Below, in pieces: positions 1-64,000 of a DNA stretch of 64,000 nucleotides. The notes beneath the pieces are model-generated. The model was not told the DNA's origin. It saw nothing but the letters and a program-made list of their open reading frames with translations, and did not search any database. The position numbers and the translations under genes were made by a program. Source of the stretch: Pyrobaculum ferrireducens (GTDB taxonomy: Archaea; Thermoproteota; Thermoprotei; Thermoproteales; Thermoproteaceae); NCBI RefSeq assembly GCF_000234805.1, contig NC_016645.1, positions 1,340,391-1,404,390 on the forward strand, written 5' to 3'. The number at the start of each line of letters is the position of its first letter. Positions within the stretch are counted from its first letter, which is position 1.

Positions 1-416
1 TGCCAAAATTCCCGAGCAGGGAATGGGCAGAGGCTTTCTGTAAAGCTCTAAATGAATCCGCAGAGTATAAGAGCGCCGCGGCGAGGTGGGAAGGTGACAT
101 AATGTTTCTCGCGTCAAACCTCCCACATGAACTAGGCGTGGGGGATAGAGTTGCGATGAAATTTCTACTAAAACACGGACAGTGCCACGGGTCCGAGTTC
201 TACCAAGGCGACGCAATGTCGCGGGCAGACGCCCCGTACATACTTGAGGCGGATTACAAGACGTGGCTTGACGTAATAGCTGGGAGGCTCCAGCCCATAC
301 CAGCCATGGTGTTAGGCAAAATTAAGGTGAAGAAAGGTAGCTTCTCCGTCCTGGCCCAGTACGTCACGGCATCTCTGGCAATGATCAAAGCCGCGCAGAA
401 AGTAGGCGTCCAATGA
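1..416 (+). CDS. SCP2 sterol-binding-domain protein (first base outside window)
   Basis: The open frame enters at the left edge: bases 1-2 are TG, so one preceding base would complete an ATG, GTG or TTG directly before Pro-Lys-Phe-Pro. The gene is therefore probably complete but for its first base, at about 138 residues. The C-terminal half carries the SCP2 pattern, with a hydrophobic strand after an RWEGDI motif and a PAMVLGKIKVKKG strand-turn-strand near the end. SCP2 domains bind lipids or acyl-CoA in the cytoplasm; the ligand here is unknown. The stop overlaps the start of the next gene by four bases (ATGA), so the two are translationally coupled. Family assignment is by motif reading only. 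Confidence 0.7.
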   Translation, partial: PKFPSREWAEAFCKALNESAEYKSAAARWEGDIMFLASNLPHELGVGDRVAMKFLLKHGQCHGSEFYQGDAMSRADAPYILEADYKTWLDVIAGRLQPIPAMVLGKIKVKKGSFSVLAQYVTASLAMIKAAQKVGVQ

Positions 417-1477
417 AGATACCACTTAAGATAAGAGCGGCGCTCTACAAGGGGCCGGGGCACCCACTGGAAATTTCAGAAATATCAAGCCCCACGCCGG
501 GGGAGGGGGAGGTCTTGGTAAAAGTCGCGGCCACGGGAATCTGCCACTCAGATCTCCACATACTAGACGGGGAAATAATTCCACCGCCCGAGGGGTTTAT
601 ACTCGGCCACGAAATCTCCGGCTGGCTAGTCGAATTTGGCCCGAGGTGTGAAAACCCACACGGCCTCTCGCCCGGCGATCCCGTCGTGGTGTCGTGGATA
701 ATTCCATGCGGCAAGTGCTACTGGTGCGTACGGGGACAGGAGAATTACTGCCCATACGCCGCGGCGAGGATGCCCGGGCTGGTGGGGCTAAACGGGGGAC
801 ACGCCGAGTACATGGCAGTGCCCGAGACGGCGGTATATCCAATCCCCAAGGGCTTGGATATTCACTCGGCGGCTGTGATATCATGCGCCTACGGCACAGC
901 GTATAGGGCTTTAAAAGAGGCCGGCGTAGGCCCCGGCACGGGTCTGGTAATAGTTGGAGTCGGCGGGGTGGGACTCGCCGCTGTAGAACTCGCCAACGCC
1001 CTAGGCGCCCGTCCAATAGTGGCAGTCGACATGAGAAAAACAGCTCTTGAAAAAGCCAAGGAATTTGGAGCCACGCATGTAATAGATACGACAGACGGCG
1101 ACCCCATAAGTGCGATAAGAGACGCGTTGCCCCAAGGAGCCGACGTGGTTTACGAAACTAAACCCAACCCAGACCTCAAAATAGCTCTAGAGTCTGTAAG
1201 GAGAGGAGGGACAATTATCGTAACAGGCCTAGGCACATCCACAGTTGAAATACCAGCCAGCCACCTAGTAATGAACGGCATAAAGATAGTGGGGAGCCTA
1301 GGCTACAGACCGAGGGTAGACATACCAGAACTCCTCTCCCTAGCCGCCGCCGGGAAAATAAACCCACAACGATTAATCTCACACATATACAAACCAGAAG
1401 AGATAAACACAGCCTACGAAGGCCTCCGCCAAGGGAGGCACACCAGGGCGTTGGTTATCTGGAACACAACACCATGA
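413..1477 (+). CDS. Zinc-dependent alcohol dehydrogenase (MDR family)
   Basis: A 354-residue medium-chain dehydrogenase/reductase. Catalytic zinc ligands are visible at Cys44, His66-Glu67 and Cys158. The structural zinc lobe has four cysteines (99, 102, 105, 113) in a CGKCYWC...C pattern. The Rossmann glycine motif GVGGVG is at 182-187, followed by Asp206, which favours NAD(H) over NADP(H). The enzyme should oxidise or reduce alcohols and aldehydes in the cytoplasm; the substrate cannot be read from sequence. It overlaps the upstream SCP2-like gene by 4 bases, which hints that a hydrophobic substrate or acyl carrier may be involved (inference). Confidence 0.9.
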   Translation: MKIPLKIRAALYKGPGHPLEISEISSPTPGEGEVLVKVAATGICHSDLHILDGEIIPPPEGFILGHEISGWLVEFGPRCENPHGLSPGDPVVVSWIIPCGKCYWCVRGQENYCPYAAARMPGLVGLNGGHAEYMAVPETAVYPIPKGLDIHSAAVISCAYGTAYRALKEAGVGPGTGLVIVGVGGVGLAAVELANALGARPIVAVDMRKTALEKAKEFGATHVIDTTDGDPISAIRDALPQGADVVYETKPNPDLKIALESVRRGGTIIVTGLGTSTVEIPASHLVMNGIKIVGSLGYRPRVDIPELLSLAAAGKINPQRLISHIYKPEEINTAYEGLRQGRHTRALVIWNTTP

Positions 1478-1480
1478 CCA

Positions 1481-1571
1481 TGCGGCGGCCGGGATTCGAA
1501 CCCGGGATCAACGGCTTTCCTCGCACAGGCGTGGAAGGCCGCCATCCTAAACCAGGCTAGACTACCGCCGC
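1481..1571 (-). tRNA. tRNA-Gly (anticodon TCC) with a 15-nt intron
   Basis: Read on the minus strand, the 7-bp acceptor stem GCGGCGG pairs with CCGCCGC, and the T arm contains the GGTTCGAATCC core. The anticodon stem GCGGC/GCCGT encloses a 22-nt loop. Removing 15 nt between positions 37 and 38 (window 1517-1531) leaves the normal loop CTTCCAA with anticodon TCC (window 1533-1535). A short TTCC/GGAA helix across the exon-intron joints fits a bulge-helix-bulge splice site. The discriminator base is A; the CCA end is not encoded. The gene lies convergent to the alcohol dehydrogenase, only 3 bases past its stop. Confidence 0.93.
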
Positions 1572-1706
1572 CACCCCCCTAGAAGTCACTATTTTTATAC
1601 ATTTTGCTATATTCCCCAGCCACTCTGTTAACGTTTCTCGACTATGTGGCGGCCGTGTGGCCGTCGGGGGTTATTAATTTTAAAAATGGGTATCTGACGG
1701 CTTGCT

Positions 1707-2660
1707 ATGGATAGGGTAAGGCTTGGGAGGACGGATATGAGGGTTTCCAGGATTGGTCTAGGGGCTTGGCAGTTCTCTGGCGACGCCTGGGGGGCCTTTT
1801 CCTACGAACAGGCGAAGGCGGTGGTGGCTAAGGCGCTTGAGGTGGGGGTTAACTTCTTCGACACGGCCGCGGTTTACGGCAGGGGGCGTAGTGAGGAGTT
1901 TCTGGGCAGGGCCTTGAGGGAGCTGGGGGCGCGGGGGGAGGTGTACATAGCTACGAAGATACACGGCGACTGGCTGAGGCGTGTCGATATACTGACGGCG
2001 GTGGAGAACCAGAGGAGGCGGCTGGGGGTGGATGCCATAGATCTCTACCAGATACACTGGCCGGCGTGTTGGCACAACACGCCGATTTGTGAAACTATGA
2101 AGACTCTGGAGGAGCTGGTGGACAGGGGCCTCGTCCGCTACATAGGAGTCAGCAACTTCCCCCTGCCACTTCTGGAGTACGCCAGGACCTGCCTCTCCCG
2201 CACCGACGTGGTGACTTCTCAGAACCGGTACAACCTAGTGGAGCGCGAGGCCGACAAGGAGCTCCTTCCCTACCTCAGGAGGGAGGGCATCGTGTTGATA
2301 GCCTGGAGCCCCCTGGCCAAGGGGGTGCTCACTGGGAAGTACACGCCGGACAGCGTCCCCGCGTTTGAGGACGTGAGGCGCAACGACCCGCTCTTCACGC
2401 CGCAGAACCTCCGCGTCGTCTGGCCTGTGGTGGAGGAGGTCAGACGCGTGGCGAAGGCGTATGGGAAGAGCCCGGCCCAGGTGGCGCTGAACTGGCTGAT
2501 TAGGGACCCCTGGGTGTACCCGATCCCCGGCGCCAAGACTCCGGAGCAGGTTGTGGAAAACGCCGGCGCCGTGGGCTGGTCGCTGTCGGACGACGACTGG
2601 AGGGCCCTGGACAGGCTGGGGTGGGAGGCGTCGCAGAAGATAGTGTACGTCACCTGGTAG
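1707..2660 (+). CDS. Aldo/keto reductase
   Basis: A 317-residue (beta/alpha)8 oxidoreductase. The catalytic tetrad is visible as Asp52, Tyr57, Lys84 and His117. The N-terminal GRTDMRVSRIGLGAW segment and the later YIGVSNF, LIAWSPLAKGVLTGKY and IPGAKTPEQV segments are typical of the family; the last is the cofactor-binding region for NADP(H). It reduces aldehydes or ketones in the cytoplasm, substrate unknown. A TTTTAAAAAT element near 1678-1687 sits about 25 bases before the ATG, so it is a single leaderless gene. Confidence 0.9.
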   Translation: MDRVRLGRTDMRVSRIGLGAWQFSGDAWGAFSYEQAKAVVAKALEVGVNFFDTAAVYGRGRSEEFLGRALRELGARGEVYIATKIHGDWLRRVDILTAVENQRRRLGVDAIDLYQIHWPACWHNTPICETMKTLEELVDRGLVRYIGVSNFPLPLLEYARTCLSRTDVVTSQNRYNLVEREADKELLPYLRREGIVLIAWSPLAKGVLTGKYTPDSVPAFEDVRRNDPLFTPQNLRVVWPVVEEVRRVAKAYGKSPAQVALNWLIRDPWVYPIPGAKTPEQVVENAGAVGWSLSDDDWRALDRLGWEASQKIVYVTW

Positions 2661-2728
2661 TCCTCGTGTAGGGCTATTCGTCACAGATCCGCGCCGAACC
2701 TTCCAGTCACCGTGTAGACAAGACAACG

Positions 2729-2738
2729 TATTTAAAGG
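2729..2738 (+). promoter_or_regulatory. TATA element of the complex I subunit B/C pair
   Basis: TATTTAAAGG centred 24 bases before the ATG at 2757 predicts a leaderless transcript. Confidence 0.6.
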
Positions 2739-2756
2739 CATAACTATCCCGTATAT

Positions 2757-3338
2757 ATGTCACAGGCCTTGAGGGAGTTTCTAATGAAGAAGGCTAGGCT
2801 GGAGAAGGTGTTTAAGTGGGGGGTGAGGTGGAGCCTCTGGCCGGTGCACCTGGTCACCTCCTGCTGCGGCGTGGAGGTGGCGCACACCTCGGCCCCCGGC
2901 TTCGACGCAGAGAGGTGGGGGGTTCTGCCCTTCCACACAATGCGCCAGTCCAACGTAATTATCGTAGAGGGGACAATAACCAGGAAGATGGCAAGGGTGC
3001 TGAGGCAGGTGTATGAGCAGATGCCCGAGCCTAAGTACGTGCTGGCCATGGGCGCCTGCGCCGTGCGCGGCGGCCTCTTCTGGAACTCCTACCACGTCGT
3101 GCAGGTGGACACCGTCGTGCCCGTAGATGTCTACATCTCTGGCTGTCCCCCGACGCCGGAGGCCGTCATCAGGGCCTTCATAATGCTCCACAACAAGATC
3201 AAGGGGAAGCCCGGCCCCTACGTCGAGCCCGTCAAGGTGGATCTGGCGCCCTATCTCCCGCCGCCGCCGAAGCCCCCAGCCAAGCCGGCCCCCCAGCCGC
3301 AGCAACAGCAACAACAGCAAGCCCAGGCCGCGGCGTAG
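2757..3338 (+). CDS. nuoB: Complex I subunit B (NuoB/NdhK-like)
   Basis: A 193-residue protein that holds the terminal [4Fe-4S] cluster N2, which passes electrons to quinone in respiratory complex I. The four ligands are visible: Cys36-Cys37, Cys101 in GAC and Cys130 in the SGCPPTPE motif. The body ends near residue 160. The last 30 or so residues are a low-complexity proline/lysine then glutamine/alanine tail not needed by the family. Subunit C follows after a single base. Subunits A, D and the membrane subunits are not in this window, which is unusual because these genes normally form one long operon. Confidence 0.9.
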   Translation: MSQALREFLMKKARLEKVFKWGVRWSLWPVHLVTSCCGVEVAHTSAPGFDAERWGVLPFHTMRQSNVIIVEGTITRKMARVLRQVYEQMPEPKYVLAMGACAVRGGLFWNSYHVVQVDTVVPVDVYISGCPPTPEAVIRAFIMLHNKIKGKPGPYVEPVKVDLAPYLPPPPKPPAKPAPQPQQQQQQQAQAAA

Positions 3339-3339
3339 T

Positions 3340-3873
3340 ATGTCGGCGCGGGCGCCGCCTAAGTGTCCGCCCCCGGGCGACCACGCGTTGCTCCCAAGGG
3401 TAAAGGAGGCGCTGGGGCCCAGCCTGCTGTCTCGCGGTGTGACGCCGGAGGGGCACCTCTGCGTAGTGGTGCCGCCGGACAAGATTAGGGAGGTGGCCCA
3501 GGCGGTGAAGAACATGGGGTTTGACCACGTCCTCTCGCTGAGCGCGGTGGACTACATAGCGGAGAAGAAGTTCCTGCTGGTTTATGTATTCGCCTCCTAC
3601 CTATCGCCCGAGTTGAAGAACCAGCTTCTACACGTGAGGGCGGAGATCCCACGCGACAGCCCGAGGATCGCCTCCATAGCCGACATCTACCCCTCCGCGG
3701 ACTACGAGGAGAGGGAGTGCCACGAGATGTTCGGCATATGGTTCGAAGGCAACCCACACATGGGCAAGCGCTTCCTCCTAGACCCCGACTGCTGTATAGA
3801 CGAGAAGACGGGCAAGCCCCTCTACCCGTTGCGCAAAGACTTCAAAGTGCCCGACTGGGGCTTAATGGGATAG
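3340..3873 (+). CDS. nuoC: Complex I subunit C (30 kDa subunit, NuoC-like)
   Basis: A 177-residue peripheral-arm subunit. The family signature is near residues 125-155, where ADYEERECHEMFGI is followed by FEGNPH and a KRFLLDPD turn, then a C-terminal LRKDF segment. The start ATG is one base after the nuoB stop, so the pair is cotranscribed. The 3' end overlaps the convergent MFS gene by 12 bases. NuoD, which contacts NuoB and NuoC at the quinone site and usually follows NuoC, is missing here. Confidence 0.88.
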   Translation: MSARAPPKCPPPGDHALLPRVKEALGPSLLSRGVTPEGHLCVVVPPDKIREVAQAVKNMGFDHVLSLSAVDYIAEKKFLLVYVFASYLSPELKNQLLHVRAEIPRDSPRIASIADIYPSADYEERECHEMFGIWFEGNPHMGKRFLLDPDCCIDEKTGKPLYPLRKDFKVPDWGLMG

Positions 3874-5145
3874 GTGCCGGACAAGCGATAGAAACACCGT
3901 AGCCACCGAGATATAGGCCAGGAGGGCGGTGAGGGCGGAGACCCCCGCCGCGACGCCCGGCGCGCTTCTCAACACGTAGCTGGCCACCGCGTTGCTGAGA
4001 GACTGGCCCAGCACCCTCGCCTCGGCGACCAGCGCCGAGGCCATGCCGCGCCTCGAGGGAGGCACGGAGGAGAGGATGATCGTGGTGTTGGGCACTATGA
4101 AGAAGGCGAAGCCGGCCCCCAGAGCCAGCAACAGCCACGGCGCCGTTGCGGGCGAGGGCTCGGCGGAGAGGAGGTAGAGAGCCGCGGCCAGAACACCGGC
4201 CCCCAGGGCCGCCACTGCGCTCGGCGACACGCGGTCGCTGACTCTGCCGGCCACCGGGGCGAGGAGGGCCATGGCCAGTGCCTGTAGCGACAGCATAAAT
4301 CCGGCGTCTCTAGGCGCCATTTTGTACACCTCCTGGAAGAGGAGGCTTAGGGACGGCGACAGCGCCGCGGTGGAGAGGTAGTTGAGAAAAGCCGCCGCCA
4401 CAGACGCCGAGAATACCACACTCCGGAACAGCCCCACCTCCAAAACCGGGGCCTCTCGGCGCGACTCCAGCAGAAAGGCCGCCGCCAGCCCCGCCGCGCC
4501 CAGGGCCGCCGCAGTCCACAGACCAGCGTCGACGCCTAGCACTACAAGCGCTATGGAGCCCCCCAGCACGACGGAGCCAGCCACGTCGAAGCCCCCAGCG
4601 GCGCGGCCAGCCGCCGCCACACGGCCCACAAGCGCGTAGGACAGCAAGATCAGGGCCGCCGCTGGGGCGAAGATAAGCCTCCAGCTGAACTGCGCCAGGA
4701 GGCCCCCCACCGCGGGCCCCGCCAGCAGGCCTAGGTATACAGAAGCCGAGTTAAGGCCCACCGCCGTCGCCCTCCTCTCGGGCGGCACTATGTGGAACAG
4801 GAGGGCGTTGTTGCTACCGAAGACCGCGGCGAGGCCCACCCCCGCCACGAGGAGAGATCCGTACAGCGCCTCAAGACTCGGCGAGAGGGCCGCCGACGCC
4901 AGCCCCGCCCCAGCCACGGCGAGCCCGGCTCTAAACATCCTGCCGTAGCCAGCCACGTCCGCCAGGCGCCCAAAAGGCAGTACAAACACCGCGACGGCCA
5001 AGGTCAGCGCGACGAGGAGAGAAACAGTCGCCGTAGAAGGCACCCCGAAACTCGAGGCCAGCGCCGGCAGGGCCACCCCCAGCGCGCTGGCGATAAACGG
5101 AGTCACAAAAGAACTGGCTAGAATAGAGGCCAATGCCCTATCCAT
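3862..5145 (-). CDS. MFS multidrug-type transporter
   Basis: About 427 residues and a dozen hydrophobic spans. The loop motif FGRLADVAGY between helices 2 and 3 is the major facilitator signature (G-x-L-a-D), and VAGRVSDRVSP is its second-half counterpart. The high-alanine composition, the residues near PSTATVSLLVALTLAVAVFV and the overall length suit drug/H+ antiporters. I chose the second Met (5145): a TTTATAATC element near 5165-5174 lies about 25 bases before it, while the ATG at 5157 would be too close. A frameshifted partial relative lies at about 8047-8215. Confidence 0.85.
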   Translation of the reverse strand: MDRALASILASSFVTPFIASALGVALPALASSFGVPSTATVSLLVALTLAVAVFVLPFGRLADVAGYGRMFRAGLAVAGAGLASAALSPSLEALYGSLLVAGVGLAAVFGSNNALLFHIVPPERRATAVGLNSASVYLGLLAGPAVGGLLAQFSWRLIFAPAAALILLSYALVGRVAAAGRAAGGFDVAGSVVLGGSIALVVLGVDAGLWTAAALGAAGLAAAFLLESRREAPVLEVGLFRSVVFSASVAAAFLNYLSTAALSPSLSLLFQEVYKMAPRDAGFMLSLQALAMALLAPVAGRVSDRVSPSAVAALGAGVLAAALYLLSAEPSPATAPWLLLALGAGFAFFIVPNTTIILSSVPPSRRGMASALVAEARVLGQSLSNAVASYVLRSAPGVAAGVSALTALLAYISVATVFLSLVRHLSH

Positions 5146-5170
5146 ATGCGAAAACATTTAGGTGATTATA

Positions 5171-5548
5171 AACGAGCCCCCGTAACCCCATACGCCGCCT
5201 CTGGTGTCGCAGTGGCACCGCAGAGGCGATGAAATCCGCAAAGTAAAACCGAGGGATCGCCGATGCCCCCCTTACCGTTGCGTGGAAGGGAGGCGCTGTG
5301 TATGGTGCCGGCGGTAGGCGGCCAACCTTTACGGTTATGCCGCCGAATGGACAGACCTCGGCATGGCTATATAGAGGGTTTCTCTGTCGAAAGTGCTCCA
5401 GCAGGTTGTTCTATGCCCTCCGTATGAGTGCCGTGCCTTTTCGGCATGGGTAGTTGCCTACTCGGCGAGTCCACTTGCGTTCGAAAGGCCTTATCAGAGG
5501 CGGAATGAGAAGAGGGATTGCCGACTTAGGAGGTGTAGAGAACTAGCA
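5171..5548. other. Intergenic stretch without a recognised gene
   Basis: About 380 bases between the divergent MFS gene and the small membrane gene at 5581. It has no convincing ORF on either strand, no tRNA and no clear repeat. An AT-rich GCTATATAG element near 5370 is not followed by a plausible coding frame. Confidence 0.4.
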
Positions 5549-5580
5549 GAAAAACTTATAGCAACTCTCTGCATCTCAGC

Positions 5581-5934
5581 GTGATGAAGGATTGGGTAGG
5601 CCTGGCTATTTCCTACGCCTTGCTTTCTACATTCGGCATATTTCTACATGACAAGCCGTACCTTCCCCTATTGGTTTTCTACCTCTTTGCCACGGCTGGG
5701 GTGTACAATGTTGCGGCCGTAGCCCTAAGACTCCCAGCCACCCCGCCTCTGCACGCGGTTATCACATCTCCCGCCCTTTATAAGTCTAGTTTTGAATACT
5801 TTCTTGAACACGGAAGCTGGGTGCACCCTCCCAGCGAGTTGGAGTTCCTCCTTATGTCAACTCCTATGTTGTTCCTTACGGGGTTTATGTCGGCGTACCA
5901 AACTCTGTGGGTGGTGAGGGGGCTGTGGGGTTAG
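5581..5934 (+). CDS. Small membrane protein of unknown function (117 aa)
   Basis: I do not recognise this protein. It has three to four hydrophobic segments (about residues 5-20, 28-48 and 88-112) and no charged catalytic motif. The start is GTG 5581 or ATG 5584; an AACTTATA element near 5552-5560 is centred about 25-28 bases upstream, favouring a leaderless mRNA. The next gene overlaps its end, so the two small membrane proteins may act together. Confidence 0.55.
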   Translation: MMKDWVGLAISYALLSTFGIFLHDKPYLPLLVFYLFATAGVYNVAAVALRLPATPPLHAVITSPALYKSSFEYFLEHGSWVHPPSELEFLLMSTPMLFLTGFMSAYQTLWVVRGLWG

Positions 5935-6218
5935 GCCCCCGCCTCCTAGCCGCCTATGTTGCCGTGGTGGCCGCTGGCGCGGTTGTGCAGATCTTGTTAG
6001 CGGGGTTCTCAATACATCTAATCGCCGGGTTAAACATGGCCGCGGCGTACCTGGGGGCGCTTTACGTCAGCGCTCCCAGCCACACGTCCCGGCTGTACGC
6101 CGCGCCGATAACCTCGCTAATCGCCAGCGGCGTCGCCATGTGGCTGAAACTCGGCGACATGGCAACCGCGTTGGTGGCCGTGGCGCCGTACTTCGCCACG
6201 GCTAGGCCACTCGCTTAA
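5907..6218 (+). CDS. Small membrane protein of unknown function (about 97-103 aa)
   Basis: A very hydrophobic, alanine-rich protein with about four predicted spans. The first possible start is GTG 5907 (103 residues). GTG 5925 would leave only a 10-base overlap with the upstream ORF and a more natural N-terminus (Met-Gly-Leu-Gly-Pro-Arg). No family is recognised. Its overlap with the 5581 gene suggests one transcript. Confidence 0.5.
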   Translation: MGGEGAVGLGPRLLAAYVAVVAAGAVVQILLAGFSIHLIAGLNMAAAYLGALYVSAPSHTSRLYAAPITSLIASGVAMWLKLGDMATALVAVAPYFATARPLA

Positions 6219-6249
6219 AAAGGCCGTAAAGACGAGAGACACACTTGCA

Positions 6250-6417
6250 ATGTGGGGGGGGATTAACCTCTACAGAATTGCCATAGCTACACGACGTCAT
6301 TCGGCTCGCTGTGGGTAGATACTACTTGGATCAGCAGTGCTGTTAATAGCATATTACACAAACCGCGCCGCGGCTGAGAGATCCCGCCTCACGCCGTGGG
6401 CACCACCTGAGATCTAG
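6250..6417 (+). pseudogene. Remnant of a small membrane protein, one internal stop
   Basis: One frame reads ATG at 6250 through a G8 run, meets TAG at 6316-6318, then continues through a hydrophobic segment (LLGSAVLLIAYYT) and a charged tail ending PWAPPEI before TAG at 6415. The protein-like composition on both sides of the stop suggests a decayed or phase-varied gene of about 55 codons. No homologue is recognised. The rest of 6219-6580 shows nothing more. Confidence 0.3.
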
Positions 6418-6580
6418 TCGCCAGATTATCTACCTGAACATTTTTACTAAGGCTCCGTCTCTAACTCACATGACTGCTCCCGCTTTTACGTATACAGTTC
6501 TTCAAGAGGAGGCGCGACAACAGAGGCCGTGCCCCAAGCGCGCCGTACGGCAGTCAGCGGCTAATAAGCCACCGCGGGGG

Positions 6581-7660
6581 TTATTTCAAAGCAACCCTTA
6601 TGTAGTCCTGGCCGAGCCCGACCTGCTCGCCGGGTAGTGAAGTGAGCCAGCTAAGCACCTCGCCCTTCGGGCAACTCGCCACGTGTAGCCCCTCGGGGAC
6701 CGCGGGCAGTTGAGGCTCTATCTCCTGGGGGATTATGACGTACACAGTGCCCCGTCTAGCGTCCTCTGCGATCTTCTCCATAACATCCCCCCGCACCCCC
6801 ATGTAGATTACGTACACCACATCCGCCGTCGCGGGGTACCGCTCGACCCGTCTGTACGAGCCGTTCACCGCCGCGTAGACGCCGTAGCACCTCTTTAATA
6901 AGTCGGCGAAGGTGGGCTTTCTCGCGCCCCTCCTCAGCTCCTCCACGATTAATCTATACAGCGACTTGTTGAACGGCCCCACCCGCGATGCCTCGGCCTC
7001 GTAAACAACCCTCGCCGACATCCCGCTCTCTGCAGTGGCGTTTACCTCCAATCTACTCGTCAAGACGAGGCGCCCAGCCGCGCAGGAGACCTCGGTGAAG
7101 TTGCCCCGTCCACTAAACGGCGCCGTAAAGCCGCCGAGCTTAATAGTGCCGTAGGCCTTAGTCAACACCCCCGTGTAGTTTCGCCACCGGCACGCCCCCC
7201 TCTCCAACTTGGTGACGTTTCTAGACGCGGCGCCCAGCGTGAAGAGCTCCGCCCCCTCCTCACTGTAGTGGCACACCCCACCCACGCAAATCCTCGTCAC
7301 AACAGACCCGTTGAAATAGGCGCTGTAGATCTCCACCCACCCCATCGACAAGGGCAACCTCAGCCTCCCGTAGGTGTAGTTCCCCACAGCCCCCTCGCCA
7401 ACCAGCAACCACCCCTCGATACGCGCCTCAACGCCCTGCACCTCCACACGGATAGCAAAGGTGTAGTTCACCTCGTACTCAGACACGTCAACCGGCCACG
7501 AGGTGCTCACAGCCACTCCGCCGGTGGCGCCGCCTGGCGCCGTCAACGCCGTAGCCGTCGAAGAAGGAGCGGGCGCAGACCCACGTAAGAAAACCAGCGC
7601 AAGGACTGCCACCACGGCGATCACAGCCACCACTACGTAAACCCCCCACCTCATGACCAA
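6581..7660 (-). CDS. Membrane-anchored exported protein, unknown function
   Basis: A 359-residue protein with one N-terminal hydrophobic helix (about residues 4-25), a Thr/Ala/Pro-rich linker to residue 55 and a mainly beta extracellular part. At least eight Asn-x-Ser/Thr sequons (for example NYT, NGS, NVT, NFT, NAT, NKS) suggest heavy N-glycosylation outside the cell. Four to six cysteines could form disulfides. The plan (anchor, linker, beta domain) matches the thioredoxin-like protein at 28050 but no CxxC is present. No family is recognised. Confidence 0.65.
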   Translation of the reverse strand: MVMRWGVYVVVAVIAVVAVLALVFLRGSAPAPSSTATALTAPGGATGGVAVSTSWPVDVSEYEVNYTFAIRVEVQGVEARIEGWLLVGEGAVGNYTYGRLRLPLSMGWVEIYSAYFNGSVVTRICVGGVCHYSEEGAELFTLGAASRNVTKLERGACRWRNYTGVLTKAYGTIKLGGFTAPFSGRGNFTEVSCAAGRLVLTSRLEVNATAESGMSARVVYEAEASRVGPFNKSLYRLIVEELRRGARKPTFADLLKRCYGVYAAVNGSYRRVERYPATADVVYVIYMGVRGDVMEKIAEDARRGTVYVIIPQEIEPQLPAVPEGLHVASCPKGEVLSWLTSLPGEQVGLGQDYIRVALK

Positions 7661-7693
7661 GGCAGAAACGCGGCTTATATCAATTACGGGAGT

Positions 7694-7969
7694 TTACCAA
7701 TACCCCCTAGACCGAACGGAGGTTACGCAAGCCAACGCAGAAATACGCCACTGCCGACCACCCGGCGACTGGTCGTAACCAACAACATAGAGATAGCCGC
7801 CGTCCATGCAAACGCCGAAAGGGCAATCCTCTCCGTTAGATGGCTCTGAATAAGACATCCGCTTCACAGCAACCGCACTAGCCACAGCCGCCAGAAGCGG
7901 CATTGTGGAGTATACTCCTCCAGCTAGGCAACTCATAGAGTCTCCTAATACCTCGCCAGATTTAGACAC
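7694..7969 (-). pseudogene. Fragment of a beta-propeller-like gene
   Basis: The 91-codon frame has a segment CPFGVCMDGGYLYVVGYD (about residues 49-66) that looks like one blade of a repeat protein with the pattern V-C-x-D-G-x-Y-L-Y-V-V-G. The frame loses protein-like character soon after GGRQWRI and ends at 7694, and there is no second blade. I read it as a truncated remnant rather than a working gene. A match to full-length archaeal propeller proteins would settle it. Confidence 0.35.
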
Positions 7970-8046
7970 GCTTTCTTAACCATGCACAGCTAAGCCGAGG
8001 CGAACCCGCCGCCATAAACCCAGCCCCGGCGACGCCTAACCCCGTT

Positions 8047-8215
8047 TTAAACTCTCCGCATACCCCAAGACCTCAGCAAGGCGGCCAAATGGCATTACAA
8101 AAGCCGCGGCGGCCAAAGTCCACACGATGATAAGAGTAGTAGCCTCGGAATACGGCACCCATATTCATCGCCACCAAAATAGGCAAAGCCACGTCCAGGT
8201 CGCCAAGAGAAATCG
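8047..8215 (-). pseudogene. Frameshifted N-terminal fragment of an MFS transporter
   Basis: Read on the minus strand, one frame gives SPISLGDLDVALPILVAMN and, after a frame change near 8145, the next gives VPYSEATTLII then AAAAFVMPFGRLAEVLGYAES. This lines up with the intact MFS protein at 3862-5145 (ALGVALPAL, GVPSTATVSLL, AVFVLPFGRLADVAGYG). Only the first two or three helices survive, then the frame stops. It is a broken partial relative of that transporter. Confidence 0.7.
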
Positions 8216-8286
8216 GGGATATACAATCGTAGAGATCCCAGAGAGGGCGGCTAGATACATCCATTACAAAAACTGGGAATACAGAT

Positions 8287-8433
8287 ATGAAAAAGCGCTC
8301 AGACACCCCGAAGTGGCTTGCCCGCTGGTATAGGGAATCCAACGTGATCAGATATGTAAATTGGTATAGAGAGGGGCAAGACGGAACGAGGAAAACACTA
8401 CAGGAGCTAAAGGCAGAGATAGGACTCAATTAA
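8287..8433 (+). CDS. Possible 48-residue basic protein
   Basis: A short ORF starting ATG 8287 encodes a basic, Trp/Tyr-rich protein (PKWLARWYRESN, RYVNWYREGQDG) with a helical Lys/Glu-rich C-terminus. It sits downstream of the MFS fragment on the opposite strand. Composition looks coding, but no TATA at the usual distance is evident and no family is recognised. It could be the C-terminal remnant of a larger gene. Confidence 0.3.
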   Translation: MKKRSDTPKWLARWYRESNVIRYVNWYREGQDGTRKTLQELKAEIGLN

Positions 8434-8496
8434 GACCCCCGTTTTTCCACCCCCCTGACGTCCCCAGATTGGGTCTACTCCACATGGCACTAAAAC

Positions 8497-8504
8497 TTTT
8501 AAAG
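8497..8504 (+). promoter_or_regulatory. TATA element of tRNA-Phe
   Basis: CTTTTAAAG lies about 25 bases before the first base of the mature tRNA. Confidence 0.55.
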
Positions 8505-8524
8505 ACGGGAGAACCTTAGCACTG

Positions 8525-8599
8525 GCGGCCGTAGCTCAGCGGGAGAGCGCCCGGCTGAAGACCGGGCGGTCCCGGGTTCAAATCCCGGCGGCCGCACCA
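8525..8599 (+). tRNA. tRNA-Phe (anticodon GAA)
   Basis: The acceptor stem GCGGCCG/CGGCCGC, D arm GCTCAGCGGGAGAGC, anticodon loop CTGAAGA in a CCCGG/CCGGG stem and T arm with GGTTCAAATCC are all present. The CCA end (8597-8599) is encoded. No intron is visible. This tRNA is the substrate of the wybutosine pathway, one enzyme of which (Taw3) is encoded at 14422. Confidence 0.96.
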
Positions 8600-8829
8600 G
8601 TTCTAGTTTTCTGGCGTTCAGCTGGCTTAGTGGTATTGCGACGAGGTTTAGTATAGTTCTAGGCGAATTAGAGTCAGCATGGCGTCATCTGTATTGTTAC
8701 CTTTAGGTCTCTGCAACGTGGATATGTGCCGCTTTCTACGCCAGGTTCTTTGTGTTGCCGAGGCGCCTCCGGTCGATGTCGTAGCTTTTTCCTAAACGTG
8801 GAGAAAGTTCGGCTGGAGATAATCCGTGG

Positions 8830-9171
8830 CTAAGACTGGCTCGGCTTGGTTGCGGACTTGTCGATATAGTGGGCTACTGCGAGTACGGCGACGGCCCACG
8901 CCGGGACTGCCCACGGAGGTATAAAATAGGTTAGGTACAGAGCCAGCCCCGTGTAGGCTAAAAAGCGGCTTGTGCCGTCGCCTTTTAAGAGCGCATGTAG
9001 TGCGAGGGGCGAGAGGGCGAGGCCCACATACACGGCGAGCTGTGGCTGCTCTACGGAGGCCGTCGCCGGTATTGACAAAAACAGCCCCACGGCGCCGGCC
9101 GCCCCCTTGCCCCTCCACCTAGGCGGAACTGCGGAGAGTCCCATGAGGATAATAGATAGCGCAAGCGCCAA
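8830..9171 (-). CDS. Small membrane protein of unknown function
   Basis: A 113-residue protein with about four hydrophobic spans and a short basic C-terminal tail. Only TTG 9171 is available as a conventional start, since a stop lies upstream at 9199-9201. Translation from there gives a signal-like first helix. No family is recognised. It stands alone between tRNA-Phe and the TldE/TldD operon. Confidence 0.45.
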   Translation of the reverse strand: MALALSIILMGLSAVPPRWRGKGAAGAVGLFLSIPATASVEQPQLAVYVGLALSPLALHALLKGDGTSRFLAYTGLALYLTYFIPPWAVPAWAVAVLAVAHYIDKSATKPSQS

Positions 9172-9356
9172 AGCCCTAACGCCTTGTAAAACTATCCCCT
9201 AGCCGTATAAGAGATAGGCCAATAAAAACAACAGAACTGATCCGCTCCGAGGGGAACACCGAGGGGCAGTTGGGAGGTCAGCCGTGGCTTTAGCTACTTT
9301 GATCGTGTCTCTGCTAACATAAGGTGGTGGATATTTTGGGTTTTCTAGATCTTGTT

Positions 9357-10640
9357 TTATGTGGTTATGCCTATGTTTTTCACTATGGCGTATGGGGAGT
9401 GGGCGGGGGCTGGCATGTCCCACCAGTAGATCTGCCTGGCCTCTCTAGAGAGCTGGGCGACGTTATTGACGAGGTTTTCCAGGGTGTCCGCGATTCTGAT
9501 GTACTTCACCACGGCCGCCGGCTTCCCGTCTCTAACCTCCAGCGCCACGTCTCGGCCCACAGTGGAGAACTGCCCCGTCTTTACGTTTTGGAAGCGGGTG
9601 TACCAGTTGTTGTGTATGTAGTATCCCCGCCGCAGGTCGCGGAGGAGCTCCTCTAGATCGGCGGGGCCGTCCCCGGGGGCTATGCGTATGTGGCCCGGCC
9701 AAGGCCTGGCGTAGTGGTGCATGGCGTGGCCCGTGGGCTCCATGCCCAGGGCGTGGGCCGTCCTGCGGGTGTGGAGGAGGCCCGCCAGCTGGCCGCCTCT
9801 GTATATCTCCACCGGGCGCGGGGGGACGCCCTCGAGGTCGAAGGGGGTGTGGCCGTAGGCGGCGGGGTCGTAGGCGGCGTCGGCCACGGTTAAGAGCCGG
9901 GAGGCCACCTCTCTGCCTATGTCTTCCTTTGTGTAGCGGGATGTGCCTGCCAGGACCTCGGAGCCGCTTGCCCAGTTGCCCGCCGCCTCGCCTATTAGGT
10001 GGGCGAAGACGAGGGGGGAGAGGAGCAGGTCTGCCCTGACCTGCTCGACTCTGACGTGGGGGAGGCCCTTGGCCACGTCGAGGAGCTTGGCGTTTTCTCT
10101 GCCCAGCCTCGCTACGTCGATGTCGCCTATCCTCCTCCCGGCAACGGCGCTTGTGGCGGAGAGGTCGCCTAGGAACGACCTCATCGCCATGTATACCCGG
10201 TTTACCGAGTAGGCCCCGGAGCGGCCCGCAGTGTCTTCGTAGGAGACGGCGGCGTGGGTGAGGTGGACCACGCCAGCGCTTCTCTCCACTCCGGAGGCGG
10301 CGTCTACCGCGGTTTTCACCAGGTCTGGGAGTTTTTCAAAGTCCTCCGGGCTCTCGTGCCGGGTGGCGGGGCTGGGGCCGCCTATGGGGACGTAGAGGGG
10401 GTCCTCGGGCGCCGTTGCTAGCCTCTTGACGGCCTCCTCGACCTTCTCAAGGCTGGGAGGGCCGGTAACCGCCACCGCCGCCGTCTTTCTAGACTTGGCC
10501 ACGTAGATGAAGGTGCTCTCCGCGGCCCAGTGTTTGAAGGCTGTTACCTCGTCGTTGGCGAATCTGACCATGTAGTGGAGAAGCCTCGTCTTCACCACGG
10601 CGGCCTCGTCCACCCTGCCTGCGAGGATTTTGAGTATCAT
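9357..10640 (-). CDS. tldE: TldE/PmbA-like protease subunit
   Basis: About 427 residues of the TldD/PmbA family. It lacks the HExxxH zinc motif of its partner, as TldE subunits do. The family traits are a modulator-of-gyrase N-domain with VRFANDEVTAFK, a central region and a C-terminal motif NNWYTRFQNVKTGQFS. The start is the ATG at 10640, which overlaps the tldD stop by four bases (ATGA). In the known bacterial system TldD and TldE form a heterodimeric metalloprotease that degrades unfolded or modified small peptides in the cytoplasm. Confidence 0.85.
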   Translation of the reverse strand: MILKILAGRVDEAAVVKTRLLHYMVRFANDEVTAFKHWAAESTFIYVAKSRKTAAVAVTGPPSLEKVEEAVKRLATAPEDPLYVPIGGPSPATRHESPEDFEKLPDLVKTAVDAASGVERSAGVVHLTHAAVSYEDTAGRSGAYSVNRVYMAMRSFLGDLSATSAVAGRRIGDIDVARLGRENAKLLDVAKGLPHVRVEQVRADLLLSPLVFAHLIGEAAGNWASGSEVLAGTSRYTKEDIGREVASRLLTVADAAYDPAAYGHTPFDLEGVPPRPVEIYRGGQLAGLLHTRRTAHALGMEPTGHAMHHYARPWPGHIRIAPGDGPADLEELLRDLRRGYYIHNNWYTRFQNVKTGQFSTVGRDVALEVRDGKPAAVVKYIRIADTLENLVNNVAQLSREARQIYWWDMPAPAHSPYAIVKNIGITT

Positions 10641-12013
10641 GTCACCACCCTGAGGCTTCTGCTTCTGAAGGTGGGGCCTCCCATGGTGACTGGGATGCCC
10701 TGGGAGGGGTTGCCCTTGCCGCATGTCCCTACGAAGAGCTGGAAGTCTCTCCCCACGGCGTCTACGTTGCCCCAGAGCTCTGGGGTGTCCACCTCCACGA
10801 AGCCTTTTACTGGGTGTTTCACCTCGCCGTTTTCAATGAGATAGCCCTCGAGGATGCCATATCGACCTGAGTACCTCGTGTCGTTTATATTCCACTCGGT
10901 GTAGGAGACCATGTAGATGCCCCGCCTCGTGTCGCTGATGATTTCGCCGGGCTTCCAGTCCCCCGGCTCTAGGTAGGTGTTGGACATCCTGGGTATGGGC
11001 TCTCTGTCGAAGGCGGAGGCCCGGGCCCCGGCGTTGCTGTTGCCGCCGATGACCGCGGCGTACTGCCTATTGGTTATGAACTCCGTGGCCTCCCCCCTCC
11101 TTACCAACTGCTTAGGCCTCGCCACGACGCCCTCGTCGTCCACCAGGTAGAAGCCGTAGGTGCCGGGGATGGCGGGGTAGTCCGTGATGTTGACAAGCTC
11201 GCTACCGATCTTGACCCTGAGGTTGCCGGGCTTTATGTAGGACTCCCCCGCCTCCGCGCCCTCCCTGCCGTATATTCTATCGAGCTCGAAGGGGTGGCCC
11301 ACGGACTCGTGGACCAGTATCCCCGCCATCTCGGGGGAGAACACGACGTCGTACCTCCCCGGCGCGACAGACCTCGCCCTCTCCAGTAGCTGGCCCAGCT
11401 TCTTGGACTCCTCCTCGAGCACCTTCTCCGCCCCGGCTATGGAGTCTTGGGCGGTGCCGCCGAGGAAGACGTCTCTCTGCAAACTGCCGAGGGAGGGCTC
11501 GTGTTTTATCAACATGGCGAATAGATACACCCTCGGCACCTTGCTGTACACATCCGCTCCGTCGCTCGTCACCACTCGCTTCTCCGTCGTCCAGACGTGC
11601 GCCACCAGCCTCCTCGCTGAGAGGCTCTTGTCCACGTATTCGTCTAGAGACTTCAGCAGATCTACGGGGTCTACCTCAATGGGCGGGAGGCTGTAGCTGA
11701 ATCTGGCCAGCGCCTCCTCGCTGAGGGCCACCGGGGTCTTCCTCATCCTCCCGGCGGCCTTGGCCAGCTTGACCGCGCGCTCCACCGCCTCCAGCACCCC
11801 CTCCAGCTCTAGGCGGGGCGACGCGGCGAAGCCGAGCCCGCCCCCCGCCACGGCCCTCACGGCCACCCCCTCGCTGTGGTAGGTAGTGGAGAACTCAAAC
11901 TGCCCATTTCTAAAGCCGGCCACCGAGCCGCTGTCTCTCTGCCACCTCACCTCCACGTAGGAGGCCCCCAGAGATAGGCCGTACTCCAGAGCCTTGTAGA
12001 GTAGCTCATCCAT
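10637..12013 (-). CDS. tldD: TldD metalloprotease, catalytic subunit
   Basis: The catalytic partner of TldE. The zinc motif HESVGH is at about residues 235-240, followed by a conserved FELDR, and a family Cys lies near the C-terminus in FVGTCGKGNPSQG. I prefer ATG 12013 because family members begin Met-Asp-Glu-Leu-Leu; the longer frame to 12043 adds ten residues that look unlike the family. It is divergent from the SixA-like gene at 12074, with which it shares an AT-rich control region. Confidence 0.88.
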   Translation of the reverse strand: MDELLYKALEYGLSLGASYVEVRWQRDSGSVAGFRNGQFEFSTTYHSEGVAVRAVAGGGLGFAASPRLELEGVLEAVERAVKLAKAAGRMRKTPVALSEEALARFSYSLPPIEVDPVDLLKSLDEYVDKSLSARRLVAHVWTTEKRVVTSDGADVYSKVPRVYLFAMLIKHEPSLGSLQRDVFLGGTAQDSIAGAEKVLEEESKKLGQLLERARSVAPGRYDVVFSPEMAGILVHESVGHPFELDRIYGREGAEAGESYIKPGNLRVKIGSELVNITDYPAIPGTYGFYLVDDEGVVARPKQLVRRGEATEFITNRQYAAVIGGNSNAGARASAFDREPIPRMSNTYLEPGDWKPGEIISDTRRGIYMVSYTEWNINDTRYSGRYGILEGYLIENGEVKHPVKGFVEVDTPELWGNVDAVGRDFQLFVGTCGKGNPSQGIPVTMGGPTFRSRSLRVVT

Positions 12014-12073
12014 GGGGGAGTGTTGAGTGGGCTTTATCAGCATTAATGTTTAAAGCTGTGGCTTTGTTGAGAC

Positions 12074-12526
12074 GTGTCTGTCTACCTTGTGCAACACGGC
12101 TTGGCATTTAAAGAATCTGAGGATCCCGAGAGGAGGCTTACCCCGAGAGGCGTCGAGGAGACCGAGAGGGTGGCGAGATACCTCGCAGAGAGGGGCGTGG
12201 AGGTTGGGGAGATTATCCACAGCGGCCGCGCCAGGGCCAGGCAGACGGCTGAGATATTCGCCAAGCATCTCAAAGCTCCTGTGAGGGAGGGAGACGGCCT
12301 CGGCCCCAACGACGATCCCTCGATCTGGGCTGGGAGGCTGGCCGGGGTCAGCCACGGCATAATGCTGGTGGGCCACCTGCCGCACCTGTCGAGGCTAAGC
12401 TCCCTCCTCCTCGTCGGCAACCCAGACGTCGAGATAATTAAGTTTAGATACTCAGGTGTGGCACGGCTCGAGAGGGAGGGCGCGAGGTGGGCGCTGGCGT
12501 GGTACATAACTCCGGAGCTGGTATGA
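12074..12526 (+). CDS. sixA: SixA-like phosphohistidine phosphatase
   Basis: A 150-residue histidine phosphatase. The catalytic His8 lies in YLVQHGLA (Gln replaces the usual Arg of RHG, as in many SixA relatives) and a second His in VGHLPHLS acts as acid/base. SRSRQT-like GRARARQTAEI is also present. It should remove phosphate from phosphohistidine or other small phosphoesters in the cytoplasm; the target is unknown. GTG 12074 is about 24 bases after a GTTTAAAGC element, which supports this start. The stop overlaps the next small ORF by ATGA. Confidence 0.8.
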   Translation: MSVYLVQHGLAFKESEDPERRLTPRGVEETERVARYLAERGVEVGEIIHSGRARARQTAEIFAKHLKAPVREGDGLGPNDDPSIWAGRLAGVSHGIMLVGHLPHLSRLSSLLLVGNPDVEIIKFRYSGVARLEREGARWALAWYITPELV

Positions 12527-12726
12527 GGCTCTGGTATGTAATAGGCGCCTCCGAGCCGCACGCCTTCTACAAGTCGACGGTTGTCTTGGTGAAGTCCACC
12601 CAGATAGCGCTCTACCTCTCCGTAGCGTTGCTCGCCTCCGGCGTCGCCGCGGCCGCGGTCAACAGGCACCTCCACGAATTTCTCATGGTAGCAGGGTTGC
12701 TGGCCTTTTACCACGCGGTGATGTAA
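12523..12726 (+). CDS. N-terminal part of a split membrane protein (67 aa)
   Basis: Two hydrophobic spans (about residues 27-47 and 53-66) follow a short polar N-terminus. The frame stops at TAA 12724, runs 13 more codons to a second TAA at 12766, and then continues without interruption as the membrane ORF at 12775. All three pieces are in the same frame, so this is likely the front of one larger protein that has been interrupted. It is coupled to the SixA-like gene by an ATGA overlap. Confidence 0.45.
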   Translation: MRLWYVIGASEPHAFYKSTVVLVKSTQIALYLSVALLASGVAAAAVNRHLHEFLMVAGLLAFYHAVM

Positions 12727-12774
12727 GTCCAGCTACCCGGCTTCATAAACACGACGCCCCACATCTAAGCGACG

Positions 12775-13476
12775 TTGGCACTCCCCGCCCTCTTTATAGT
12801 GGCTATGGCCGCCTCTTCCTGCTACGGATATGCGGCGTATGCGCCATACGCCGTACTGCACCTCATCCTGTACCTAAGGGGTGTCTGGGGGAAGCCCACC
12901 TATTACCCGAATATAATCACGGCGGCGGGGCTTCTACTGTTGCCCTTCGCGAACAGCCACCTGGAGGCTGTTTTGACTTTTCCACTCGCCTCGGTGTATT
13001 CCCTCATGTATATAGACGCCTCCAGAGCGAGGAGGAGGCTTACGGCCCTAGGCGCGTTGTCCATAGCGGCGACGTACGTAGCCGCCTTTGCGGCTGTTAA
13101 GGCTGGCTATCTCTGGGCTGTTGTGGCGCCGTCCATAGCCTTAACCATCGCGGCGCCTCCACGGATAGGCGATAAATATGGAGTCGCCGCCCTCCTCTTT
13201 AGGTGGCTAGTTGCCCTGGGGCCTTTTGACACGCATCTCGTCTACATGGCCTTCGCCGTCATTATGCCGGCGTTATGCGTCCCCTACTTCATCGGCGCTA
13301 TTCTCTTTAGACAAGTGCCAAGCTACGGACCGGAGCTTGTTTTGACGGCGTTGCTGTCTTATATTTTGAGAAATCTAGGGATCTTGGCCCCATCGGCGTT
13401 GTTCGTGCTTGCTACAATAGGCTACGCCGTAATCAGATCGATAAGAGAAAAGTACTACCCCCCAACGCCGCCGTGA
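12775..13476 (+). CDS. Polytopic membrane protein of unknown function
   Basis: A 233-residue protein with about seven hydrophobic spans. The only conventional start is TTG 12775, with no TATA at the usual distance. This fits the idea that it is the remainder of the gene beginning at 12523, separated by two in-frame TAA codons. No transport or enzyme motif is recognised. It ends 36 bases before the DapA-family gene, which has its own promoter. Confidence 0.5.
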   Translation: MALPALFIVAMAASSCYGYAAYAPYAVLHLILYLRGVWGKPTYYPNIITAAGLLLLPFANSHLEAVLTFPLASVYSLMYIDASRARRRLTALGALSIAATYVAAFAAVKAGYLWAVVAPSIALTIAAPPRIGDKYGVAALLFRWLVALGPFDTHLVYMAFAVIMPALCVPYFIGAILFRQVPSYGPELVLTALLSYILRNLGILAPSALFVLATIGYAVIRSIREKYYPPTPP

Positions 13477-13512
13477 CCACATTATTTTTAAACAGCGCCT
13501 AGTGTATCCACC

Positions 13513-14418
13513 ATGAAGTTGGAGGGGGTTATCGTGGCCACGGTGACGCCCTTTACAAAAGACGGGGTTAACTACGAGGGGCTCAGGCTCCTCCTTTCAA
13601 AAATTGTGGAGGCTGGGTACCACGGCATCTTTCCCACGTCGTCAACGGGGGAGGTCACTAAGTTGACTGTTGAGGAGAGGGTGAGGGTTATGCAGTTGGC
13701 TAAGGAGGTGGCGGGGGGGAGGGCCCTAGTCGTCGGGGGCACGGGGACGGGTGACCACGTCTCGACGATCGAGGTGGCTAGGAGGTATAGAGACGTGGGG
13801 GTGGATCTCCTCTTGATCACGCCGCCTTACTACATCCAGTACGACTGGGCCGCCATATACGCCTTCTACAAAAAGGTGCTCGACAAGGTGGACATGCCGG
13901 TCATTCTCTACACCATCCCCCTGGCCACGGGGTACAACATCCCCGTGGAGGTCTTTGAGCTTGTTGCCAACGAATACAGCCAGGTGGTGGGGGTTAAGGA
14001 CAGCTCTGGCGACTTCCGCTACCACCTCGACCTAATCCACCTACTGGGGAGGAGGCTCTCAGTCCTGCAGGGTCTGGACATGTTGTTCGTGCCGTCGCTG
14101 TTGATGGGGGCCCACGGCGGCGTCTTGGCGGGTCCCAACTTCCTAGGCGCTCTGACCCTCAAGGAGTACCAGCTGGTGAGAGAGGGGAAGGTGGCGGAGG
14201 CCGTGGAGCTACACAACAGGCTGATGCCGCTGTGGAGGTTTATGGGCGGCTGCGGCTTGGTGGGGAAGCTGGGTGGCAAGTGGCCCACCCTATACAAGCT
14301 CGCGGCTCAGCTGGTCCACGGCGTGGACATGGGTCCGCCGAGGGAGCCCCTCCCGCCTGTGGACGACAAAGACGTGAAGGAGCTCCACAGGCTCTTGAAG
14401 GAGCTGGGGCTTATATAG
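13513..14418 (+). CDS. DapA-family aldolase (dihydrodipicolinate synthase/KDG aldolase type)
   Basis: A 301-residue class I aldolase. The Schiff-base lysine is Lys162 in VVGVKDSSGD, the catalytic tyrosine is Tyr133 in ILYTIP, and the pyruvate-binding loop TSSTGE is at 42-47. Because lysine is made here through the LysW/aminoadipate route (LysW, LysZ and LysY are in this window), a role in diaminopimelate synthesis is unlikely. A 2-keto-3-deoxy sugar acid aldolase or related pyruvate lyase fits better (inference). A TTATTTTTAAAC element about 25 bases before the ATG marks its promoter; taw3 follows after 3 bases. Confidence 0.85.
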   Translation: MKLEGVIVATVTPFTKDGVNYEGLRLLLSKIVEAGYHGIFPTSSTGEVTKLTVEERVRVMQLAKEVAGGRALVVGGTGTGDHVSTIEVARRYRDVGVDLLLITPPYYIQYDWAAIYAFYKKVLDKVDMPVILYTIPLATGYNIPVEVFELVANEYSQVVGVKDSSGDFRYHLDLIHLLGRRLSVLQGLDMLFVPSLLMGAHGGVLAGPNFLGALTLKEYQLVREGKVAEAVELHNRLMPLWRFMGGCGLVGKLGGKWPTLYKLAAQLVHGVDMGPPREPLPPVDDKDVKELHRLLKELGLI

Positions 14419-14421
14419 GGC

Positions 14422-15072
14422 GTGGGGGTTGTAGACAGGAGGGTTTTCGAGGCTCGTAAAAAGGCGTTTGTGGAGAGGCTGGAGAGGGAGGCTCTCCAAG
14501 ACAGGGTGGACGGCGACATTCTGCCCCTCCTCCGCCTCCTCAACACACACCCCGACATATACACCACCTCAAGCTGTAGCGGCAGGATTATGGTGGCCGA
14601 GGCCGTGAGGCCTAGCTATAGCAAGGGGCGCGGCTTCAGGCCTGTGGCGAAGTGGCACCACCCTGTGGACGTGGACTTGGTGGGGGAGGTGGCCGCGGGG
14701 CTGGACAACGCCTGGCTAATGGTGAGGGGGGCTATTCTTCACCTAGCCGCCGCCGACGCGAAGACGGCGTATAGGCTGGTGGAGCTGGGGCGGGAGACCG
14801 GGCATAAACACAGCGGTATTATTGCCATAAACCGCGGGGGTATATTCGTGGAGATCCTCGGCGAGGAGCGGCTGGACATCCCTCTAAAAGCCGGGGGGCG
14901 CCTCATGGCAGATCTAGAGGCGGCTGTGGATATGGCTAACAAGACGCTGGCGCTGGCGAAGCTGAGGCTCTACTGGCTGGCCGCCAGGATCGAGTCGGCC
15001 CTCTTCGGCGTAGAGGCCCCCACCAGCGAGGAGATAAGAGCCGTCATTAGGAGGTTTCTCCAATGCCTTTGA
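14422..15072 (+). CDS. taw3: Taw3, tRNA(Phe) wybutosine methyltransferase
   Basis: A 216-residue TYW3-family protein. The signature TTSSCSGRI near residues 48-56 and the later GHKHSGIIAI segment are typical. It methylates the N4 position of the tricyclic base at position 37 of tRNA-Phe, using S-adenosylmethionine. The likely start is GTG 14422, three bases after the aldolase stop, so the two are cotranscribed although functionally unrelated. Its substrate tRNA is encoded at 8525. Confidence 0.85.
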   Translation: MGVVDRRVFEARKKAFVERLEREALQDRVDGDILPLLRLLNTHPDIYTTSSCSGRIMVAEAVRPSYSKGRGFRPVAKWHHPVDVDLVGEVAAGLDNAWLMVRGAILHLAAADAKTAYRLVELGRETGHKHSGIIAINRGGIFVEILGEERLDIPLKAGGRLMADLEAAVDMANKTLALAKLRLYWLAARIESALFGVEAPTSEEIRAVIRRFLQCL

Positions 15073-15119
15073 ACAACGGCGCTACGCAAGATTTTTTAAA
15101 TTGGATACACGGCGCACAC

Positions 15120-15374
15120 ATGGCGAGGGCAAAAACAGCAAGAGCAGACACAGACCCCAGGAGGGTACAGCTCCTAAAAATAATAGAGGAGCACGGCGCC
15201 GTGACCCAGGGACAGCTAGCCAGACTAACTGGCTTCAGCTGGGGCAAGCTACAGTGGCACCTCTACGTCCTTGAGAGAGACGGCAAGGTGAGGAGAGTTT
15301 CTAAAAACGGCGTGGTGTACTACGTCTCGGCGCGTCTCACCCCACCTTTGTTAGATTTAGAGGAAGTGGGTTGA
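15120..15374 (+). CDS. Small winged-helix DNA-binding protein
   Basis: An 84-residue protein with an N-terminal Lys/Arg/Ala arm and one winged helix. It has GAVTQGQLARLTGFSWGK as helix-turn-helix and WHLYVLERDGKVRRV as recognition helix and wing. The ATG at 15120 is preceded at 23 bases by TTTTTTAAATT (15090-15100), which fixes the start. It probably represses or activates a local gene. Its 3' end overlaps the convergent exported-protein gene by 38 bases. Confidence 0.75.
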   Translation: MARAKTARADTDPRRVQLLKIIEEHGAVTQGQLARLTGFSWGKLQWHLYVLERDGKVRRVSKNGVVYYVSARLTPPLLDLEEVG

Positions 15375-16167
15375 AGACCAGGGGCTTGTTCAACAAGCCG
15401 AGTGTTATATCCGTCTTGTTGCCAGTGGCTGTCACCTCTCTCGGCGCCACGACGTCGGGTGGGGCCGCTATTCTGTAACTGCCCCGGGGGAGGCCCCTCA
15501 CCTCCACTGTGAAGGTGCGGTCCGTGGGGACTAGGCCAAGTACGCCGGGGCCGGGGAGGGTTTGGTTATAGGCGCCGCTCAGCTTCACATTCTTTATACA
15601 CGTCACATATACGTACCTGTTAATTGTGTAGTTGACGCCGAGGTAGCTAACTTCTCTTATGTCTAGTGGCTTGCTAGACCTGAGCTCTAGGTATATGTTT
15701 AGCACACCCAGCCTCTGGGTCTCGTTTATTAGATACGGCTTGAAGTACTCCCTCTCCAGGGCGAGCACCGAGGCTGTCTGTAGGTCAAGTGTGGCGTTTT
15801 GAGTCACAGCCTTAAAGTTGTAGACTGTGACCGGGTCTTCGGGTCGGGTTCTTTCAACAGTAATGTTAAAGTAGTACACATAGTCGCTTCCAATCTCCGC
15901 GCATTTAGTTACATTAGGTGGAGAGACGTATAAGACGACGTTCAGGACGCGCGACTGCGTCCCAACCGTCGTCGTTGTGGTCCTCGGCGTGTGTGTAGAT
16001 GTGTTGCTCGGCGTTGGCTGTGTCGGGGTCGTAGGCGTCGGGGCTGGAGCACTCGGCGTCGTTGGAGGTGTCGTCGTGTGTACGTACAACACATAGATTA
16101 GAGAGGCGCCGGCGGCTATAACCAACGCCAGCGCTATAGCAACTGCGTAGTTTATTATAGACGTCAT
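15337..16167 (-). CDS. Membrane-anchored exported protein with Thr/Pro linker
   Basis: A 276-residue protein with an N-terminal transmembrane helix (about 8-30), a Thr/Pro/Ser-rich linker (about 31-68) that is probably O-glycosylated, and a beta-rich outer part with six or so N-glycosylation sequons. The fold is not recognised. The start ATG overlaps the surE stop by four bases, so it is cotranscribed with surE. Confidence 0.65.
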
Positions 16168-16964
16168 AGCGAGGCGTTTACGTACTCCACAAAGTCAATG
16201 ACGGCGTCTATGTCGGCCTTGGCTTCTGAATCTACGGCGTTTAGGTTAAGTGTGAGGGGCGTGACGGCTATGTTGCCCTCCTTCAGAACTACATAGACAT
16301 CTGTGTCGGGCTCGGGGGCTAGGTCCCTGCCGTATAGCCAGTAGTACTTAACCCCCCTGGGGTCCGTCCGCTCCTCCAGCAACTGCGCGTATCTCAACTT
16401 TGCCGCTTTTACAAGCCGGGCCCTCACCCCCCTCTTAACTCTTCGGGGGAAGTTTATGCTAATTACGTCGACGCCCCGCGGCATCCCCCGCTTCAGTACG
16501 AAGCTGGCTGAGGAGATCACCACAGACTCCATTATCTCCAGGGCCTCCTTGTCGTTCAGCACCTCCCCCCAGCTTTCGACATATGCCGAGTAGGCCAGCG
16601 CCGGTATGCCGAGAAGCGCGGCTTGAAACGCCGCTCCCAGCGTGCCGGAGGAGAGTATAACCTGTAGGGAGGTGTTGTCGCCTAGATTTACGCCGGACAG
16701 CACCAAGTCGTACCTCCTGCCGAGGCCCAGGGTGGCTAGGTAGACGGTGTCTGAAGGCGTGCCGGAGGTGGCCAGCGCCTTGAATCCGCAGAGATCAGCC
16801 TCGTACATCCGCAGGGGTTTGTGGAGGGTGATGCCGAGCCCCGTCGCAGACTTCGGCGACTCGGGCGCCACCACGTCCACCTCCCCCAGAGCCGCGGCGA
16901 ATTGGTAGAGAAGCCGCAGACCCGGGCTGTGGATACCGTCGTCGTTGGTGACAAGTATCCTCAC
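16164..16964 (-). CDS. surE: SurE 5'/3'-nucleotidase
   Basis: A 266-residue survival protein E. The metal-binding pair Asp8-Asp9 is in the N-terminal ILVTNDDGI motif, with a Ser in the P-E-S-P-K-S-A-T-G loop and Asn in LSGVNLGDN. It dephosphorylates nucleoside monophosphates in the cytoplasm and needs a divalent metal. The length is normal. The gene for the exported protein at 15337 follows with an ATGA overlap. Confidence 0.92.
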
Positions 16965-16994
16965 GTAGGAAGAGGATCAGAGGTATTTATTGGT

Positions 16995-17315
16995 TTAGAC
17001 GAGCTGAAGCTCTATCTTGACGGTGTCGGGCACCCTAATTGTCATGAGCCTTCTGAGAACCCTCTCGGAAGCTTCGATGTCTATGAGGCGTTTAGATATG
17101 CGCATCTCCCAGTGGTCGTAGGTGTGGTAGCCCTGGCCAGACGGCGCCCTTCTAACAGTCACCACGAGGCGCCTCGTGGGCAGTGGAATAGGCCCCCTCA
17201 CCTGCACCCCCATCTTCTTAGCCAAGTCGACGATCTCGCGGGCCACCTGCTCCACATCGGCGGGATTCGTGCCGTAGAGCCTAATCCTCACCTTCCTCCT
17301 CGCGGCTAGAGACAT
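16995..17315 (-). CDS. rpsJ: 30S ribosomal protein S10 (uS10)
   Basis: A 106-residue protein with the S10 pattern: KVRIRLYGTNPADVEQV, GPIPLPTRR, and HWEMRISKRLIDI. I chose the ATG at 17315 over the longer frame to 17378. A TTTATAAAC element near 17335-17343 lies about 24 bases upstream of it, and the extra residues are unlike S10. It is divergent from the aRF1 gene, so two translation genes share a control region. Confidence 0.93.
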   Translation of the reverse strand: MSLAARRKVRIRLYGTNPADVEQVAREIVDLAKKMGVQVRGPIPLPTRRLVVTVRRAPSGQGYHTYDHWEMRISKRLIDIEASERVLRRLMTIRVPDTVKIELQLV

Positions 17316-17360
17316 GGCCGTGCTGTAATTCCGAGGTTTATAAACATTTTCACACACCAA

Positions 17361-17373
17361 CAATTTTATATAG
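17361..17373 (+). promoter_or_regulatory. TATA element of the aRF1 gene
   Basis: CAATTTTATATAG is centred about 25 bases before the ATG at 17394. The oppositely directed S10 TATA element lies some 25 bases away at 17335-17343, so this is a back-to-back promoter pair. Confidence 0.6.
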
Positions 17374-17393
17374 CCCATCCGCGGTTTCTGGGC

Positions 17394-18554
17394 ATGAACA
17401 GGCCGCCTAACGGCGTTTACTACATCAAGACGCCGGTGGAGCTCAGGGCATTTATCAACCTGCTTAAAAAGTTTAGGGGCTACGCCACTACCCTAATCAC
17501 ACTGTACATAAACGCAGAGAGGCCCATGCCCGACGTACTCAACCTACTCAGGTCTGAGTGGTCGACAGCCTCTAACATAAAGGACAAGACTACGAGGACA
17601 CACGTCCAGGACACTCTGGAGCGGATAATAAACAACTTGAAGGGGGAGGCCAAGGCGCCGGAGAACGGCATGGCGGTTTTCGCAGGCTTCCACATGATTA
17701 ACCAGGGGAACTACGAGTGGGTTTACTACGTCGTGGTGCCTCCTCAGCCGATAAACACCTTTAAATACATATGCGACACCGCCTTCCACACCGAGATTTT
17801 GGAGGATCAGCTACACGCCGGCGTCGTCTACGGCATAGTGGTTGTGGAGAGGGGGGAGGCCGTGATCGCCCTCCTCAAGGGGGGCCAGTGGGAGGTGGTT
17901 AAGACAGTGGAGTTCTTCGTCCCGGGTAAGCACAGCGCCGGCGGCCAGTCGGCGAACCGCTACAAGAGGCAGACGGAGCACCTAGCTGAGGCCTTCTATA
18001 AACTTGTGGCCGAGGAGGTGAATAAGATATTTCTCCAGATACCCACGCTGAAGGGGATAATCGTGGGCGGCCCCGGCCCCACCAAGGAGGACTTCTTAGA
18101 GGAGGGGGGCCTCGACTACCGCCTAAAGGACAAGGTCCTAGCGGTCGTGCCGGCTTGTTGCGCCAATGAGTACGGCGTCACCGAGGCCATCAGAAACGCC
18201 CAGGAGGCGCTTAAGGAGAGCGAATATGTCAAGGCTAAGGAGGTTATGGACAGGGTTATGTACTACGCGGTGAAGAAAAGCGACTACCTCGTATACGGCA
18301 GGGAGAGGGCCCTCAAGGCTTTGGAAACCGGCATGGCCGAGGTGGTGGTGGTGGCGGAGGAGCTGGGCGAAGACGCAGTGCTGGAGGTCGTGATGAAGGC
18401 AGAGGAGAAGGGAGTAAAGGTGGAGGTGGTGCCCCGCGGCGTCGAGGAGTCCAAAACCCTGATACAGGCCTTCGGCGGCTACGTCGCTATCTTATCTACG
18501 CCGATCTGGGTCTTCGAGCAACAGATGGCCCAGGCGGCAGAGGCGGCGCAGTAG
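17394..18554 (+). CDS. prf1: Archaeal peptide chain release factor 1 (aRF1)
   Basis: A 386-residue class I release factor that reads all three stop codons and triggers peptide release in the ribosome. The catalytic GGQ is at 183-185 (SAGGQSANRYKRQ). The stop-codon recognition loop at 61-64 reads NIKD instead of the usual NIKS, followed by KTTR. The C-terminal domain carries the segments expected for contact with aEF1A/ABCE1. The gene has its own leaderless promoter. A G13 tract follows 21 bases after the stop. Confidence 0.93.
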   Translation: MNRPPNGVYYIKTPVELRAFINLLKKFRGYATTLITLYINAERPMPDVLNLLRSEWSTASNIKDKTTRTHVQDTLERIINNLKGEAKAPENGMAVFAGFHMINQGNYEWVYYVVVPPQPINTFKYICDTAFHTEILEDQLHAGVVYGIVVVERGEAVIALLKGGQWEVVKTVEFFVPGKHSAGGQSANRYKRQTEHLAEAFYKLVAEEVNKIFLQIPTLKGIIVGGPGPTKEDFLEEGGLDYRLKDKVLAVVPACCANEYGVTEAIRNAQEALKESEYVKAKEVMDRVMYYAVKKSDYLVYGRERALKALETGMAEVVVVAEELGEDAVLEVVMKAEEKGVKVEVVPRGVEESKTLIQAFGGYVAILSTPIWVFEQQMAQAAEAAQ

Positions 18555-18575
18555 AGCCGGCACGCGGCAGTTACC

Positions 18576-18588
18576 GGGGGGGGGGGGG
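18576..18588 (+). repeat. Homopolymer G tract (about 13 G)
   Basis: A run of about 13 G in the short region between the convergent aRF1 and rad50 genes. Such runs are prone to length change by slippage. Confidence 0.85.
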
Positions 18589-18660
18589 ACGTCGCGTGGC
18601 CGCCGGCTCGCCGCTTTGTAGAGACCTCGACCTCTCCTATCGGCGTTTGGAGTGAAAACC

Positions 18661-20769
18661 CTAGAGCTGGATGACTTGGTCGGCTACTTCTTCGAATTCG
18701 CCTAGGTGCGACGTTACGATGACCGTGGGTACTATGGAGGTGAGTTCCCGGATTAGCTCTACGATTTTTCTGCGGTGGTGCTCGTCGAGGTGTTCGGTTG
18801 GCTCGTCGAACATCATAAAGGGGGCCCCGCCGAGGAGGGCTCTCGCCAGGGCGACTCTCAGCGAGAGGGCGAGGAGGTTCTGCTCTCCCAGCGACAGCAG
18901 GCCGTGCTCTATGTAGCCGGTGGGTGTGGCTACCCTCACCACGTAGCGGCCGTTGGAGTCGGCTAAATGCGCCGACTTGAAGGATTCTTTGTGTCTCAGT
19001 TTTAGGAATACGTGGTTGAGCTCCTCGTTTATGGCTCGGAGGAGTATCTGCCTGGCCATGGGCTTAACCTCGCCCAGCGCCGCCCGCATGTTCTTGGCCT
19101 TGCCCAGCGCGCCGTCTAGCTTCGCGAGCTCCGTCTTGGCCTTCTCCAGCTCCCCGGCTATAGATCCCAGCTCGCGCTCGGCCTCCTCAAGCTGGCGCCG
19201 TAGCGTATCCACCCGGCCGGATAATATGTTGTACTCCTTGAATTTCTCCTCCAGCTGGCTGTACGTAGCCTCGACTTCTCTCAGCTTTCTCTCCACCTCC
19301 TCTGCCTCCTTCTCCACCTCCCTGAGCCTCTCGCCGACTTCCCCAACCTTGGCCTCGGCCTCCGCCAGCCTCCTCCTAGCCTCCGCCAGCCTCTTCTCCA
19401 CGTCGCCCTCCCTCTCCGCCAGCGCGGTTAGGTAAGCGCGCCTCTTCTCCACCTCTCTCTTCTCGTTGTAGGCCTTCTCCAGCTCCGCCAGCCTCCTCCT
19501 CGCGGCTGCGAGATCCACCTTGACGTAGTCCTTGTTTGCGTGGTAGAGCTTGTCAAGCGCCTCAAGCCTCTTGACCTCCCCCCTCAGCTCCTCCACCAGC
19601 TCCTCCAGCCTCCTCTCCTCCCTCTCCAGCCCGGCCACCTCCAGCTCGTGCCTCTTAACAGCCTCTGGGCGGAGGGGGGAGCCGCACACCGGGCACACGC
19701 CGCCCTCGGCGCGGCCCGCCAGCCTCACCACGTCTCTAAGCAGTTCAAGTCTAGATCTCACCTCGGCCAGACGCCTAGTGGCGTCCTCCGCCCTCCTCCT
19801 CGCCTCCTCCAGCTTCGCCGGGTCGTAGCTCCTCACCTCCTGGGGCACCCTCTCCGCGGCCGCCACCAACTGCCGGAGTTCGAAATACTCCTTCTCCACG
19901 TCGCCGATTTGTGGGAGGCTTCTCAACTCCTCCTTCGCCCTCCTTATCTCCCCTAGCTCCGCCTCTAGACGCTCGATCTCCCTCTCAGCGTCGAGGGAGG
20001 TCTGGGCCAGCTCCTCCAGCTTCTTCTCGAGCGTCTCCCTCTCCTTCGCCAGGGCGGCGTGGCGCTCCCTCAGCTTGGCGTACCTCTCCTTCACCTCGGC
20101 GTACTGGTTTTTGACAGACTCAAGCCCCCTCAGCCTCACCTCCAGCTCGGCGAGCTCCCGCCTAAGGGCGTCTACGCGGGTCTTGAGGAACTGGGCCCTC
20201 TTCTCAAGCTCCTCGGCTCTGCCGCCCACCCTCTCCCTCCTGGCCCTGAGCTCGTTTAACACCTCCCTCAGCACCTCGTCCAGTTTGTCGAATTCGTCTA
20301 GCCTCAGCACCCGGTCTAGGTACTCGGCCTCTTGTAGAATCCGCCGGAGCTCCCCCTGGCGGATGTAGAGTAGCTGTCTATACTCCTCGACCCCCAGCCC
20401 CAGCCTAGCGGCGAGCGCGGCGGTTACGTCGCTGTCACCCCTCGCCACCACGGCGCCGTTCACCGCGAGGTACGTGCCGGAGGGCACGCTGCCCCCTTCG
20501 CCAAATCGCCTTACTACGAGAAGCTCGGCCCCGGCGTGGACGAGGTGTAGCCTCACCTCCCCCGACGAGGCCCCCCTCCGGAGGTAGTCAGACCACCTCC
20601 CACCCGCTCTCTTAACCCACTGGGAGCCGAAGAGGGCGACGGAGACTGCCTCCATTATCGACGTCTTGCCCGAGCCGTTTGGGCCGTATATGAAGTTCAC
20701 CCCCTCGCCGAAGCGCACAGACGCCTTTCCATGCGCCTTGAAGTTGAGTAGCTCAACCCGCCTAATCAT
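18661..20769 (-). CDS. rad50: Rad50 DNA repair ATPase
   Basis: A 702-residue SMC-like ATPase. Walker A GPNGSGKTS lies near residues 31-39, the ABC signature LSLGEQNL and Walker B MMFDEPTEHLDE lie near the C-terminus. The long central coiled coil is interrupted by the zinc hook CPVCGSPL near residue 360. With Mre11 it tethers and processes DNA double-strand breaks. It is the last gene of the nurA-herA-mre11-rad50 operon and overlaps mre11 by 8 bases. The coiled coil is short compared with the 860-880 residues of many archaeal Rad50s. Confidence 0.95.
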   Translation of the reverse strand: MIRRVELLNFKAHGKASVRFGEGVNFIYGPNGSGKTSIMEAVSVALFGSQWVKRAGGRWSDYLRRGASSGEVRLHLVHAGAELLVVRRFGEGGSVPSGTYLAVNGAVVARGDSDVTAALAARLGLGVEEYRQLLYIRQGELRRILQEAEYLDRVLRLDEFDKLDEVLREVLNELRARRERVGGRAEELEKRAQFLKTRVDALRRELAELEVRLRGLESVKNQYAEVKERYAKLRERHAALAKERETLEKKLEELAQTSLDAEREIERLEAELGEIRRAKEELRSLPQIGDVEKEYFELRQLVAAAERVPQEVRSYDPAKLEEARRRAEDATRRLAEVRSRLELLRDVVRLAGRAEGGVCPVCGSPLRPEAVKRHELEVAGLEREERRLEELVEELRGEVKRLEALDKLYHANKDYVKVDLAAARRRLAELEKAYNEKREVEKRRAYLTALAEREGDVEKRLAEARRRLAEAEAKVGEVGERLREVEKEAEEVERKLREVEATYSQLEEKFKEYNILSGRVDTLRRQLEEAERELGSIAGELEKAKTELAKLDGALGKAKNMRAALGEVKPMARQILLRAINEELNHVFLKLRHKESFKSAHLADSNGRYVVRVATPTGYIEHGLLSLGEQNLLALSLRVALARALLGGAPFMMFDEPTEHLDEHHRRKIVELIRELTSIVPTVIVTSHLGEFEEVADQVIQL

Positions 20770-21919
20770 ACAGCGCCTTGAGGACGAGTCTATAGGCCGC
20801 CTCCCGCTCCCCCTCCCTCAGATACTCCATAGCCTTAACCACCACCTCGGCGCCCTCCCCCAGCCTCTCCCGCAACAACCGCCACAACTCCTCCATGGCC
20901 GAGCCCCGGAGAGCCACCGCCCTCTGCGGCGCGGAGGTGCGGTCCGCCACGTCTACATGCAACGCCTTGGTGAAGTAAGCCGCCAGTTGCCTAGTCTTCA
21001 CGCCTTCCTCCAAGGTGCCCCACACCTCCACCCTAACCACTGCACCTGGCTTGTCGAAAAGCCGGGCCGCCTCCTCCACAGCCCTCTGCAACTCGCCGGC
21101 GTCCCTTACGTGGAGCCTCACCCGGTAAAGCGGCCTGCTCCCCGGTAGCGGTACTGCCCTTAGCGACACCGCCCTCCCCGACACGTCAATCAGAACCGCG
21201 CCCTTGGGCGCTCTCTCCTGGCTCTTCTCAAACCCGCCGGCGTAGTCCCACGTCTCGAACTCCCCCACGTCCCACATCTCCAGCGACCCCGCCCAGACGG
21301 CGCCCAGGGAGTGCCTAGCGAAGTGGTCGTGGATGTGTCCGGCGGCGATGTGGAGGTGGGAGAGCCCCTGGAAAACCGACTGGGGCATTGTGAAGTCGTC
21401 CTCCTCGGCTGGGTACCTCGCCCTTACCCCCTCGATGGCTTGGTGGATGGCTAAGACGGCGCCGGGCGGGGCCTTCTGCAACAGCCTCCTGTACTCGCTG
21501 GCGTACTCCCGGGGAGTGGCGCAGGCGCCGAATATCCACACGCCGCCTAGATCTGCTGAGTCCCAGCACAACAGCCTCCCCAGCCTCAGCCTGTCGAGCA
21601 ACTTCAACACGGTATCCACGTGGCAGTGCCCCCCGGCGCACCCCTCCGCCTCAGCCCTATACCGCACGTAGCTGAAGTCGTGGTTCCCCCCGATGAGGTA
21701 TATGGGCACCCCGACGCCCTCCACCGCCTCCACGAAGCGGAGCACCGCCCTCGTCGGGGGCCTCCTCGTGTCGAAAAGATCCCCCGTCACCAACACGGCG
21801 TCTGCCGACCTCCCCCTCGCCAAGGCCTCACGGAAGGCGTTGTAGTAATCCTCCTCCCGCTCCGGGAGGCCGTACTGCGCCCTCCCAAGGTGGGCGTCGG
21901 AGATGTGTAGAATCTTCAT
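20762..21919 (-). CDS. mre11: Mre11 nuclease
   Basis: A 385-residue metallophosphoesterase. The manganese-site motifs are in order: ISDAHLG (residues 6-12), GDLFD, GGNHD and AGHIHDH. The C-terminal part binds Rad50. It is an exonuclease and endonuclease at DNA ends. The start overlaps the herA stop by four bases and the stop overlaps the rad50 start, so all four proteins are tightly coupled. Confidence 0.95.
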   Translation of the reverse strand: MKILHISDAHLGRAQYGLPEREEDYYNAFREALARGRSADAVLVTGDLFDTRRPPTRAVLRFVEAVEGVGVPIYLIGGNHDFSYVRYRAEAEGCAGGHCHVDTVLKLLDRLRLGRLLCWDSADLGGVWIFGACATPREYASEYRRLLQKAPPGAVLAIHQAIEGVRARYPAEEDDFTMPQSVFQGLSHLHIAAGHIHDHFARHSLGAVWAGSLEMWDVGEFETWDYAGGFEKSQERAPKGAVLIDVSGRAVSLRAVPLPGSRPLYRVRLHVRDAGELQRAVEEAARLFDKPGAVVRVEVWGTLEEGVKTRQLAAYFTKALHVDVADRTSAPQRAVALRGSAMEELWRLLRERLGEGAEVVVKAMEYLREGEREAAYRLVLKALYD

Positions 21920-23742
21920 AAAACCTCCACCACCTCCTCCAGCGCCTTGTAGACGTGGTGGCAGGGCCTCCCCGCGCCGCAGACGCTACACGTGGGCCTC
22001 CCGTCCTCCACCACCACCTCCACCTCCCTATCCCCCTCCAGTAGCTTCACCTTTATGCGGCCTCCCTCCCTCAGCTTCTGCACCACCTTGAGCCTCGCCG
22101 CGGAGAGCATTACGCCGGGGCCCGGCGCCGAGTTGTACAGCCTCCGCCAGAGCTGCGCCACGTCGGCGGTTTTATCCACCCGCCACGCCTCCGCCAGGTC
22201 TATGTCCCCACCGCCGTACTCCAGCACTCTGTCTCTCACCTTCAGCACAACGGGGAGCCTCACCAGGGGCCCCAGCACTACAGCCTCCCCCACGTCGAGC
22301 CCCGGGAGGTTCTCCAGAAACTCCTGGGCGAGCAACTCGCTGCTCTCCCTAACGGCCTCCTGGTCTCTTGGGTTGACGATGCGCATAATCACCTGGCTCT
22401 GGCACTGGCTAATTATGTCGGGGTCCACCTTGCTCGGCCTCTGGGTGATGGCGACTAGGTAGGCCCCGAACTTCCGGCCTTCAGACGCCACCCGGGACAG
22501 GGCCTCGTAAGACCTAGTCTTCCGCAGAGACTTAGGCGGGGCGAAGCGGTGAGCCTCCTCTACGAAGAGCACCACGGGCCACGGCAACTTCACCCCCCTC
22601 AGCCCCCTCACGTGCCTCACCCTCGCCTGGAACAGCCTGTTGACGAGATGCGCCACGACGTAGTCCTGCACCTCCTCGTTGACCCCCGCCAGGTTGACGA
22701 TGGTGATGTCCCCCAGCATCTTGGCGAGGGGAGTGGAGCGGGGGGCGAAGACCCCCAGCCTCTGGAGCCTCTTTAAATAAGTCAACGCGCTGAACACCGC
22801 GTGGCGGTCTTTAGAGGCTAACTGCTTGAGGTCGGACATGGGGAAGTCCCCCTCCAACCTGTACTGCTGGAACAGTTTGTTAAGCGCGCCCTCCCCCCTC
22901 ATCGCCGTGTATAGGACCCGCCTAAGGAAGGCGAGGCCCACGGGCCTGCCGACGGCCTTCTTGACCTTCTTGGCGTAGGACCAGGCGAGGTATATGGCGT
23001 ATCTAATCTTCTTAGCGCCGGGGGGCACCCCCGCGGCGTTTGCCAAAGCCTCTGGATCGCTGTCTAGGACGCCGATTTTGTACATCAAGTCCCCTACGTG
23101 GTGCTCCGCCACCTTCACCACCCTCGCCGTGTAGGGGCCGAGGCGGTGGATGCTGTCTCTAATTGGGACGTACTCGCCGTGGGGGTCGATAACCACGATC
23201 TTGGCGCCTTTCTTCAACAACTCCTCTATGAGGACCACGGAGAACCAAGTCTTCCCGCTACCAGTCGCCGCTATGACCGCTATGTGTCTCTTAACTCCGT
23301 TGAGGTCTAGACAGATCTCCACGTCCCGGCTGGCGAGCCTGCCCACGCAGAGGCCGTTCTCGACTCTGAACAACTCCTCCACGTCGGCGTCCTCGGCGAG
23401 GTAGACGGAGGCGCCTATCCTGGGGGGTTGCTTCGGCTGCCTCAGCTCGCCCCCCTCTGCGTAGCCCAGCACCTTCACCACGGCTATCTGCACCTCCAGG
23501 ATATTCTCAGACACGTCTCTAATCACGCTGTACAGGGGGAGGTCCCTCTTGGCTGAGTAGGGGTCCCGGTACAGCTTGACTATCTGCCCCAGAAGCCGCG
23601 CCGAGACGTGCTCCCCCCTCCCCGGATCGTACTCCACGTGGTCAACCACTACGTAGTCGTACAGGCTGATGGGCTTCTCGGGGTCAAGCGTCGCCACGAA
23701 CTCGAAGGGCGTCGCCGTCGCCACCACGTAGCCGATTCTCAT
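21916..23742 (-). CDS. herA: HerA hexameric DNA translocase
   Basis: A 608-residue FtsK/HerA-type ATPase that works with NurA to resect DNA ends. An N-terminal HAS-barrel-like region (1-100) is followed by Walker A ATGSGKTW (about 159-166) and Walker B VVLFVEEAHRF, and an arginine-bearing QRPSKVDPDIISQCQ segment. The family ends soon after the ATPase core, but this protein has a C-terminal CSVCGAGRPCHH motif that looks like a small zinc or SWIM-type site. ATGA overlaps join it to nurA and mre11. Confidence 0.93.
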   Translation of the reverse strand: MRIGYVVATATPFEFVATLDPEKPISLYDYVVVDHVEYDPGRGEHVSARLLGQIVKLYRDPYSAKRDLPLYSVIRDVSENILEVQIAVVKVLGYAEGGELRQPKQPPRIGASVYLAEDADVEELFRVENGLCVGRLASRDVEICLDLNGVKRHIAVIAATGSGKTWFSVVLIEELLKKGAKIVVIDPHGEYVPIRDSIHRLGPYTARVVKVAEHHVGDLMYKIGVLDSDPEALANAAGVPPGAKKIRYAIYLAWSYAKKVKKAVGRPVGLAFLRRVLYTAMRGEGALNKLFQQYRLEGDFPMSDLKQLASKDRHAVFSALTYLKRLQRLGVFAPRSTPLAKMLGDITIVNLAGVNEEVQDYVVAHLVNRLFQARVRHVRGLRGVKLPWPVVLFVEEAHRFAPPKSLRKTRSYEALSRVASEGRKFGAYLVAITQRPSKVDPDIISQCQSQVIMRIVNPRDQEAVRESSELLAQEFLENLPGLDVGEAVVLGPLVRLPVVLKVRDRVLEYGGGDIDLAEAWRVDKTADVAQLWRRLYNSAPGPGVMLSAARLKVVQKLREGGRIKVKLLEGDREVEVVVEDGRPTCSVCGAGRPCHHVYKALEEVVEVL

Positions 23743-25028
23743 AACCCCCAGGCCATCTTAACCCTCCTAGCCATCCCCAGCTCCTCAGCCATGTTCTTGA
23801 TGTACACCGCGTACTCGGACAGCTGGCTCCCCTTGAAAGACGCCACGGAGTGGGCATACCACAGCCACGTGTTGTAGTGAAGCGGGTCTCTGTATTGCCT
23901 CGCCAAGAGGCCAACCACGTACTCCACCCTCGCAGGTGGGTAGAAGGCCTTTACAGAGGCCCCGTCGAACATCTTAGTTCCATCCGCCGGCACCTCCACC
24001 AAGAGGGGGGCGTCGTCCCTCCCCAGCCTCACGTAGAAGAAGTAGATCTTGGGCACCTCCTCGAGGGCCTCCCTTACGTACTCCACCACGTTTTGGCTAA
24101 ACTGATCCTTCAGCCGGAAGATGAGGGAATCCTCAAGCCTATCCTCAGCCGCCTTCACCAACTTCTCCACTGTGGAGAGCCCCTTGTAGTTCATATACGC
24201 GTCGCAACCCCCCACCAGCATGGGGACTGTGTAGTGCCCCTCTGGCAACACCCGGGCGAGTAGCTCCGAATCTGTGACAGAGGGCGTGATTAAGAGGGCC
24301 AGCAACCTGGCGCCTTCGTAGTCGTAGGACCTCGCCATCTTGTACTTGTCGAGAAGCTCTTTCCTAAACCGCCGGATCCAGAGGACGGAATACCACTGAA
24401 GACCCCTCTGAAACACGTAGTCGCTCCACCGCTCGCTCAGCTTTTCAAAAATGACGTGTTCCTTCAGAAGCTTGTAGCTGTGGTCCTTAGACACGAACAC
24501 AAGCCTCGCCCCCCTCTCCCGCGCCGTCCTCAAAAGACGCGCCAGGGTGTACAGCGCCGTGGCCAGCTCCGGCACGTAGTACAAGTTCTGGAACTCCCTG
24601 GCCAGGATTAGGTTGTGTACAAGCCTCACCACTTTGGCGTAAAGCGAGCCGTCCATAAGCAGGACGTCGACGCCGTGCCTCTCCAAAGCCCGTACCCCAG
24701 CCAGCGACTCGGCGATTACCAGATAGGCCCAGGGCAGGGAGCTGGAGTCCACAGAGGCCACGTCGGCCACGAACTCCCTCTCGATGAAATCCGGCCCAAC
24801 AGCGGCGGCTCTGGCGAGGATTACCTGATGTCCGTTGGCGAGCCTCACCACTCCTATCCCCCCGTCCACCCCGGCGGTGCGCGCCTCCGAGGCCTCCCCG
24901 CCAACCGCTCTGTACAAGATCTTATCGGCCAACGCGTCGATGGGGTACTCCTCACTAGAGCGTTTTAGCAAATACTCGCGTAGCCTCCCCCTAGCCGACG
25001 CTATAAACATGTCGAAAAACTGATCCAC
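23739..25028 (-). CDS. nurA: NurA 5'-3' nuclease
   Basis: About 429 residues, the nuclease partner of HerA. Acidic active-site motifs are visible in TAGVDGGIG near residues 60-70 and LLMDGSLY further on. I place the start at GTG 25028 because CTATATAAGT (25048-25057) is centred 24 bases upstream. The frame stays open much further, to 25364, but that part is antisense to the MoxR gene and not protein-like. An alternative start is ATG 25010. First gene of the end-resection operon. Confidence 0.88.
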   Translation of the reverse strand: MDQFFDMFIASARGRLREYLLKRSSEEYPIDALADKILYRAVGGEASEARTAGVDGGIGVVRLANGHQVILARAAAVGPDFIEREFVADVASVDSSSLPWAYLVIAESLAGVRALERHGVDVLLMDGSLYAKVVRLVHNLILAREFQNLYYVPELATALYTLARLLRTARERGARLVFVSKDHSYKLLKEHVIFEKLSERWSDYVFQRGLQWYSVLWIRRFRKELLDKYKMARSYDYEGARLLALLITPSVTDSELLARVLPEGHYTVPMLVGGCDAYMNYKGLSTVEKLVKAAEDRLEDSLIFRLKDQFSQNVVEYVREALEEVPKIYFFYVRLGRDDAPLLVEVPADGTKMFDGASVKAFYPPARVEYVVGLLARQYRDPLHYNTWLWYAHSVASFKGSQLSEYAVYIKNMAEELGMARRVKMAWGL

Positions 25029-25047
25029 AGCTATTCTATCTACAGTA

Positions 25048-25057
25048 CTTATATAGC
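25048..25057 (-). promoter_or_regulatory. TATA element of the nurA-herA-mre11-rad50 operon
   Basis: CTATATAAGT on the minus strand is centred about 24 bases before GTG 25028. It decides the nurA start and is the only clear promoter for the four-gene operon. Confidence 0.6.
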
Positions 25058-25182
25058 TGGAACATAAGCATACCTCAGGAGAGTAGGCCAAAACTTTCAA
25101 AAACCAACGTCCAAAACGCCGGGCCCACGCCGCGCTGGCCCCCAGAGAGGCAAAATATTTTAAGCAAACTCCAGTGAAACAT

Positions 25183-26289
25183 GTGGAGGATTTGCTACAG
25201 AGAATTGTACAAGTCCGGAAAGTCTTAGACGGCCTCTTCTTTAAATTCAGCGATGAGGTTACCGCCAGCCTCACCGCCGTCCTCACCAGGGAGAACTTCA
25301 TCCTCATAGGTCCCCCCGGCACCGCCAAGACGATGCTCGTCGCCTCCACATCGAAGTTGCTCAAAGCCAGGTGGTTCTACAGGTTGCTCACCAAATTCAC
25401 GGAGATTGAGGAGGTTATCGGCCCCATAGACGTCGTCGAGCTCCTAAAGGGCAACGTCAAGAGGATATACACCAATTCCATCGTCGAGGCCGACTTCGCC
25501 TTACTCGACGAAATATTCAACGCCTCCAGCGCCATACTCAACACCATGCTCACAATACTAAACGAAAGAGTGATATACGACGGCGGGAGTATAATACCAG
25601 TCAAGACCTGGACGGTCTTCGGCGCCACCAACAGGATACCAGACGAAGAGGAGCTACAAGCCCTCTACGACAGATTTCCCCTCCGCGTCTTCACTAAATA
25701 CGCCAACCCGGAGGAGACCGAGGACCTAATCAAAGCCGGGCTTAGGCTGAGGAGGGAGTACGAAAACCTAGCCCCCATCATGTCCATGGACGAGGTCAAG
25801 AAGCTAAACGAATACATCCAGAGCTACGTCTACGAAAACATGAACACCATTGTGAAGCACATATCCCCCATAGTCGCCTCCTACCTAGATCACGTCGTCA
25901 TATCAAACCGCACCCGCGTCAAGGTGCCCCTATACGTCGTCTCCTACCTCACCGTGCTGGGGCTAAGGCCCCCAGACATAGACGCCGCAGTGGTGAGGGC
26001 GGGCACGCTAAAGGTGTTGAAGTACCTGGTAAAAGACCGGGAAGACCTCTCCGAGTACGAGTCCTTCCTAGCCACCCACATGCCGGGCAACCTCTCGGTG
26101 CTTTACGACATGGTCAACGAAATAAAGGCCCTAATATCCAACAACGCCCTGTCCATAGCTAAGGAGAAGCTCAAAGAAGCCTATGAACTCTTCGAGAAGT
26201 CGGTGGCGGACCCGGTGACCTACCGCTTCTTCCAGGTGGAGATAGAGGAGATTAAATCCACCCTCGAGATGCTGAAGAGCCAGGTCTAA
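25183..26289 (+). CDS. MoxR/RavA-type AAA+ ATPase
   Basis: About 368 residues. Walker A GPPGTAKT lies near residue 43, Walker B ALLDEIFNAS near 110, and sensor 1 GATN and an arginine finger in LYDRFPLRV follow. MoxR ATPases act with VWA-domain partners as metal-insertion or complex-remodelling chaperones. The partner gene follows directly, with its ATG sharing one base with this stop codon. GTG 25183 lies 25 bases after AAATATTTTAAG; GTG 25174 is an alternative. The gene is divergent from nurA. Confidence 0.88.
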   Translation: MEDLLQRIVQVRKVLDGLFFKFSDEVTASLTAVLTRENFILIGPPGTAKTMLVASTSKLLKARWFYRLLTKFTEIEEVIGPIDVVELLKGNVKRIYTNSIVEADFALLDEIFNASSAILNTMLTILNERVIYDGGSIIPVKTWTVFGATNRIPDEEELQALYDRFPLRVFTKYANPEETEDLIKAGLRLRREYENLAPIMSMDEVKKLNEYIQSYVYENMNTIVKHISPIVASYLDHVVISNRTRVKVPLYVVSYLTVLGLRPPDIDAAVVRAGTLKVLKYLVKDREDLSEYESFLATHMPGNLSVLYDMVNEIKALISNNALSIAKEKLKEAYELFEKSVADPVTYRFFQVEIEEIKSTLEMLKSQV

Positions 26290-27581
26290 TGGGAGTCCTC
26301 CTCAACGTAGACTATAAAGACGAGCTCACCCGCCTCCGGGTACACGAAATTGTAAAGTACTTCCAGCGCCTTGGCATCCCCCTGAAGCTGGCCAAGATTT
26401 CCAACGAGATCATTGCCGACTCCTTCTACATACACTACAGAACCCCCATACTAAGAGAGAACCCTGGCGACGAGGAGGCGCTGTGGCACCTATTCATCAG
26501 GTCTTACCTATCCACAGAGGTATACCAGGAGATATCGAAAATAAGTAGGTACAACTACCAGGTCTCCAAATCCGCCTCGGTGAAGCTCCTAAGAGCCTAC
26601 AACAGCCTCCTCTCCCGCATAGAGAGAGGCGCCGTCGAGGGCGTAGACGACAAGAAACAAGACATGAGAGAACTCAGCGAAAACCAGCAACTACGCCAGG
26701 AGATCAACAGCCTGCTCCGCTTCTACATGGGCAACATTAAAAACATCGAGAAGCTTAGAAAATCCATAACCAAGGCCCTGGGCAACGAGGTGGGTAAAGA
26801 GGCGGCCGAGCTCCTGTTCGACATCGACATCGACCCCTACAGAGCGAGGCTAGCCAAGATACTGGAGTCCCTCGTCGAGATGATAGCCGCAGTCCAGCCA
26901 GAGGTGGAGCAAGGTGTCGTCGCCGAGAGGCGCGGCGTCATATCGGGAGTAACCAGGTTAAGGGCGTACACCGACCTGCAAAAAGCCACAAACCTAAGCA
27001 AAGCCATCTACATACAATCCCGCGAGCTATTCGGCTACAAACTAGCCACGAAATCCCTGTCGATATACGACGTGACGCTCGACACCCGGGAAAAGGTGTA
27101 CCTACTTGTGGACAAGTCCGGCTCCATGTTCTATACGCTGTACGACGGCGTCGCCATGGACATGACGCAGAAAATCACCTGGGCCACAGCCCTCGCCATA
27201 GCTCTGATGAAGCGCAGCAAGAAGGTGGTGCTGAGGTTCTTCGACCAGATGGTGTACCCACCCATAACAAATATCAAAGACATTATCAAATCTCTCCTCC
27301 GCGTCCTCCCCCTGGGCGGCACCGACATAACAGCCGCGGTCCACACCGCAGTGAGAGACGCAAAACAACAAGGCCTCCACAACTACAAACTAGTCATAAT
27401 AACAGATGGGGAGGACGACATGGTGCATCCAGAGGTGCTGAAAACCGCAAAAGCAACGTTTAGAGACGTCAAGGCCGTCCTCATAGGTGGCTACAACGAA
27501 ACTATAGAGACCCATTTAAACACAATAAAGATAAATACGGCCAATCCAGAATCATTAAAAACAGCACTAAAAAACATTTAA
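26289..27581 (+). CDS. VWA-domain protein, partner of the MoxR ATPase (ViaA/CoxE-like)
   Basis: A 430-residue protein. The N-terminal 250 residues are helical and charged. The C-terminal von Willebrand A domain has a complete metal-ion site: DKSGSM near residue 279, GGTDI and ITDGED. It is the expected partner of the MoxR ATPase upstream, as in RavA-ViaA pairs. The target complex is not identified in the window. One-base overlap with the upstream stop indicates translational coupling. Confidence 0.88.
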   Translation: MGVLLNVDYKDELTRLRVHEIVKYFQRLGIPLKLAKISNEIIADSFYIHYRTPILRENPGDEEALWHLFIRSYLSTEVYQEISKISRYNYQVSKSASVKLLRAYNSLLSRIERGAVEGVDDKKQDMRELSENQQLRQEINSLLRFYMGNIKNIEKLRKSITKALGNEVGKEAAELLFDIDIDPYRARLAKILESLVEMIAAVQPEVEQGVVAERRGVISGVTRLRAYTDLQKATNLSKAIYIQSRELFGYKLATKSLSIYDVTLDTREKVYLLVDKSGSMFYTLYDGVAMDMTQKITWATALAIALMKRSKKVVLRFFDQMVYPPITNIKDIIKSLLRVLPLGGTDITAAVHTAVRDAKQQGLHNYKLVIITDGEDDMVHPEVLKTAKATFRDVKAVLIGGYNETIETHLNTIKINTANPESLKTALKNI

Positions 27582-27601
27582 ACACTAAGAAAATAATGAC
27601 T

Positions 27602-28021
27602 ATGAACTGCGGAGACATAGCGAAAAAACCACCAATCACCATCACGCCGGACAAGACAGTGGAGGAAGCCGCTGTTTTAATGGCAGACAACCACGTCGGC
27701 CTCCTAGTCATCGTAGACAGAAACAACCCGAAAAAACCCATAGGCGTGATCTCCGAACGCGACATAATTAGAACAATAGCTGGCAAGGCCCCCCTCACAG
27801 TCACCGTAGACAAGGCAGGCACCATGCACAACTTCATTTACGTATACGCCGACGAGCCCGTGACAGCAGCCGCGAGGAAAATGAAGCAGTACAACGTCAG
27901 ACATATAGTGGTGCTGGACAGAAACGGCGAGCTACACGGCGTAATATCAATACGCGACTTAATAGGCGAAAAACAAATCCTAGACATACTTGCGAGAGAC
28001 TGGACCCCAACAAAAGAATAA
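27602..28021 (+). CDS. CBS-domain pair protein
   Basis: About 139 residues forming two CBS motifs, one with ITPDKTVEEAAVLMADN and GVISERDI, the other with VYADEPVTAAARKMKQYNV and GVISIRDL. CBS pairs bind adenine nucleotides or S-adenosylmethionine and regulate partner proteins. The second in-frame ATG (27602) is preferred because CATTTAAAC is centred 23 bases upstream; ATG 27596 is the alternative. It has its own promoter although it follows the VWA gene closely. Confidence 0.85.
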   Translation: MNCGDIAKKPPITITPDKTVEEAAVLMADNHVGLLVIVDRNNPKKPIGVISERDIIRTIAGKAPLTVTVDKAGTMHNFIYVYADEPVTAAARKMKQYNVRHIVVLDRNGELHGVISIRDLIGEKQILDILARDWTPTKE

Positions 28022-28049
28022 CTTTTTATACACCAACCCCCAGCCCCCC

Positions 28050-29297
28050 ATGAACAAAAACATCATAATAGGAATCATCCTCGCCGCCGTGGCCGTCGCC
28101 GTCGCCGCGGCGGCCCTCCTCCTCTACAAACCGCCACAAAACACGTCAACCGCCACCGCCGCGCCCACCGGCGACAAACTCTACATATACCAAGCCACAC
28201 TGTCCGGCGCCCAGACCTTGAACATGCTTACCTACTACATACCCCTAAAAGACGGGTTGGTATATGCCCAGAGAAGCAACCAGTCCTCTACCTACTTCAT
28301 GTTGAAAAACGACGGCGTCATCAACGTACTCGCCCAATCCACAGACGGCGCCCGGCAGAAACTCACCTACTACAGCCGCCTCATGGAGATATGCGTAAAC
28401 TCCACAACTACAGCCATAGTGGCGGGGGAGACCCTCACCCTAGCCAACACCCAGTGCACGCCTAGCACCAGCCCGTTGCCCACGGCCAAGACCTTCGACG
28501 AGCTGGTCTTCCTGATACAAGGCCTGCCCGGCCCCACATCCCCTAGCCAGTGGAAGCAGTCGGGCGTAGCCCAGACACCCCTCGGCCAGGCCACCATATA
28601 CACTAACACCACGGAGATCCCCATTATGAGTGGACTCACGGCGACTCTTGATTACGAAAAGCAGGTGCTCAACGACGGCACGGTCTACCAGTTGAAGATC
28701 AAGCTGTCGTATGGGGGGAACGTCGCGGCGACCCTCACCTACACGTTGAAGAACGTCACGGCCCTCCCCGGCGAGTTCAGGACCGTGATTAACGAGCTGT
28801 CTAGAAACGTGGCCGGCGCCTCAACTGGCGGGCTGGACATTCTGAGAGTAGCCCAGAAGATAGGAATGACCTTCGACGGCGGCTGGCCAGCGGCTGTGGT
28901 CTTCTTCGACCTCGCTTGCCCCTACTGCGCCCAGCTCTTTAAATACAACTACACACTCTTCCAAGGCCACAAACTCGTCTTGGTAGACCTCATAGTACAT
29001 CCCGACATACTGACAGCCCACCAGAGGCTTAGGTGTCTGTACAACGAGACGCCTGGCGAGGTAATACCCACCCTCCGCCTGCTGTACGACAGGTTCCTAG
29101 CAGGCGACGCAAACTACACCAACATACTCCCACAGAAGCAGTGCAACATCGACGCAGAAGCCGGCATGCAACTGGCCACCCTACTGGCCGGGCAGAACGT
29201 GGGCACCCCCATGACGGTAGTCGTCTACCCCAACGGTACCTACACTGTCATCAACGGCTACGATCCCGCGGCGATAGCTAAGGCCCTCAAGGGGTGA
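28050..29297 (+). CDS. Membrane-anchored thioredoxin-like (DsbA-type) protein
   Basis: A 415-residue protein with one N-terminal transmembrane helix (about 5-27) and a Thr/Ala-rich linker. A 230-residue beta-rich region with glycosylation sequons comes next. The C-terminal thioredoxin-like domain has FFDLACPYCAQLF (CPYC active site) and a cis-proline loop VGTPMTVVVYPNG. It probably makes or shuffles disulfides outside the membrane. CTTTTTATAC centred about 23 bases upstream fixes ATG 28050. Its stop overlaps the next gene by GTGA. Confidence 0.8.
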   Translation: MNKNIIIGIILAAVAVAVAAAALLLYKPPQNTSTATAAPTGDKLYIYQATLSGAQTLNMLTYYIPLKDGLVYAQRSNQSSTYFMLKNDGVINVLAQSTDGARQKLTYYSRLMEICVNSTTTAIVAGETLTLANTQCTPSTSPLPTAKTFDELVFLIQGLPGPTSPSQWKQSGVAQTPLGQATIYTNTTEIPIMSGLTATLDYEKQVLNDGTVYQLKIKLSYGGNVAATLTYTLKNVTALPGEFRTVINELSRNVAGASTGGLDILRVAQKIGMTFDGGWPAAVVFFDLACPYCAQLFKYNYTLFQGHKLVLVDLIVHPDILTAHQRLRCLYNETPGEVIPTLRLLYDRFLAGDANYTNILPQKQCNIDAEAGMQLATLLAGQNVGTPMTVVVYPNGTYTVINGYDPAAIAKALKG

Positions 29298-30829
29298 GGG
29301 AGTTCCTAAGCCCCCGGTCGGTTGCCGTCGTCGGGGCCTCCCCCCGGGCCGACTCCATCGGCGGCCAGATAACTATACAGCTCCTAAGAGGCTACGGGGG
29401 GAGGGTCTACCTCGTAAACCCGAAGTATCAAAGCGCGGAGGTGGGGGGCGTAGAGGTGAAGTTCTTCAGCTCCGTCGCCCAGCTACCAGAGCCCCCCGAG
29501 CTCGTGGTGGTGGCGACGCCGGCCCAGGCGGCGCCTGGTGTCGTAGAGGAGGCTGGGCGCGCCGGCGCAAGAGCCGCCGTGGTTGTGTCAGGCGGCTTCT
29601 CCGAGGTGGGGAGGCGGGATCTGGAGGAGGAGCTGGTGAGGGCCGCGAGGAGACACGGCGTGAGGTTGCTGGGCCCAAACTGCGTCGGCGTCTACAACGC
29701 CTTCAACGGCCTAGACACCATGTTCCTCCCACGGGAAAAGGCGGGGAGGCCGCCTCCGGGGCCTGTGGCTTTCCTCAGCCAGAGCGGCGCGGTGATGACC
29801 GCCGCCTTGGACTGGGCCGCGGGGGAGGGGATCGGCGTGGGGATTGCGGTGAACTTCGGTAACAGGGTGGACGTCACCGAGGCGGATTTCATCGAGTATC
29901 TGGCCGGGGTGGAGGAGATAAAGGTGGTGGCGGTCTACCTAGAGGGCTTCCGCTGGAGGGGGGACGCGGCGCGGTTTTTACAAGCCGTTAGGCGGTCGGG
30001 GAAGCCCGTGGTGGTGTACAAAGCCGGCAGGGGGGCGGACGCGGGTCGCGCCGCGGCGTCCCACACAGCCGCCATGGCGGGGAACTACGAGATGTACAAG
30101 GCACTTTTTAGACAGGCCGGGGCGGTGGAGGCCGAGGATCTCGTAGAGCTCTTCGACATGTCAAAGGCGCTCGCCATATACGGACCGGCTAAGGTTGAGA
30201 GGGTCCTCGTGGTTACCTCCTCCGGAGGCATGGGGGTTCAGATAGTCGACGCACTAAACGCCGCGGGGCTGTCGGTCCCGGAGCTACCGCCCGAGGCCCA
30301 GCAGGAGCTGAGGAGGCACCTCCTCCCCATAGCCCCCGTGGCAAACCCCGTAGACCTCACCGGCGGGGGCAACGACCGGCACTTCGGCAAGGCGCTGGAG
30401 ATCGGCCTTAGGTATACAGACGCCGCTGTGATCGCCGCGTTGATACACCCCCCGGGCTACAGCGAGAAGGCGGCCCAAGAGATTGTCGAGGCCTATGAAA
30501 AGCTGAAGAAGCCGGTTGTCGTGGTTAGCTTCGGCCGGTCCCCCCAGACGAAGGCCCTAGAGGAGCACCTGAGGCAGAGGCTCCTCGTCGTCGACACCCC
30601 GAGGAGGGCCGCCCGGGCCCTCCTAGCCGTAGCGCTTTACAGCTCTGAAGTAAATCGCCGCGGCCGCCAGAGACGGGATCAGCATCAGAGTGGCCAGGGC
30701 GTATATGGTGGGGTCTCCCCTGCCCCTCGCGGCGTAGCTCCAGAGGAGGATGGGCGCCGTGACGAATCCGGGGCTGGTGGTGAAGGCCGTCTTGACGTAG
30801 GTGTCGAAAGAGTTGGCGAATACTATTAG
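29294..30829 (+). CDS. ADP-forming acyl-CoA synthetase, alpha subunit (C-terminus uncertain)
   Basis: The body to about residue 450 matches the alpha subunit of ADP-forming acetyl-CoA synthetase. It has a CoA-binding Rossmann domain (VAVVGASPRADSIGG), a succinyl-CoA-synthetase-like domain with LLGPNCVGV and FLSQSGAV, and the phospho-histidine motif AASHTAAMAG. It makes ATP from acyl-CoA together with a beta subunit, which is not in this window. After LLAVALYSSEVN (about 30651) the frame runs on for about 60 codons antisense to the ABC permease, with Arg/Gly-rich sequence unlike the family. I suspect the real end is near 30650. Confidence 0.8.
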   Translation: MREFLSPRSVAVVGASPRADSIGGQITIQLLRGYGGRVYLVNPKYQSAEVGGVEVKFFSSVAQLPEPPELVVVATPAQAAPGVVEEAGRAGARAAVVVSGGFSEVGRRDLEEELVRAARRHGVRLLGPNCVGVYNAFNGLDTMFLPREKAGRPPPGPVAFLSQSGAVMTAALDWAAGEGIGVGIAVNFGNRVDVTEADFIEYLAGVEEIKVVAVYLEGFRWRGDAARFLQAVRRSGKPVVVYKAGRGADAGRAAASHTAAMAGNYEMYKALFRQAGAVEAEDLVELFDMSKALAIYGPAKVERVLVVTSSGGMGVQIVDALNAAGLSVPELPPEAQQELRRHLLPIAPVANPVDLTGGGNDRHFGKALEIGLRYTDAAVIAALIHPPGYSEKAAQEIVEAYEKLKKPVVVVSFGRSPQTKALEEHLRQRLLVVDTPRRAARALLAVALYSSEVNRRGRQRRDQHQSGQGVYGGVSPAPRGVAPEEDGRRDESGAGGEGRLDVGVERVGEYY

Positions 30830-31384
30830 GAACGTGGCGACGAAGGCGGGGGCCAGCAGAGGCATAACCACAGATATCATTGTCCGCGCTTCCGAGGCGC
30901 CTAGTATCCGCGCCGCCTCTACCGCGCTACGGCTCACGTAGGCCACGTACGGCGAGAGGAGGACGTGGGCCATGGGGAGGGTGTAGGCTAAGTGGGCGAG
31001 GAAGACCCCCACAGGGCCGAAGAGATCCACGCCCCCGTGGGACTTCAAAAGCCAGAGGGCCGCGGCGAAGGACAGAGACTCAGAAACCTCGGGCATCACC
31101 ATCGCCGCCTGGGAAACCGCTAGATACCTATCGCTCCGGAGGGCGTATGCCATGAAGACCCCAAGCACAGTCGCCGCAAACGCCACGGCGAGGGCGACCG
31201 CCGCGCTGTTGACAACCGCGCCCCAGGCCTGCTCCCACCTAAACAAAGCCTCGTACCACCTCAGCGTAAAGCCACCCCAGACGTAGGGTAGCTTGCTGTT
31301 GTTGAAGGAGAGGAGGGTCATCACCCCGATAGGCACGTAGAGGGCGACTATGAGAGCCCACGTGTAGATCCTAAGCGCCTTCAT
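30623..31384 (-). CDS. ABC importer permease (PotC-like)
   Basis: A 253-residue permease with about six membrane helices. The cytoplasmic loop EAARILGASEARTMISVVMPLLAP is the EAA motif that docks to the ATPase. Last gene of the three-gene transporter operon, joined by an ATGA overlap. The type is found in importers of polyamines, iron(III), phosphonates and similar solutes. Its 3' end overlaps the antisense continuation of the CoA ligase frame. Confidence 0.85.
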   Translation of the reverse strand: MKALRIYTWALIVALYVPIGVMTLLSFNNSKLPYVWGGFTLRWYEALFRWEQAWGAVVNSAAVALAVAFAATVLGVFMAYALRSDRYLAVSQAAMVMPEVSESLSFAAALWLLKSHGGVDLFGPVGVFLAHLAYTLPMAHVLLSPYVAYVSRSAVEAARILGASEARTMISVVMPLLAPAFVATFLIVFANSFDTYVKTAFTTSPGFVTAPILLWSYAARGRGDPTIYALATLMLIPSLAAAAIYFRAVKRYG

Positions 31385-32112
31385 ATCGAGAAGGAGCGGA
31401 TTGTCCTAACCACCACGTAGGTCGCCAGGAGGGACAGCCCAGTGAGGAGGATAGACACAACACTCCCGCTGAATATATCCCTCGCCTTGAAGTAGAGATC
31501 CCACACGTAGCTACCGAAGGTGTAGACCTTCCAAGCCCCCAGCACCGCCGGCATAATCACCTCCCCCATGGCGAATAGGAAGATTAGGATAAACGCCGCC
31601 ACGATCCCCGGCATGGTGAGCGGAAGCTCCACTCTGAGAAAGGCCTGTAGCCTGCCGGCCCCCAGAACCCTCGCCGCGTTTACAGGCGTCTCGCTCACCT
31701 TCTCCACCGCGGCGTACAGCGTCAGGAGGGCGTAGGGGAGGTACTCGTACACCATCCCCACCAAAACCCCGAGGGCCGACCCCCACAGGGCAACCCCCGT
31801 AAACCTCTCCACAATGGCGAAGAGGACTAGGAGGGAGTAGGCCTTGAGGAGAGTCCCCACCCACAGAGGCGCGATGAGCAGGGCGAACTCCAGCTCGGAT
31901 CCCCGCTTCGCTAGGTAGTACGCCGCGGGGTACGCCACGGCGATGGACACAGCCGCCGTCAGAGCCGCGAGGCCGAACGTCGTCAACACGAGGGACGGCG
32001 AGGGAAGCCTCAGCTCGCCCCCGCCGGCTATGTAGTACCCCAGAGCCAGAAACGGCACGTAGAAGAGAAGCAGAACCGAGGCGAAGGCCGCCAGCGCCAC
32101 CTCCCTAATCAT
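31381..32112 (-). CDS. ABC importer permease (PotB-like)
   Basis: A 243-residue permease with about six helices. The EAA-type loop reads NAARVLGAGRLQAFLRVELPL. It should pair with the downstream permease to form the channel. ATGA overlaps link it to the ATPase gene upstream and to the second permease downstream. The Pot-type naming is by organisation and motif only; the substrate is unknown. Confidence 0.85.
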   Translation of the reverse strand: MIREVALAAFASVLLLFYVPFLALGYYIAGGGELRLPSPSLVLTTFGLAALTAAVSIAVAYPAAYYLAKRGSELEFALLIAPLWVGTLLKAYSLLVLFAIVERFTGVALWGSALGVLVGMVYEYLPYALLTLYAAVEKVSETPVNAARVLGAGRLQAFLRVELPLTMPGIVAAFILIFLFAMGEVIMPAVLGAWKVYTFGSYVWDLYFKARDIFSGSVVSILLTGLSLLATYVVVRTIRSFSI

Positions 32113-33095
32113 TCCTCAACCACGTAGACATCCCTGGCGTCCCACCCAAACTCCACCACGTCCCCCACGGAGACGGGGGTGTCCAGATCTACAAAAGCCT
32201 TGAAGATATGCCCATTGCTCTGGATCTCCACCTTTAGATAGTGCCAGAGGAAGGTCACGTCCACCACCTGGCCCTTGTAGCTGTAGGTCTGCCCGCCCCC
32301 CAGCACCACGTCCTCCGGCCTAACAACCGCGTAGCCCCCCTCCCCCAGCCCCAGCTCCCGGGCAGGCACCACGTTAGCCTCGCCGAAGAACACAGCCACG
32401 AAGCGGTTCCTCGGCCGCCGGTACAGCTCCAGAGGCCTGCCCACCTGCACAATCTCCCCCTCCCGCATCAAGGCAATCCTATCCCCAATCTCCACAGCTT
32501 CAAACCTGTCATGCGTCACGTAGATAAGTGTGAAGCCAAGTTTGTTGTGAAGCATCTTCAGCTCCTCGAGCAACTGGTTCTTAATGTCGAGATCCACGTG
32601 GCTAAACGGCTCGTCCAGAAGGAGGACCTCCGGCTCCACCACGAGGGCCCTCGCCAGCGCCACCCTCTGTTGCTGGCCGCCGGAGAGCTCGTGTACCCTC
32701 CGATACATAAAGGTGGCGGGGTCAAGCCTAATCAACTCCAGCGCCCACTCCACCCGCCGCCTCACCTCCTCCTCCGGCAACTTCCTCAGCCTCAGGCCGA
32801 AAGCCACGTTCTCAAACACGTTGAGATGCGGAAAAAGCGCAAGGTCTTGAAAAAGCATAGAAACACCCCTCTTGTCCGGGGGGAGGCCGGTCACGTCCCG
32901 CCCTCCAATCAACACCCTCCCCCTAGACGGCTTGATAAGCCCAGCCACCACCCGGAGCAGGGTAGACTTCCCCGACCCCGACGGCCCCAGGAGCACAAGC
33001 CCCTCGCCCCCCTCCACGTATAGATCAACCCCCCTCAAAGCCTGGAAGCTACCGTAGTGCACAGAGACCCCCTTGAGCTCCACCGAGAGCCCCAC
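32109..33095 (-). CDS. ABC importer ATPase (PotA-like, with TOBE domain)
   Basis: About 328 residues. Walker A GPSGSGKST, Q-loop LFQDLALFPH, signature LSGGQQQRVALARAL, Walker B LLLDEPFSHVD and switch His in VTHD are all present. The C-terminal third is a TOBE-type domain that often senses substrate. The start GTG 33095 is 26 bases after TTTATAAAC (33117-33126); the frame to 33113 adds six residues. No substrate-binding protein is encoded next to the operon. Confidence 0.88.
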   Translation of the reverse strand: MGLSVELKGVSVHYGSFQALRGVDLYVEGGEGLVLLGPSGSGKSTLLRVVAGLIKPSRGRVLIGGRDVTGLPPDKRGVSMLFQDLALFPHLNVFENVAFGLRLRKLPEEEVRRRVEWALELIRLDPATFMYRRVHELSGGQQQRVALARALVVEPEVLLLDEPFSHVDLDIKNQLLEELKMLHNKLGFTLIYVTHDRFEAVEIGDRIALMREGEIVQVGRPLELYRRPRNRFVAVFFGEANVVPARELGLGEGGYAVVRPEDVVLGGGQTYSYKGQVVDVTFLWHYLKVEIQSNGHIFKAFVDLDTPVSVGDVVEFGWDARDVYVVEE

Positions 33096-33209
33096 GACAC
33101 GGGTCAAAAACACAGTTTATAAAACTGACCCCATATTACAAACAACGACACACATACCCGAAAACACGAGATAGATAATGTTATAAAAGGGCCACAACTA
33201 GAAAAATTA

Positions 33210-33755
33210 ATGAATTGGGGAAGACTACTATTAGTAATAGGTTCACTACAATTTATAATATCTATGCTCGCCGCGGAGCAGATATACTCGGGCTACTCCC
33301 CACTCCATAACTACATAAGCGATCTAGGCGCCCTTAAGGCCCCCACGGCGCCTCTCTTCAACACAAGCGTCTTCCTACTAGGCCTCCTCGGCCTCGCCGC
33401 CGCGGCGCTGCTCAGGCGGGAAATCGGCAGAGCCGCCGCGGCCCTCCTAGCCCTGGCCTCCATCGGCGCCATGGGCGTAGGCATATTCCCAGAAGACTAC
33501 GGAACCCCCCACGGCGTCTCCGCCCTGGTGGCCTTCCTATTCGGAGCCCTCGCCGTAATCTCCATGGCCCTAAAAACCCGAGGCCTCCTCAAGCCGCTCG
33601 GCGTGGCCCTGGGCGCCCTCTCCCTGGCGGCTCTGGCCCTGTTCATCCCCCGCGTCCAGACCCCCCTAGGCGTCGGCGGGGTGGAGAGGCTAATCGCCTA
33701 CCCAGTACTTATATACTTCGTAGCATACGGCTTAGGTGCCCCCAAGACTAGTTAA
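33210..33755 (+). CDS. DUF998-type membrane protein
   Basis: A 181-residue protein with five or six helices. The N-terminal YSPLHNYISDLGA and the following APLFNTSVFLLG are characteristic of the DUF998 family, whose function is unknown. GTTATAAAAG is centred about 25 bases upstream, so it is leaderless. The downstream hypothetical gene starts within its last 20 bases. Confidence 0.75.
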   Translation: MNWGRLLLVIGSLQFIISMLAAEQIYSGYSPLHNYISDLGALKAPTAPLFNTSVFLLGLLGLAAAALLRREIGRAAAALLALASIGAMGVGIFPEDYGTPHGVSALVAFLFGALAVISMALKTRGLLKPLGVALGALSLAALALFIPRVQTPLGVGGVERLIAYPVLIYFVAYGLGAPKTS

Positions 33756-34047
33756 GGTAGTAGCCGCCATCCCCACCGGGCACCGCCACCTGAGAATAAT
33801 CCTCTTTTTCGACGACGGCACCCAGATCCTCCTAACCGAGGCCCTCGCCGCCGGCATCGCCAGGGCCTACATCGACGTGGTGGCCCACCCCACCAGGCGG
33901 GGCGTGGTGCTCTGCGTCAAGGAGGTAGAGGGCAAGCCGGGGTACGCCAAGACTCAGCTGGTGGAGTGCGGCGGCGAGGAGGAAGCCGTCGCCGAGGTGG
34001 ACGCCGCCCTACAAAGCCCCGGGTCTGCAAAAAGCCAGCCTCCTTGA
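33736..34047 (+). CDS. Conserved-looking hypothetical protein (103 aa)
   Basis: A soluble protein with two beta-rich stretches (ILFFDDGTQILL, GVVLCVKEVEG) and an acidic/amide-rich end. The start is GTG 33736, overlapping the DUF998 gene by 20 bases. The 3' end overlaps the convergent argH by 39 bases. No family is recognised; the ordered codon composition and tight coupling argue that it is real. Confidence 0.5.
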   Translation: MPPRLVKVVAAIPTGHRHLRIILFFDDGTQILLTEALAAGIARAYIDVVAHPTRRGVVLCVKEVEGKPGYAKTQLVECGGEEEAVAEVDAALQSPGSAKSQPP

Positions 34048-35298
34048 CGCGGCTCTCCTCACCTCCTCCGGGTTGGCAGAGCCCAGAGCCGGCCTCCTAA
34101 GCGCCTCCTCCACAGGTAGGAGCCCCGCCTCCCCCCTCTTAATGGCCTCGGCCAGCTCGAAGTAGGCGGTCCTAAACGGCTTGCCCGCGAGGGAGGCCCT
34201 CTCCGCGGTGTCAGCCGACGTCGTGAAGAACCTCTCGGCTTCGGCCCTGGCCCTCCCGCAGTTAAACTCCATCTTCTCCACAAAGTCCCGGAGCACCTCC
34301 ACGCCCTCCACGGCGATGTCCAGCACAGCCCAGAGGTGGCGGGTCGCCTCCTGGAGGTCCAGGCTGTAGCCGAGGCCCACCTTCATAACCACGGCCCCCA
34401 GCGCAGTGTAGTGCCCAAGAGCCTCGCCGGCCCTCGCCCTCAGCACCTCGAGAGTCACCAAGTTACGCTTGTGGGGCATGATGCTGCTAGTGGAGATGTG
34501 CTCCCCCGGCGCCTCTACGTAGCCAAACTCCGGGCTGTTCCACCGGATGAAGTCGTCCACCACGCGTGACAGCTCCGCCAAGAAGGAGGCCACCACCCCC
34601 GCCAGGGCCAGGGCGAAGAACCGCCCTCCCGAGGCGTAGAGCGTGTTCTCCACCACCTCCACAAACCCAGCCAGCTCCCCCAGCCTCCTCCTGTCGACGG
34701 GGGTCTGCACGCCGCCCGCAGGCCCCGCCCCCAAGGGGGAACGCAAGAGGAGCCTCTCAACCCCCGAGAGGGCGTGGAGGAACTCGGCCAGAAGCTCATC
34801 CACCGCCAGGAGGTAGTGGCCGAAGGTGACCACCTGCGCCGGCTGGAAGTGGGTGAAGCTAGGCATGGCGCAGTCCGCGTACTGGAAAGCCCTCTCCGCG
34901 AGGACGCAGCGGAGCCTCCTCACCCCCTCCCTAAGCGCGCCGACCCTCCGCAGAGCCGCCAGGCGGATAGCCGCCGCCACGTGGTCGTTGCGCGACCGCC
35001 CCAGCCCCACCCACCCCCCCACCTCCGGGCCTAGCCTATCCACAAGCCACTTCTCCAAAGCCTCGTGGACGTCCTCGAAGTCCCCCCGTAGGAGCTCAGA
35101 GGGGTCCACCTCCCCCAGCGCCTTGAGGATAGCCTCCCCCGCCTCCCTAGGCACTGCGCCAATCTCCACGAGGTGCGCCACGTGTGCCTTCATCACCCGC
35201 ACCACCTCCTCCGCAATGGCGGCGTCGTCCCTGATGCTAGAGGTGTAGCGCCTAACCAAATCCCCGCTCCCCCCAATCCACCTCCGGTAGAAACTCAT
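34009..35298 (-). CDS. argH: Argininosuccinate lyase
   Basis: A 429-residue member of the fumarase/aspartase superfamily that splits argininosuccinate into arginine and fumarate. The superfamily signature SSIMPHKRN is present, as are GRSRNDHVAAAIR and FTHFQPAQ. The start overlaps the stop of the small zinc-ribbon gene by ATGA, so both are made from one transcript. Argininosuccinate synthase lies just upstream on the same strand. Confidence 0.95.
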   Translation of the reverse strand: MSFYRRWIGGSGDLVRRYTSSIRDDAAIAEEVVRVMKAHVAHLVEIGAVPREAGEAILKALGEVDPSELLRGDFEDVHEALEKWLVDRLGPEVGGWVGLGRSRNDHVAAAIRLAALRRVGALREGVRRLRCVLAERAFQYADCAMPSFTHFQPAQVVTFGHYLLAVDELLAEFLHALSGVERLLLRSPLGAGPAGGVQTPVDRRRLGELAGFVEVVENTLYASGGRFFALALAGVVASFLAELSRVVDDFIRWNSPEFGYVEAPGEHISTSSIMPHKRNLVTLEVLRARAGEALGHYTALGAVVMKVGLGYSLDLQEATRHLWAVLDIAVEGVEVLRDFVEKMEFNCGRARAEAERFFTTSADTAERASLAGKPFRTAYFELAEAIKRGEAGLLPVEEALRRPALGSANPEEVRRAASRRLAFCRPGAL

Positions 35299-35453
35299 CC
35301 AGAAACCTCAACCCTCTCAGTTATAAGCTCAGCCCCGCACCTAGGGCAGCAGTAGGTCACAACCACGTACCTCTTAGTCTGGTTCCTCCTGCTACACTCC
35401 ACCGGCTTCACAGGACGTTTGCAGTTTGGACAAACCACGGAGCGTTGCCCCAT
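35295..35453 (-). CDS. Small zinc-ribbon protein (52 aa)
   Basis: This short ORF encodes two CxxC knuckles (Cys8/Cys11 and Cys36/Cys39) separated by a basic linker (KRPVKPVEC, NQTKRYVVVTY). The stop overlaps the argH start by four bases. On the minus strand TTTTATATT (about 35476-35484) is centred about 27 bases before the ATG, giving a proper promoter for the zinc protein and argH. The fold resembles small RNA- or DNA-binding zinc ribbons; the function is not known. Confidence 0.75.
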   Translation of the reverse strand: MGQRSVVCPNCKRPVKPVECSRRNQTKRYVVVTYCCPRCGAELITERVEVSG

Positions 35454-35502
35454 CAGCCCCCTAGAAAAAGATTCAATATAAAACCTTTTCCATTTATATA
35501 GA

Positions 35503-36707
35503 CTATTTCCTACGCCGCAGAGCTGTGAGGGAGTGCAGAGACCACATCTCGATGAAGCCCCGCGCCTCCTCGTCGCTGGGGTACCACCCCGCGCTGTAGT
35601 CAGCGAGCTCCTTGCTGTACCCCCCGTAGGGGGACTCCCTCCCCACCACCCACAGAGCCCCCTTGTACAGCTTCACCCTAACCACCCCCGACACCCACCG
35701 CTCCATCTCCCGCGCCGCCGCCTCCAGAGCCCCCCTCAGCGGCTCCACCCACAGCCCCTGGTACACCAAATCCGCCCACTGCGGGTCGAGGACGTTGTGC
35801 TTAAACCTCAGCTCCCTCGGCGTCAGCACCAGCTTCTCCAAGTCGCGGTGTGCGTGGAAGAGAATGACGGCGGCCGGCGCCTCGTACACCTCCCTACTCT
35901 TAAACCCCACCAGCCTATTCTCCACGTGGTCAATCCTCCCAACCCCGTGGGCCCCCCCGAGGTGGTTAAGCGCAGAGACGAGAGAGGCCAAGTCCATCCG
36001 CTCTCCGTTGAGCGCCACGGGGATGCCCCCTTCGAACTCTATAGCCACATACGCGGGCTCCGCCGGCGCCTTCTCCGGAGACACCGTCCACCTAAACGCC
36101 TCCTCAGGCGGCTCCACCATCGGGTCGTCCAGGGGATCCCCCTCGATAGACCTCGACCAGAGGTTGTCGTCTATGCTGAACTTCTTGTGCTCCTCCCCCA
36201 CCGGCAGGCCGTGCCTCCTCGCGTACTCCACCTCCTCAGCTCTTGTCATACCCCAAACCCTCGCCGGCGCGATGATCTTAAGATCCGGCGCCAGAGCCTT
36301 CACAGTCACGTCAAACCTCACTTGGTCATTACCCTTGCTAGTAGAGCCGTGAGCCACGGCGTCGGCCCCAACCCGCCGCGCCACCTCCACCACCTTCGCC
36401 GCGATGAGAGGCCTAGCCAGCGCCGTCCCCAGGGGGTACAGCCCCTCATACATGCCATTCATAAGAACCGCCCTAGCTATATACTCCTCGGCAAACTCCC
36501 TCCGGGCATCTATATAAAAGTGTTGCACAGCCCCCGCCTTGTAGGCCCTCTCCTCGATGGCGGAGAAGTCGTCCTCCTGCCCAACGTCGACAGTTACGGT
36601 GTAGACCTCCGCCCCCAGCCTCTCCGAAAGCCACTTGACGGCAACCGTGGTGTCCAGCCCGCCGGAGTAGGCCAGAACTACCTTACTCGCCCCGACTTAC
36701 TCCCCAT
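35503..36707 (-). CDS. argG: Argininosuccinate synthase, start needs a frame change
   Basis: The ATP-binding loop [11 protein letters not shown] and the later [20 protein letters not shown] and [11 protein letters not shown] motifs identify the enzyme that joins citrulline and aspartate. In the frame of the protein the codons before the loop run back to GTC 36696 and then the lysW stop, with no ATG, GTG or TTG. An ATG at 36707, in the next frame, gives MGSKSG and would join the protein if the GGGG run (C4 at 36690-36693 on plus) held one more G. The restored length is about 401 residues, normal for the family. A GTC start at 36696 is the alternative. Confidence 0.85.
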
Positions 36708-36882
36708 AGTCCTCCACATCACCCTTAAACTCCTCCAGCGAGACCGATCCACCCTTAAGCCTCACGATGTACCTAGCCCCACACGTGGGACAACTCGCAA
36801 TCTCCCCATCCATAACATCCTCCGGAAGGTCGAACTCAGTCCCGCACACCTTGCACTGAACCACCAGCTTCTGCGAGGCCAT
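36697..36882 (-). CDS. lysW: LysW amino-group carrier protein
   Basis: A 61-residue acidic carrier. Four cysteines (10, 13, 31, 34) form the zinc ribbon, and the C-terminal EDYGE ends in Glu61, whose side-chain carboxylate is linked to aminoadipate or glutamate during lysine and arginine synthesis. ATG 36882 is 22-24 bases after TTTTATAGT (36900-36908), which supports it over TTG 36891. It precedes argG, consistent with use of the carrier for arginine as well as lysine. Confidence 0.93.
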   Translation of the reverse strand: MASQKLVVQCKVCGTEFDLPEDVMDGEIASCPTCGARYIVRLKGGSVSLEEFKGDVEDYGE

Positions 36883-36908
36883 ACCCCCCAAATCAACCCA
36901 CTATAAAA

Positions 36909-37303
36909 CCTTTTCTCCCCATAGCACAACCCAACCGCCGAGAGAGGCTTCCCTTCAAATTTTTGATAATGTAGCGCTGAACTGTTGCAGATGTACTCAG
37001 CCTCTGGAGTCTATGTTCTATCAAACCGTTATTTTGAGCGTCGCCACATCTACATCTCGTGGTTGTGCGCGGTATTGTTAAAATGAGAGCAAAGCCTCGA
37101 CTCTCTACATGCCGTTGCTTTCCCAACGCGTTGGCGCGTTTTTCTAGCCTTGGGAGACTAGGTCTGGAGCGGATATAGAGCCCGGCAATTACTTATCGCT
37201 CTAACGCCTTGGCCACTCCTAACAGAGGCACACAGCGCAGACTTATTGTACTGAGATGAATAGGCGGTGGCGACGGTAATGTCCAATGCAGTGTTGTACA
37301 ACT
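36909..37303. other. Intergenic stretch, possible transposase remnant
   Basis: About 395 bases without an intact gene. On the minus strand near 36950-37070 one frame reads CRCGDAQNNGLIEH then ATVQRY, resembling the N-terminal zinc segment of archaeal transposases (C-x-x-C-G ... G ... Q-R-Y). The match is weak and no ends or duplications are visible. Confidence 0.25.
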
Positions 37304-38227
37304 TCACGGAGGGTTAGAGCTTTTTGTAAAGCATATTCTACACTTTTCACACGTCAGCTCCATGCCCACCTCGTTGGGACATATATACTTTTTCAAAGTC
37401 CCTATCTTGTTTATGAGGTTTTTTCGCCTGCTGTGCTCTAAGAAGACCACCAGCCTTTTCCCCCTCTTCTCCGCCCACTCGGCGGCTTTTCTGATCAGCG
37501 GAATCTGAGCCTCTGCCTCCTCCCCAGCCAGGAGATAGGTTATGTTGTCAAAATACTCGCCATATTTGTACAGATAGCTGAAGTTTGCCGCGTCAAGTGA
37601 CATGAGGATAACGAGGTTTTTAGGCCTCTCTGGAGATGCCGCTATTATTGGGAAGGATCGTGTATAAAGGTAAAAAGTTGTGGTGGGGAACTCCCCCGCC
37701 AGTCTTTTTATAAAATCCCAGTACCACGCCGAAAAGATATCACCACCCACGTGCAGTCGTATGATCCGCGTGCCGCGGTTGTGTACCACGAACTTGGTCC
37801 AGCCACTCAGCCACTCATAGCCTTCCTTAACTATGTGGATGTAGTTTAGATATTCACGTAAGAGGTGTTGCCTGCTATAACGCACAGTGTTTAAATCATA
37901 ACACACGTAACCTTTACCTTTGTAAAGACCTTGAGGTCCAGACCTGCCGCAAAAAGTAGCGTAGGGACACGTCAATACTGGCGGGAGATCAAAACTCCAG
38001 ATATCACCTATCTTTCTATTCCCGTGCGAGTAGGGCATCCTGGGGACTATTCTGGAAAGGCCCTTGCCTAGGCTCTCGGCAGTCCTTATCTGAATCTTAC
38101 GCAGAGCTGTCACTTCTATCTCCGTTGTCGGCGGTCGGTATGCCCCTGTTCTGTAAAGCGCCCAGGCGAGATCTCTCAAGGTAACTCCAGGCGCAACCTC
38201 TCTAGCTAGCCACGCCTCTGGCCTCAC
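37304..38227 (-). CDS. GP88-like protein with two cysteine clusters
   Basis: A 307-residue protein resembling the phage gene product 88 family. An N-terminal KIGDIWSFDLPPVLTCPYAT segment with Cys87, Cys93 and Cys109 and a central IIRLHVGGDIFSAWYWDF/FYLYTRSFP core are the family features. A C-terminal CxxC-rich tail (Cys283, 293, 296, 299) could bind zinc or a cluster. The biochemical role of the family is not established. The start is GTG 38227. It is divergent from the McrB-like gene and they share one AT-rich control region, which suggests joint function. Confidence 0.65.
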   Translation of the reverse strand: MRPEAWLAREVAPGVTLRDLAWALYRTGAYRPPTTEIEVTALRKIQIRTAESLGKGLSRIVPRMPYSHGNRKIGDIWSFDLPPVLTCPYATFCGRSGPQGLYKGKGYVCYDLNTVRYSRQHLLREYLNYIHIVKEGYEWLSGWTKFVVHNRGTRIIRLHVGGDIFSAWYWDFIKRLAGEFPTTTFYLYTRSFPIIAASPERPKNLVILMSLDAANFSYLYKYGEYFDNITYLLAGEEAEAQIPLIRKAAEWAEKRGKRLVVFLEHSRRKNLINKIGTLKKYICPNEVGMELTCEKCRICFTKSSNPP

Positions 38228-38240
38228 ATATATAACGTTC

Positions 38241-38252
38241 CGTATTTAATCA
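38241..38252. promoter_or_regulatory. Shared core promoter of the GP88-like and McrB-like genes
   Basis: CGTATTTAATC reads as a TATA-like element on both strands. It is about 20 bases from GTG 38227 on the minus side and about 20 bases from GTG 38266 on the plus side. With only 29 bases between the two annotated starts, the genes probably compete for or share one site. Confidence 0.4.
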
Positions 38253-38256
38253 AATT

Positions 38257-39648
38257 ATGTGTTTTGTGATCCAAGGCGCATATGAGAACTGGTACCACTC
38301 GTTAAACGACATTAATAAAAACAGTTTGAATCTAGGTTGTCCAGAAAACTGCAGGCAAAAAATCGAGAAGAAGAAAGGGGGAGTGATTCTGTGGGGGTTT
38401 GGGAGGAGAGAACTTTACGAAGAGCTAGAGAGAAGGGTGAAGGCACGTAGCGTAGGTGTAATTGGGGTATCACAGAAGCCAGATGATCGTAGGAGAAGCG
38501 AGCTGGGCAGGAGGGTTGTGCTCGTGGGGGAGCTAAGCGAAGAGGATCTCATCGGAGAGTGTAAATGCGACTATTGGCCTAAGGGCACCGGCTGGGATTA
38601 CAAGTTTTTCATTAAGGTGAGGCTGTGGCTACCTGAGGCTGAATACGGCAAGGGAATCGAATTCCCCACCTTCCAGGGATCTCTCGAAGTGTTAGACTGC
38701 AGACTGGTGGAAAAAATAGCGGAACTTGCCCAATACATCGGTTACGTACCCGGTCCTACAAGAACTGTGGAGTGCCCTCTCAGCGGTATTAGGAAGTTAG
38801 GAGAGAAGCTACGCGAAGAGTTTTTCGTTAAGACAGTCGATTTAGACCTGCTCCTTGAGGCGTTGGAGGCGGGTAATGTCCTTCTCGCCGGGCCGCCCGG
38901 CACTGGCAAAACGGCTCTCGCCAAGAGAATTGCTGAGTTAGCCGCGGCGCCGGGCAGTCACAACCATATCATCGCCGTGGCGCATTCCCTCTGGTTCCGC
39001 AGGGACGTGATAGGCGGGGAGTCTCTTGGGCCAGACGGCGTGTTCTGGAGATCTGGGCTTTTCATAAAGGCTTATAACATGGCGGCTGAGAGGCTGGAGA
39101 GGGGCCTGTCTGGACCTGTGTTTCTTATACTCGACGAGGTAAATAGAGCCGACATTGACAAGGCATTTGCCGATCTTTTCGCAATATTTCGCACTCAGTT
39201 CTGCGACGACTGGAGCATCCCAGTAAGCCTAGTAGAGGAAATCGAGGCCTACGGCGATAAAGTAGACGATGATGCAAAAAAGTTTGTCAAATACTATAGA
39301 AAATATAAGGATTCACCATTGAGACTTATTAGGGTTGTGGCCACTATGAACATAAAAGATTGGAGAAACCTCTTCCTTACTGGCGAGGCTTTCCTCCGGC
39401 GATTTGTAATAGTAAAGACAGAGTGTCCAGAAGTAGACTCCTATATTGACAGAGTCGATGGATCTGAGGAGGTAAAACAGGAGATTAGGAAGGCGGCGGG
39501 GGAGCTAGGCGGTTGCGTGCCGCCTGCGGCTGTGATCGCCGCGGCAAAGCTCTTGAAAAATCTCGACAGAGGGAGGGCTGATGCGAAGACTGTTTTAAAC
39601 GCGGTGTTGGGAAGTAGGGAGTACCTCCTAGGAAGAAGACGCCGCTAG
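38257..39648 (+). CDS. McrB-like AAA+ ATPase with N-terminal reader-like domain
   Basis: A 463-residue protein. Residues 195-440 are an AAA+ module of the McrB/MoxR type: Walker A GPPGTGKT (212-219), Walker B LILDEVNRAD, sensor MNIKDWRN in the place of the McrB MNTAD-type motif, and arginine finger LRRF. The N-terminal 130 residues (ENWYHSL, GGVILWG, VGVIGVS, KVRLWLP) look like an EVE/PUA-type base-recognition domain, which McrB proteins use to bind modified DNA; this part is inferred. The nuclease partner follows after 3 bases. ATG 38257 and GTG 38266 are both possible starts. Confidence 0.75.
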   Translation: MCFVIQGAYENWYHSLNDINKNSLNLGCPENCRQKIEKKKGGVILWGFGRRELYEELERRVKARSVGVIGVSQKPDDRRRSELGRRVVLVGELSEEDLIGECKCDYWPKGTGWDYKFFIKVRLWLPEAEYGKGIEFPTFQGSLEVLDCRLVEKIAELAQYIGYVPGPTRTVECPLSGIRKLGEKLREEFFVKTVDLDLLLEALEAGNVLLAGPPGTGKTALAKRIAELAAAPGSHNHIIAVAHSLWFRRDVIGGESLGPDGVFWRSGLFIKAYNMAAERLERGLSGPVFLILDEVNRADIDKAFADLFAIFRTQFCDDWSIPVSLVEEIEAYGDKVDDDAKKFVKYYRKYKDSPLRLIRVVATMNIKDWRNLFLTGEAFLRRFVIVKTECPEVDSYIDRVDGSEEVKQEIRKAAGELGGCVPPAAVIAAAKLLKNLDRGRADAKTVLNAVLGSREYLLGRRRR

Positions 39649-39651
39649 GGT

Positions 39652-40860
39652 GTGAACAAGACGGAGATAAGGAGGCGCAACCTTGGTCTGTTGGTAGGAG
39701 GTAGATACTTCCGTTACTATCGCCAACCCAGTATCAAGATAATAGAAAGCCTAATGCGTAGAGCTGGCGAGGAGGCTGTCGCCGCGTCTTTTAGGGATCT
39801 GGCCCTAGAGGCTTTAAAATATGCATTGGGCCTTCTGAAGATTGAGGTGGAGAGGGCGCTGAGAGATAGGCTTGTCTACCGCGAATTTGGCGTGGTTTAC
39901 GGCGCGGATATAGAGGGGGCTATAGACGTCGCTAGGAGTATTGCGGTGAAGCCGGGGTGTCTAGTCGCATCGCTCACGTACCTCCCGTCTAGACAAGCGC
40001 CTGAGTATCTGCTAATGCGGCGTGTAGCGAGAGAGGCGCTCAACGCCGCGAGGCGCATGGCCGCCGGCGACGAAGAGGCGGCGAGGCTCTTGGAGGGAAT
40101 AGCTAAGCTCCTACGCCACTTGCCAGCAGGGACAACTAGTTTAGAGTGTGGAGATGTTGAATATGTACAGTGGTTACGCAGAGCATGTTTAATCAATAGA
40201 TTTGTAAAGGCGTTGGAAAAATCTGTAAAAGTCGGACGTGTAGCGGGGATAGGTGAAGAGGTGGTATTCCGCGACTGGAGGCTTTACGAGATCTACACAT
40301 ACTTCCTCATCTACGATGTATTCAAAAGTGCGGGATTTGAGGAGGCGGCGTGTCGCGACGCCGCCGGAGGCGGCGAGCCGGATCTCACCCTCAAGAAGGG
40401 TGGCAAATGTATCATAATTTACTTCAACAAACCGCTGAACTATTCCCTAGTGGAGAGGTACAACGGTTATGACGCCAGCTTGCACCGGGGGAGGCCTGAC
40501 GTCCTTGTAGAAGACGGCGATGTAAGGATTGTGGTGGAGGCAAAATTCTCCACATCACCTTCCTACATCGCCTTGGGCAGATTTAAGACAATGGCCTATA
40601 TGTACGAGTACTCGGCCGACGCCGGTATTTTGATCTTTCCTGCGATTGAGGGGGTGCCAACAGACGAGGAGGAAAGAAGCATTGCCGAGCTCTATAAATA
40701 CATGGAGAAGGAAGGCATTGCAATGCTACATCTACGTGACGGCAGAAATCTACACCTCATAAGAATAGACCCCGCAGAGACGGAGGATCCATACGAGTCG
40801 GACAGGTTGGCACGTGAAAGACTAAGACGTGTGCTCAAAATCCAACACATCGACCTATGA
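39652..40860 (+). CDS. McrC-like PD-(D/E)xK nuclease subunit
   Basis: A 402-residue protein. The C-terminal nuclease core has RPDVLVEDGDVRIVVEAKF, with Asp283 and Glu296-x-Lys298 as metal-site residues. The N-terminal 220 residues are helical and basic, as in McrC, and dock to the McrB ring. With the ATPase upstream it should form a nucleotide-driven restriction complex that cuts modified or foreign DNA. GTG 39652 is the start, 3 bases after the upstream stop. Confidence 0.78.
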   Translation: MNKTEIRRRNLGLLVGGRYFRYYRQPSIKIIESLMRRAGEEAVAASFRDLALEALKYALGLLKIEVERALRDRLVYREFGVVYGADIEGAIDVARSIAVKPGCLVASLTYLPSRQAPEYLLMRRVAREALNAARRMAAGDEEAARLLEGIAKLLRHLPAGTTSLECGDVEYVQWLRRACLINRFVKALEKSVKVGRVAGIGEEVVFRDWRLYEIYTYFLIYDVFKSAGFEEAACRDAAGGGEPDLTLKKGGKCIIIYFNKPLNYSLVERYNGYDASLHRGRPDVLVEDGDVRIVVEAKFSTSPSYIALGRFKTMAYMYEYSADAGILIFPAIEGVPTDEEERSIAELYKYMEKEGIAMLHLRDGRNLHLIRIDPAETEDPYESDRLARERLRRVLKIQHIDL

Positions 40861-40969
40861 GATGGTGAAGTAAATTCAGCATATTACACGGTTGGGCAAT
40901 TACGTAGCGAAAATATCTGCCAAATTTGGGAGGAAGTCTAAAACTAGCTTGGAGGCGTCGTTATTTGTC

Positions 40970-41749
40970 TTATGGCGTGATGTGTGTGCCGGCTCCGTTT
41001 AGGGCTGTGTCTATGGGGCTGTCGGAGAGTCCGCTTGCGATTATTACCTCTATGCCGGTTTTGGCGGCCTCGGCGGCCATGAGTAGTTTTCTCTTCATGC
41101 CTCCCCTCACCTCTTCGCTTTGGACTAGCTTCTCCGCCTCTGGGGCGGTGAGGTGGGGCACCACCTTCCCGCCTATGTAGAGGCCCTCCACGTCGCTGAG
41201 GAGCAGGAGCTTCTGGGCCTTCACGGCCTTGGCTACGTCGAAGGCTAGCTGGTCTCCGTCGACGTTTAGAAGCTCGCCCTTCTCAGACACGGCGATGGGT
41301 GCCAGCAGTTTGAGGGGTGGGGGGAGTAGCTTGTCTGCATCTATCTGGGTGATGCGGCCGACGTAGCCTCCGTCCACCACCCTCTGCCGCCCCCTCTCGT
41401 CTACTATCAGGACTTTTTCTTTGCGTTTCGCCTTGACGACGCCGAGGTCTGCGCCGGTTAGGCCGAGGGCCGGTACGCCGAGGGCGTGGAGGGAGGCGAC
41501 TATCTGTTTGTTTATCCAGTTCATGGCCATGACGAAGGTTTTTAGGGTTTCCCAGTCGGTGTATCTGCTTACGAGGCCTCCTGGGTGGGTTAGGTACTTG
41601 GGCTCTAGGCCTAGTCGCCTCATGAGATCGTTTACCATGCAACCGCCTCCGTGTACCACGACGGCTCGGTCTGCGTATTTGGGGAGGTTTTGTATTGTCT
41701 TGGTGGGGTCTTTGCAGACTACTGACCCGCCTATTTTTACGACTATCAT
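40970..41749 (-). CDS. lysZ: LysZ, [LysW]-aminoadipate/glutamate kinase
   Basis: A 259-residue amino acid kinase of the ArgB/LysZ type. VKIGGSVV at the N-terminus, [12 protein letters not shown] for substrate binding and [10 protein letters not shown] plus GGMKRKL for ATP binding are visible. It phosphorylates the carboxylate of LysW-bound aminoadipate (or glutamate for arginine). The ATG overlaps the lysY stop by four bases; transcription order is lysX-like, lysY, lysZ. Confidence 0.92.
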
Positions 41750-42801
41750 ATGGGGGCGATGGGGATTGTCCTGAGGCCTTCGTCTTCGGGGAAGCCCATG
41801 GCGATGTTGAAGGCCTGCACCGCCTGGCCAGCGGCGCCTCTGACCAGGTTGTCTATGGCGGCGAAGGTGACTACCCGGCCGAGGCGGGGGTCGATCTCAA
41901 ACCCAATGTCGACGTAGTTGGAGCCGAGGATGTACTTGACGTTGGGGTACCGGGACACGCCGAGGCGGTCTTTTACCAGCCTTATGAACCTGGAGTCGCT
42001 GTACATTGACCTGTAGTATTTCCACATGTCGGCTTCTGTGAGCGTTTTGTCGGTGTATACGTGGCCTGTGGTGAATATGCCCCTCACGATGTCTACTGCG
42101 TGTGGGGTGAAGGCCACCTTTACGGGCCTGCCGGCGAGTAGGCTTAGCTCCTGCTCAATTTCGGCGATGTGGCGGTGGTGGACCGGCTCGTAGGGCCTCA
42201 CTACGTAGGTGCGGAAGCTGTGTAGATCTACTATGGAGCCCTCGGCGCCGGCGCCGCTGGAGCCAATCTTGGCGTCTACCACGGGTGGGGTGTTGCCTAT
42301 GACGCCGTATTTGGCTAGGGGGGCTAGCATGAGTATGGAGGCGGTGGCCATGCAGCCCGGCACCGCGACGAGCTTTGCGCCGGGTAGCTCGTGTCTGTGG
42401 AGCTCGGGCTGTCCGTATACGGCCTTCTGGAGGAGGTCGGGATATGGGTGGGGCTGGGGCCACTTGTACCACTCGACGTAGGCGTTGGGGTCCTTGAGGC
42501 GGAAGTCGGCGCTGAGGTCAAAGACGGCGACGCCGGATTCGTATAGCTTGGGCACCCACTTGATGGATTCGCCGTGTGGCAGGGCTAGGAACACTACGTC
42601 GGCCTTGAGGGCGGCGTCTATCGACGGCTCGACGAACTTAAGCTGGGTTACGCCGCGGAGGTTGGGGTGGACCCTGTAGACGTACTCCCCCTTGAACTTG
42701 CGGGAGGTGGCGCAGACCACCTCGACTCCGCTGTGCTGTAGGAGTAGCCTCAGGAGTTCCCCTCCGACGAATCCCGAGGCGCCTACTATGCAGACTTTCA
42801 T
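41746..42801 (-). CDS. lysY: LysY, [LysW]-aminoadipyl/glutamyl phosphate reductase
   Basis: A 351-residue ArgC-type dehydrogenase. The N-terminal [14 protein letters not shown] binds NADPH, the catalytic Cys sits in [11 protein letters not shown], and [11 protein letters not shown] is the conserved later motif. It reduces the acyl phosphate on LysW to the semialdehyde. It overlaps both neighbours by ATGA. Confidence 0.93.
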
Positions 42802-43471
42802 ACGAGCTCTGCCAAGGCCTGCGCCTCCTCTCTGTTTTCTATGGCGGGTACGGGGTCGACGTCGACGACGTAGTGGGCGGAGCCGTAGCTTCCGAGGGTG
42901 ACGCGGGCGTACAATAGCCCGAGCTCCTTAAGGACGTCTGCCACTAGGCCGGTGGCTGTCTTCGCCGTGGCGAATATCTTGACTGTGGAGTGGGGCTTCG
43001 GTATGACGATGGTTACCTTGGAGAGGGGGTTGCGCATGTACATCCTGTGTTCTATCACGCTTTTGGCACCCTCGACGCTGGTCACGGGGCCGTCGAGGTC
43101 TAGGCGCCAGGCTGTGAGGAGTAGCCAGGGCCTCTCCAGCTCTACCTTCTCTACGGTGTGGTCTGTGGATACGAGGGCGTAGGGGGGTCCGTATTTGGGT
43201 ATCCAGTTGAGGCGGTTGAGGGCGGCGTATATGGCGGGGGGCGGGTTTATGCTCCTCTTCGCCACCTGGCCGTACACGGCGGCGGTGTAGGGGTTGCCCA
43301 TCCTTAGGATGGCTGTTCCGTGTAGGGCGTGGATTGGGGTTTCGGAGATGTTTACCACGACGGGCTTGTGGCCCCCTGCGGCCAGCGCGTCTGCTAGTAT
43401 CTTGTCTTGTAGGGTGGGGCTGTCTGTGAGTATGTATATCGCCCCACTTTCCCCTCTGGCCCCTGGTCCAT
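42798..43471 (-). CDS. Divergent LysX-like protein, frame change near the start
   Basis: Position in the cluster and the segment VIEHRMYMRNPLSKV point to the LysX/ArgX (RimK-type ATP-grasp) ligase that loads aminoadipate or glutamate on LysW. The length is only about 224 residues against about 280. The ATP-grasp lysine (VVLKP in the family) is replaced in RPWLLLTAW, the adenine-contact Glu after the IEHRE motif is missing, and the C-terminal NEVNHTPEF is reduced to VDVDPVPAI. An in-frame conventional start is missing before ILTDSPTLQDKI. ATG 43471 sits 23 bases after TTATATAG and joins the frame if a G4 run (C4 at 43442-43445) had one more G. Confidence 0.55.
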
Positions 43472-43489
43472 ACGTGCCTCATGTGGCCA

Positions 43490-43498
43490 CTATATAAG
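43490..43498 (-). promoter_or_regulatory. TATA element of the lysX-like/lysY/lysZ operon
   Basis: CTTATATAG on the minus strand is centred about 23 bases before ATG 43471. It lies 20 bases from the plus-strand TATA of thrC, so the two pathways are controlled from one short divergent region. Confidence 0.6.
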
Positions 43499-43515
43499 TT
43501 TTTTGTCTGCGAAAA

Positions 43516-43526
43516 GGTTATATATA
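43516..43526 (+). promoter_or_regulatory. TATA element of the thrC operon
   Basis: GGTTATATATA is centred 24 bases before ATG 43545. This predicts a leaderless start at that ATG, which is in a different frame from most of thrC. Confidence 0.6.
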
Positions 43527-43544
43527 GGTGGTATTTTGCGGGTC

Positions 43545-44692
43545 ATGGAGGGGATTTCGGGGACGGCGTACGCCTCCGCTGTATAGCCTGCGGCTCTGTG
43601 TTTGCCCCCAACTATAGGCTATATAGGTGTCCCAAGTGCGGCGGCCTTCTCGAAGTGGAGGTGTCTAACCTACACTGGACCCCCAAGGGGAGGGGGGTGT
43701 GGCGCTACGCCTCTATGCTCCCGCTTAAGAGCGGCGTGTCGCTGGGGGAGGGCCAGACCCCTCTTGTGAAGTCTGTCCTGGGGGAGGGTCTCTATGTGAA
43801 GTTCGACGGGGCTAACCCGACGGGTAGCTTTAAGGATAGGGGGATGGCGCTGGGGGTGACCGTGGCGAGGGAGAGCGGAGCGAATAAGGTGGTGGTTGCC
43901 TCCACTGGCAACACTGCGGCGTCTGCGGCGGCTTACGCGGCTAGGGCTGGGCTTAGGTGCTACGTGGTTCTGCCGAGGGGGAACGTGGCGAGGGGTAAGC
44001 TGGTGCAGGCGGCGCTTCACGGTGCGGAGCTGGTGATGGTTAATGGCTATTTTGACAAGGCGCTGGAGTACGTGGTTAACTACGGCACTAGATACGCCTA
44101 CCCCCTCAACAGCTTCAACCCGTGGAGGCTGGAGGGGCAGAAGACCCTCGCTTTTGAGGTATACGAGGAGCTGGGGTGTCCGGACTACGTGGTGGTGCCG
44201 GTGGGCAACGCCGGCAACATATCTGCAATCTGGAAGGGGTTTAAGGAGCTGGCCTCCCTGGGGCTGTGTAACAAGCTTCCAAAGATGATCGGGGTGCAGG
44301 CGGAGGGGGCGGCGCCGCTGGCAGATGCGTGGGAGAGGGGGCTGGAGGAGCCTCTATTTGTCGACGAGCCGAGGACCGTGGCGTCGGCTATCAAGATCGG
44401 GCGGCCTATCAACTGGCCTAAGGCTTTGAGGGCGGTGAGGGAGTCCGGCGGCTTTTTCGTAAAGGTGTCTGATGGGGAGATTATCAAGGCGCAGAGGCTC
44501 CTGGCGACTAAGGACGGCCTCGGGGCGGAGCCCGCCGGGGCGGCCTCGGTAGCCGCCGCTCTTAAGCTAGGCCTCAGAGGGACTGTGGTCGCCGTCGTCA
44601 CCGGACACGCGTTGAAGGATCCCGACGCGGTGGAGGTATCGGCTAGGGAGGTTAGGAACGCCGACGAGCTCGCGGAGCTTTTAGAGCGATGA
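43545..44692 (+). CDS. thrC: Threonine synthase, start needs a frame change
   Basis: A PLP enzyme that converts homoserine phosphate to threonine. The N-terminal zinc ribbon LRCIACG...YRCPKCGG, the PLP lysine in NPTGSFKDRGM and STGNTAAS, and the glycine loop VPVGNAGN are all present. Upstream in the same frame there is an ATG at 43481 but it lies before the TATA element, so it cannot be used from this promoter. ATG 43545 is 24 bases past the TATA element but its frame ends after 13 codons. One extra G in the GGGG run 43550-43553 would give MEGDFGDGVRLRCIACG. Restored length about 382 residues. The aspartate kinase gene follows with an ATGA overlap. Confidence 0.88.
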
Positions 44693-45684
44693 AGCCCGTA
44701 GTTAAGATAGGGGGGTCGCTCCTCCGCTCCGCTTCTGATTTCAAGAGGGCGGCCAGCTTCGTCGCGTCGTACCGGGAGCCGCCTGTCGTCGTCGTCTCGG
44801 CTATCAAGGGGGTGACGGACATGTTGCTGGAGCTTGAGCGGACTAGGAGCTACCTCCTCTACGAGGAGATTCTCCACAGACACCTATCGGTGGCCAGGGC
44901 ATTGGGGGTGGAGGAGGCTATTGCGCCCCTCTTAAGGGAGCTTGAGGCGGCTCTGAAGGCGCCGCGTGGCCCGTGGTCCGCAGACTACTTCGCCTCCTTC
45001 GGCGAGAGGCTGTCGGCGAGGATCCTCCACGGGGTTTTGACGGCCATGGGAATGGAGGCGAGGCTCTTCGAGGCGCCGGTGGTGACAGACAGCAACTTCG
45101 GCAACGCGGACCCCCTCCGGCTTGAGCATAGGGATGAGATCGCGGAGCCGGGGGTGGTGGCGGTGGTGACGGGCTTCATCGGCAGGGACAGGGAGGGCCG
45201 CTTCACGACGGTGGGGCGCGGGGGTAGCGACTACACGGCCACCTACGTGGGTAAGGAGATCGGGGCGAGGAAGGTGACTTTGGTGACCGACTCGCCGGGG
45301 GTCATGACGGCGGATCCGCGGGAGGTGGAGGAGGCCTTCGTCCTGCCGCTCCTCTCCCTTGAGGAGGCGGTGGAGGCGGCTAAGGTGGGGGCGAAGAACT
45401 TCCACCCCCGCACCTTCATACCCGTGCTGGAGGCCGGGGGGATGGCTGTGGAGGTGAGGAGCTACGAGAGCCGGGGCACCCTCATCGCAAACGTCTACGC
45501 GCCGCCCCCCTTCAAAATCGCGGTAAGGTGCGGCCAGGGCAGTTGCGTGGTGGGGCTGGGGGCGCAGGAGCTGACAAAGCTGGGAGGCGTGGCGGTGGGG
45601 CGCTACTCGGTGAGGCTGGGGATCCCGCCGCGGCAGGCTCACGAACACCTAATCCTACCTTACGTCAAATATATAAGAGGGTAA
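44689..45684 (+). CDS. Aspartate kinase, short form
   Basis: A 331-residue aspartokinase. VKIGGSLLR, SAIKGVTDML, the catalytic ASFGERLSARI and TTVGRGGSDYTA segment and TDSPGVMTADPR are typical. The last 60 residues after ANVYAP are too short for the usual pair of ACT domains that give feedback control by lysine or threonine, so regulation may be reduced or handled otherwise. It is the second gene of thrC-ask-asd. Confidence 0.9.
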   Translation: MKPVVKIGGSLLRSASDFKRAASFVASYREPPVVVVSAIKGVTDMLLELERTRSYLLYEEILHRHLSVARALGVEEAIAPLLRELEAALKAPRGPWSADYFASFGERLSARILHGVLTAMGMEARLFEAPVVTDSNFGNADPLRLEHRDEIAEPGVVAVVTGFIGRDREGRFTTVGRGGSDYTATYVGKEIGARKVTLVTDSPGVMTADPREVEEAFVLPLLSLEEAVEAAKVGAKNFHPRTFIPVLEAGGMAVEVRSYESRGTLIANVYAPPPFKIAVRCGQGSCVVGLGAQELTKLGGVAVGRYSVRLGIPPRQAHEHLILPYVKYIRG

Positions 45685-45696
45685 AGCTGGCTGGAT

Positions 45697-46716
45697 ATGG
45701 ATCGTCTGAAGGTCTACATCCTGGGGGCCACTGGGCTGGTGGGGCAGAGGTACGTCCAGCTCCTGGCGAGGCACCCCTGGTTCGAGGTGGTGGGCCTCGC
45801 CGCGTCGGAGAGGAGCGCCGGGAGGAGGCTGGGGGAGGTGGGGTGGGTTCTCGACGAGCCGCCTCCGCCGGAGGTGGCGGAGATGCGTATCGAGAAGCTG
45901 GACGTGGACAAGGTGCCGAGGGTCGACTTCGTATTCTCGGCCCTTCCCAGCGAGGTGGCGGCGAGGGTGGAGCCGGAGCTGGCGGCGCGGGGTTACGTGA
46001 TACTATCCAACTCTAGCAACATGAGGATGGACCCCGACGTTCCGCTCATAATCCCCGAGGTGAACCCAGACGACCTCTCCCTCGTCGAGAGGCAGAGGGA
46101 GGGGCGTGGGTGGAGGGGGGCTGTGGTGAAGAAACCCAACTGCACCACCACTATTCTCAACCTGCCTCTGAAGCCTGTGCTGGACGAGTGGGGGATAGAG
46201 AGGGTGCACGTCGTCACCATGCAGGCCCTATCCGGCGCGGGGTACTCCGGCGTCCCCTCTGTGGCCATCGCCGACAACCTCATACCCTTCATAAGGGGCG
46301 AGGAGGAGAAGGTGGTGGGGGAGACGCGGAAGATCTTGAAGGCCGACTTTGAGATCTACGTCACGACGACGAGGGTTAACGTCGTCGACGGACACACGGA
46401 GGTTGTGTACGTAGACACGAGGCGGGACTTCGACGTTACGGCGGTGGCCGAGGTGCTGGAGAGGTTCAGAGGCCCGCCGCAGGAGCTTAAGCTCCCCACG
46501 GCGCCGGAGAGGCCCATCGAGGTTAGGCGCCAGGCGGACAGGCCCCAGCCGAGGCTGGACAGGATGGCAGGGAGAGGCATGGCGGTAGTAGTGGGGAGAA
46601 TTAGGCGGCTCGCCTCCCGGAAGCTCTCCTTTATCGTCCTCGGCCACAACACCATTCGAGGCGCCGCCGGCAATTCAATCCTCACCGCAGAACTAATGGC
46701 GGCACAGAGCCGCTAG
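45697..46716 (+). CDS. asd: Aspartate-semialdehyde dehydrogenase
   Basis: A 339-residue enzyme that reduces aspartyl phosphate to the semialdehyde with NADPH. The cofactor loop GATGLVGQRY, catalytic Cys in VVKKPNCTTT and the C-terminal GHNTIRGAAGN motif are present. It follows aspartate kinase after 12 bases. With thrC upstream and homoserine dehydrogenase at 61094, nearly the whole threonine route is in this window; homoserine kinase is not seen. Confidence 0.94.
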   Translation: MDRLKVYILGATGLVGQRYVQLLARHPWFEVVGLAASERSAGRRLGEVGWVLDEPPPPEVAEMRIEKLDVDKVPRVDFVFSALPSEVAARVEPELAARGYVILSNSSNMRMDPDVPLIIPEVNPDDLSLVERQREGRGWRGAVVKKPNCTTTILNLPLKPVLDEWGIERVHVVTMQALSGAGYSGVPSVAIADNLIPFIRGEEEKVVGETRKILKADFEIYVTTTRVNVVDGHTEVVYVDTRRDFDVTAVAEVLERFRGPPQELKLPTAPERPIEVRRQADRPQPRLDRMAGRGMAVVVGRIRRLASRKLSFIVLGHNTIRGAAGNSILTAELMAAQSR

Positions 46717-46726
46717 AAGCCCGGCA

Positions 46727-46735
46727 CCCCCCCCC
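46727..46735 (+). repeat. Homopolymer C tract (9 C)
   Basis: Nine C in the non-coding region just after the asd stop codon. Confidence 0.8.
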
Positions 46736-46882
46736 GACCTAAGGCGGGGCTCCCCCCTTCTTCTCAAGCGGCCCTCTATGTCGGCCTTGGCTACAGTTGC
46801 TGAGGTGACCTGCCGCTTTCGAGGGCGAGCTTCACAGCCTCTCGGTGTAGGGGGGTCTGCCAGGCGTAGTCCCTACCTACGC

Positions 46883-47224
46883 CTATTTCTTGTTTGGGGG
46901 GAGCGGGGCGATGGGGTCCACTAGCCTCGTCACGGGATTTTTATGGATCAAGTAGTCTACTAGTTCGCGGGGTGCGTTTAGTAGTGCGTCGAGGTTTTCC
47001 AGCGCCTCTTCCAGTGCGGTTCTGTGTCTAGCTAAGATGGCGGTGTCGAGCCTCCTGGACCTATATATCTTCTCGACGAGCTCGTCAACTTGCCGCCCCT
47101 CCTCGTCTAGCACCTCCACGGCCCTTGTGTTGCCCCCGTAGCTCTCCAGAGCTTTTCGAAGTCTGCGTCTAGCTGAGGCTCGGGATGCGGTACCTCTGGG
47201 GTGCGGAACGGAGTTTAGTGGCAT
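46883..47224 (-). CDS. Hypothetical helical protein (113 aa)
   Basis: The N-terminal third is basic (RGTASRASARRRLRKAL) and the rest is predicted helical and acidic (EEGRQVDELVEKIYRSRRLD, TALEEALENLDALL). It might be DNA-binding, but no family is recognised. Its ATG is about 20 bases after TTTTTATC on the minus strand. It is divergent from the HTH regulator of the formate dehydrogenase locus. Confidence 0.5.
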   Translation of the reverse strand: MPLNSVPHPRGTASRASARRRLRKALESYGGNTRAVEVLDEEGRQVDELVEKIYRSRRLDTAILARHRTALEEALENLDALLNAPRELVDYLIHKNPVTRLVDPIAPLPPNKK

Positions 47225-47263
47225 TGTAATTAATGATAAAAATGGATATTGTAAGAAAGTTTA

Positions 47264-47800
47264 GTGGAGTCTCGGGATTTGGTTCTTGGTGAGGTGGTTA
47301 GGCGTGGTGTTGCGAAGGCTTATGACGTAGCAAAGTCTATGCCCTACAGCGTGTCTACTGTGTATTACCTGCTTTCTAGGTTGGGTGCGGAGGGTTTTGT
47401 GGAAAATTTCGGTGGGTTGTATAGACCTACTTTTAGGGGGGTTCTCCGCTATGTTGAGGTTTGGGGTTGCGACTTACATGTGGTGAATGTGGTTAGGGGG
47501 ATGGTGGGCGGGGGATGGGGAAAGGCGTTGGGTGAGGAGGTGTGTGAAGCTCTTGAATTTTTGTCAAAATTTAGACCTTACTCCCGGGATTTGGCGCCGG
47601 CGTTGTTCGAGATTGTCTGGGGTGGTGGGAAGCTCGCGGAGTTGCCTGGGTCTGTGAGGCGGCTTCTCGCCGCTGTTGCGGCAAGCGTCGGGGGGCCTAT
47701 TGACGAGATACACAGTGGTGTTTTACTGGGGAGGCTGTTTATTGGGCATTGTTCGCAGTGTGGGTTGAGTGTCAAGCCATGCCGGTATATAAAGCTGTAG
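47264..47800 (+). CDS. Winged-helix regulator upstream of fdhD
   Basis: A 178-residue protein. The N-terminal 65 residues form a winged helix (AKAYDVAKSMPYSVSTVYYLL as recognition part). The C-terminal end has Cys/His residues (HCSQCGLSVKPC) that could bind metal or a cluster and sense redox state. Its location at the head of the formate dehydrogenase genes, and its 22-base overlap with fdhD, suggest it controls that locus. Start GTG 47264 follows TAATGATAAAAATGG at about 25-30 bases. Confidence 0.65.
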   Translation: MESRDLVLGEVVRRGVAKAYDVAKSMPYSVSTVYYLLSRLGAEGFVENFGGLYRPTFRGVLRYVEVWGCDLHVVNVVRGMVGGGWGKALGEEVCEALEFLSKFRPYSRDLAPALFEIVWGGGKLAELPGSVRRLLAAVAASVGGPIDEIHSGVLLGRLFIGHCSQCGLSVKPCRYIKL

Positions 47801-48450
47801 GTGGGGTAAAAATAGCGGTTGACGCGTTGGTTAAGATAGTAATTAATGACAGGTTGGCGGCTGAGGTTGTGGCGAATCCCGAGGACTTGGAGGACTTGGG
47901 GATTGGCTACGCCTACAGCGAGGGGTTTATCTCAGATCTTGGCGACGTGGCCGAGGTGAGGGTGGCGGGGGACGAGGTGAGGCTGTGGATTAAGAGGCCC
48001 GTGGATGGGCCGGCGAGGCGTCTGGAGGACTGCGGCGTGGGGCATCTTTTAAAGGCTGTGGGGGGCGGCGGGGCTGTGGATGTGGAGTACATGAAGCGTC
48101 TGGCGGGGGATTTTACGAAGCTTACTATCTGGCACGTGGATCCCCACCTGGCTATGCACACCTCAGCTCTTTACCTGGATGGGGAGTGGCTGGTGGTTCA
48201 CGACACGAGTAGGCACAGCGGCGTGATTAAGCTTATTGGTAAGTACCTGAGGAGGGGCGGCGCCGGGGTGAGGATAGCCTTCACCACGGGCAGGGTGTCT
48301 TCCGACATGGTTTACCGCCTCGCCACTATAGGCGTCGACGGCATTGTCTCCCTCAGGGGGCCGCTGTACAGCGGGCTTGAGGCGGCGTGTAGGCTGGGGA
48401 TACCGCTTGTGTCCAACGTGCGGAATACAGGCTTCACGAGGCTTTGCTGA
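47779..48450 (+). CDS. fdhD: FdhD-like sulfurtransferase for formate dehydrogenase
   Basis: A 223-residue member of the FdhD family, which transfers sulfur from a desulfurase to the molybdenum cofactor and is required for formate dehydrogenase activity. Family segments include EDLGIGYAYSEGF, IWHVDPHLAMHTSALYL and a late FTTGRVSSDMV. The usual CxxC is reduced to a single Cys85 in EDCGVGHLL. ATG 47779 lies inside the end of the upstream gene. Confidence 0.85.
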   Translation: MPVYKAVGGVKIAVDALVKIVINDRLAAEVVANPEDLEDLGIGYAYSEGFISDLGDVAEVRVAGDEVRLWIKRPVDGPARRLEDCGVGHLLKAVGGGGAVDVEYMKRLAGDFTKLTIWHVDPHLAMHTSALYLDGEWLVVHDTSRHSGVIKLIGKYLRRGGAGVRIAFTTGRVSSDMVYRLATIGVDGIVSLRGPLYSGLEAACRLGIPLVSNVRNTGFTRLC

Positions 48451-48502
48451 TTTTTCGAAATTCTCTCGAATAAGAGATTAATAAGAAGGGTTTGATTGGT
48501 AC

Positions 48503-48694
48503 GTGTCGTTCGAAGTTCTTTTGAAACACTATGAAGCGGTTAAGAGGGATCTCGAGAGGCTGTACGTCGAGGTTCCAGAGGGGGTTGACGGCTTGATGAG
48601 TCTCTACAATGGTGAGGAGGACTACACGTGTTTCACGGCGCGTAAAATCATGGGTAGGAGGGATAAGGGGGCTCAGCGCAACGTGTTCCTATGA
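48503..48694 (+). CDS. Small protein between fdhD and fdhA (63 aa)
   Basis: A 63-residue soluble, acidic N-terminus/basic C-terminus protein. GTG 48503 is 23 bases after GATTAATAAG (48477-48486). The stop overlaps the fdhA start by four bases (ATGA), so it is translated just before the catalytic subunit. It may help assembly or be a leader peptide; no family is recognised. Confidence 0.55.
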   Translation: MSFEVLLKHYEAVKRDLERLYVEVPEGVDGLMSLYNGEEDYTCFTARKIMGRRDKGAQRNVFL

Positions 48695-51600
48695 CGGCGG
48701 TAACTAGGAGGGGTTTTATCAAAATAGCGGCGCTGGCCACGGCCGCCCTCGGCATTGGGGCTGAGGCGCAGGTCCCGTTTAAGGCTACCAAGACGACGTG
48801 GGAGCTCGGCGAGATAGGGGGGAAGGTGGATCTGCCGCGGGCCTCGGTTGTCCCCGTCATCTGTCCATACTGCTCTGTTGGGTGTTCAATAGACATGTAC
48901 GTGTCGGGGGGCAAGGTTGTGTGGAGCAGGGGGTCGGCGGATTCGCCTATTAACTTCGGGGCTCTGTGCCCCAAGGGCAAGGCGGCTTTTCAGCTGGTGG
49001 AGAACGAGCTTAGGGTGACCAAGCCCCTGATTAGGACGGGGCCGAAGCCTCCCCCCGAGGAGATTCTTGCAGCTAAGACGTGGGACGAGCTTCTGGCTGT
49101 GGTTAGGAAGTACCCGCCGAGGTGGAGGGAGGCTACGTGGGACGAGGCTTTCCAGCTCATCGCCTCTAGGCTGGCGAAGATTTTAAACGACTGGAGAGCC
49201 TCCACAGGTTCGCCTAGGCAGAAAGACGGCTTCTACTACGTGGGTAGGAACGTGCCTATACAGGTAATTGGCTCGTCGGTATTGACTAATGAGGAGGCTT
49301 ACTTGACAAAGAAAATCGCAACGTTTTTGGGGACTTCTAATATGGATTCACAGTACCGCAAGTGCCACTCCTCGACTGTCAGCTCCCTAGCTGTGACCTA
49401 CGGCTGGGGGGCAGAGACGGCGTCTATTGAAGACGTGGCGCTGGCGGACGTGGTGTTGTTCTGGTCCAGCCCCGCCGAGGCTCACCCGCTGTCCTTCGCC
49501 TACTTCTCCAAGGCTAAGAGGGAGAGAGGGACTATCTTCATCACTTTTGATCCCAGGTACTCCAGAACGGCTGCGGCATCTGACATATGGGTGCCGTTTA
49601 GGTCGGGCACAGACACCGCTATTCTGCTGTACATACTGCACCACGCGTTTTTCGAGCGCAACCCGCCCATAGACCAGCTGGAGGAGTTTAAGAGGCTTAG
49701 GGCTAGGTGGAATATTACCGACGACGACTTGGCCGACTTGAAGGAGCTGTTGAAGGAGTATGACGCAGACACGGTTTCAAACATAAGCGGCGTGCCTAAG
49801 GATCTTTTGAGGACTGTGGCGTCTATATACGTGGAGAACAGCGGTGTGGTGACTGGACACAAGAAGCACGGCATTATCCAGTGGGCCATGGGCTTCACGC
49901 AACACACCAACGCCACTATCAACATAATCAGAGCAGCTACAATTGTCCAGTTGCTTCTTGGAAACGTGGGGTACCCCGGAGGGGGGGCCCACCCGTTCCG
50001 CGGCCACAGCAACGTCCAAGGCGCCACCGACGTGCAGGGCGGCGGCGTTGACGGACTTCCGGGGTACCACGGGTTCCCGCTGTCCCCGCTTGAGGTGAGG
50101 CTGTACCAAGACTGGAAGCTCCAAGGAATGCCGGATGCGTGGAGCTGGTCGGTGCCGGACTGGGGTAGGTCTGCCTTCGCCACAACAGCCCCGGAGGCGG
50201 GTAAGGCAGATATCGGCAAGGTGCTCCAAGTGTTTAAGTACTACGGGTGGAGGAGGATGGAGCTGGCGTGGGGCGTGTTCTGCGGAACGGTGCCCGAGGA
50301 CGATCCGCAGAACGGCACGGTTGTATGCGACTTCCCAGTGGGCACCGGCACCACTGAGGTGATGTTGCCAAGGAGGGCACTCGCCGGGGAGATCAAGGCG
50401 GCTCTCATATTCGGCGAAAACCCAGCCGTCACAAACCCCAACGCCAAGATAGTGATGGCCGGCCTCGCCGCGCTTGATCTGCTGGTTGTCTATGACCTCT
50501 TCGAGACGGAGACTGCGTGGTTTGCCGACGTGCTGTTGCCAGCGGCGTCTTTCGCCGAGAAGGAGGGCACGAGGACCAACGGGAACAGGGTCCTGCAGTG
50601 GACCTACCGCGCGCTTCCGCCCAAGGGCGACGCCAAGCCGGAGTATTGGATACTCACAAAGCTGTACCAGTACCTGCGCCGGGCCGGGGCCTTGGTTTTG
50701 CCGAGCGAGGCGGCGGGCGTCGGTAAGGAGCAGGTTAAGTTTAGAAAAGGCGGGAAGCTGGTGTTTGTATACGAGAGGCAGCTGAAGCCCGACGCCAGTT
50801 GGGACTACTCAGGTGGTTTGGGGAAGAGCGCCCCGATTTCTCCCATAGAGGCTGAGGCCAACCCCAGGTTGATAAATAAAGAGATTAACTTCACTATGTT
50901 GATTTACCAGGGGATGTATGACCCCATACGCGACGAGTTTACCTCAATGAGGAGGGTTGCGCAGTTCCGCAAGCTTGGGCAGATAGACGGGGTGTTCAGC
51001 TCCGAGTTCAAGGTCTACAAGGACTGGGGGTGGGCTTGGCCTATGAATGTCCGTTTCCTCTACAACTACGATTCTCTGAAGGCCGTGCTGGGGGTCACGG
51101 ACAAGGTAAAGGCGGCGGGTAAGGATTGGGAGCTGTCTGGCGAGGCAGGTGAGTGGATTGACGAGTTCACGGGTGAGTACCGCCCGGCGTTTGTGCCCGG
51201 CCACAACTTCTGGGTGCCGAGGAGCTTCAAGAGGAGGTTATCTGGCATTGCCGACGTCTTCGGCGGGCTGGATATTATGCACTTTGTGAAGACCGGGGAG
51301 GTGAGGATACTGGGGAAGTTCGTTGTGGAGGAGGGTGGCGAGGTGAAGGCGGTGTCGTACGACGAGTTTGTGGCTAGGACCGGGATGAAGTATCTATGGG
51401 CCAACGACACTTTGTACTGGGATCAAGACACAACTTCGCTTAAGGCGGCTTTGAAGAGGCCCTTCTTCACCGGCGGGGACTGGAGGTCTTTCAAGCCGAA
51501 TTACCAGAAGATGAGGGACTTACTTGCGCAGTACTACCAGCAGCTGGGTAGTTTGAAGGATGCAACCCTTAAGGTGATTTCTGAGATGGGTGGGTGGTAC

Positions 51601-52194
51601 AAGGGATACAGCTTCCAGTGGCCGATACACACAGAGCCGGTGGAGTCGCCGTTGCCCGAGCTGGCCATTAAGTACCCGACGCTGGCTTGGCTAAACCCCT
51701 ACAACCTCATGGTGTTGCAAGACCAGCCCGATATTACCAAGGGCAAAAACGTCGGCGTGGCTCTGACGCCTGACGATCTCAAGGACGTGCCGGGGGAGCT
51801 GGTTGTGATTACCAGCAACAGACTTACGGAGCACTTCCACAGCGGCGCCATGACTAGAAACGTGCCGTACCTCGCGGAGCTGGTGCCGGAGCCCTTTGTC
51901 TACGTGCCGAGGAGCCTCGCGGAGAAGCTGGGGGTGAAGTCGGGCGACTACGTCGACGTCGTGACGCTGAGAGGCGGCTTGAGGATGAAGGCGTACGTCA
52001 CAGACGGCGAGGCCTACCTCAAGGTAAACGGTAAGGAGCTACCGGTGATAAACGTGATTTGGGCCTTCAGCTTCGAGGGATACGTGACGGGGCCGCAGGG
52101 CAACTTCCTAAACCCTGACGTGGGCGACGTGGTTACCACAATACAGGAGTCCAAGGCGTGGATGGGCAAGATTAGGAAAGCGTCGGCTGTGTGA
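48691..52194 (+). CDS. fdhA: Formate dehydrogenase catalytic subunit (molybdopterin, Tat-exported)
   Basis: A 1167-residue molybdopterin oxidoreductase. The N-terminus has a twin-arginine signal (TRRGFIK followed by an Ala-rich helix), so the enzyme faces outward. The N-terminal [4Fe-4S] motif is CPYCSVGC...CPKGKAAF. The metal-ligand position has Cys in YRKCHSSTV, so no selenocysteine is needed. Molybdopterin-binding motifs (GHSNVQGATDV, VITSNRLTEHFHSGAMTRN) are present. It is longer than most, with an insert around residues 720-930. It forms one unit with the Fe-S and cytochrome b subunits. The formate assignment rests on FdhD and FdhE neighbours. Confidence 0.88.
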   Translation: MTAVTRRGFIKIAALATAALGIGAEAQVPFKATKTTWELGEIGGKVDLPRASVVPVICPYCSVGCSIDMYVSGGKVVWSRGSADSPINFGALCPKGKAAFQLVENELRVTKPLIRTGPKPPPEEILAAKTWDELLAVVRKYPPRWREATWDEAFQLIASRLAKILNDWRASTGSPRQKDGFYYVGRNVPIQVIGSSVLTNEEAYLTKKIATFLGTSNMDSQYRKCHSSTVSSLAVTYGWGAETASIEDVALADVVLFWSSPAEAHPLSFAYFSKAKRERGTIFITFDPRYSRTAAASDIWVPFRSGTDTAILLYILHHAFFERNPPIDQLEEFKRLRARWNITDDDLADLKELLKEYDADTVSNISGVPKDLLRTVASIYVENSGVVTGHKKHGIIQWAMGFTQHTNATINIIRAATIVQLLLGNVGYPGGGAHPFRGHSNVQGATDVQGGGVDGLPGYHGFPLSPLEVRLYQDWKLQGMPDAWSWSVPDWGRSAFATTAPEAGKADIGKVLQVFKYYGWRRMELAWGVFCGTVPEDDPQNGTVVCDFPVGTGTTEVMLPRRALAGEIKAALIFGENPAVTNPNAKIVMAGLAALDLLVVYDLFETETAWFADVLLPAASFAEKEGTRTNGNRVLQWTYRALPPKGDAKPEYWILTKLYQYLRRAGALVLPSEAAGVGKEQVKFRKGGKLVFVYERQLKPDASWDYSGGLGKSAPISPIEAEANPRLINKEINFTMLIYQGMYDPIRDEFTSMRRVAQFRKLGQIDGVFSSEFKVYKDWGWAWPMNVRFLYNYDSLKAVLGVTDKVKAAGKDWELSGEAGEWIDEFTGEYRPAFVPGHNFWVPRSFKRRLSGIADVFGGLDIMHFVKTGEVRILGKFVVEEGGEVKAVSYDEFVARTGMKYLWANDTLYWDQDTTSLKAALKRPFFTGGDWRSFKPNYQKMRDLLAQYYQQLGSLKDATLKVISEMGGWYKGYSFQWPIHTEPVESPLPELAIKYPTLAWLNPYNLMVLQDQPDITKGKNVGVALTPDDLKDVPGELVVITSNRLTEHFHSGAMTRNVPYLAELVPEPFVYVPRSLAEKLGVKSGDYVDVVTLRGGLRMKAYVTDGEAYLKVNGKELPVINVIWAFSFEGYVTGPQGNFLNPDVGDVVTTIQESKAWMGKIRKASAV

Positions 52195-53054
52195 CTATGG
52201 TGTCGGTGAAGTTCCCCAGGCCCGACGAGGGCGTCGCGGTGCTGGTAGATCTAGACAAGTGCATCGGCTGCAGGGCGTGTCAAGTTGCGTGTAAGGACTG
52301 GAACGGGAGGCCGGCTGAGAAGGCGAAGTTCACGGGGACGCTGGCATCTCCAAGCTGGCTCACCGCCGAGGACTGGAAGGTCGTGTTCTACTACGAGGGG
52401 AAGGCCGAGAAGAAGTTGCTCACACCGGCTGGCGAGGTGACCTTCAGCCAGTTCGACTTGGCGGCCCTGCCGTACAACTGTATGCACTGCGTCGAGGCGC
52501 CGTGCGCCAGGGCCTGCCCCGTAGGCGCCATAAAAGTCACAAGTGACGGCGCCGTGGTGATAAATAGGGACGAGTGTATTGGCTGTGGCTACTGCGAGGC
52601 GACCTGTCCTTACGACGTGCCGAAGAAGGGCGCCGACGGCAGGTATTACAAGTGCACCTTCTGCGTAGATAGGATAGAGAACGGGAGGGCACCAGCATGC
52701 GTCGAGGTTTGTCCCACCAACGTCTTCACATTTGGCCCCGCCAGTGAGGTGGTGGCGAAGGCGAGGGAGGAGCAGAAGCGGGGCCGCTACGTCTACGGAC
52801 TAGACGTGGATAGCTACGTCGGCGGCCAAGTCCGTTGGATATACGTCACGTCTAATAGAAGGGCGTTCGCCGTAAAGGAGCACTTCTCCAAGGTGGCGCC
52901 GCGTACAGCACAGCAGCTGAGGGAGTTGATTAAGCCAGTGACTCTATACGGCGGTGCCGTGTTAGCCGCGGCGCTGGCCGCCGCCGGCTTAGCCGCTTGG
53001 CGCCAGGCAAGGGCTAGGGAGAAGAGGGCAAGGGAAGGCTCCTCGACGGATTAG
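52191..53054 (+). CDS. fdhB: Formate dehydrogenase iron-sulfur subunit
   Basis: A 287-residue protein with four [4Fe-4S] motifs: CIGCRACQVAC, CMHCVEAPCARACP, CIGCGYCEATCP and CTFCVDR...CVEVCP. A single C-terminal transmembrane helix (about 243-264) with a basic tail anchors it. It carries electrons from the catalytic subunit to cytochrome b. The start overlaps the fdhA stop by four bases. Confidence 0.92.
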   Translation: MTMVSVKFPRPDEGVAVLVDLDKCIGCRACQVACKDWNGRPAEKAKFTGTLASPSWLTAEDWKVVFYYEGKAEKKLLTPAGEVTFSQFDLAALPYNCMHCVEAPCARACPVGAIKVTSDGAVVINRDECIGCGYCEATCPYDVPKKGADGRYYKCTFCVDRIENGRAPACVEVCPTNVFTFGPASEVVAKAREEQKRGRYVYGLDVDSYVGGQVRWIYVTSNRRAFAVKEHFSKVAPRTAQQLRELIKPVTLYGGAVLAAALAAAGLAAWRQARAREKRAREGSSTD

Positions 53055-53062
53055 GGGAGTAA

Positions 53063-53072
53063 AGTTTTTAAA
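53063..53072 (+). promoter_or_regulatory. Internal TATA element before the cytochrome b gene
   Basis: GTTTTTAAAC is centred about 25 bases upstream of ATG 53093, in the 38-base gap after the iron-sulfur subunit. It gives the cytochrome b and FdhE genes a possible separate leaderless transcript. Confidence 0.5.
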
Positions 53073-53092
53073 CTTGTTCACAATTATTATCT

Positions 53093-53797
53093 ATGGATAG
53101 AGTTGAAGTTGTAAGTATAGGTTATAAAATTGCTCACCATTGGAACTTGATATTGTTCACCATACTAGCCATCACAGGTGGCGTCTTGTTCAGCATAGAG
53201 GTAACCAGTTGGTTTGCCTACGTGGTGGGGTCTCCCTTGTCCACGGTTTCGGGTACAGATCCCGTGACTACGGGGGTGCAGTTGCTTAGAACCAGCCACC
53301 GTTTCATCGGATTCGTCTGGGGGGCCTTGCTCACAGTTTACGCGCTTTATCTTCTTATATTTAGGAGGGTGGAGGTCTTCAGACCTCTCGCCAAACCTCT
53401 CGGTAGGCAGATTGCGGAGGCTAAGGCTATTGTTAGTCATTATATGTTGGGAAGGCCCTTGCCTCCAGATGTGGAGAGGGAGTTGGATAGGCACAACATC
53501 TTAGTTTCATACATGGCCCTGGTCCTAGTGGTGTCGGTGCTGTTTCTCAGCGTGAGCGGCGTCTTGCTCGTGTATAGAGACGCCCTGGGCATCACGCCCA
53601 CTACGGCGTCTTGGCTCTTGTTGCTACACGACGTCGGCTTCGCCATGGGTCTTCTATTCGTGGCTATGCACCTCTTCGCTGTGACGCACCCCAGCAACAA
53701 GCCTCTTCTTAACGCCATGTTCGGCGACGGCAAGGCCGATCTGGGGTGGTTGCGGAGACACATGCCGAGGTACTTGGCTAGGCGTGGAGTTGGATAA
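53093..53797 (+). CDS. fdhC: Formate dehydrogenase cytochrome b subunit
   Basis: A 234-residue membrane protein with four main helices. Haem ligand candidates are His in KIAHHWNL, in RTSHRFIGF, in LLLHDVGF and in AMHLFAVTHP. It passes electrons from the Fe-S subunit to quinone. Its stop falls 14 bases into the start of the FdhE-like gene. It has its own TATA element and a long hydrophilic loop near residues 85-125. Confidence 0.85.
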   Translation: MDRVEVVSIGYKIAHHWNLILFTILAITGGVLFSIEVTSWFAYVVGSPLSTVSGTDPVTTGVQLLRTSHRFIGFVWGALLTVYALYLLIFRRVEVFRPLAKPLGRQIAEAKAIVSHYMLGRPLPPDVERELDRHNILVSYMALVLVVSVLFLSVSGVLLVYRDALGITPTTASWLLLLHDVGFAMGLLFVAMHLFAVTHPSNKPLLNAMFGDGKADLGWLRRHMPRYLARRGVG

Positions 53798-54368
53798 GGC
53801 TATCTGTGGGGAAGACAAGAAGTGTCTAGAGGAGCTGGCGGAGCTCCCCTCTTTTTTAAAAGAGTTGGACGAGGCGGCGAGGAGGTTTCAAATACAGGCG
53901 TCACCAGGAGTGAAGCCGCTGATTAGGGGGGTTGACGTCGAGGCGGCGAGAGCCGCGGCTGGTAGGCAGGTCTCCGGCGAATTTGTAGATTACCTAATCA
54001 GGAGGGCTCTCTACTTTAGATACGGCGGAGGGGAGTGGACGGGGCGCTGTGCTGTGTGCGGCGAGCCAGCCACTTTGGTGGTGCTCCGAAGATCTGACTT
54101 CGGCATCTACGAGGGATATAAGGCAGAGGCTAGGTGTATATGCGGCTCGACGTGGAGCTACGCGCCATGGAAATGCCCAAAATGCGGCGTGGAGGGGCGC
54201 GAACACTTCGAGGTCTATATCCTAGACGAGGCTAAGGTGCTGAGGTGCAGGAGATGCGGCCACGTTTTTGGCGAGGTGGAAGATGTACGTGAGGAATATC
54301 TACAGACGCTTCATCTTAAGTTGTTAATGATTTTCACGAAAATAGGTGGGGGCAAGACTCTACCTTAG
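53784..54368 (+). CDS. fdhE: FdhE-like formate dehydrogenase accessory protein
   Basis: A 194-residue protein. The family trait is a rubredoxin-like pair of zinc/iron sites: CAVCGEP, CICGS, CPKCG and CRRCGHVF, in order. FdhE binds the catalytic subunit and aids assembly before or during Tat export. GTG 53784 starts inside the cytochrome b gene. It is shorter than bacterial FdhE (about 300). Confidence 0.8.
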   Translation: MELDKAICGEDKKCLEELAELPSFLKELDEAARRFQIQASPGVKPLIRGVDVEAARAAAGRQVSGEFVDYLIRRALYFRYGGGEWTGRCAVCGEPATLVVLRRSDFGIYEGYKAEARCICGSTWSYAPWKCPKCGVEGREHFEVYILDEAKVLRCRRCGHVFGEVEDVREEYLQTLHLKLLMIFTKIGGGKTLP

Positions 54369-54662
54369 TACAACTAATAGAAACATAAAGCAATACTGTT
54401 CTAATGTCTCAACTCCATTGGCAGTAGTCTCGAGATATACACCACTGAGGCTCTTGCGCCAGTTAGCTGATTTTTCGGCGTTGTAAAGCGGGATTCATTG
54501 CTTCACAATAAATGGCCTTAAACAGCGAATGCGGGGGTAGCTACTCAATAACTATGTCGGAGGGGTCTGTGGACACGTTTAAGATATAGCCATTGGCTTT
54601 AGATCGTACATGAAGATGCTCGCCTACAGCCTAGGCGTGGGGGTACTTCGTGAATAACTTGA

Positions 54663-54938
54663 GAGGTTGCGAGAGACGGCGCCTCGGTGAGAGATGTGGC
54701 ACACGGCGAGAAGCTGAGGCTTGGCCAGATACTTGGGGCCTGGGCCTGCGACGCCGCGGCAAAGAGGGGCGTCGGCGTGGTGTCTGTCTCCGGGGGAGCC
54801 GCTGTAAACGACATCATTTTAAGAGGCATAGCGGAGGAGGTTCCCCGCTGTGGGTAGCGCCTTGTCCAGCACAGGAGAGCCCCGCCTGGCGACGGGGGGA
54901 TAGCCCTCGGCCAGGTCTACTACGCCGCCTATCTCTAG
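54663..54938 (+). pseudogene. hypF: C-terminal remnant of hypF (carbamoyltransferase)
   Basis: One frame reads KLRLGQILGAWACDAAAKRG, then VVSVSGGAAVNDIILRGI, meets TAG at 54855 and continues in the same frame with RAPPGDGGIALGQVYYAAYL. The P-x-G-D-G-G-I-x-L-G-Q motif is a hallmark of HypF, which makes the cyanide ligand of [NiFe] hydrogenases. Only about 90 of the usual 750 codons survive, with one internal stop and a stop at each end. The rest of 54369-54934 shows nothing recognisable. Confidence 0.65.
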
Positions 54939-55822
54939 CCGGAGGCTCCCGGCTCTATATGCTCTGCCGGACTCACGATGTCTATACCCAAAGACCTGGC
55001 CAAGGCGCGCACAAAGTCCGGGTTTTTGTCATGTATAAACGGCGACACTAGAAGCACTCTCTCAACCCTCCTCCCAGACACCTTTTCATACAGCTCCACC
55101 TTCCTCTTTACATATGGCAAATCGCCGCGCCTAACCGCGGAGGTGATCTCCACAAGGATGGTCACACCGTTCTTAACCACCACGTCTAGCTCTACCTCGC
55201 TTGGGTAGCCGTAGATCTGGCCTTTGTCGTCAAAGTAGGTCCACCGCTCCACCACGTAGCCGGCCTCTCTTAGCAACTCCCTAACCCCCTCCCTGAAGGC
55301 CTCCTCACTCCACACACCCCACCTAGCCCCCAGGGCCGTAATCTGTATAGACAACTTCCTAATCTCAGCTCGCAACTCCTCCTTGGTGGCGAATATCTTC
55401 AAATCTTCCTTGGTTGCGAAGGCTTTTAGATCCTCCTTAGTGGCAAAAGCTCTTAGATCCTCTTTCGTGGCGAAGGCTTTGAGATCCTCCTTCGTCGCCA
55501 TCCTGTTCTTTATGTCTTCTAGCTCCTCCTTGGTGGCCAGCGTCTTTAAATCCTCTTTTGTAGCTATTCTGCTTTCTATCTCCTCTAGCCTCTTTCCTAT
55601 CTTTTCTAACTCCTCCCTTTTGGCCATGATATTTTTAACTTCTTCTAGTTCTTTTTTCGTGGCCATGGTGTTTTTGATCTCCTCAATCTCCTTCATCAAC
55701 TTCTCCCAGGGTAGTAGCTTGGCGAGGGCCTCATACACGATGTGAGGCCTAGCGGTCAGTACCTCCACTAAAATCTCCGGATGCTCCAGCAAGACACGCC
55801 TCACCTCCTCAGCAACAGACAC
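54935..55822 (-). CDS. DUF3782-type coiled-coil nuclease-like protein
   Basis: About 295 residues. A long charged coiled coil (about 40-180) carries tandem copies of the 9-residue unit ATKEDLKAF. The C-terminal 110 residues (GYPSEVELDVVVKNGVTILVEITSAV) have the E-D-x(n)-E-x-T/S pattern of a PD-(D/E)xK-like fold. These proteins are abundant in Thermoproteales; their function is unknown. I chose GTG 55822, since AATATAAAAA (55841-55850) is centred about 23 bases upstream; GTG 55828 and ATG 55864 are alternatives. Confidence 0.7.
   Translation of the reverse strand: MSVAEEVRRVLLEHPEILVEVLTARPHIVYEALAKLLPWEKLMKEIEEIKNTMATKKELEEVKNIMAKREELEKIGKRLEEIESRIATKEDLKTLATKEELEDIKNRMATKEDLKAFATKEDLRAFATKEDLKAFATKEDLKIFATKEELRAEIRKLSIQITALGARWGVWSEEAFREGVRELLREAGYVVERWTYFDDKGQIYGYPSEVELDVVVKNGVTILVEITSAVRRGDLPYVKRKVELYEKVSGRRVERVLLVSPFIHDKNPDFVRALARSLGIDIVSPAEHIEPGASG
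55370..55510 (-). repeat. Tandem 27-nt repeats in the coiled-coil gene
   Basis: About five consecutive 27-base units encode ATKEDL(K/R)(A/I)F. Related, more spaced copies lie further toward the gene start. They extend the coiled coil in fixed steps and are likely to vary in number by recombination. Confidence 0.7.
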
Positions 55823-55890
55823 AGACACGTACGATACGGGAATATAAAAACATGTGTTGACCATATACTTCTGAGCCGCCGCAGAGGTCT

Positions 55891-56225
55891 ATGGCATGTA
55901 CAGCCTTGGCAATTACTGTAAGCCTCCCAGTGGCGTCTATCCCACTCAGCCTATGGGGCCAAGTCTGGCTGGTAAAGTCATGTAACGAGTGTAGAGAAAA
56001 TTATGAGACCTGGAGGAGTTATAAAAGAGGGCGTAGCCAAGCCAGTTGAGGAGGAGCCTCAAAGACTGTTCAACACGTCCTCTACAAGTGGTTAACCGAG
56101 TTGGGTAGCGCCAGGTAGCTGGCCCCCGCCAGTGTGAAGGAGCCAGCCGAGAGGGTGAGGAGGTAGCTCGACTTGATATTATGGAGTGTTGTACCTCTTC
56201 TGGGCTATATAAGGCGCCTCCGTTG
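55891..56225 (+). pseudogene. Decayed ORF with three in-frame stops
   Basis: From ATG 55891 a single frame stays protein-like across TGA 56047 and two later TAG codons. It includes CNECRENYETWRSYKRG, then TVQHVLYKWLTELGSAR, and LAPASVKEPAERVRR. Smooth composition across the stops suggests one ancient gene of about 110 codons rather than chance. No family is recognised. This explains most of the gap 55823-56236. Confidence 0.35.
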
Positions 56226-56236
56226 ACCTGCCAGCG

Positions 56237-56770
56237 GTGCTGGCGAGGCTAGTGGGGCTTGGCTACGAGGTGGGCCGCGCCACTTTTAGGGAGGGCTTTA
56301 TCCACCTGGAGCCACTCCCCGGCGGCTACGCGGCGAGGCGGGTGTACGAAGACGGGACGGTGTACGTCTTGGCGGATCTGCAGAGAGGCGCCGTGGGCGT
56401 TTACGCCGACATATACCCCGTCTTCACAAGGGGGCTGGCGGAGCTGACGCGGGCTTTAAACGAGGCCCAGCTCCCCGAGCCGGCGAGGACGGAGTTCGCG
56501 GTGGCCTTCGGCCACATGGGGAGGGACTGCAGATCCGAGAAGGTGAAGCTCGCAGACGTGGAGTTCGTCAAAAGCGGATTTGTGCTCATACACGGCGAGC
56601 CCCAGGAGGGGGAGGGAATACAGATCGCCCTCACCCCAATAGACGGATCCCGCTACATAGGCTACATAGCCATACACGGCAGGTGGCAGTTCACTATACC
56701 CCACGTCTATAGAATAAACGACTTAATCAACGCCGCCGTGAACTACCTCAATTGCTCACAGCCCCAGTAA
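56237..56770 (+). CDS. Hypothetical protein (177 aa)
   Basis: A soluble alpha/beta protein with no recognised motif. Strand-rich parts (FIHLEPLPGGYAARRV, YIGYIAIHGRWQFTI) are separated by a helix. GTG 56237 is about 28 bases after GGCTATATAAGG. The 3' end overlaps the convergent PaREP1 gene by 15 bases. Confidence 0.5.
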   Translation: MLARLVGLGYEVGRATFREGFIHLEPLPGGYAARRVYEDGTVYVLADLQRGAVGVYADIYPVFTRGLAELTRALNEAQLPEPARTEFAVAFGHMGRDCRSEKVKLADVEFVKSGFVLIHGEPQEGEGIQIALTPIDGSRYIGYIAIHGRWQFTIPHVYRINDLINAAVNYLNCSQPQ

Positions 56771-57274
56771 ACCCCTCAGCTTCTCCACCAGCCTCAACAC
56801 GGCTTCTCTGTGTAGTTCAAACCCCTCTCTTCTCATGAAGTTGTGGTAGTAGTTTGCGTGGAGGCCCTCGGCCATTCTAAACCCCACCACCAACTCCCTG
56901 TCCCTCGTCTCTGTGTAGAGCCGATCTATGGCGACGGCGTAGTCCCGGTGGCTGTAGTGCTCCCAGCCCCTCTTATCCGCTATTGCGTTTAGGAGGGCGG
57001 CTACGGCGCCCCAGTACTTCTCCCCAGCCTGAAGCAAGTCGCCCCTCTGATACAGCTCCTCAGCCTCCCTCAGGTACTTCTCGTGGAGCTTCAGGTAAGC
57101 CTCGACGCGCTGAGGCGGATCCAGCCTAGCCGCCACCAGCTCAACGAGAAACTCCTCCACGTCGCGATCTCCCGCCGACTTTTTCACAATCTCCGCCACC
57201 TCGCGAGAAATCTCTGCATACGCCATCGGAAACCGGCTTAAATCTTTACTCCTGACAAACACTGGAGCGCTCAT
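56756..57274 (-). CDS. PaREP1-family protein
   Basis: A 172-residue helical protein of the PaREP1/PaREP8 family, a HEPN-like group expanded in Pyrobaculum. The core YLREAEELYQRGDLLQAGEK followed by WGAVAALLNAIA, RGW and HYSHRDYA is the family signature. Its function is not established. A TATA-like TATAAATA at about 57350-57358 would start a transcript inside a C10/G10 tract 50 bases before the ATG. The start is therefore less certain than in most genes here. Confidence 0.75.
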   Translation of the reverse strand: MSAPVFVRSKDLSRFPMAYAEISREVAEIVKKSAGDRDVEEFLVELVAARLDPPQRVEAYLKLHEKYLREAEELYQRGDLLQAGEKYWGAVAALLNAIADKRGWEHYSHRDYAVAIDRLYTETRDRELVVGFRMAEGLHANYYHNFMRREGFELHREAVLRLVEKLRGLLGL

Positions 57275-57322
57275 CGCCTTTCTACCTCTCCATCTGGCGC
57301 GGGGAAGGCTGTAGAGGCATCC

Positions 57323-57332
57323 GGGGGGGGGG
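57323..57332 (+). repeat. Homopolymer G tract (10 G)
   Basis: Ten G between two PaREP1-type genes. On the minus strand it is a C10 tract in the probable leader of the downstream gene, so its length could affect expression. Confidence 0.8.
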
Positions 57333-57351
57333 CGTTGCAGGCCTTTAACGC

Positions 57352-57819
57352 CTATTTATACCGGCTTAAAAACTCCTTTACAATGTCGATTAATATCTGG
57401 ACGTCTCTTTTAGCCGACTCCTCGTTGCGGTAGGGGCTTAAAACTCCCTCTCTATCCGGCCCGTTGTACTGGTGTATTTGGAGGGCTAGAGATGTGGCGA
57501 GAGTAGCCTCGCGGCCTAACAACTGCGAGAGCTCCTTCATCAAAGTGGTGGGGACTAAGGCGAGTATCCAATAGGCCTTTTTAACCCTCCTCCCCTCTCT
57601 AATCCCTACGGAACCTGGGTAGAGCCGCTCCAGCTCCGCCACCTTGTCGGCAAGCATGGCGCCCAGCAAGGCCTTCCAAGCCTGGAACGCCTTGCCGGCG
57701 GCGTTTCTAACAAGGCCCTGTCGGAGAAACCTCTCCGCTAGCTCAGCCTCGTATTCAGCCTCCAGGATCCTCGTCTTTTTATATCCCTCTAAATCAAGCC
57801 ACGGCTTCGACAGCTCTAC
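57352..57819 (-). CDS. Second PaREP1-type protein, start codon damaged
   Basis: About 155 residues, with EAELAERFLRQGLVRNAAGKA, FQAWKALLGAML and QIHQYNGPDREGVLSPY, as in PaREP1 relatives. The expected leaderless start, 24 bases after CTTTTAAAC, falls on GTA 57819 in VELSKPWLDLEGY. The bases read ATGTAGAG, so ATG here would be followed by a stop. A missing G after ATG, or a GTG to GTA change, would explain it. The first conventional in-frame start (TTG or ATG near 57660-57681) would delete the first 45 residues. Confidence 0.55.
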   Translation of the reverse strand, partial: VELSKPWLDLEGYKKTRILEAEYEAELAERFLRQGLVRNAAGKAFQAWKALLGAMLADKVAELERLYPGSVGIREGRRVKKAYWILALVPTTLMKELSQLLGREATLATSLALQIHQYNGPDREGVLSPYRNEESAKRDVQILIDIVKEFLSRYK

Positions 57820-58029
57820 ATATAGACATAAACCTTAGTTTAAAAGGCTAAACATGGGCGCCGCTGTTCCGTGAAGGCTCCGCCGTTTAGAGGGCTTGCC
57901 GACTATAGGTGCGCGATGCGCTCCTTGCGCTAGAGACCCATCTCTATCTCCCGACACTTGCCGCTTCTTTAGTCTGGTGAAGTGGACACCTTGTGGATCT
58001 GGGGAGTTACCGCGCCGCCAGAGCCGTAT

Positions 58030-58215
58030 GATCACCTAGACTCTCTCCACACACTTATGGCGCTAGACGTTGTCGACCGGGGCCGGTGATCCAGCCACTC
58101 CGCGACAAGCTCAAAAAGAAACTCCAAATCTCCCCTCTCCGCATTTTTAACGCCTTAAGTTCACGAAAAATCGCCGCAACTTCCGGTGAGACGAGGCTCA
58201 AATCTCTACCGGCTT
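58030..58215 (-). pseudogene. Frameshifted PaREP1 N-terminal fragment
   Basis: On the minus strand DLSLVSPEVAAIFREL is followed, after a frame change near 58150, by NAERGDLEFLFELVAEWLDHRP. This lines up with the intact gene at 56756 (DLSRFPMAYAEISREV, AGDRDVEEFLVELVAARLDPP). The helical core is missing. It is a degraded third copy in the same island; the rest of 57820-58256 holds nothing else I can support. Confidence 0.6.
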
Positions 58216-58256
58216 AATCGTCCTCAACACATATATCTCCTGTGTTGTGTCTCTAT

Positions 58257-58658
58257 GTGGTGCGTCGTCTAGAGGGGGTGAGGTGGGGGGAGCTGGGGGC
58301 TCGGCTAGTTCTGCTGTTCGGCTCGGCGCTGAGGAGGGAGAACCCGCGGGACGTGGATTTGGTGGTCTTCGCCGACCCCGGCTCCGACGGCGAGGAGATC
58401 GCCTTGAGGGTTATGCAGGCGGTGGAGGAGGCGGCGGGCGCCGAGACGGACGTCTACGTCGTCGACGATCCGGGCGACGTGAACTGCTTCCTGCTACACG
58501 AGGCCTTGAGGACTGGGGTTTTGCTGTACCAAGACGAAGTGGGGCGGGAGATGTTGGTGAGGGCCGTGGGGATTTGCTACGACTTCTTCCTACCCCGGGA
58601 GAAGCTCGGCTACACAGAGACGTTGCTGGGCAGGGTTCTGGGCAATGCTCCACGATAG
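58257..58658 (+). CDS. MNT-type nucleotidyltransferase (antitoxin-like)
   Basis: About 133 residues. The minimal nucleotidyltransferase signature LLFGSALRRENPRDVDLVVF gives the GS and DxD residues, with a third Asp in TDVYVVD. Such proteins pair with HEPN proteins as antitoxins, usually by modifying the toxin. GTG 58257 is 24 bases after ATATAT (58231-58236); GTG 58242 is the earlier alternative. The HEPN gene overlaps its end by 14 bases. Confidence 0.75.
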   Translation: MVRRLEGVRWGELGARLVLLFGSALRRENPRDVDLVVFADPGSDGEEIALRVMQAVEEAAGAETDVYVVDDPGDVNCFLLHEALRTGVLLYQDEVGREMLVRAVGICYDFFLPREKLGYTETLLGRVLGNAPR

Positions 58659-59062
58659 ACTCATCGAGGTTGTGGCGGCCCACGTCAAGCTACTAGACGA
58701 GGCGGTGGATAGAGGAGTGGCCCTAGACGACGTCTTTGAGCTGTACGGTGTCCTCCACGCCCTGCAGGTACACGCACAAGCCGCCATAGACTACCTCCTA
58801 CACCTTCTCTATTTTGGGGAGGTCTGCAGAGACGCCTCTGCGGTGTGTCGACGTGCTCCACAGAGAGGGCCTCCTGGGGGAGCAAGACGCCCGTCTATTG
58901 AAAAAGATGATTAGGTTTAGAAACATAGTAGTGCATCAGTACGGAGCCATAGACGTGGAGAAGGTTGAGAAGATCCTGGCTTCACGCGGCTACCGAGATG
59001 TGCTGAGAATCCTCACAACACTCCATACCAAGCTGAGGGAGAGGGGCGCCGCAGATCCTTAG
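58645..59062 (+). pseudogene. HEPN (HepT-like) toxin gene split by a frameshift
   Basis: The first frame gives LIEVVAAHVKLLDEA and QAAIDYLLHLLYFG. After a G4 run at 58816-58819 the family sequence continues in another frame with RSAETPLRC, EGLLGEQDARLLKKM and IRFRNIVVHQYG. The catalytic R-x4-6-H of HEPN ribonucleases (RFRNIVVH) is in the second part. Removing one G (or adding two) restores a 138-residue protein. As it stands the toxin is probably not made. Confidence 0.75.
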
Positions 59063-59179
59063 CCACGTCTGTGAGATATTTGCGACATGACCTGAGGGGT
59101 CTGCAGAACAGCCACGTCTAGGCCTGCGTCTCGGGGGTGTTGCGTGTTGTATATATGTGTACTGGTTAATCAGGTTAGC

Positions 59180-59191
59180 TTCAATATTGAA
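59180..59191. promoter_or_regulatory. Palindrome upstream of the hemerythrin-like gene
   Basis: TTCAATATTGAA is a perfect 12-base inverted repeat centred about 29 bases before ATG 59215. It overlaps the expected TATA position, so it may be an operator or part of the promoter. Confidence 0.4.
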
Positions 59192-59214
59192 TTGTAGAAT
59201 ACGCATCTTTCTCC

Positions 59215-59754
59215 ATGGTTAAGGTAAGGGTTAAGTACGTCACCGGCGTGTTGAGAGAACACCACGACAAGATTCTAGAGGCTCTCCAGCTTCTGGAGAA
59301 GGTGTTATCTAGCCCCAGCCCCGACCCAGACGACGTTTTAAAGCTCGTCCAGTTCGCGCAGAGGTTTGTAGACGCGTGCCATCACGGGGTGGAGGAGTAC
59401 ATCCTCTTCCAGGGGGCGAACCGCTCCGGCTTCCCCTTCACAGGCGGCCCCATCTACGTCATGGTGTCGGAACACGGCGTGGGGCGGTACCTGGCGAGGA
59501 TGATGGAAGAGCTCCACCGGGCGTGGAGGGAGGGGGACCGCAACGCACTGGCGGAGCTGGTGGACTACGCCAAGCTCTACATCGAGCACATCGCGCAGCA
59601 CATCGACAAGGAGAACAACGTCCTCTTCCCCATGCTGGAGTCCACAGCCGCCGAGGTGCCCGCTTCTAAATCTGTAGAGGAGATCGAGAGGGAGAATGAG
59701 CACGACAAGTGGATCGCCGTGCTGGAGGAGCTGAAGAAGAAGTACGGCGTCTAA
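59215..59754 (+). CDS. Hemerythrin-like HHE-domain protein
   Basis: A 179-residue four-helix bundle. Iron ligands are visible in REHHDKILEA, CHHGVEEYILF, SEHGVGRY and HIAQHIDKENNVLFP. These proteins bind a di-iron centre and handle O2, NO or iron. It is followed by the TauE-type exporter gene. No link between the two is obvious. Confidence 0.85.
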   Translation: MVKVRVKYVTGVLREHHDKILEALQLLEKVLSSPSPDPDDVLKLVQFAQRFVDACHHGVEEYILFQGANRSGFPFTGGPIYVMVSEHGVGRYLARMMEELHRAWREGDRNALAELVDYAKLYIEHIAQHIDKENNVLFPMLESTAAEVPASKSVEEIERENEHDKWIAVLEELKKKYGV

Positions 59755-59792
59755 CGCCCTCTAAATTTTTTAAGTCTTCTCTAGAGGTGGAT

Positions 59793-60662
59793 GTGCTGGG
59801 CGTACTGACCCTGTCTCTGGTGTTGGTGATGTCGGGACTGGCCGCGGGCTTCATGGGCGCCCTGACGGGGCTCGGCGGCGCCACCTTCCTAATCCCTATC
59901 TACGTGCTCTTCGTCGGCATGCCTATTCAATACGCGGCGGGGGTGAGCCTCATCTCCACGGTGGCCACCTCCAGCGGCTCCGCCTCGGCGTATATAAGAG
60001 ACCGCGTGTCTAACGTGAGGATTGGGATGTCGCTACTCACCGCCACGACAAGCGGCTCCATAGTCGGCGCACTCCTCGCCTCGTGGGTCTACAGCCACGG
60101 CCTCGAACACGTCATATACATAGTGTTCGGGGTGGTGCTCCTAGGCTCTATCTACACCCAGGTGGCGAGGGCAAGGTACGAGCTCCCCGATCCCAAGCCG
60201 CCCGACAGGTGGACCACGTGGCTACGGCTGAGCGGTAGCTACTACGACCCTGTGCTGGGCAGGGAGGTGCAGTATCACGGGGTGAGGTGGTGGCTAGGCG
60301 CGTTGATTATGTTCGCCGCCGGCGTCATATCGGGCCTGCTGGGCATCGGTAGCGGGGCCCTCAAGGTGCTGGCCATGGACTGGGCTATGAACCTGCCGAT
60401 AAAGGTATCCACCACAACCAGCAACTTCATGATCGGGGTGACAGCCGCCACCGGAAGCGCCATCTACTGGCACCTCGGCTACATCCAGCCCTACTTCGCA
60501 GGCCTCACCGCCGTGGGGGTCCTCGCTGGGTCCTACATAGGCACTAAGGCGCTGATGAAGCTAAGAAGCGCAACGATCCGCTACATCTTCATCGCAGTCC
60601 TCGCGGTGCTGGGCGTGCAGATGCTTCTAAAAGGCCTCGGCCTCTACCCAGGGGCGACATGA
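59793..60662 (+). CDS. TauE/SafE-family membrane exporter
   Basis: About 289 residues and seven to eight helices. Each half has the family motif: GFMGALTGLGGATFLIPI in the first and GVISGLLGIGSGALKVLAM in the second. The family moves sulfite, sulfoacetate or similar anions across the membrane. I chose GTG 59793 because AAATTTTTTAAG is centred about 25 bases upstream; GTG 59787 is also in frame. The DUF1634 gene follows with an ATGA overlap. Confidence 0.85.
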   Translation: MLGVLTLSLVLVMSGLAAGFMGALTGLGGATFLIPIYVLFVGMPIQYAAGVSLISTVATSSGSASAYIRDRVSNVRIGMSLLTATTSGSIVGALLASWVYSHGLEHVIYIVFGVVLLGSIYTQVARARYELPDPKPPDRWTTWLRLSGSYYDPVLGREVQYHGVRWWLGALIMFAAGVISGLLGIGSGALKVLAMDWAMNLPIKVSTTTSNFMIGVTAATGSAIYWHLGYIQPYFAGLTAVGVLAGSYIGTKALMKLRSATIRYIFIAVLAVLGVQMLLKGLGLYPGAT

Positions 60663-61036
60663 CGCCGGAGGAGACCACCAGCTACATACTAAAAATCGGC
60701 GTCTTGACCAGCGTCGCCCTGATAATCGCCGGGCTGATCTTTCTAGTGGTGAAGCCCCCAGCCCCCCACATACTCGACAAGCTCTCCACGCTTAGGTCGC
60801 CCCTCAACACCTCCGTGGTAGGCGCCCCACAGCTGATTAAAGGCGCCGAGGAGCTCAACGGCCTTGACATCATACTCCTCGGCCTGGTAGTCCTAATAGC
60901 AACCCCCGTGGCCATGGTATTCACAAACCTACTCTACTTCATACACCAGCGCAACTACCTATACATAGCCATCACCTTAGTGATCCTAACTAACCTCACC
61001 GTAGCCATCGTAGTACTGCCAAGCTTCATCAAGTAA
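60659..61036 (+). CDS. DUF1634 membrane protein, partner of the TauE-type exporter
   Basis: A 125-residue protein with three helices (about 12-32, 70-90, 98-120). The KIGVLTSVALIIAGL and GLVVLIATPVAMVF segments fit the DUF1634 family, which is often encoded next to TauE/SafE. It probably supports or regulates that exporter. The coupling by ATGA agrees. Confidence 0.8.
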   Translation: MTPEETTSYILKIGVLTSVALIIAGLIFLVVKPPAPHILDKLSTLRSPLNTSVVGAPQLIKGAEELNGLDIILLGLVVLIATPVAMVFTNLLYFIHQRNYLYIAITLVILTNLTVAIVVLPSFIK

Positions 61037-61093
61037 GCCGCCTAGGAGGATCCACGGCCCAAATACTCATAAATCCTTAGAAGCTGTTATTGT

Positions 61094-62017
61094 ATGATCC
61101 TGCTGTTCGGCTTTGGGGGCGTGGGGAGGACATATGCAGAGCTCCTCTACCAGCGAACCAGCCTGAAGCTCTGCGGCGTGTTTGACAGCGGGGGTGGGGT
61201 GGTGAAGAGGGAGGGCTTCACGTGGGAGGAGGTGAAGGCCCTCCTATCGGCGCCTAGGGGGGGCGTGTCTAGAAGCGGCGTCGGCAGGCCGGCGTCGCTG
61301 GACGAGGCGCTGGACGTCTGCCAGGTGGTGGTGGACGTCTCAGCGCCTAACTACGACACCGGGGAGCCCTCCCTCTCCCTGTACAAAAAGGCGTTGTCTA
61401 GAGGGCTGGCGGTGGTCACCGCGAACAAAGCCCCCCTGGCCCTGGCTTTTAGAGAGGTGGCCCACAGGAGGCTGTTCTACAAAGCCACCGTCATGGCGGG
61501 GACTCCATTGATAGATCTCCTCAAGGGCCTCCCGCCGCAGAGGGTTACGCGGGTAAGGGGAATACTTAACGGTAGCACTAACTACGTCCTTACAAGAGTC
61601 TACAAAGACGGCGTCTCTTACGAAGAGGCTGTGAGGGAAGCGCGAGAGCTAGGTATACTGGAGCCGGACGCTAGGCTTGATCTTGAGGGGATCGATCCAG
61701 CTGCTAAGTTGACTATTGTGGCTAACACGCTTGGAGTCGGCTTGAGGATTACAGATGTGGTGAGAAGGCCGGTGACTCCGCTCGGCCCTGTAACTAGATA
61801 CGTGGCTAGTCTCGAAGTTGTTGAGAAAAGGGCGGTAGTTGAGCCGGTGAGGTTGCCTCCTGAAGACCCATTGCATGTGGACTATACTATGAATTCTGTA
61901 GAAATCGCCACTGATGTAAATACGATAATTCTAAAGGGGAAAGGTGCCGGGAGGATAGAGACGTCCTACGCGCTCCTCAACGATACGTTAAAAGCACTGG
62001 AATCTCTACAAAATTAA
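61094..62017 (+). CDS. hom: Homoserine dehydrogenase
   Basis: A 307-residue NAD(P)-dependent enzyme converting aspartate semialdehyde to homoserine. GFGGVGRTYAELL binds the cofactor, VVTANKAPLA and GILNGSTNYVLT shape the active site, and LDLEGIDPAAKL contains the catalytic acidic and Lys residues. There is no ACT domain, so it is the short archaeal form. CTCATAAATC centred 24 bases upstream gives a leaderless start. It lies 14 kb from asd and thrC. Confidence 0.93.
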   Translation: MILLFGFGGVGRTYAELLYQRTSLKLCGVFDSGGGVVKREGFTWEEVKALLSAPRGGVSRSGVGRPASLDEALDVCQVVVDVSAPNYDTGEPSLSLYKKALSRGLAVVTANKAPLALAFREVAHRRLFYKATVMAGTPLIDLLKGLPPQRVTRVRGILNGSTNYVLTRVYKDGVSYEEAVREARELGILEPDARLDLEGIDPAAKLTIVANTLGVGLRITDVVRRPVTPLGPVTRYVASLEVVEKRAVVEPVRLPPEDPLHVDYTMNSVEIATDVNTIILKGKGAGRIETSYALLNDTLKALESLQN

Positions 62018-62238
62018 AATTTGCGTTATGTGTCGAAACTCAGTGCCCTGGTTAGTTCGACTGTGCATTATGTAGGAATTGTGTACATTGGTTATAACTA
62101 CTATTCAGGAAAGTTGTAAATTAAAACTAGACATTTTTAACATATTCATTAGAGATTTATAAAAGCATTTATTGTTTAGCCAATAAAGTAAATAAATAAT
62201 TATAGAAATACTTTTATAGATTGACTAACCAGAACTTC
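62018..62238 (+). promoter_or_regulatory. AT-rich control region of acetyl-CoA synthetase
   Basis: About 220 bases, far richer in A and T than anything else in the window, with no coding frame. CTTTTATAG (62211-62219) is centred 24 bases before ATG 62239 and is the likely core promoter. The remaining AT-rich stretch with several TTTATAAA-like and AATAATTA-like words could bind chromatin proteins or a regulator of the acetate response. Confidence 0.5.
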
Positions 62239-64000
62239 ATGGAGACAAAGATTTTAGAAAAAGAAGGCGAGTTGCCCTTTGGAGAAAATATAATAAATGA
62301 AAAATGGAGAAGCAGACTCACCCCCGTTGATGCTTACTATAAGTTTCACGCCCACACAATAGAGAATTTAGAGACTTTCTGGGAGGGAGTTGCTAAGGAG
62401 CTAGAGTGGTTCAAGCCGTGGGATAAGGTGCTTGATGCCTCAAATCCGCCTTTCTACAGGTGGTTCGTTGGCGGTAAGCTGAACCTCTCTTACCTTGCCG
62501 TGGATCGGCACGTCAAGACTTGGAGGAAGAATAAGCTAGCTATTGAGTGGGAGGGGGAGCCGGTGGACGAGAACGGCTACCCCACAGACAGGAGGAAGCT
62601 AACGTACTACGACCTCTTCAGGGAGGTGAACCGCGTCGCATGTATGTTGAAGTGCAACTTCGGGGTCAAGAAGGGGGACAGGATTACTCTCTACATGCCG
62701 ATGGTTCCGGAGCTCCCCATAACGATGCTGGCGGCGTGGAGAATCGGCGCGATTACAAGCGTCGTGTTCTCCGGCTTCTCGGCGGAGGCGCTGGCTGAAC
62801 GCATCAACGACTCACAGTCCCGCATAGTCATAACCGCAGACGGCTTCTGGAGGAGGGGCAAGGTGGTGAGGCTGAAGGAGGTGGTCGACACGGCTTTGGA
62901 GAAGGCGACGGGGGTGGAGAACGTAATTGTGCTCCCGCGCCTCGGCCTCAAGGACGTGCCGATGACAGAGGGGAGGGACTACTGGTGGAACCGCTTGATG
63001 CAGGGCATCGCACCGAACACATACATAGAGCCGGAGCCTGTGGAAAGCGAGCACCCGTCCTTTATCCTTTACACATCTGGCACCACCGGCAAGCCCAAGG
63101 GCATTGTCCACGACACGGGCGGCTGGGCTGTACACACATACGCAACGATGAAGTGGGTCTTCGACATAAGAGACGACGATATTTACTGGTGCACGGCAGA
63201 TATAGGCTGGGTCACCGGCCACACCTACATAGTGCTTGGCCCGTTAATTATGGGGGCAACTGAAATCATTTATGAGGGAGCGCCAGACTACCCGCAGCCG
63301 GATAGGTGGTGGGCGATAATTGAGCGCTATGGGGTGACAATACTGTACACCTCCCCCACCGCCATTAGGATGTTTATGAGGTATGGAGAGGCGTGGCCGA
63401 GGAAACACGACTTGTCTACGTTGCGCATAATCCACTCCGTGGGTGAGCCCATTAACCCAGAGGCGTGGAGGTGGGCCTACAGAGTTCTCGGCAATGAGAA
63501 GGTTGCCTTTGGCTCCACCTGGTGGATGACAGAGACGGGGGCTATTATGATCAGCCACGCCCCGGGCCTCTACCTAGTGCCCATGAAGCCCGGCACCAAC
63601 GGGCCGCCCCTCCCCGGCATCGTAGCCGATGTATACGACGACGAGGGCAAGCCGGCTCCGCCCGGCGTCAAGGGCTACCTCGTGATTAAGAAGCCCTGGC
63701 CGGGGATGCTCCACGGCATCTGGGGCGACCCGGAGCGCTATGTGAAGACGTACTGGAGCCGCTTCCCCGGCGTGTTCTACGCCGGCGACTACGCCATAAA
63801 GGATCAAGACGGCTACATATGGGTGTTGGGGAGGGCCGACGAGGTGATTAAAGTCGCCGGCCACAGGCTGGGCACCTACGAGCTGGAGTCGGCGCTCATA
63901 TCGCACCCCACAGTGGCGGAGGCGGCGGTGGTGGGTATACCCGACGCCATCAAGGGTGAGGTGCCCATCGCCTACGTGGTGTTGAAGCAGGGGGTGTTGC
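62239..64000 (+). CDS. acs: AMP-forming acetyl-CoA synthetase (3' end outside window)
   Basis: The first 587 codons are present. The acyl-adenylate motifs are clear: YTSGTTGKPKG (about 275-285), STWWMTETG and a C-terminal hinge beginning LGRADEVIKVAGHRLGTYE. It activates acetate with ATP and CoA. The frame begins METKILEKEGELPFG after a strong TATA. Open to the right edge, with about 80 residues missing by family length. Confidence 0.95.
   Translation, partial: METKILEKEGELPFGENIINEKWRSRLTPVDAYYKFHAHTIENLETFWEGVAKELEWFKPWDKVLDASNPPFYRWFVGGKLNLSYLAVDRHVKTWRKNKLAIEWEGEPVDENGYPTDRRKLTYYDLFREVNRVACMLKCNFGVKKGDRITLYMPMVPELPITMLAAWRIGAITSVVFSGFSAEALAERINDSQSRIVITADGFWRRGKVVRLKEVVDTALEKATGVENVIVLPRLGLKDVPMTEGRDYWWNRLMQGIAPNTYIEPEPVESEHPSFILYTSGTTGKPKGIVHDTGGWAVHTYATMKWVFDIRDDDIYWCTADIGWVTGHTYIVLGPLIMGATEIIYEGAPDYPQPDRWWAIIERYGVTILYTSPTAIRMFMRYGEAWPRKHDLSTLRIIHSVGEPINPEAWRWAYRVLGNEKVAFGSTWWMTETGAIMISHAPGLYLVPMKPGTNGPPLPGIVADVYDDEGKPAPPGVKGYLVIKKPWPGMLHGIWGDPERYVKTYWSRFPGVFYAGDYAIKDQDGYIWVLGRADEVIKVAGHRLGTYELESALISHPTVAEAAVVGIPDAIKGEVPIAYVVLKQGVL

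Follow-up and report, generated by a model that had tools for sequence, protein, structure and literature searches.

McrBC type IV restriction systems, such as those of E. coli and Thermococcus gammatolerans, associate in one operon an N-terminally fused McrB GTPase bearing an NxxD motif and a PD-(D/E)xK nuclease, McrC. The McrB of Thermococcus gammatolerans carries a YTH/EVE-like domain. In a census of McrB proteins, the NxxD signature is a described feature of McrB GTPases, and McrB branches linked to DNA methyltransferases are already known (PMC11090510). The main text of that census contains no mention of "radical SAM", "Pyrobaculum" or "Thermoprote-". In the prokaryotic viperins, a radical SAM barrel serves antiviral defence (PMC11291487). 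The open-access papers searched yielded none pairing GP88 with McrBC, none with the GP88 family PF17338, and, judged by titles and targeted passages, no relevant paper on McrBC and radical SAM enzymes.

The locus described here lies in a stretch of 64,000 nucleotides from Pyrobaculum ferrireducens (the window; genome G000). It shares the fused GTPase with NxxD, the putative PD-(D/E)xK nuclease and the single operon with the known McrBC systems, and differs from them by an extra conserved gene for a GP88-like protein (or, in a sister lineage, a radical SAM protein), by an McrC too divergent for the Pfam and NCBIfam models and by an McrB N-terminal domain matching no known reader family. Like the methyltransferase-linked branches of the census, it would place a nucleic-acid-modifying enzyme in an McrBC locus, a putative role for GP88, with the difference that the partner is GP88 or a radical SAM protein (PMC11090510). 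The methyltransferase linkage being known, the linkage of McrBC to GP88 and to radical SAM proteins appears, from the papers searched, to be new.

The GP88-McrB-McrC cassette

The features of the locus are the following (window positions).

36697..36891, minus strand: LysW-like carrier protein, left flank (Pfam)
36884..40975, no strand: inserted segment, the cassette between lysW and lysZ, approximately 4.09 kb, absent from five relatives
37304..38227, minus strand: GP88-like protein, 307 aa, PF17338, McrBC-linked subfamily (ORF, Pfam, alignment, model)
38228..38256, no strand: divergent intergenic gap, 29 bp, AT-rich with TATA-like stretches, putative promoter
38257..39648, plus strand: McrB-like AAA+ GTPase, 463 aa (Pfam, NCBIfam, solved-chain matches, motifs)
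39652..40860, plus strand: McrC-like nuclease, 402 aa (PD-(D/E)xK motif, profile match)
40970..41749, minus strand: LysZ/ArgB-like kinase, right flank (named from sequence and context)

A sequence-only reading of this DNA had placed a GP88-like, McrB-like and McrC-like trio at 37304-40860 with a 29-bp gap, and the open reading frames and family matches agreed with it. The start codons of the divergent GP88 and McrB genes were 29 bp apart, and mcrC started 3 bp past the mcrB stop. The McrB protein matched the Pfam AAA_5 family (5e-11), the NCBIfam McrB model (5.7e-11, under the equivalog cut-off) and the solved E. coli McrB chains (2.6e-12). Its GTPase part, from residue 187 onward, contained the Walker A motif GPPGTGKT, the motif DEVNRA and the NxxD signature as MNIKD. 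With its Walker A/B and NxxD motifs, the McrB-like AAA+ GTPase agrees with those of the McrBC systems. Residues 1-150 formed a conserved N-terminal domain, kept also in Thermofilaceae. The sequence-only reading had called this N-terminus reader-like. The domain is indeed conserved, yet it corresponded to no known reader family: it matched no Pfam family, the McrB proteins of the five genomes with the cassette (G000, G026, G034, G065 and G105) gave no match to PF01878 (EVE), and the hhalign comparison with EVE profiles was not significant. An EVE identity was unsupported by the PDB profile search, Pfam and hhalign.

The McrC protein alone matched no family in the scans, Pfam and NCBIfam among them. 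Its relatives reached PF10117 only below threshold (best E 0.16), and DUF2357 was not detected in a family scan that included them. The McrC profile matched the solved PD-(D/E)xK-type chain 4ic1 (E 0.002), which we take to be a Cas4-like nuclease, and the motif RPD...VVE(A/C)K was invariant in the alignment, corresponding to RPD(281-283)...VVEAK(294-298) in the window protein.

The GP88-like protein belonged to PF17338 (4.9e-25; 89.1 bits against a gathering cut-off of 24.4). Nine residues were invariant across both Pyrobaculum GP88 subfamilies: C87, C93, C109, H159, G162, D163, C293, C296 and C299. The first three cysteines were spaced Cx5Cx15C in the window protein and Cx6Cx3C in most GP88 proteins. 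The radical SAM motif CxxxCxxC was not present, which is why GP88 was not filed as a canonical member of that superfamily. No DNA-binding domain was found in family scans, no PADLOC model matched GP88 (viperin included) or recognised the cassette as a system, and no solved structure resembled GP88 by sequence. Relatives in the genome and viral contigs were recovered by a profile search, unlike with single-sequence searches, which found none. The dN/dS ratio, where measurable, was 0.17-0.27, and GP88 is under purifying selection.

Conservation and mobility of the cassette

A GP88 match was present in 11 of the 398 genomes of the phylum. Of the 45 order genomes, five, spread over two genera, carried the McrBC-linked subfamily (G000, the window genome; G026; G034; G065, Pyrobaculum sp. 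WP30; and G105, which belongs to another genus). In all five, GP88 was head-to-head with the same McrBC (hypergeometric P of 5e-6, a value which ignores shared ancestry). The linkage goes beyond chance, because the arrangement was kept in four genomes besides that of the window at approximately 60% GP88 identity. Between the more anciently diverged cassettes, GP88 kept about 60% identity, more than McrB (about 42%) or McrC (about 36%). The co-occurrence of GP88 and McrBC elsewhere, which the sequence-only reading had put forward as its check, was thus observed in every genome of the subfamily and in two genera. The idea of a three-part defence system fared well as far as GP88 is a conserved McrBC partner (5/5 genomes); the joint action of GP88, McrB and McrC is what we infer from this partnership.

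The gap between the GP88 and McrB genes measured 28-29 bp in four genomes and, in G065, 11 bp when counted to the earliest candidate start codon. Its AT-rich character was conserved across the cassette genomes. With a gap both conserved and AT-rich, a single putative promoter common to the two genes is plausible.

Other loci of the group showed variations of this arrangement. In G189, from the same genus as cassette carriers, an McrBC with the same N-terminal domain was present with no GP88, and G065 possessed a second, truncated McrBC copy devoid of any partner. In G058, a GP88 fragment (51% identical) preceded a different McrB and is likely a remnant of a GP88-McrBC pairing.

In the window, 4.09 kb separated lysW and lysZ, which were adjacent, approximately 84 bp apart, in G065, G058, G026, G018 and G129. 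Inspection of the insertion by eye revealed no clear target-site duplication. The closest relative, G010 (LysZ 98% identical to that of the window), contained at the same flank SNF2 helicase, DUF499 and DUF1156 genes, a combination treated elsewhere as a predicted restriction system (PMC7641849). A stand-alone EVE gene was located about 14 kb from this flank. Because the G010 flank holds a different defence operon, the region between lysW and lysZ appears to be a hot spot for defence genes. A CRISPR array lay no more than approximately 10 kb from the cassette of G034 and from that of G105, separated from it by cas genes (in G105, these were ORFs homologous to those of G034). The two cassettes were 96% identical in GP88, 89% in McrC and 91% in the GTPase part of McrB, and 54% in the McrB N-terminal domain. 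Since the ribosomal protein L3 of the two genomes was 70% identical, compared to 96% for GP88, the cassette was recently transferred horizontally, and the trio moves as a unit. From the same alignments, the putative recognition part of McrB changes quickly and GP88 does not, which argues against an adaptation of GP88 to a single reader.

A second GP88, 28-32% identical to the McrBC-linked one, was found in six Pyrobaculum genomes. In all six it was located between dehydroquinase/chorismate-mutase and aminotransferase genes (neighbours checked with Pfam), and in at least four, the ribosomal protein genes L3 and L4 (named from sequence) were a few kilobases away. This paralogue is a fixed, cellular gene of the Pyrobaculum chromosome. 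GP88 copies also occur in many actinophages. The phage Gene product 88 proteins belong to the same Pfam family (PF17338) as the cassette protein and have its Cys and GD motifs. They differ in their surroundings: next to the copies examined in a mycobacteriophage, a Streptomyces phage and a cyanophage were hypothetical and ParB-like genes, and no McrBC was annotated nearby. The cassette gene is not a borrowed phage gene, because a paralogue about 30% identical is fixed in the Pyrobaculum chromosome. A phage origin was rejected on account of the cellular nature of the closest relatives, and the "phage-derived trigger" of the sequence-only reading is not supported.

Radical SAM partners in Thermofilaceae and the fold of GP88

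In five Thermofilaceae genomes (G153, G177, G200, G171 and G304), a radical SAM gene adjoined McrBC. The McrB N-terminal domain was the same as that of the window in G153, G177 and G200. The McrB of G171 had another N-terminal domain, and that of G304 lacked the window-type domain, a separate reader-like ORF being present. The radical SAM gene was convergent with and overlapped mcrC in G153 and G177, preceded McrBC in the same orientation in G200 and G171, and was divergent in G304. The proteins matched PF04055 (5.4e-12 in G177, 1.5e-13 in G153), and CxxxCxxC was present in all five. They also matched the PA0069/Rv2578c and spore photoproduct lyase models below the equivalog cut-offs, so that they are not equivalogs of these; GP88 itself gave no match. 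The McrBC-linked subfamily (at least 45% identity) was found only in these five of the 17 genomes of the family, other copies being at most 37% identical. Among 41 other Thermoproteota McrBC loci, some of them cut by contig ends, none had an intact GP88 (there was one remnant) or a radical SAM gene of the Thermofilaceae type, with a profile that would miss other radical SAM families. One further genome, G181, had the same McrB N-terminal domain and neither GP88 nor radical SAM. By sequence, the Thermofilaceae partner seems related to PA0069/Rv2578c and more distantly to spore photoproduct lyase, and would take the place of GP88. These observations suggest that such McrBC systems include an iron-sulphur enzyme of the GP88/radical-SAM type as a functional component that has gone unrecognised.

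Radical SAM enzymes possess CxxxCxxC after strand 1 and GGE after strand 2 of their barrel. The structural model of the window GP88 (pLDDT 75.5, pTM 0.77) showed six beta/alpha units in an alternating barrel, with C87, C93 and C109 after strand 1 and GGD161-163 at the end of strand 2; the cysteine loop, residues 88-116, was of low confidence. In a viral fold library, the named matches past GP88 itself were mostly radical SAM, Gp37/Gp68-like or Fe-S oxidoreductases, and one phosphodiesterase was among the better ones. In the PDB, the top 50 matches included QueE, TigE, BlsE, NifB, MoaA and viperin-like enzymes amid generic barrels; all were weak, none reaching E<=0.001, and a phosphodiesterase was among the top ones. 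A second model, of a shorter GP88 member and of lower confidence, gave mostly generic barrel matches and did not confirm the radical SAM fold. In a profile comparison, GP88 and radical SAM aligned in a sensible register, not significant against controls, and none of 13 GP88 members matched a radical SAM model in a Pfam scan at relaxed thresholds. Taken on the models, a radical-SAM-like, iron-sulphur enzyme with a barrel fold is the most probable identity of GP88, and its being a radical SAM enzyme proper is supported, with good probability, and not proven.

The phosphodiesterase among the PDB matches and the generic barrels obtained with the second model would also be expected if GP88 were a barrel metalloprotein other than radical SAM, for instance a zinc hydrolase or lyase that works within the same system. 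The position of the motifs after strands 1 and 2, the named radical SAM proteins among the viral matches and the true radical SAM enzymes of the parallel Thermofilaceae systems make this alternative improbable.

Possible roles of GP88 in restriction

We propose, as a reading which we hold to be rather probable, that the cassette forms a type IV restriction module which is mobile and includes an accessory enzyme of radical-SAM-like character. In this model, McrB would be a GTP-driven motor whose conserved N-terminal domain probably recognises a marked nucleic acid, and McrC would be its nuclease partner. GP88 would be a third, enzymatic component supporting McrBC chemically, which might add or alter a mark bearing on McrBC cutting, or protect the host. 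That GP88 acts through nucleic-acid or nucleotide chemistry is a tentative part of the proposal. By analogy, it is possible that GP88 modifies the McrBC target, as the sequence-only reading had supposed, and this would fit the radical SAM parallel in Thermofilaceae; nothing observed supports the sensor or toxin roles which it had also mentioned. That GP88 stays constant as the N-terminal domain varies argues against a tight writer-reader pair, and thus priming, host protection or modification of a shared substrate would be as likely as the writing of a specific mark. A bolder version, which we consider doubtful, would treat GP88 and the Thermofilaceae radical SAM enzymes as alternative catalytic subunits within a single new restriction class, in which radical chemistry on nucleic acid would make, remove or reveal the mark read by McrBC.

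GP88 might instead be a regulator or an Fe-S redox sensor that restrains or activates McrBC, acting through its clustered cysteines and through the promoter of the divergent pair. Divergent genes with a conserved short gap are typical of regulator-target pairs, and the cysteine clusters are conserved. Against such a role, GP88 showed no DNA-binding domain, and in most of the Thermofilaceae loci the partner does not diverge from McrB, so that a shared promoter is not a common feature of these loci; we regard it as quite unlikely. A passenger, an unrelated gene hitch-hiking beside McrBC in a defence island, appears equally unlikely. The McrBC without GP88 in the same genus (G189) would agree with it, and a single chance pairing could have spread with a horizontally mobile cassette. 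However, the pairing survives an old divergence (60% identity in GP88, 42% in McrB), purifying selection acts on GP88, G058 retains a remnant of it next to a different McrB and an independent pairing of radical SAM with McrBC exists in Thermofilaceae. Least probable of all is that GP88 makes a soluble antiviral nucleotide in the manner of viperin, having its island and promoter in common with McrBC and a different target, since the viperin-like fold matches and the constancy of GP88 as the McrB N-terminal domain varies, expected if targets differ, are countered by the tight head-to-head linkage and joint transfer, by the lack of a PADLOC viperin match and by Thermofilaceae partners resembling PA0069, Rv2578c and spore photoproduct lyase, not viperin. 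The proposed GP88 would resemble viperins in bringing a radical SAM barrel, model-based in its case, into antiviral defence, and differs from them by its linkage to McrBC and by the absence of detected sequence similarity.

The reading of GP88 as a radical-SAM-like accessory of McrBC bears on a family of no known function present in hundreds of phage records. The McrBC partnership, and the replacement of GP88 by radical SAM in a sister lineage, provide a lead to its chemistry and predict an Fe-S/SAM activity. If alternative catalytic subunits were indeed involved, McrBC would have its own modification enzyme. If the proposal is true, McrBC defence would gain radical SAM enzymes as recognised components, and the phage GP88 proteins may have a similar chemistry, possibly as a means of evading these systems.

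Radical-SAM genes beside McrBC in Thermofilaceae

In the sister lineage Thermofilaceae, McrBC was adjoined by one specific radical-SAM subfamily, in convergent, upstream or divergent arrangement.

McrBC-linked radical-SAM genes and a neighbouring ORF, Thermofilaceae
L091 5893-7005, minus strand: radical-SAM gene
L092 6937-8049, plus strand: radical-SAM gene
L093 2638-3870, plus strand: radical-SAM gene
L128 2967-4130, plus strand: radical-SAM gene
L128 4310-4786, plus strand: stand-alone ORF of 158 aa, weakly similar to the McrB N-terminal domain
L129 10086-11210, minus strand: radical-SAM gene

The neighbours of the 158-aa ORF were the radical-SAM gene and a McrB beginning at the GTPase domain. 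Judged from sequence, the ORF and this N-terminally short McrB constitute a putative split reader.

GP88 with and without McrBC

Two relatives carried further copies or traces of the cassette genes, and GP88 genes were also present away from McrBC.

Further McrBC and GP88 features
L077 4441-6605, minus strand: second McrBC copy of G065, inverted, approximately 6 kb from the first
L192 9751-9940, plus strand: GP88 remnant of G058 (51% identity over 39 aa)
L085 9264-10139, minus strand: stand-alone Pyrobaculum GP88 paralogue
L096 9845-10714, plus strand: stand-alone Pyrobaculum GP88 paralogue
L102 9656-11485, plus strand: 609-aa protein with an internal GP88 domain
L169 1631-3483 and L172 2229-4604: actinophage GP88/ParB-like nuclease neighbourhoods

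The McrB of the second G065 copy lacked the N-terminal domain, and no GP88 was found near this copy. The G058 remnant lay directly upstream of a McrB unlike that of the cassette. The stand-alone paralogue was flanked by dehydroquinase/chorismate mutase and aminotransferase genes and possibly has a role in aromatic metabolism. The 609-aa protein, on a contig labelled as a Neisseriaceae MAG, adjoined a gene of approximately 2700 aa, and its locus looks virus-like. In Streptomyces and Mycobacterium phages, ParB-like nuclease genes were located a few genes away from GP88.

The lysW-lysZ interval

In the closest relative, G010, SNF2, DUF499 and DUF1156 genes were present in place of the GP88-McrBC cassette at the lysZ flank (L214 1-8402; lysZ at 10620-11399), and an EVE gene was located approximately 14 kb away. 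G129 has a further insertion at almost the same position, a PaRep2b gene lying between lysW and the argG region (L215 6884-10666). Elsewhere in the P. ferrireducens genome, short fragments sharing 83-92% identity with LysZ (G000:C1:260129-260284 and 2446327-2446510) are probably decayed duplicates. The interval between lysW and lysZ appears to be a hot spot for defence genes.
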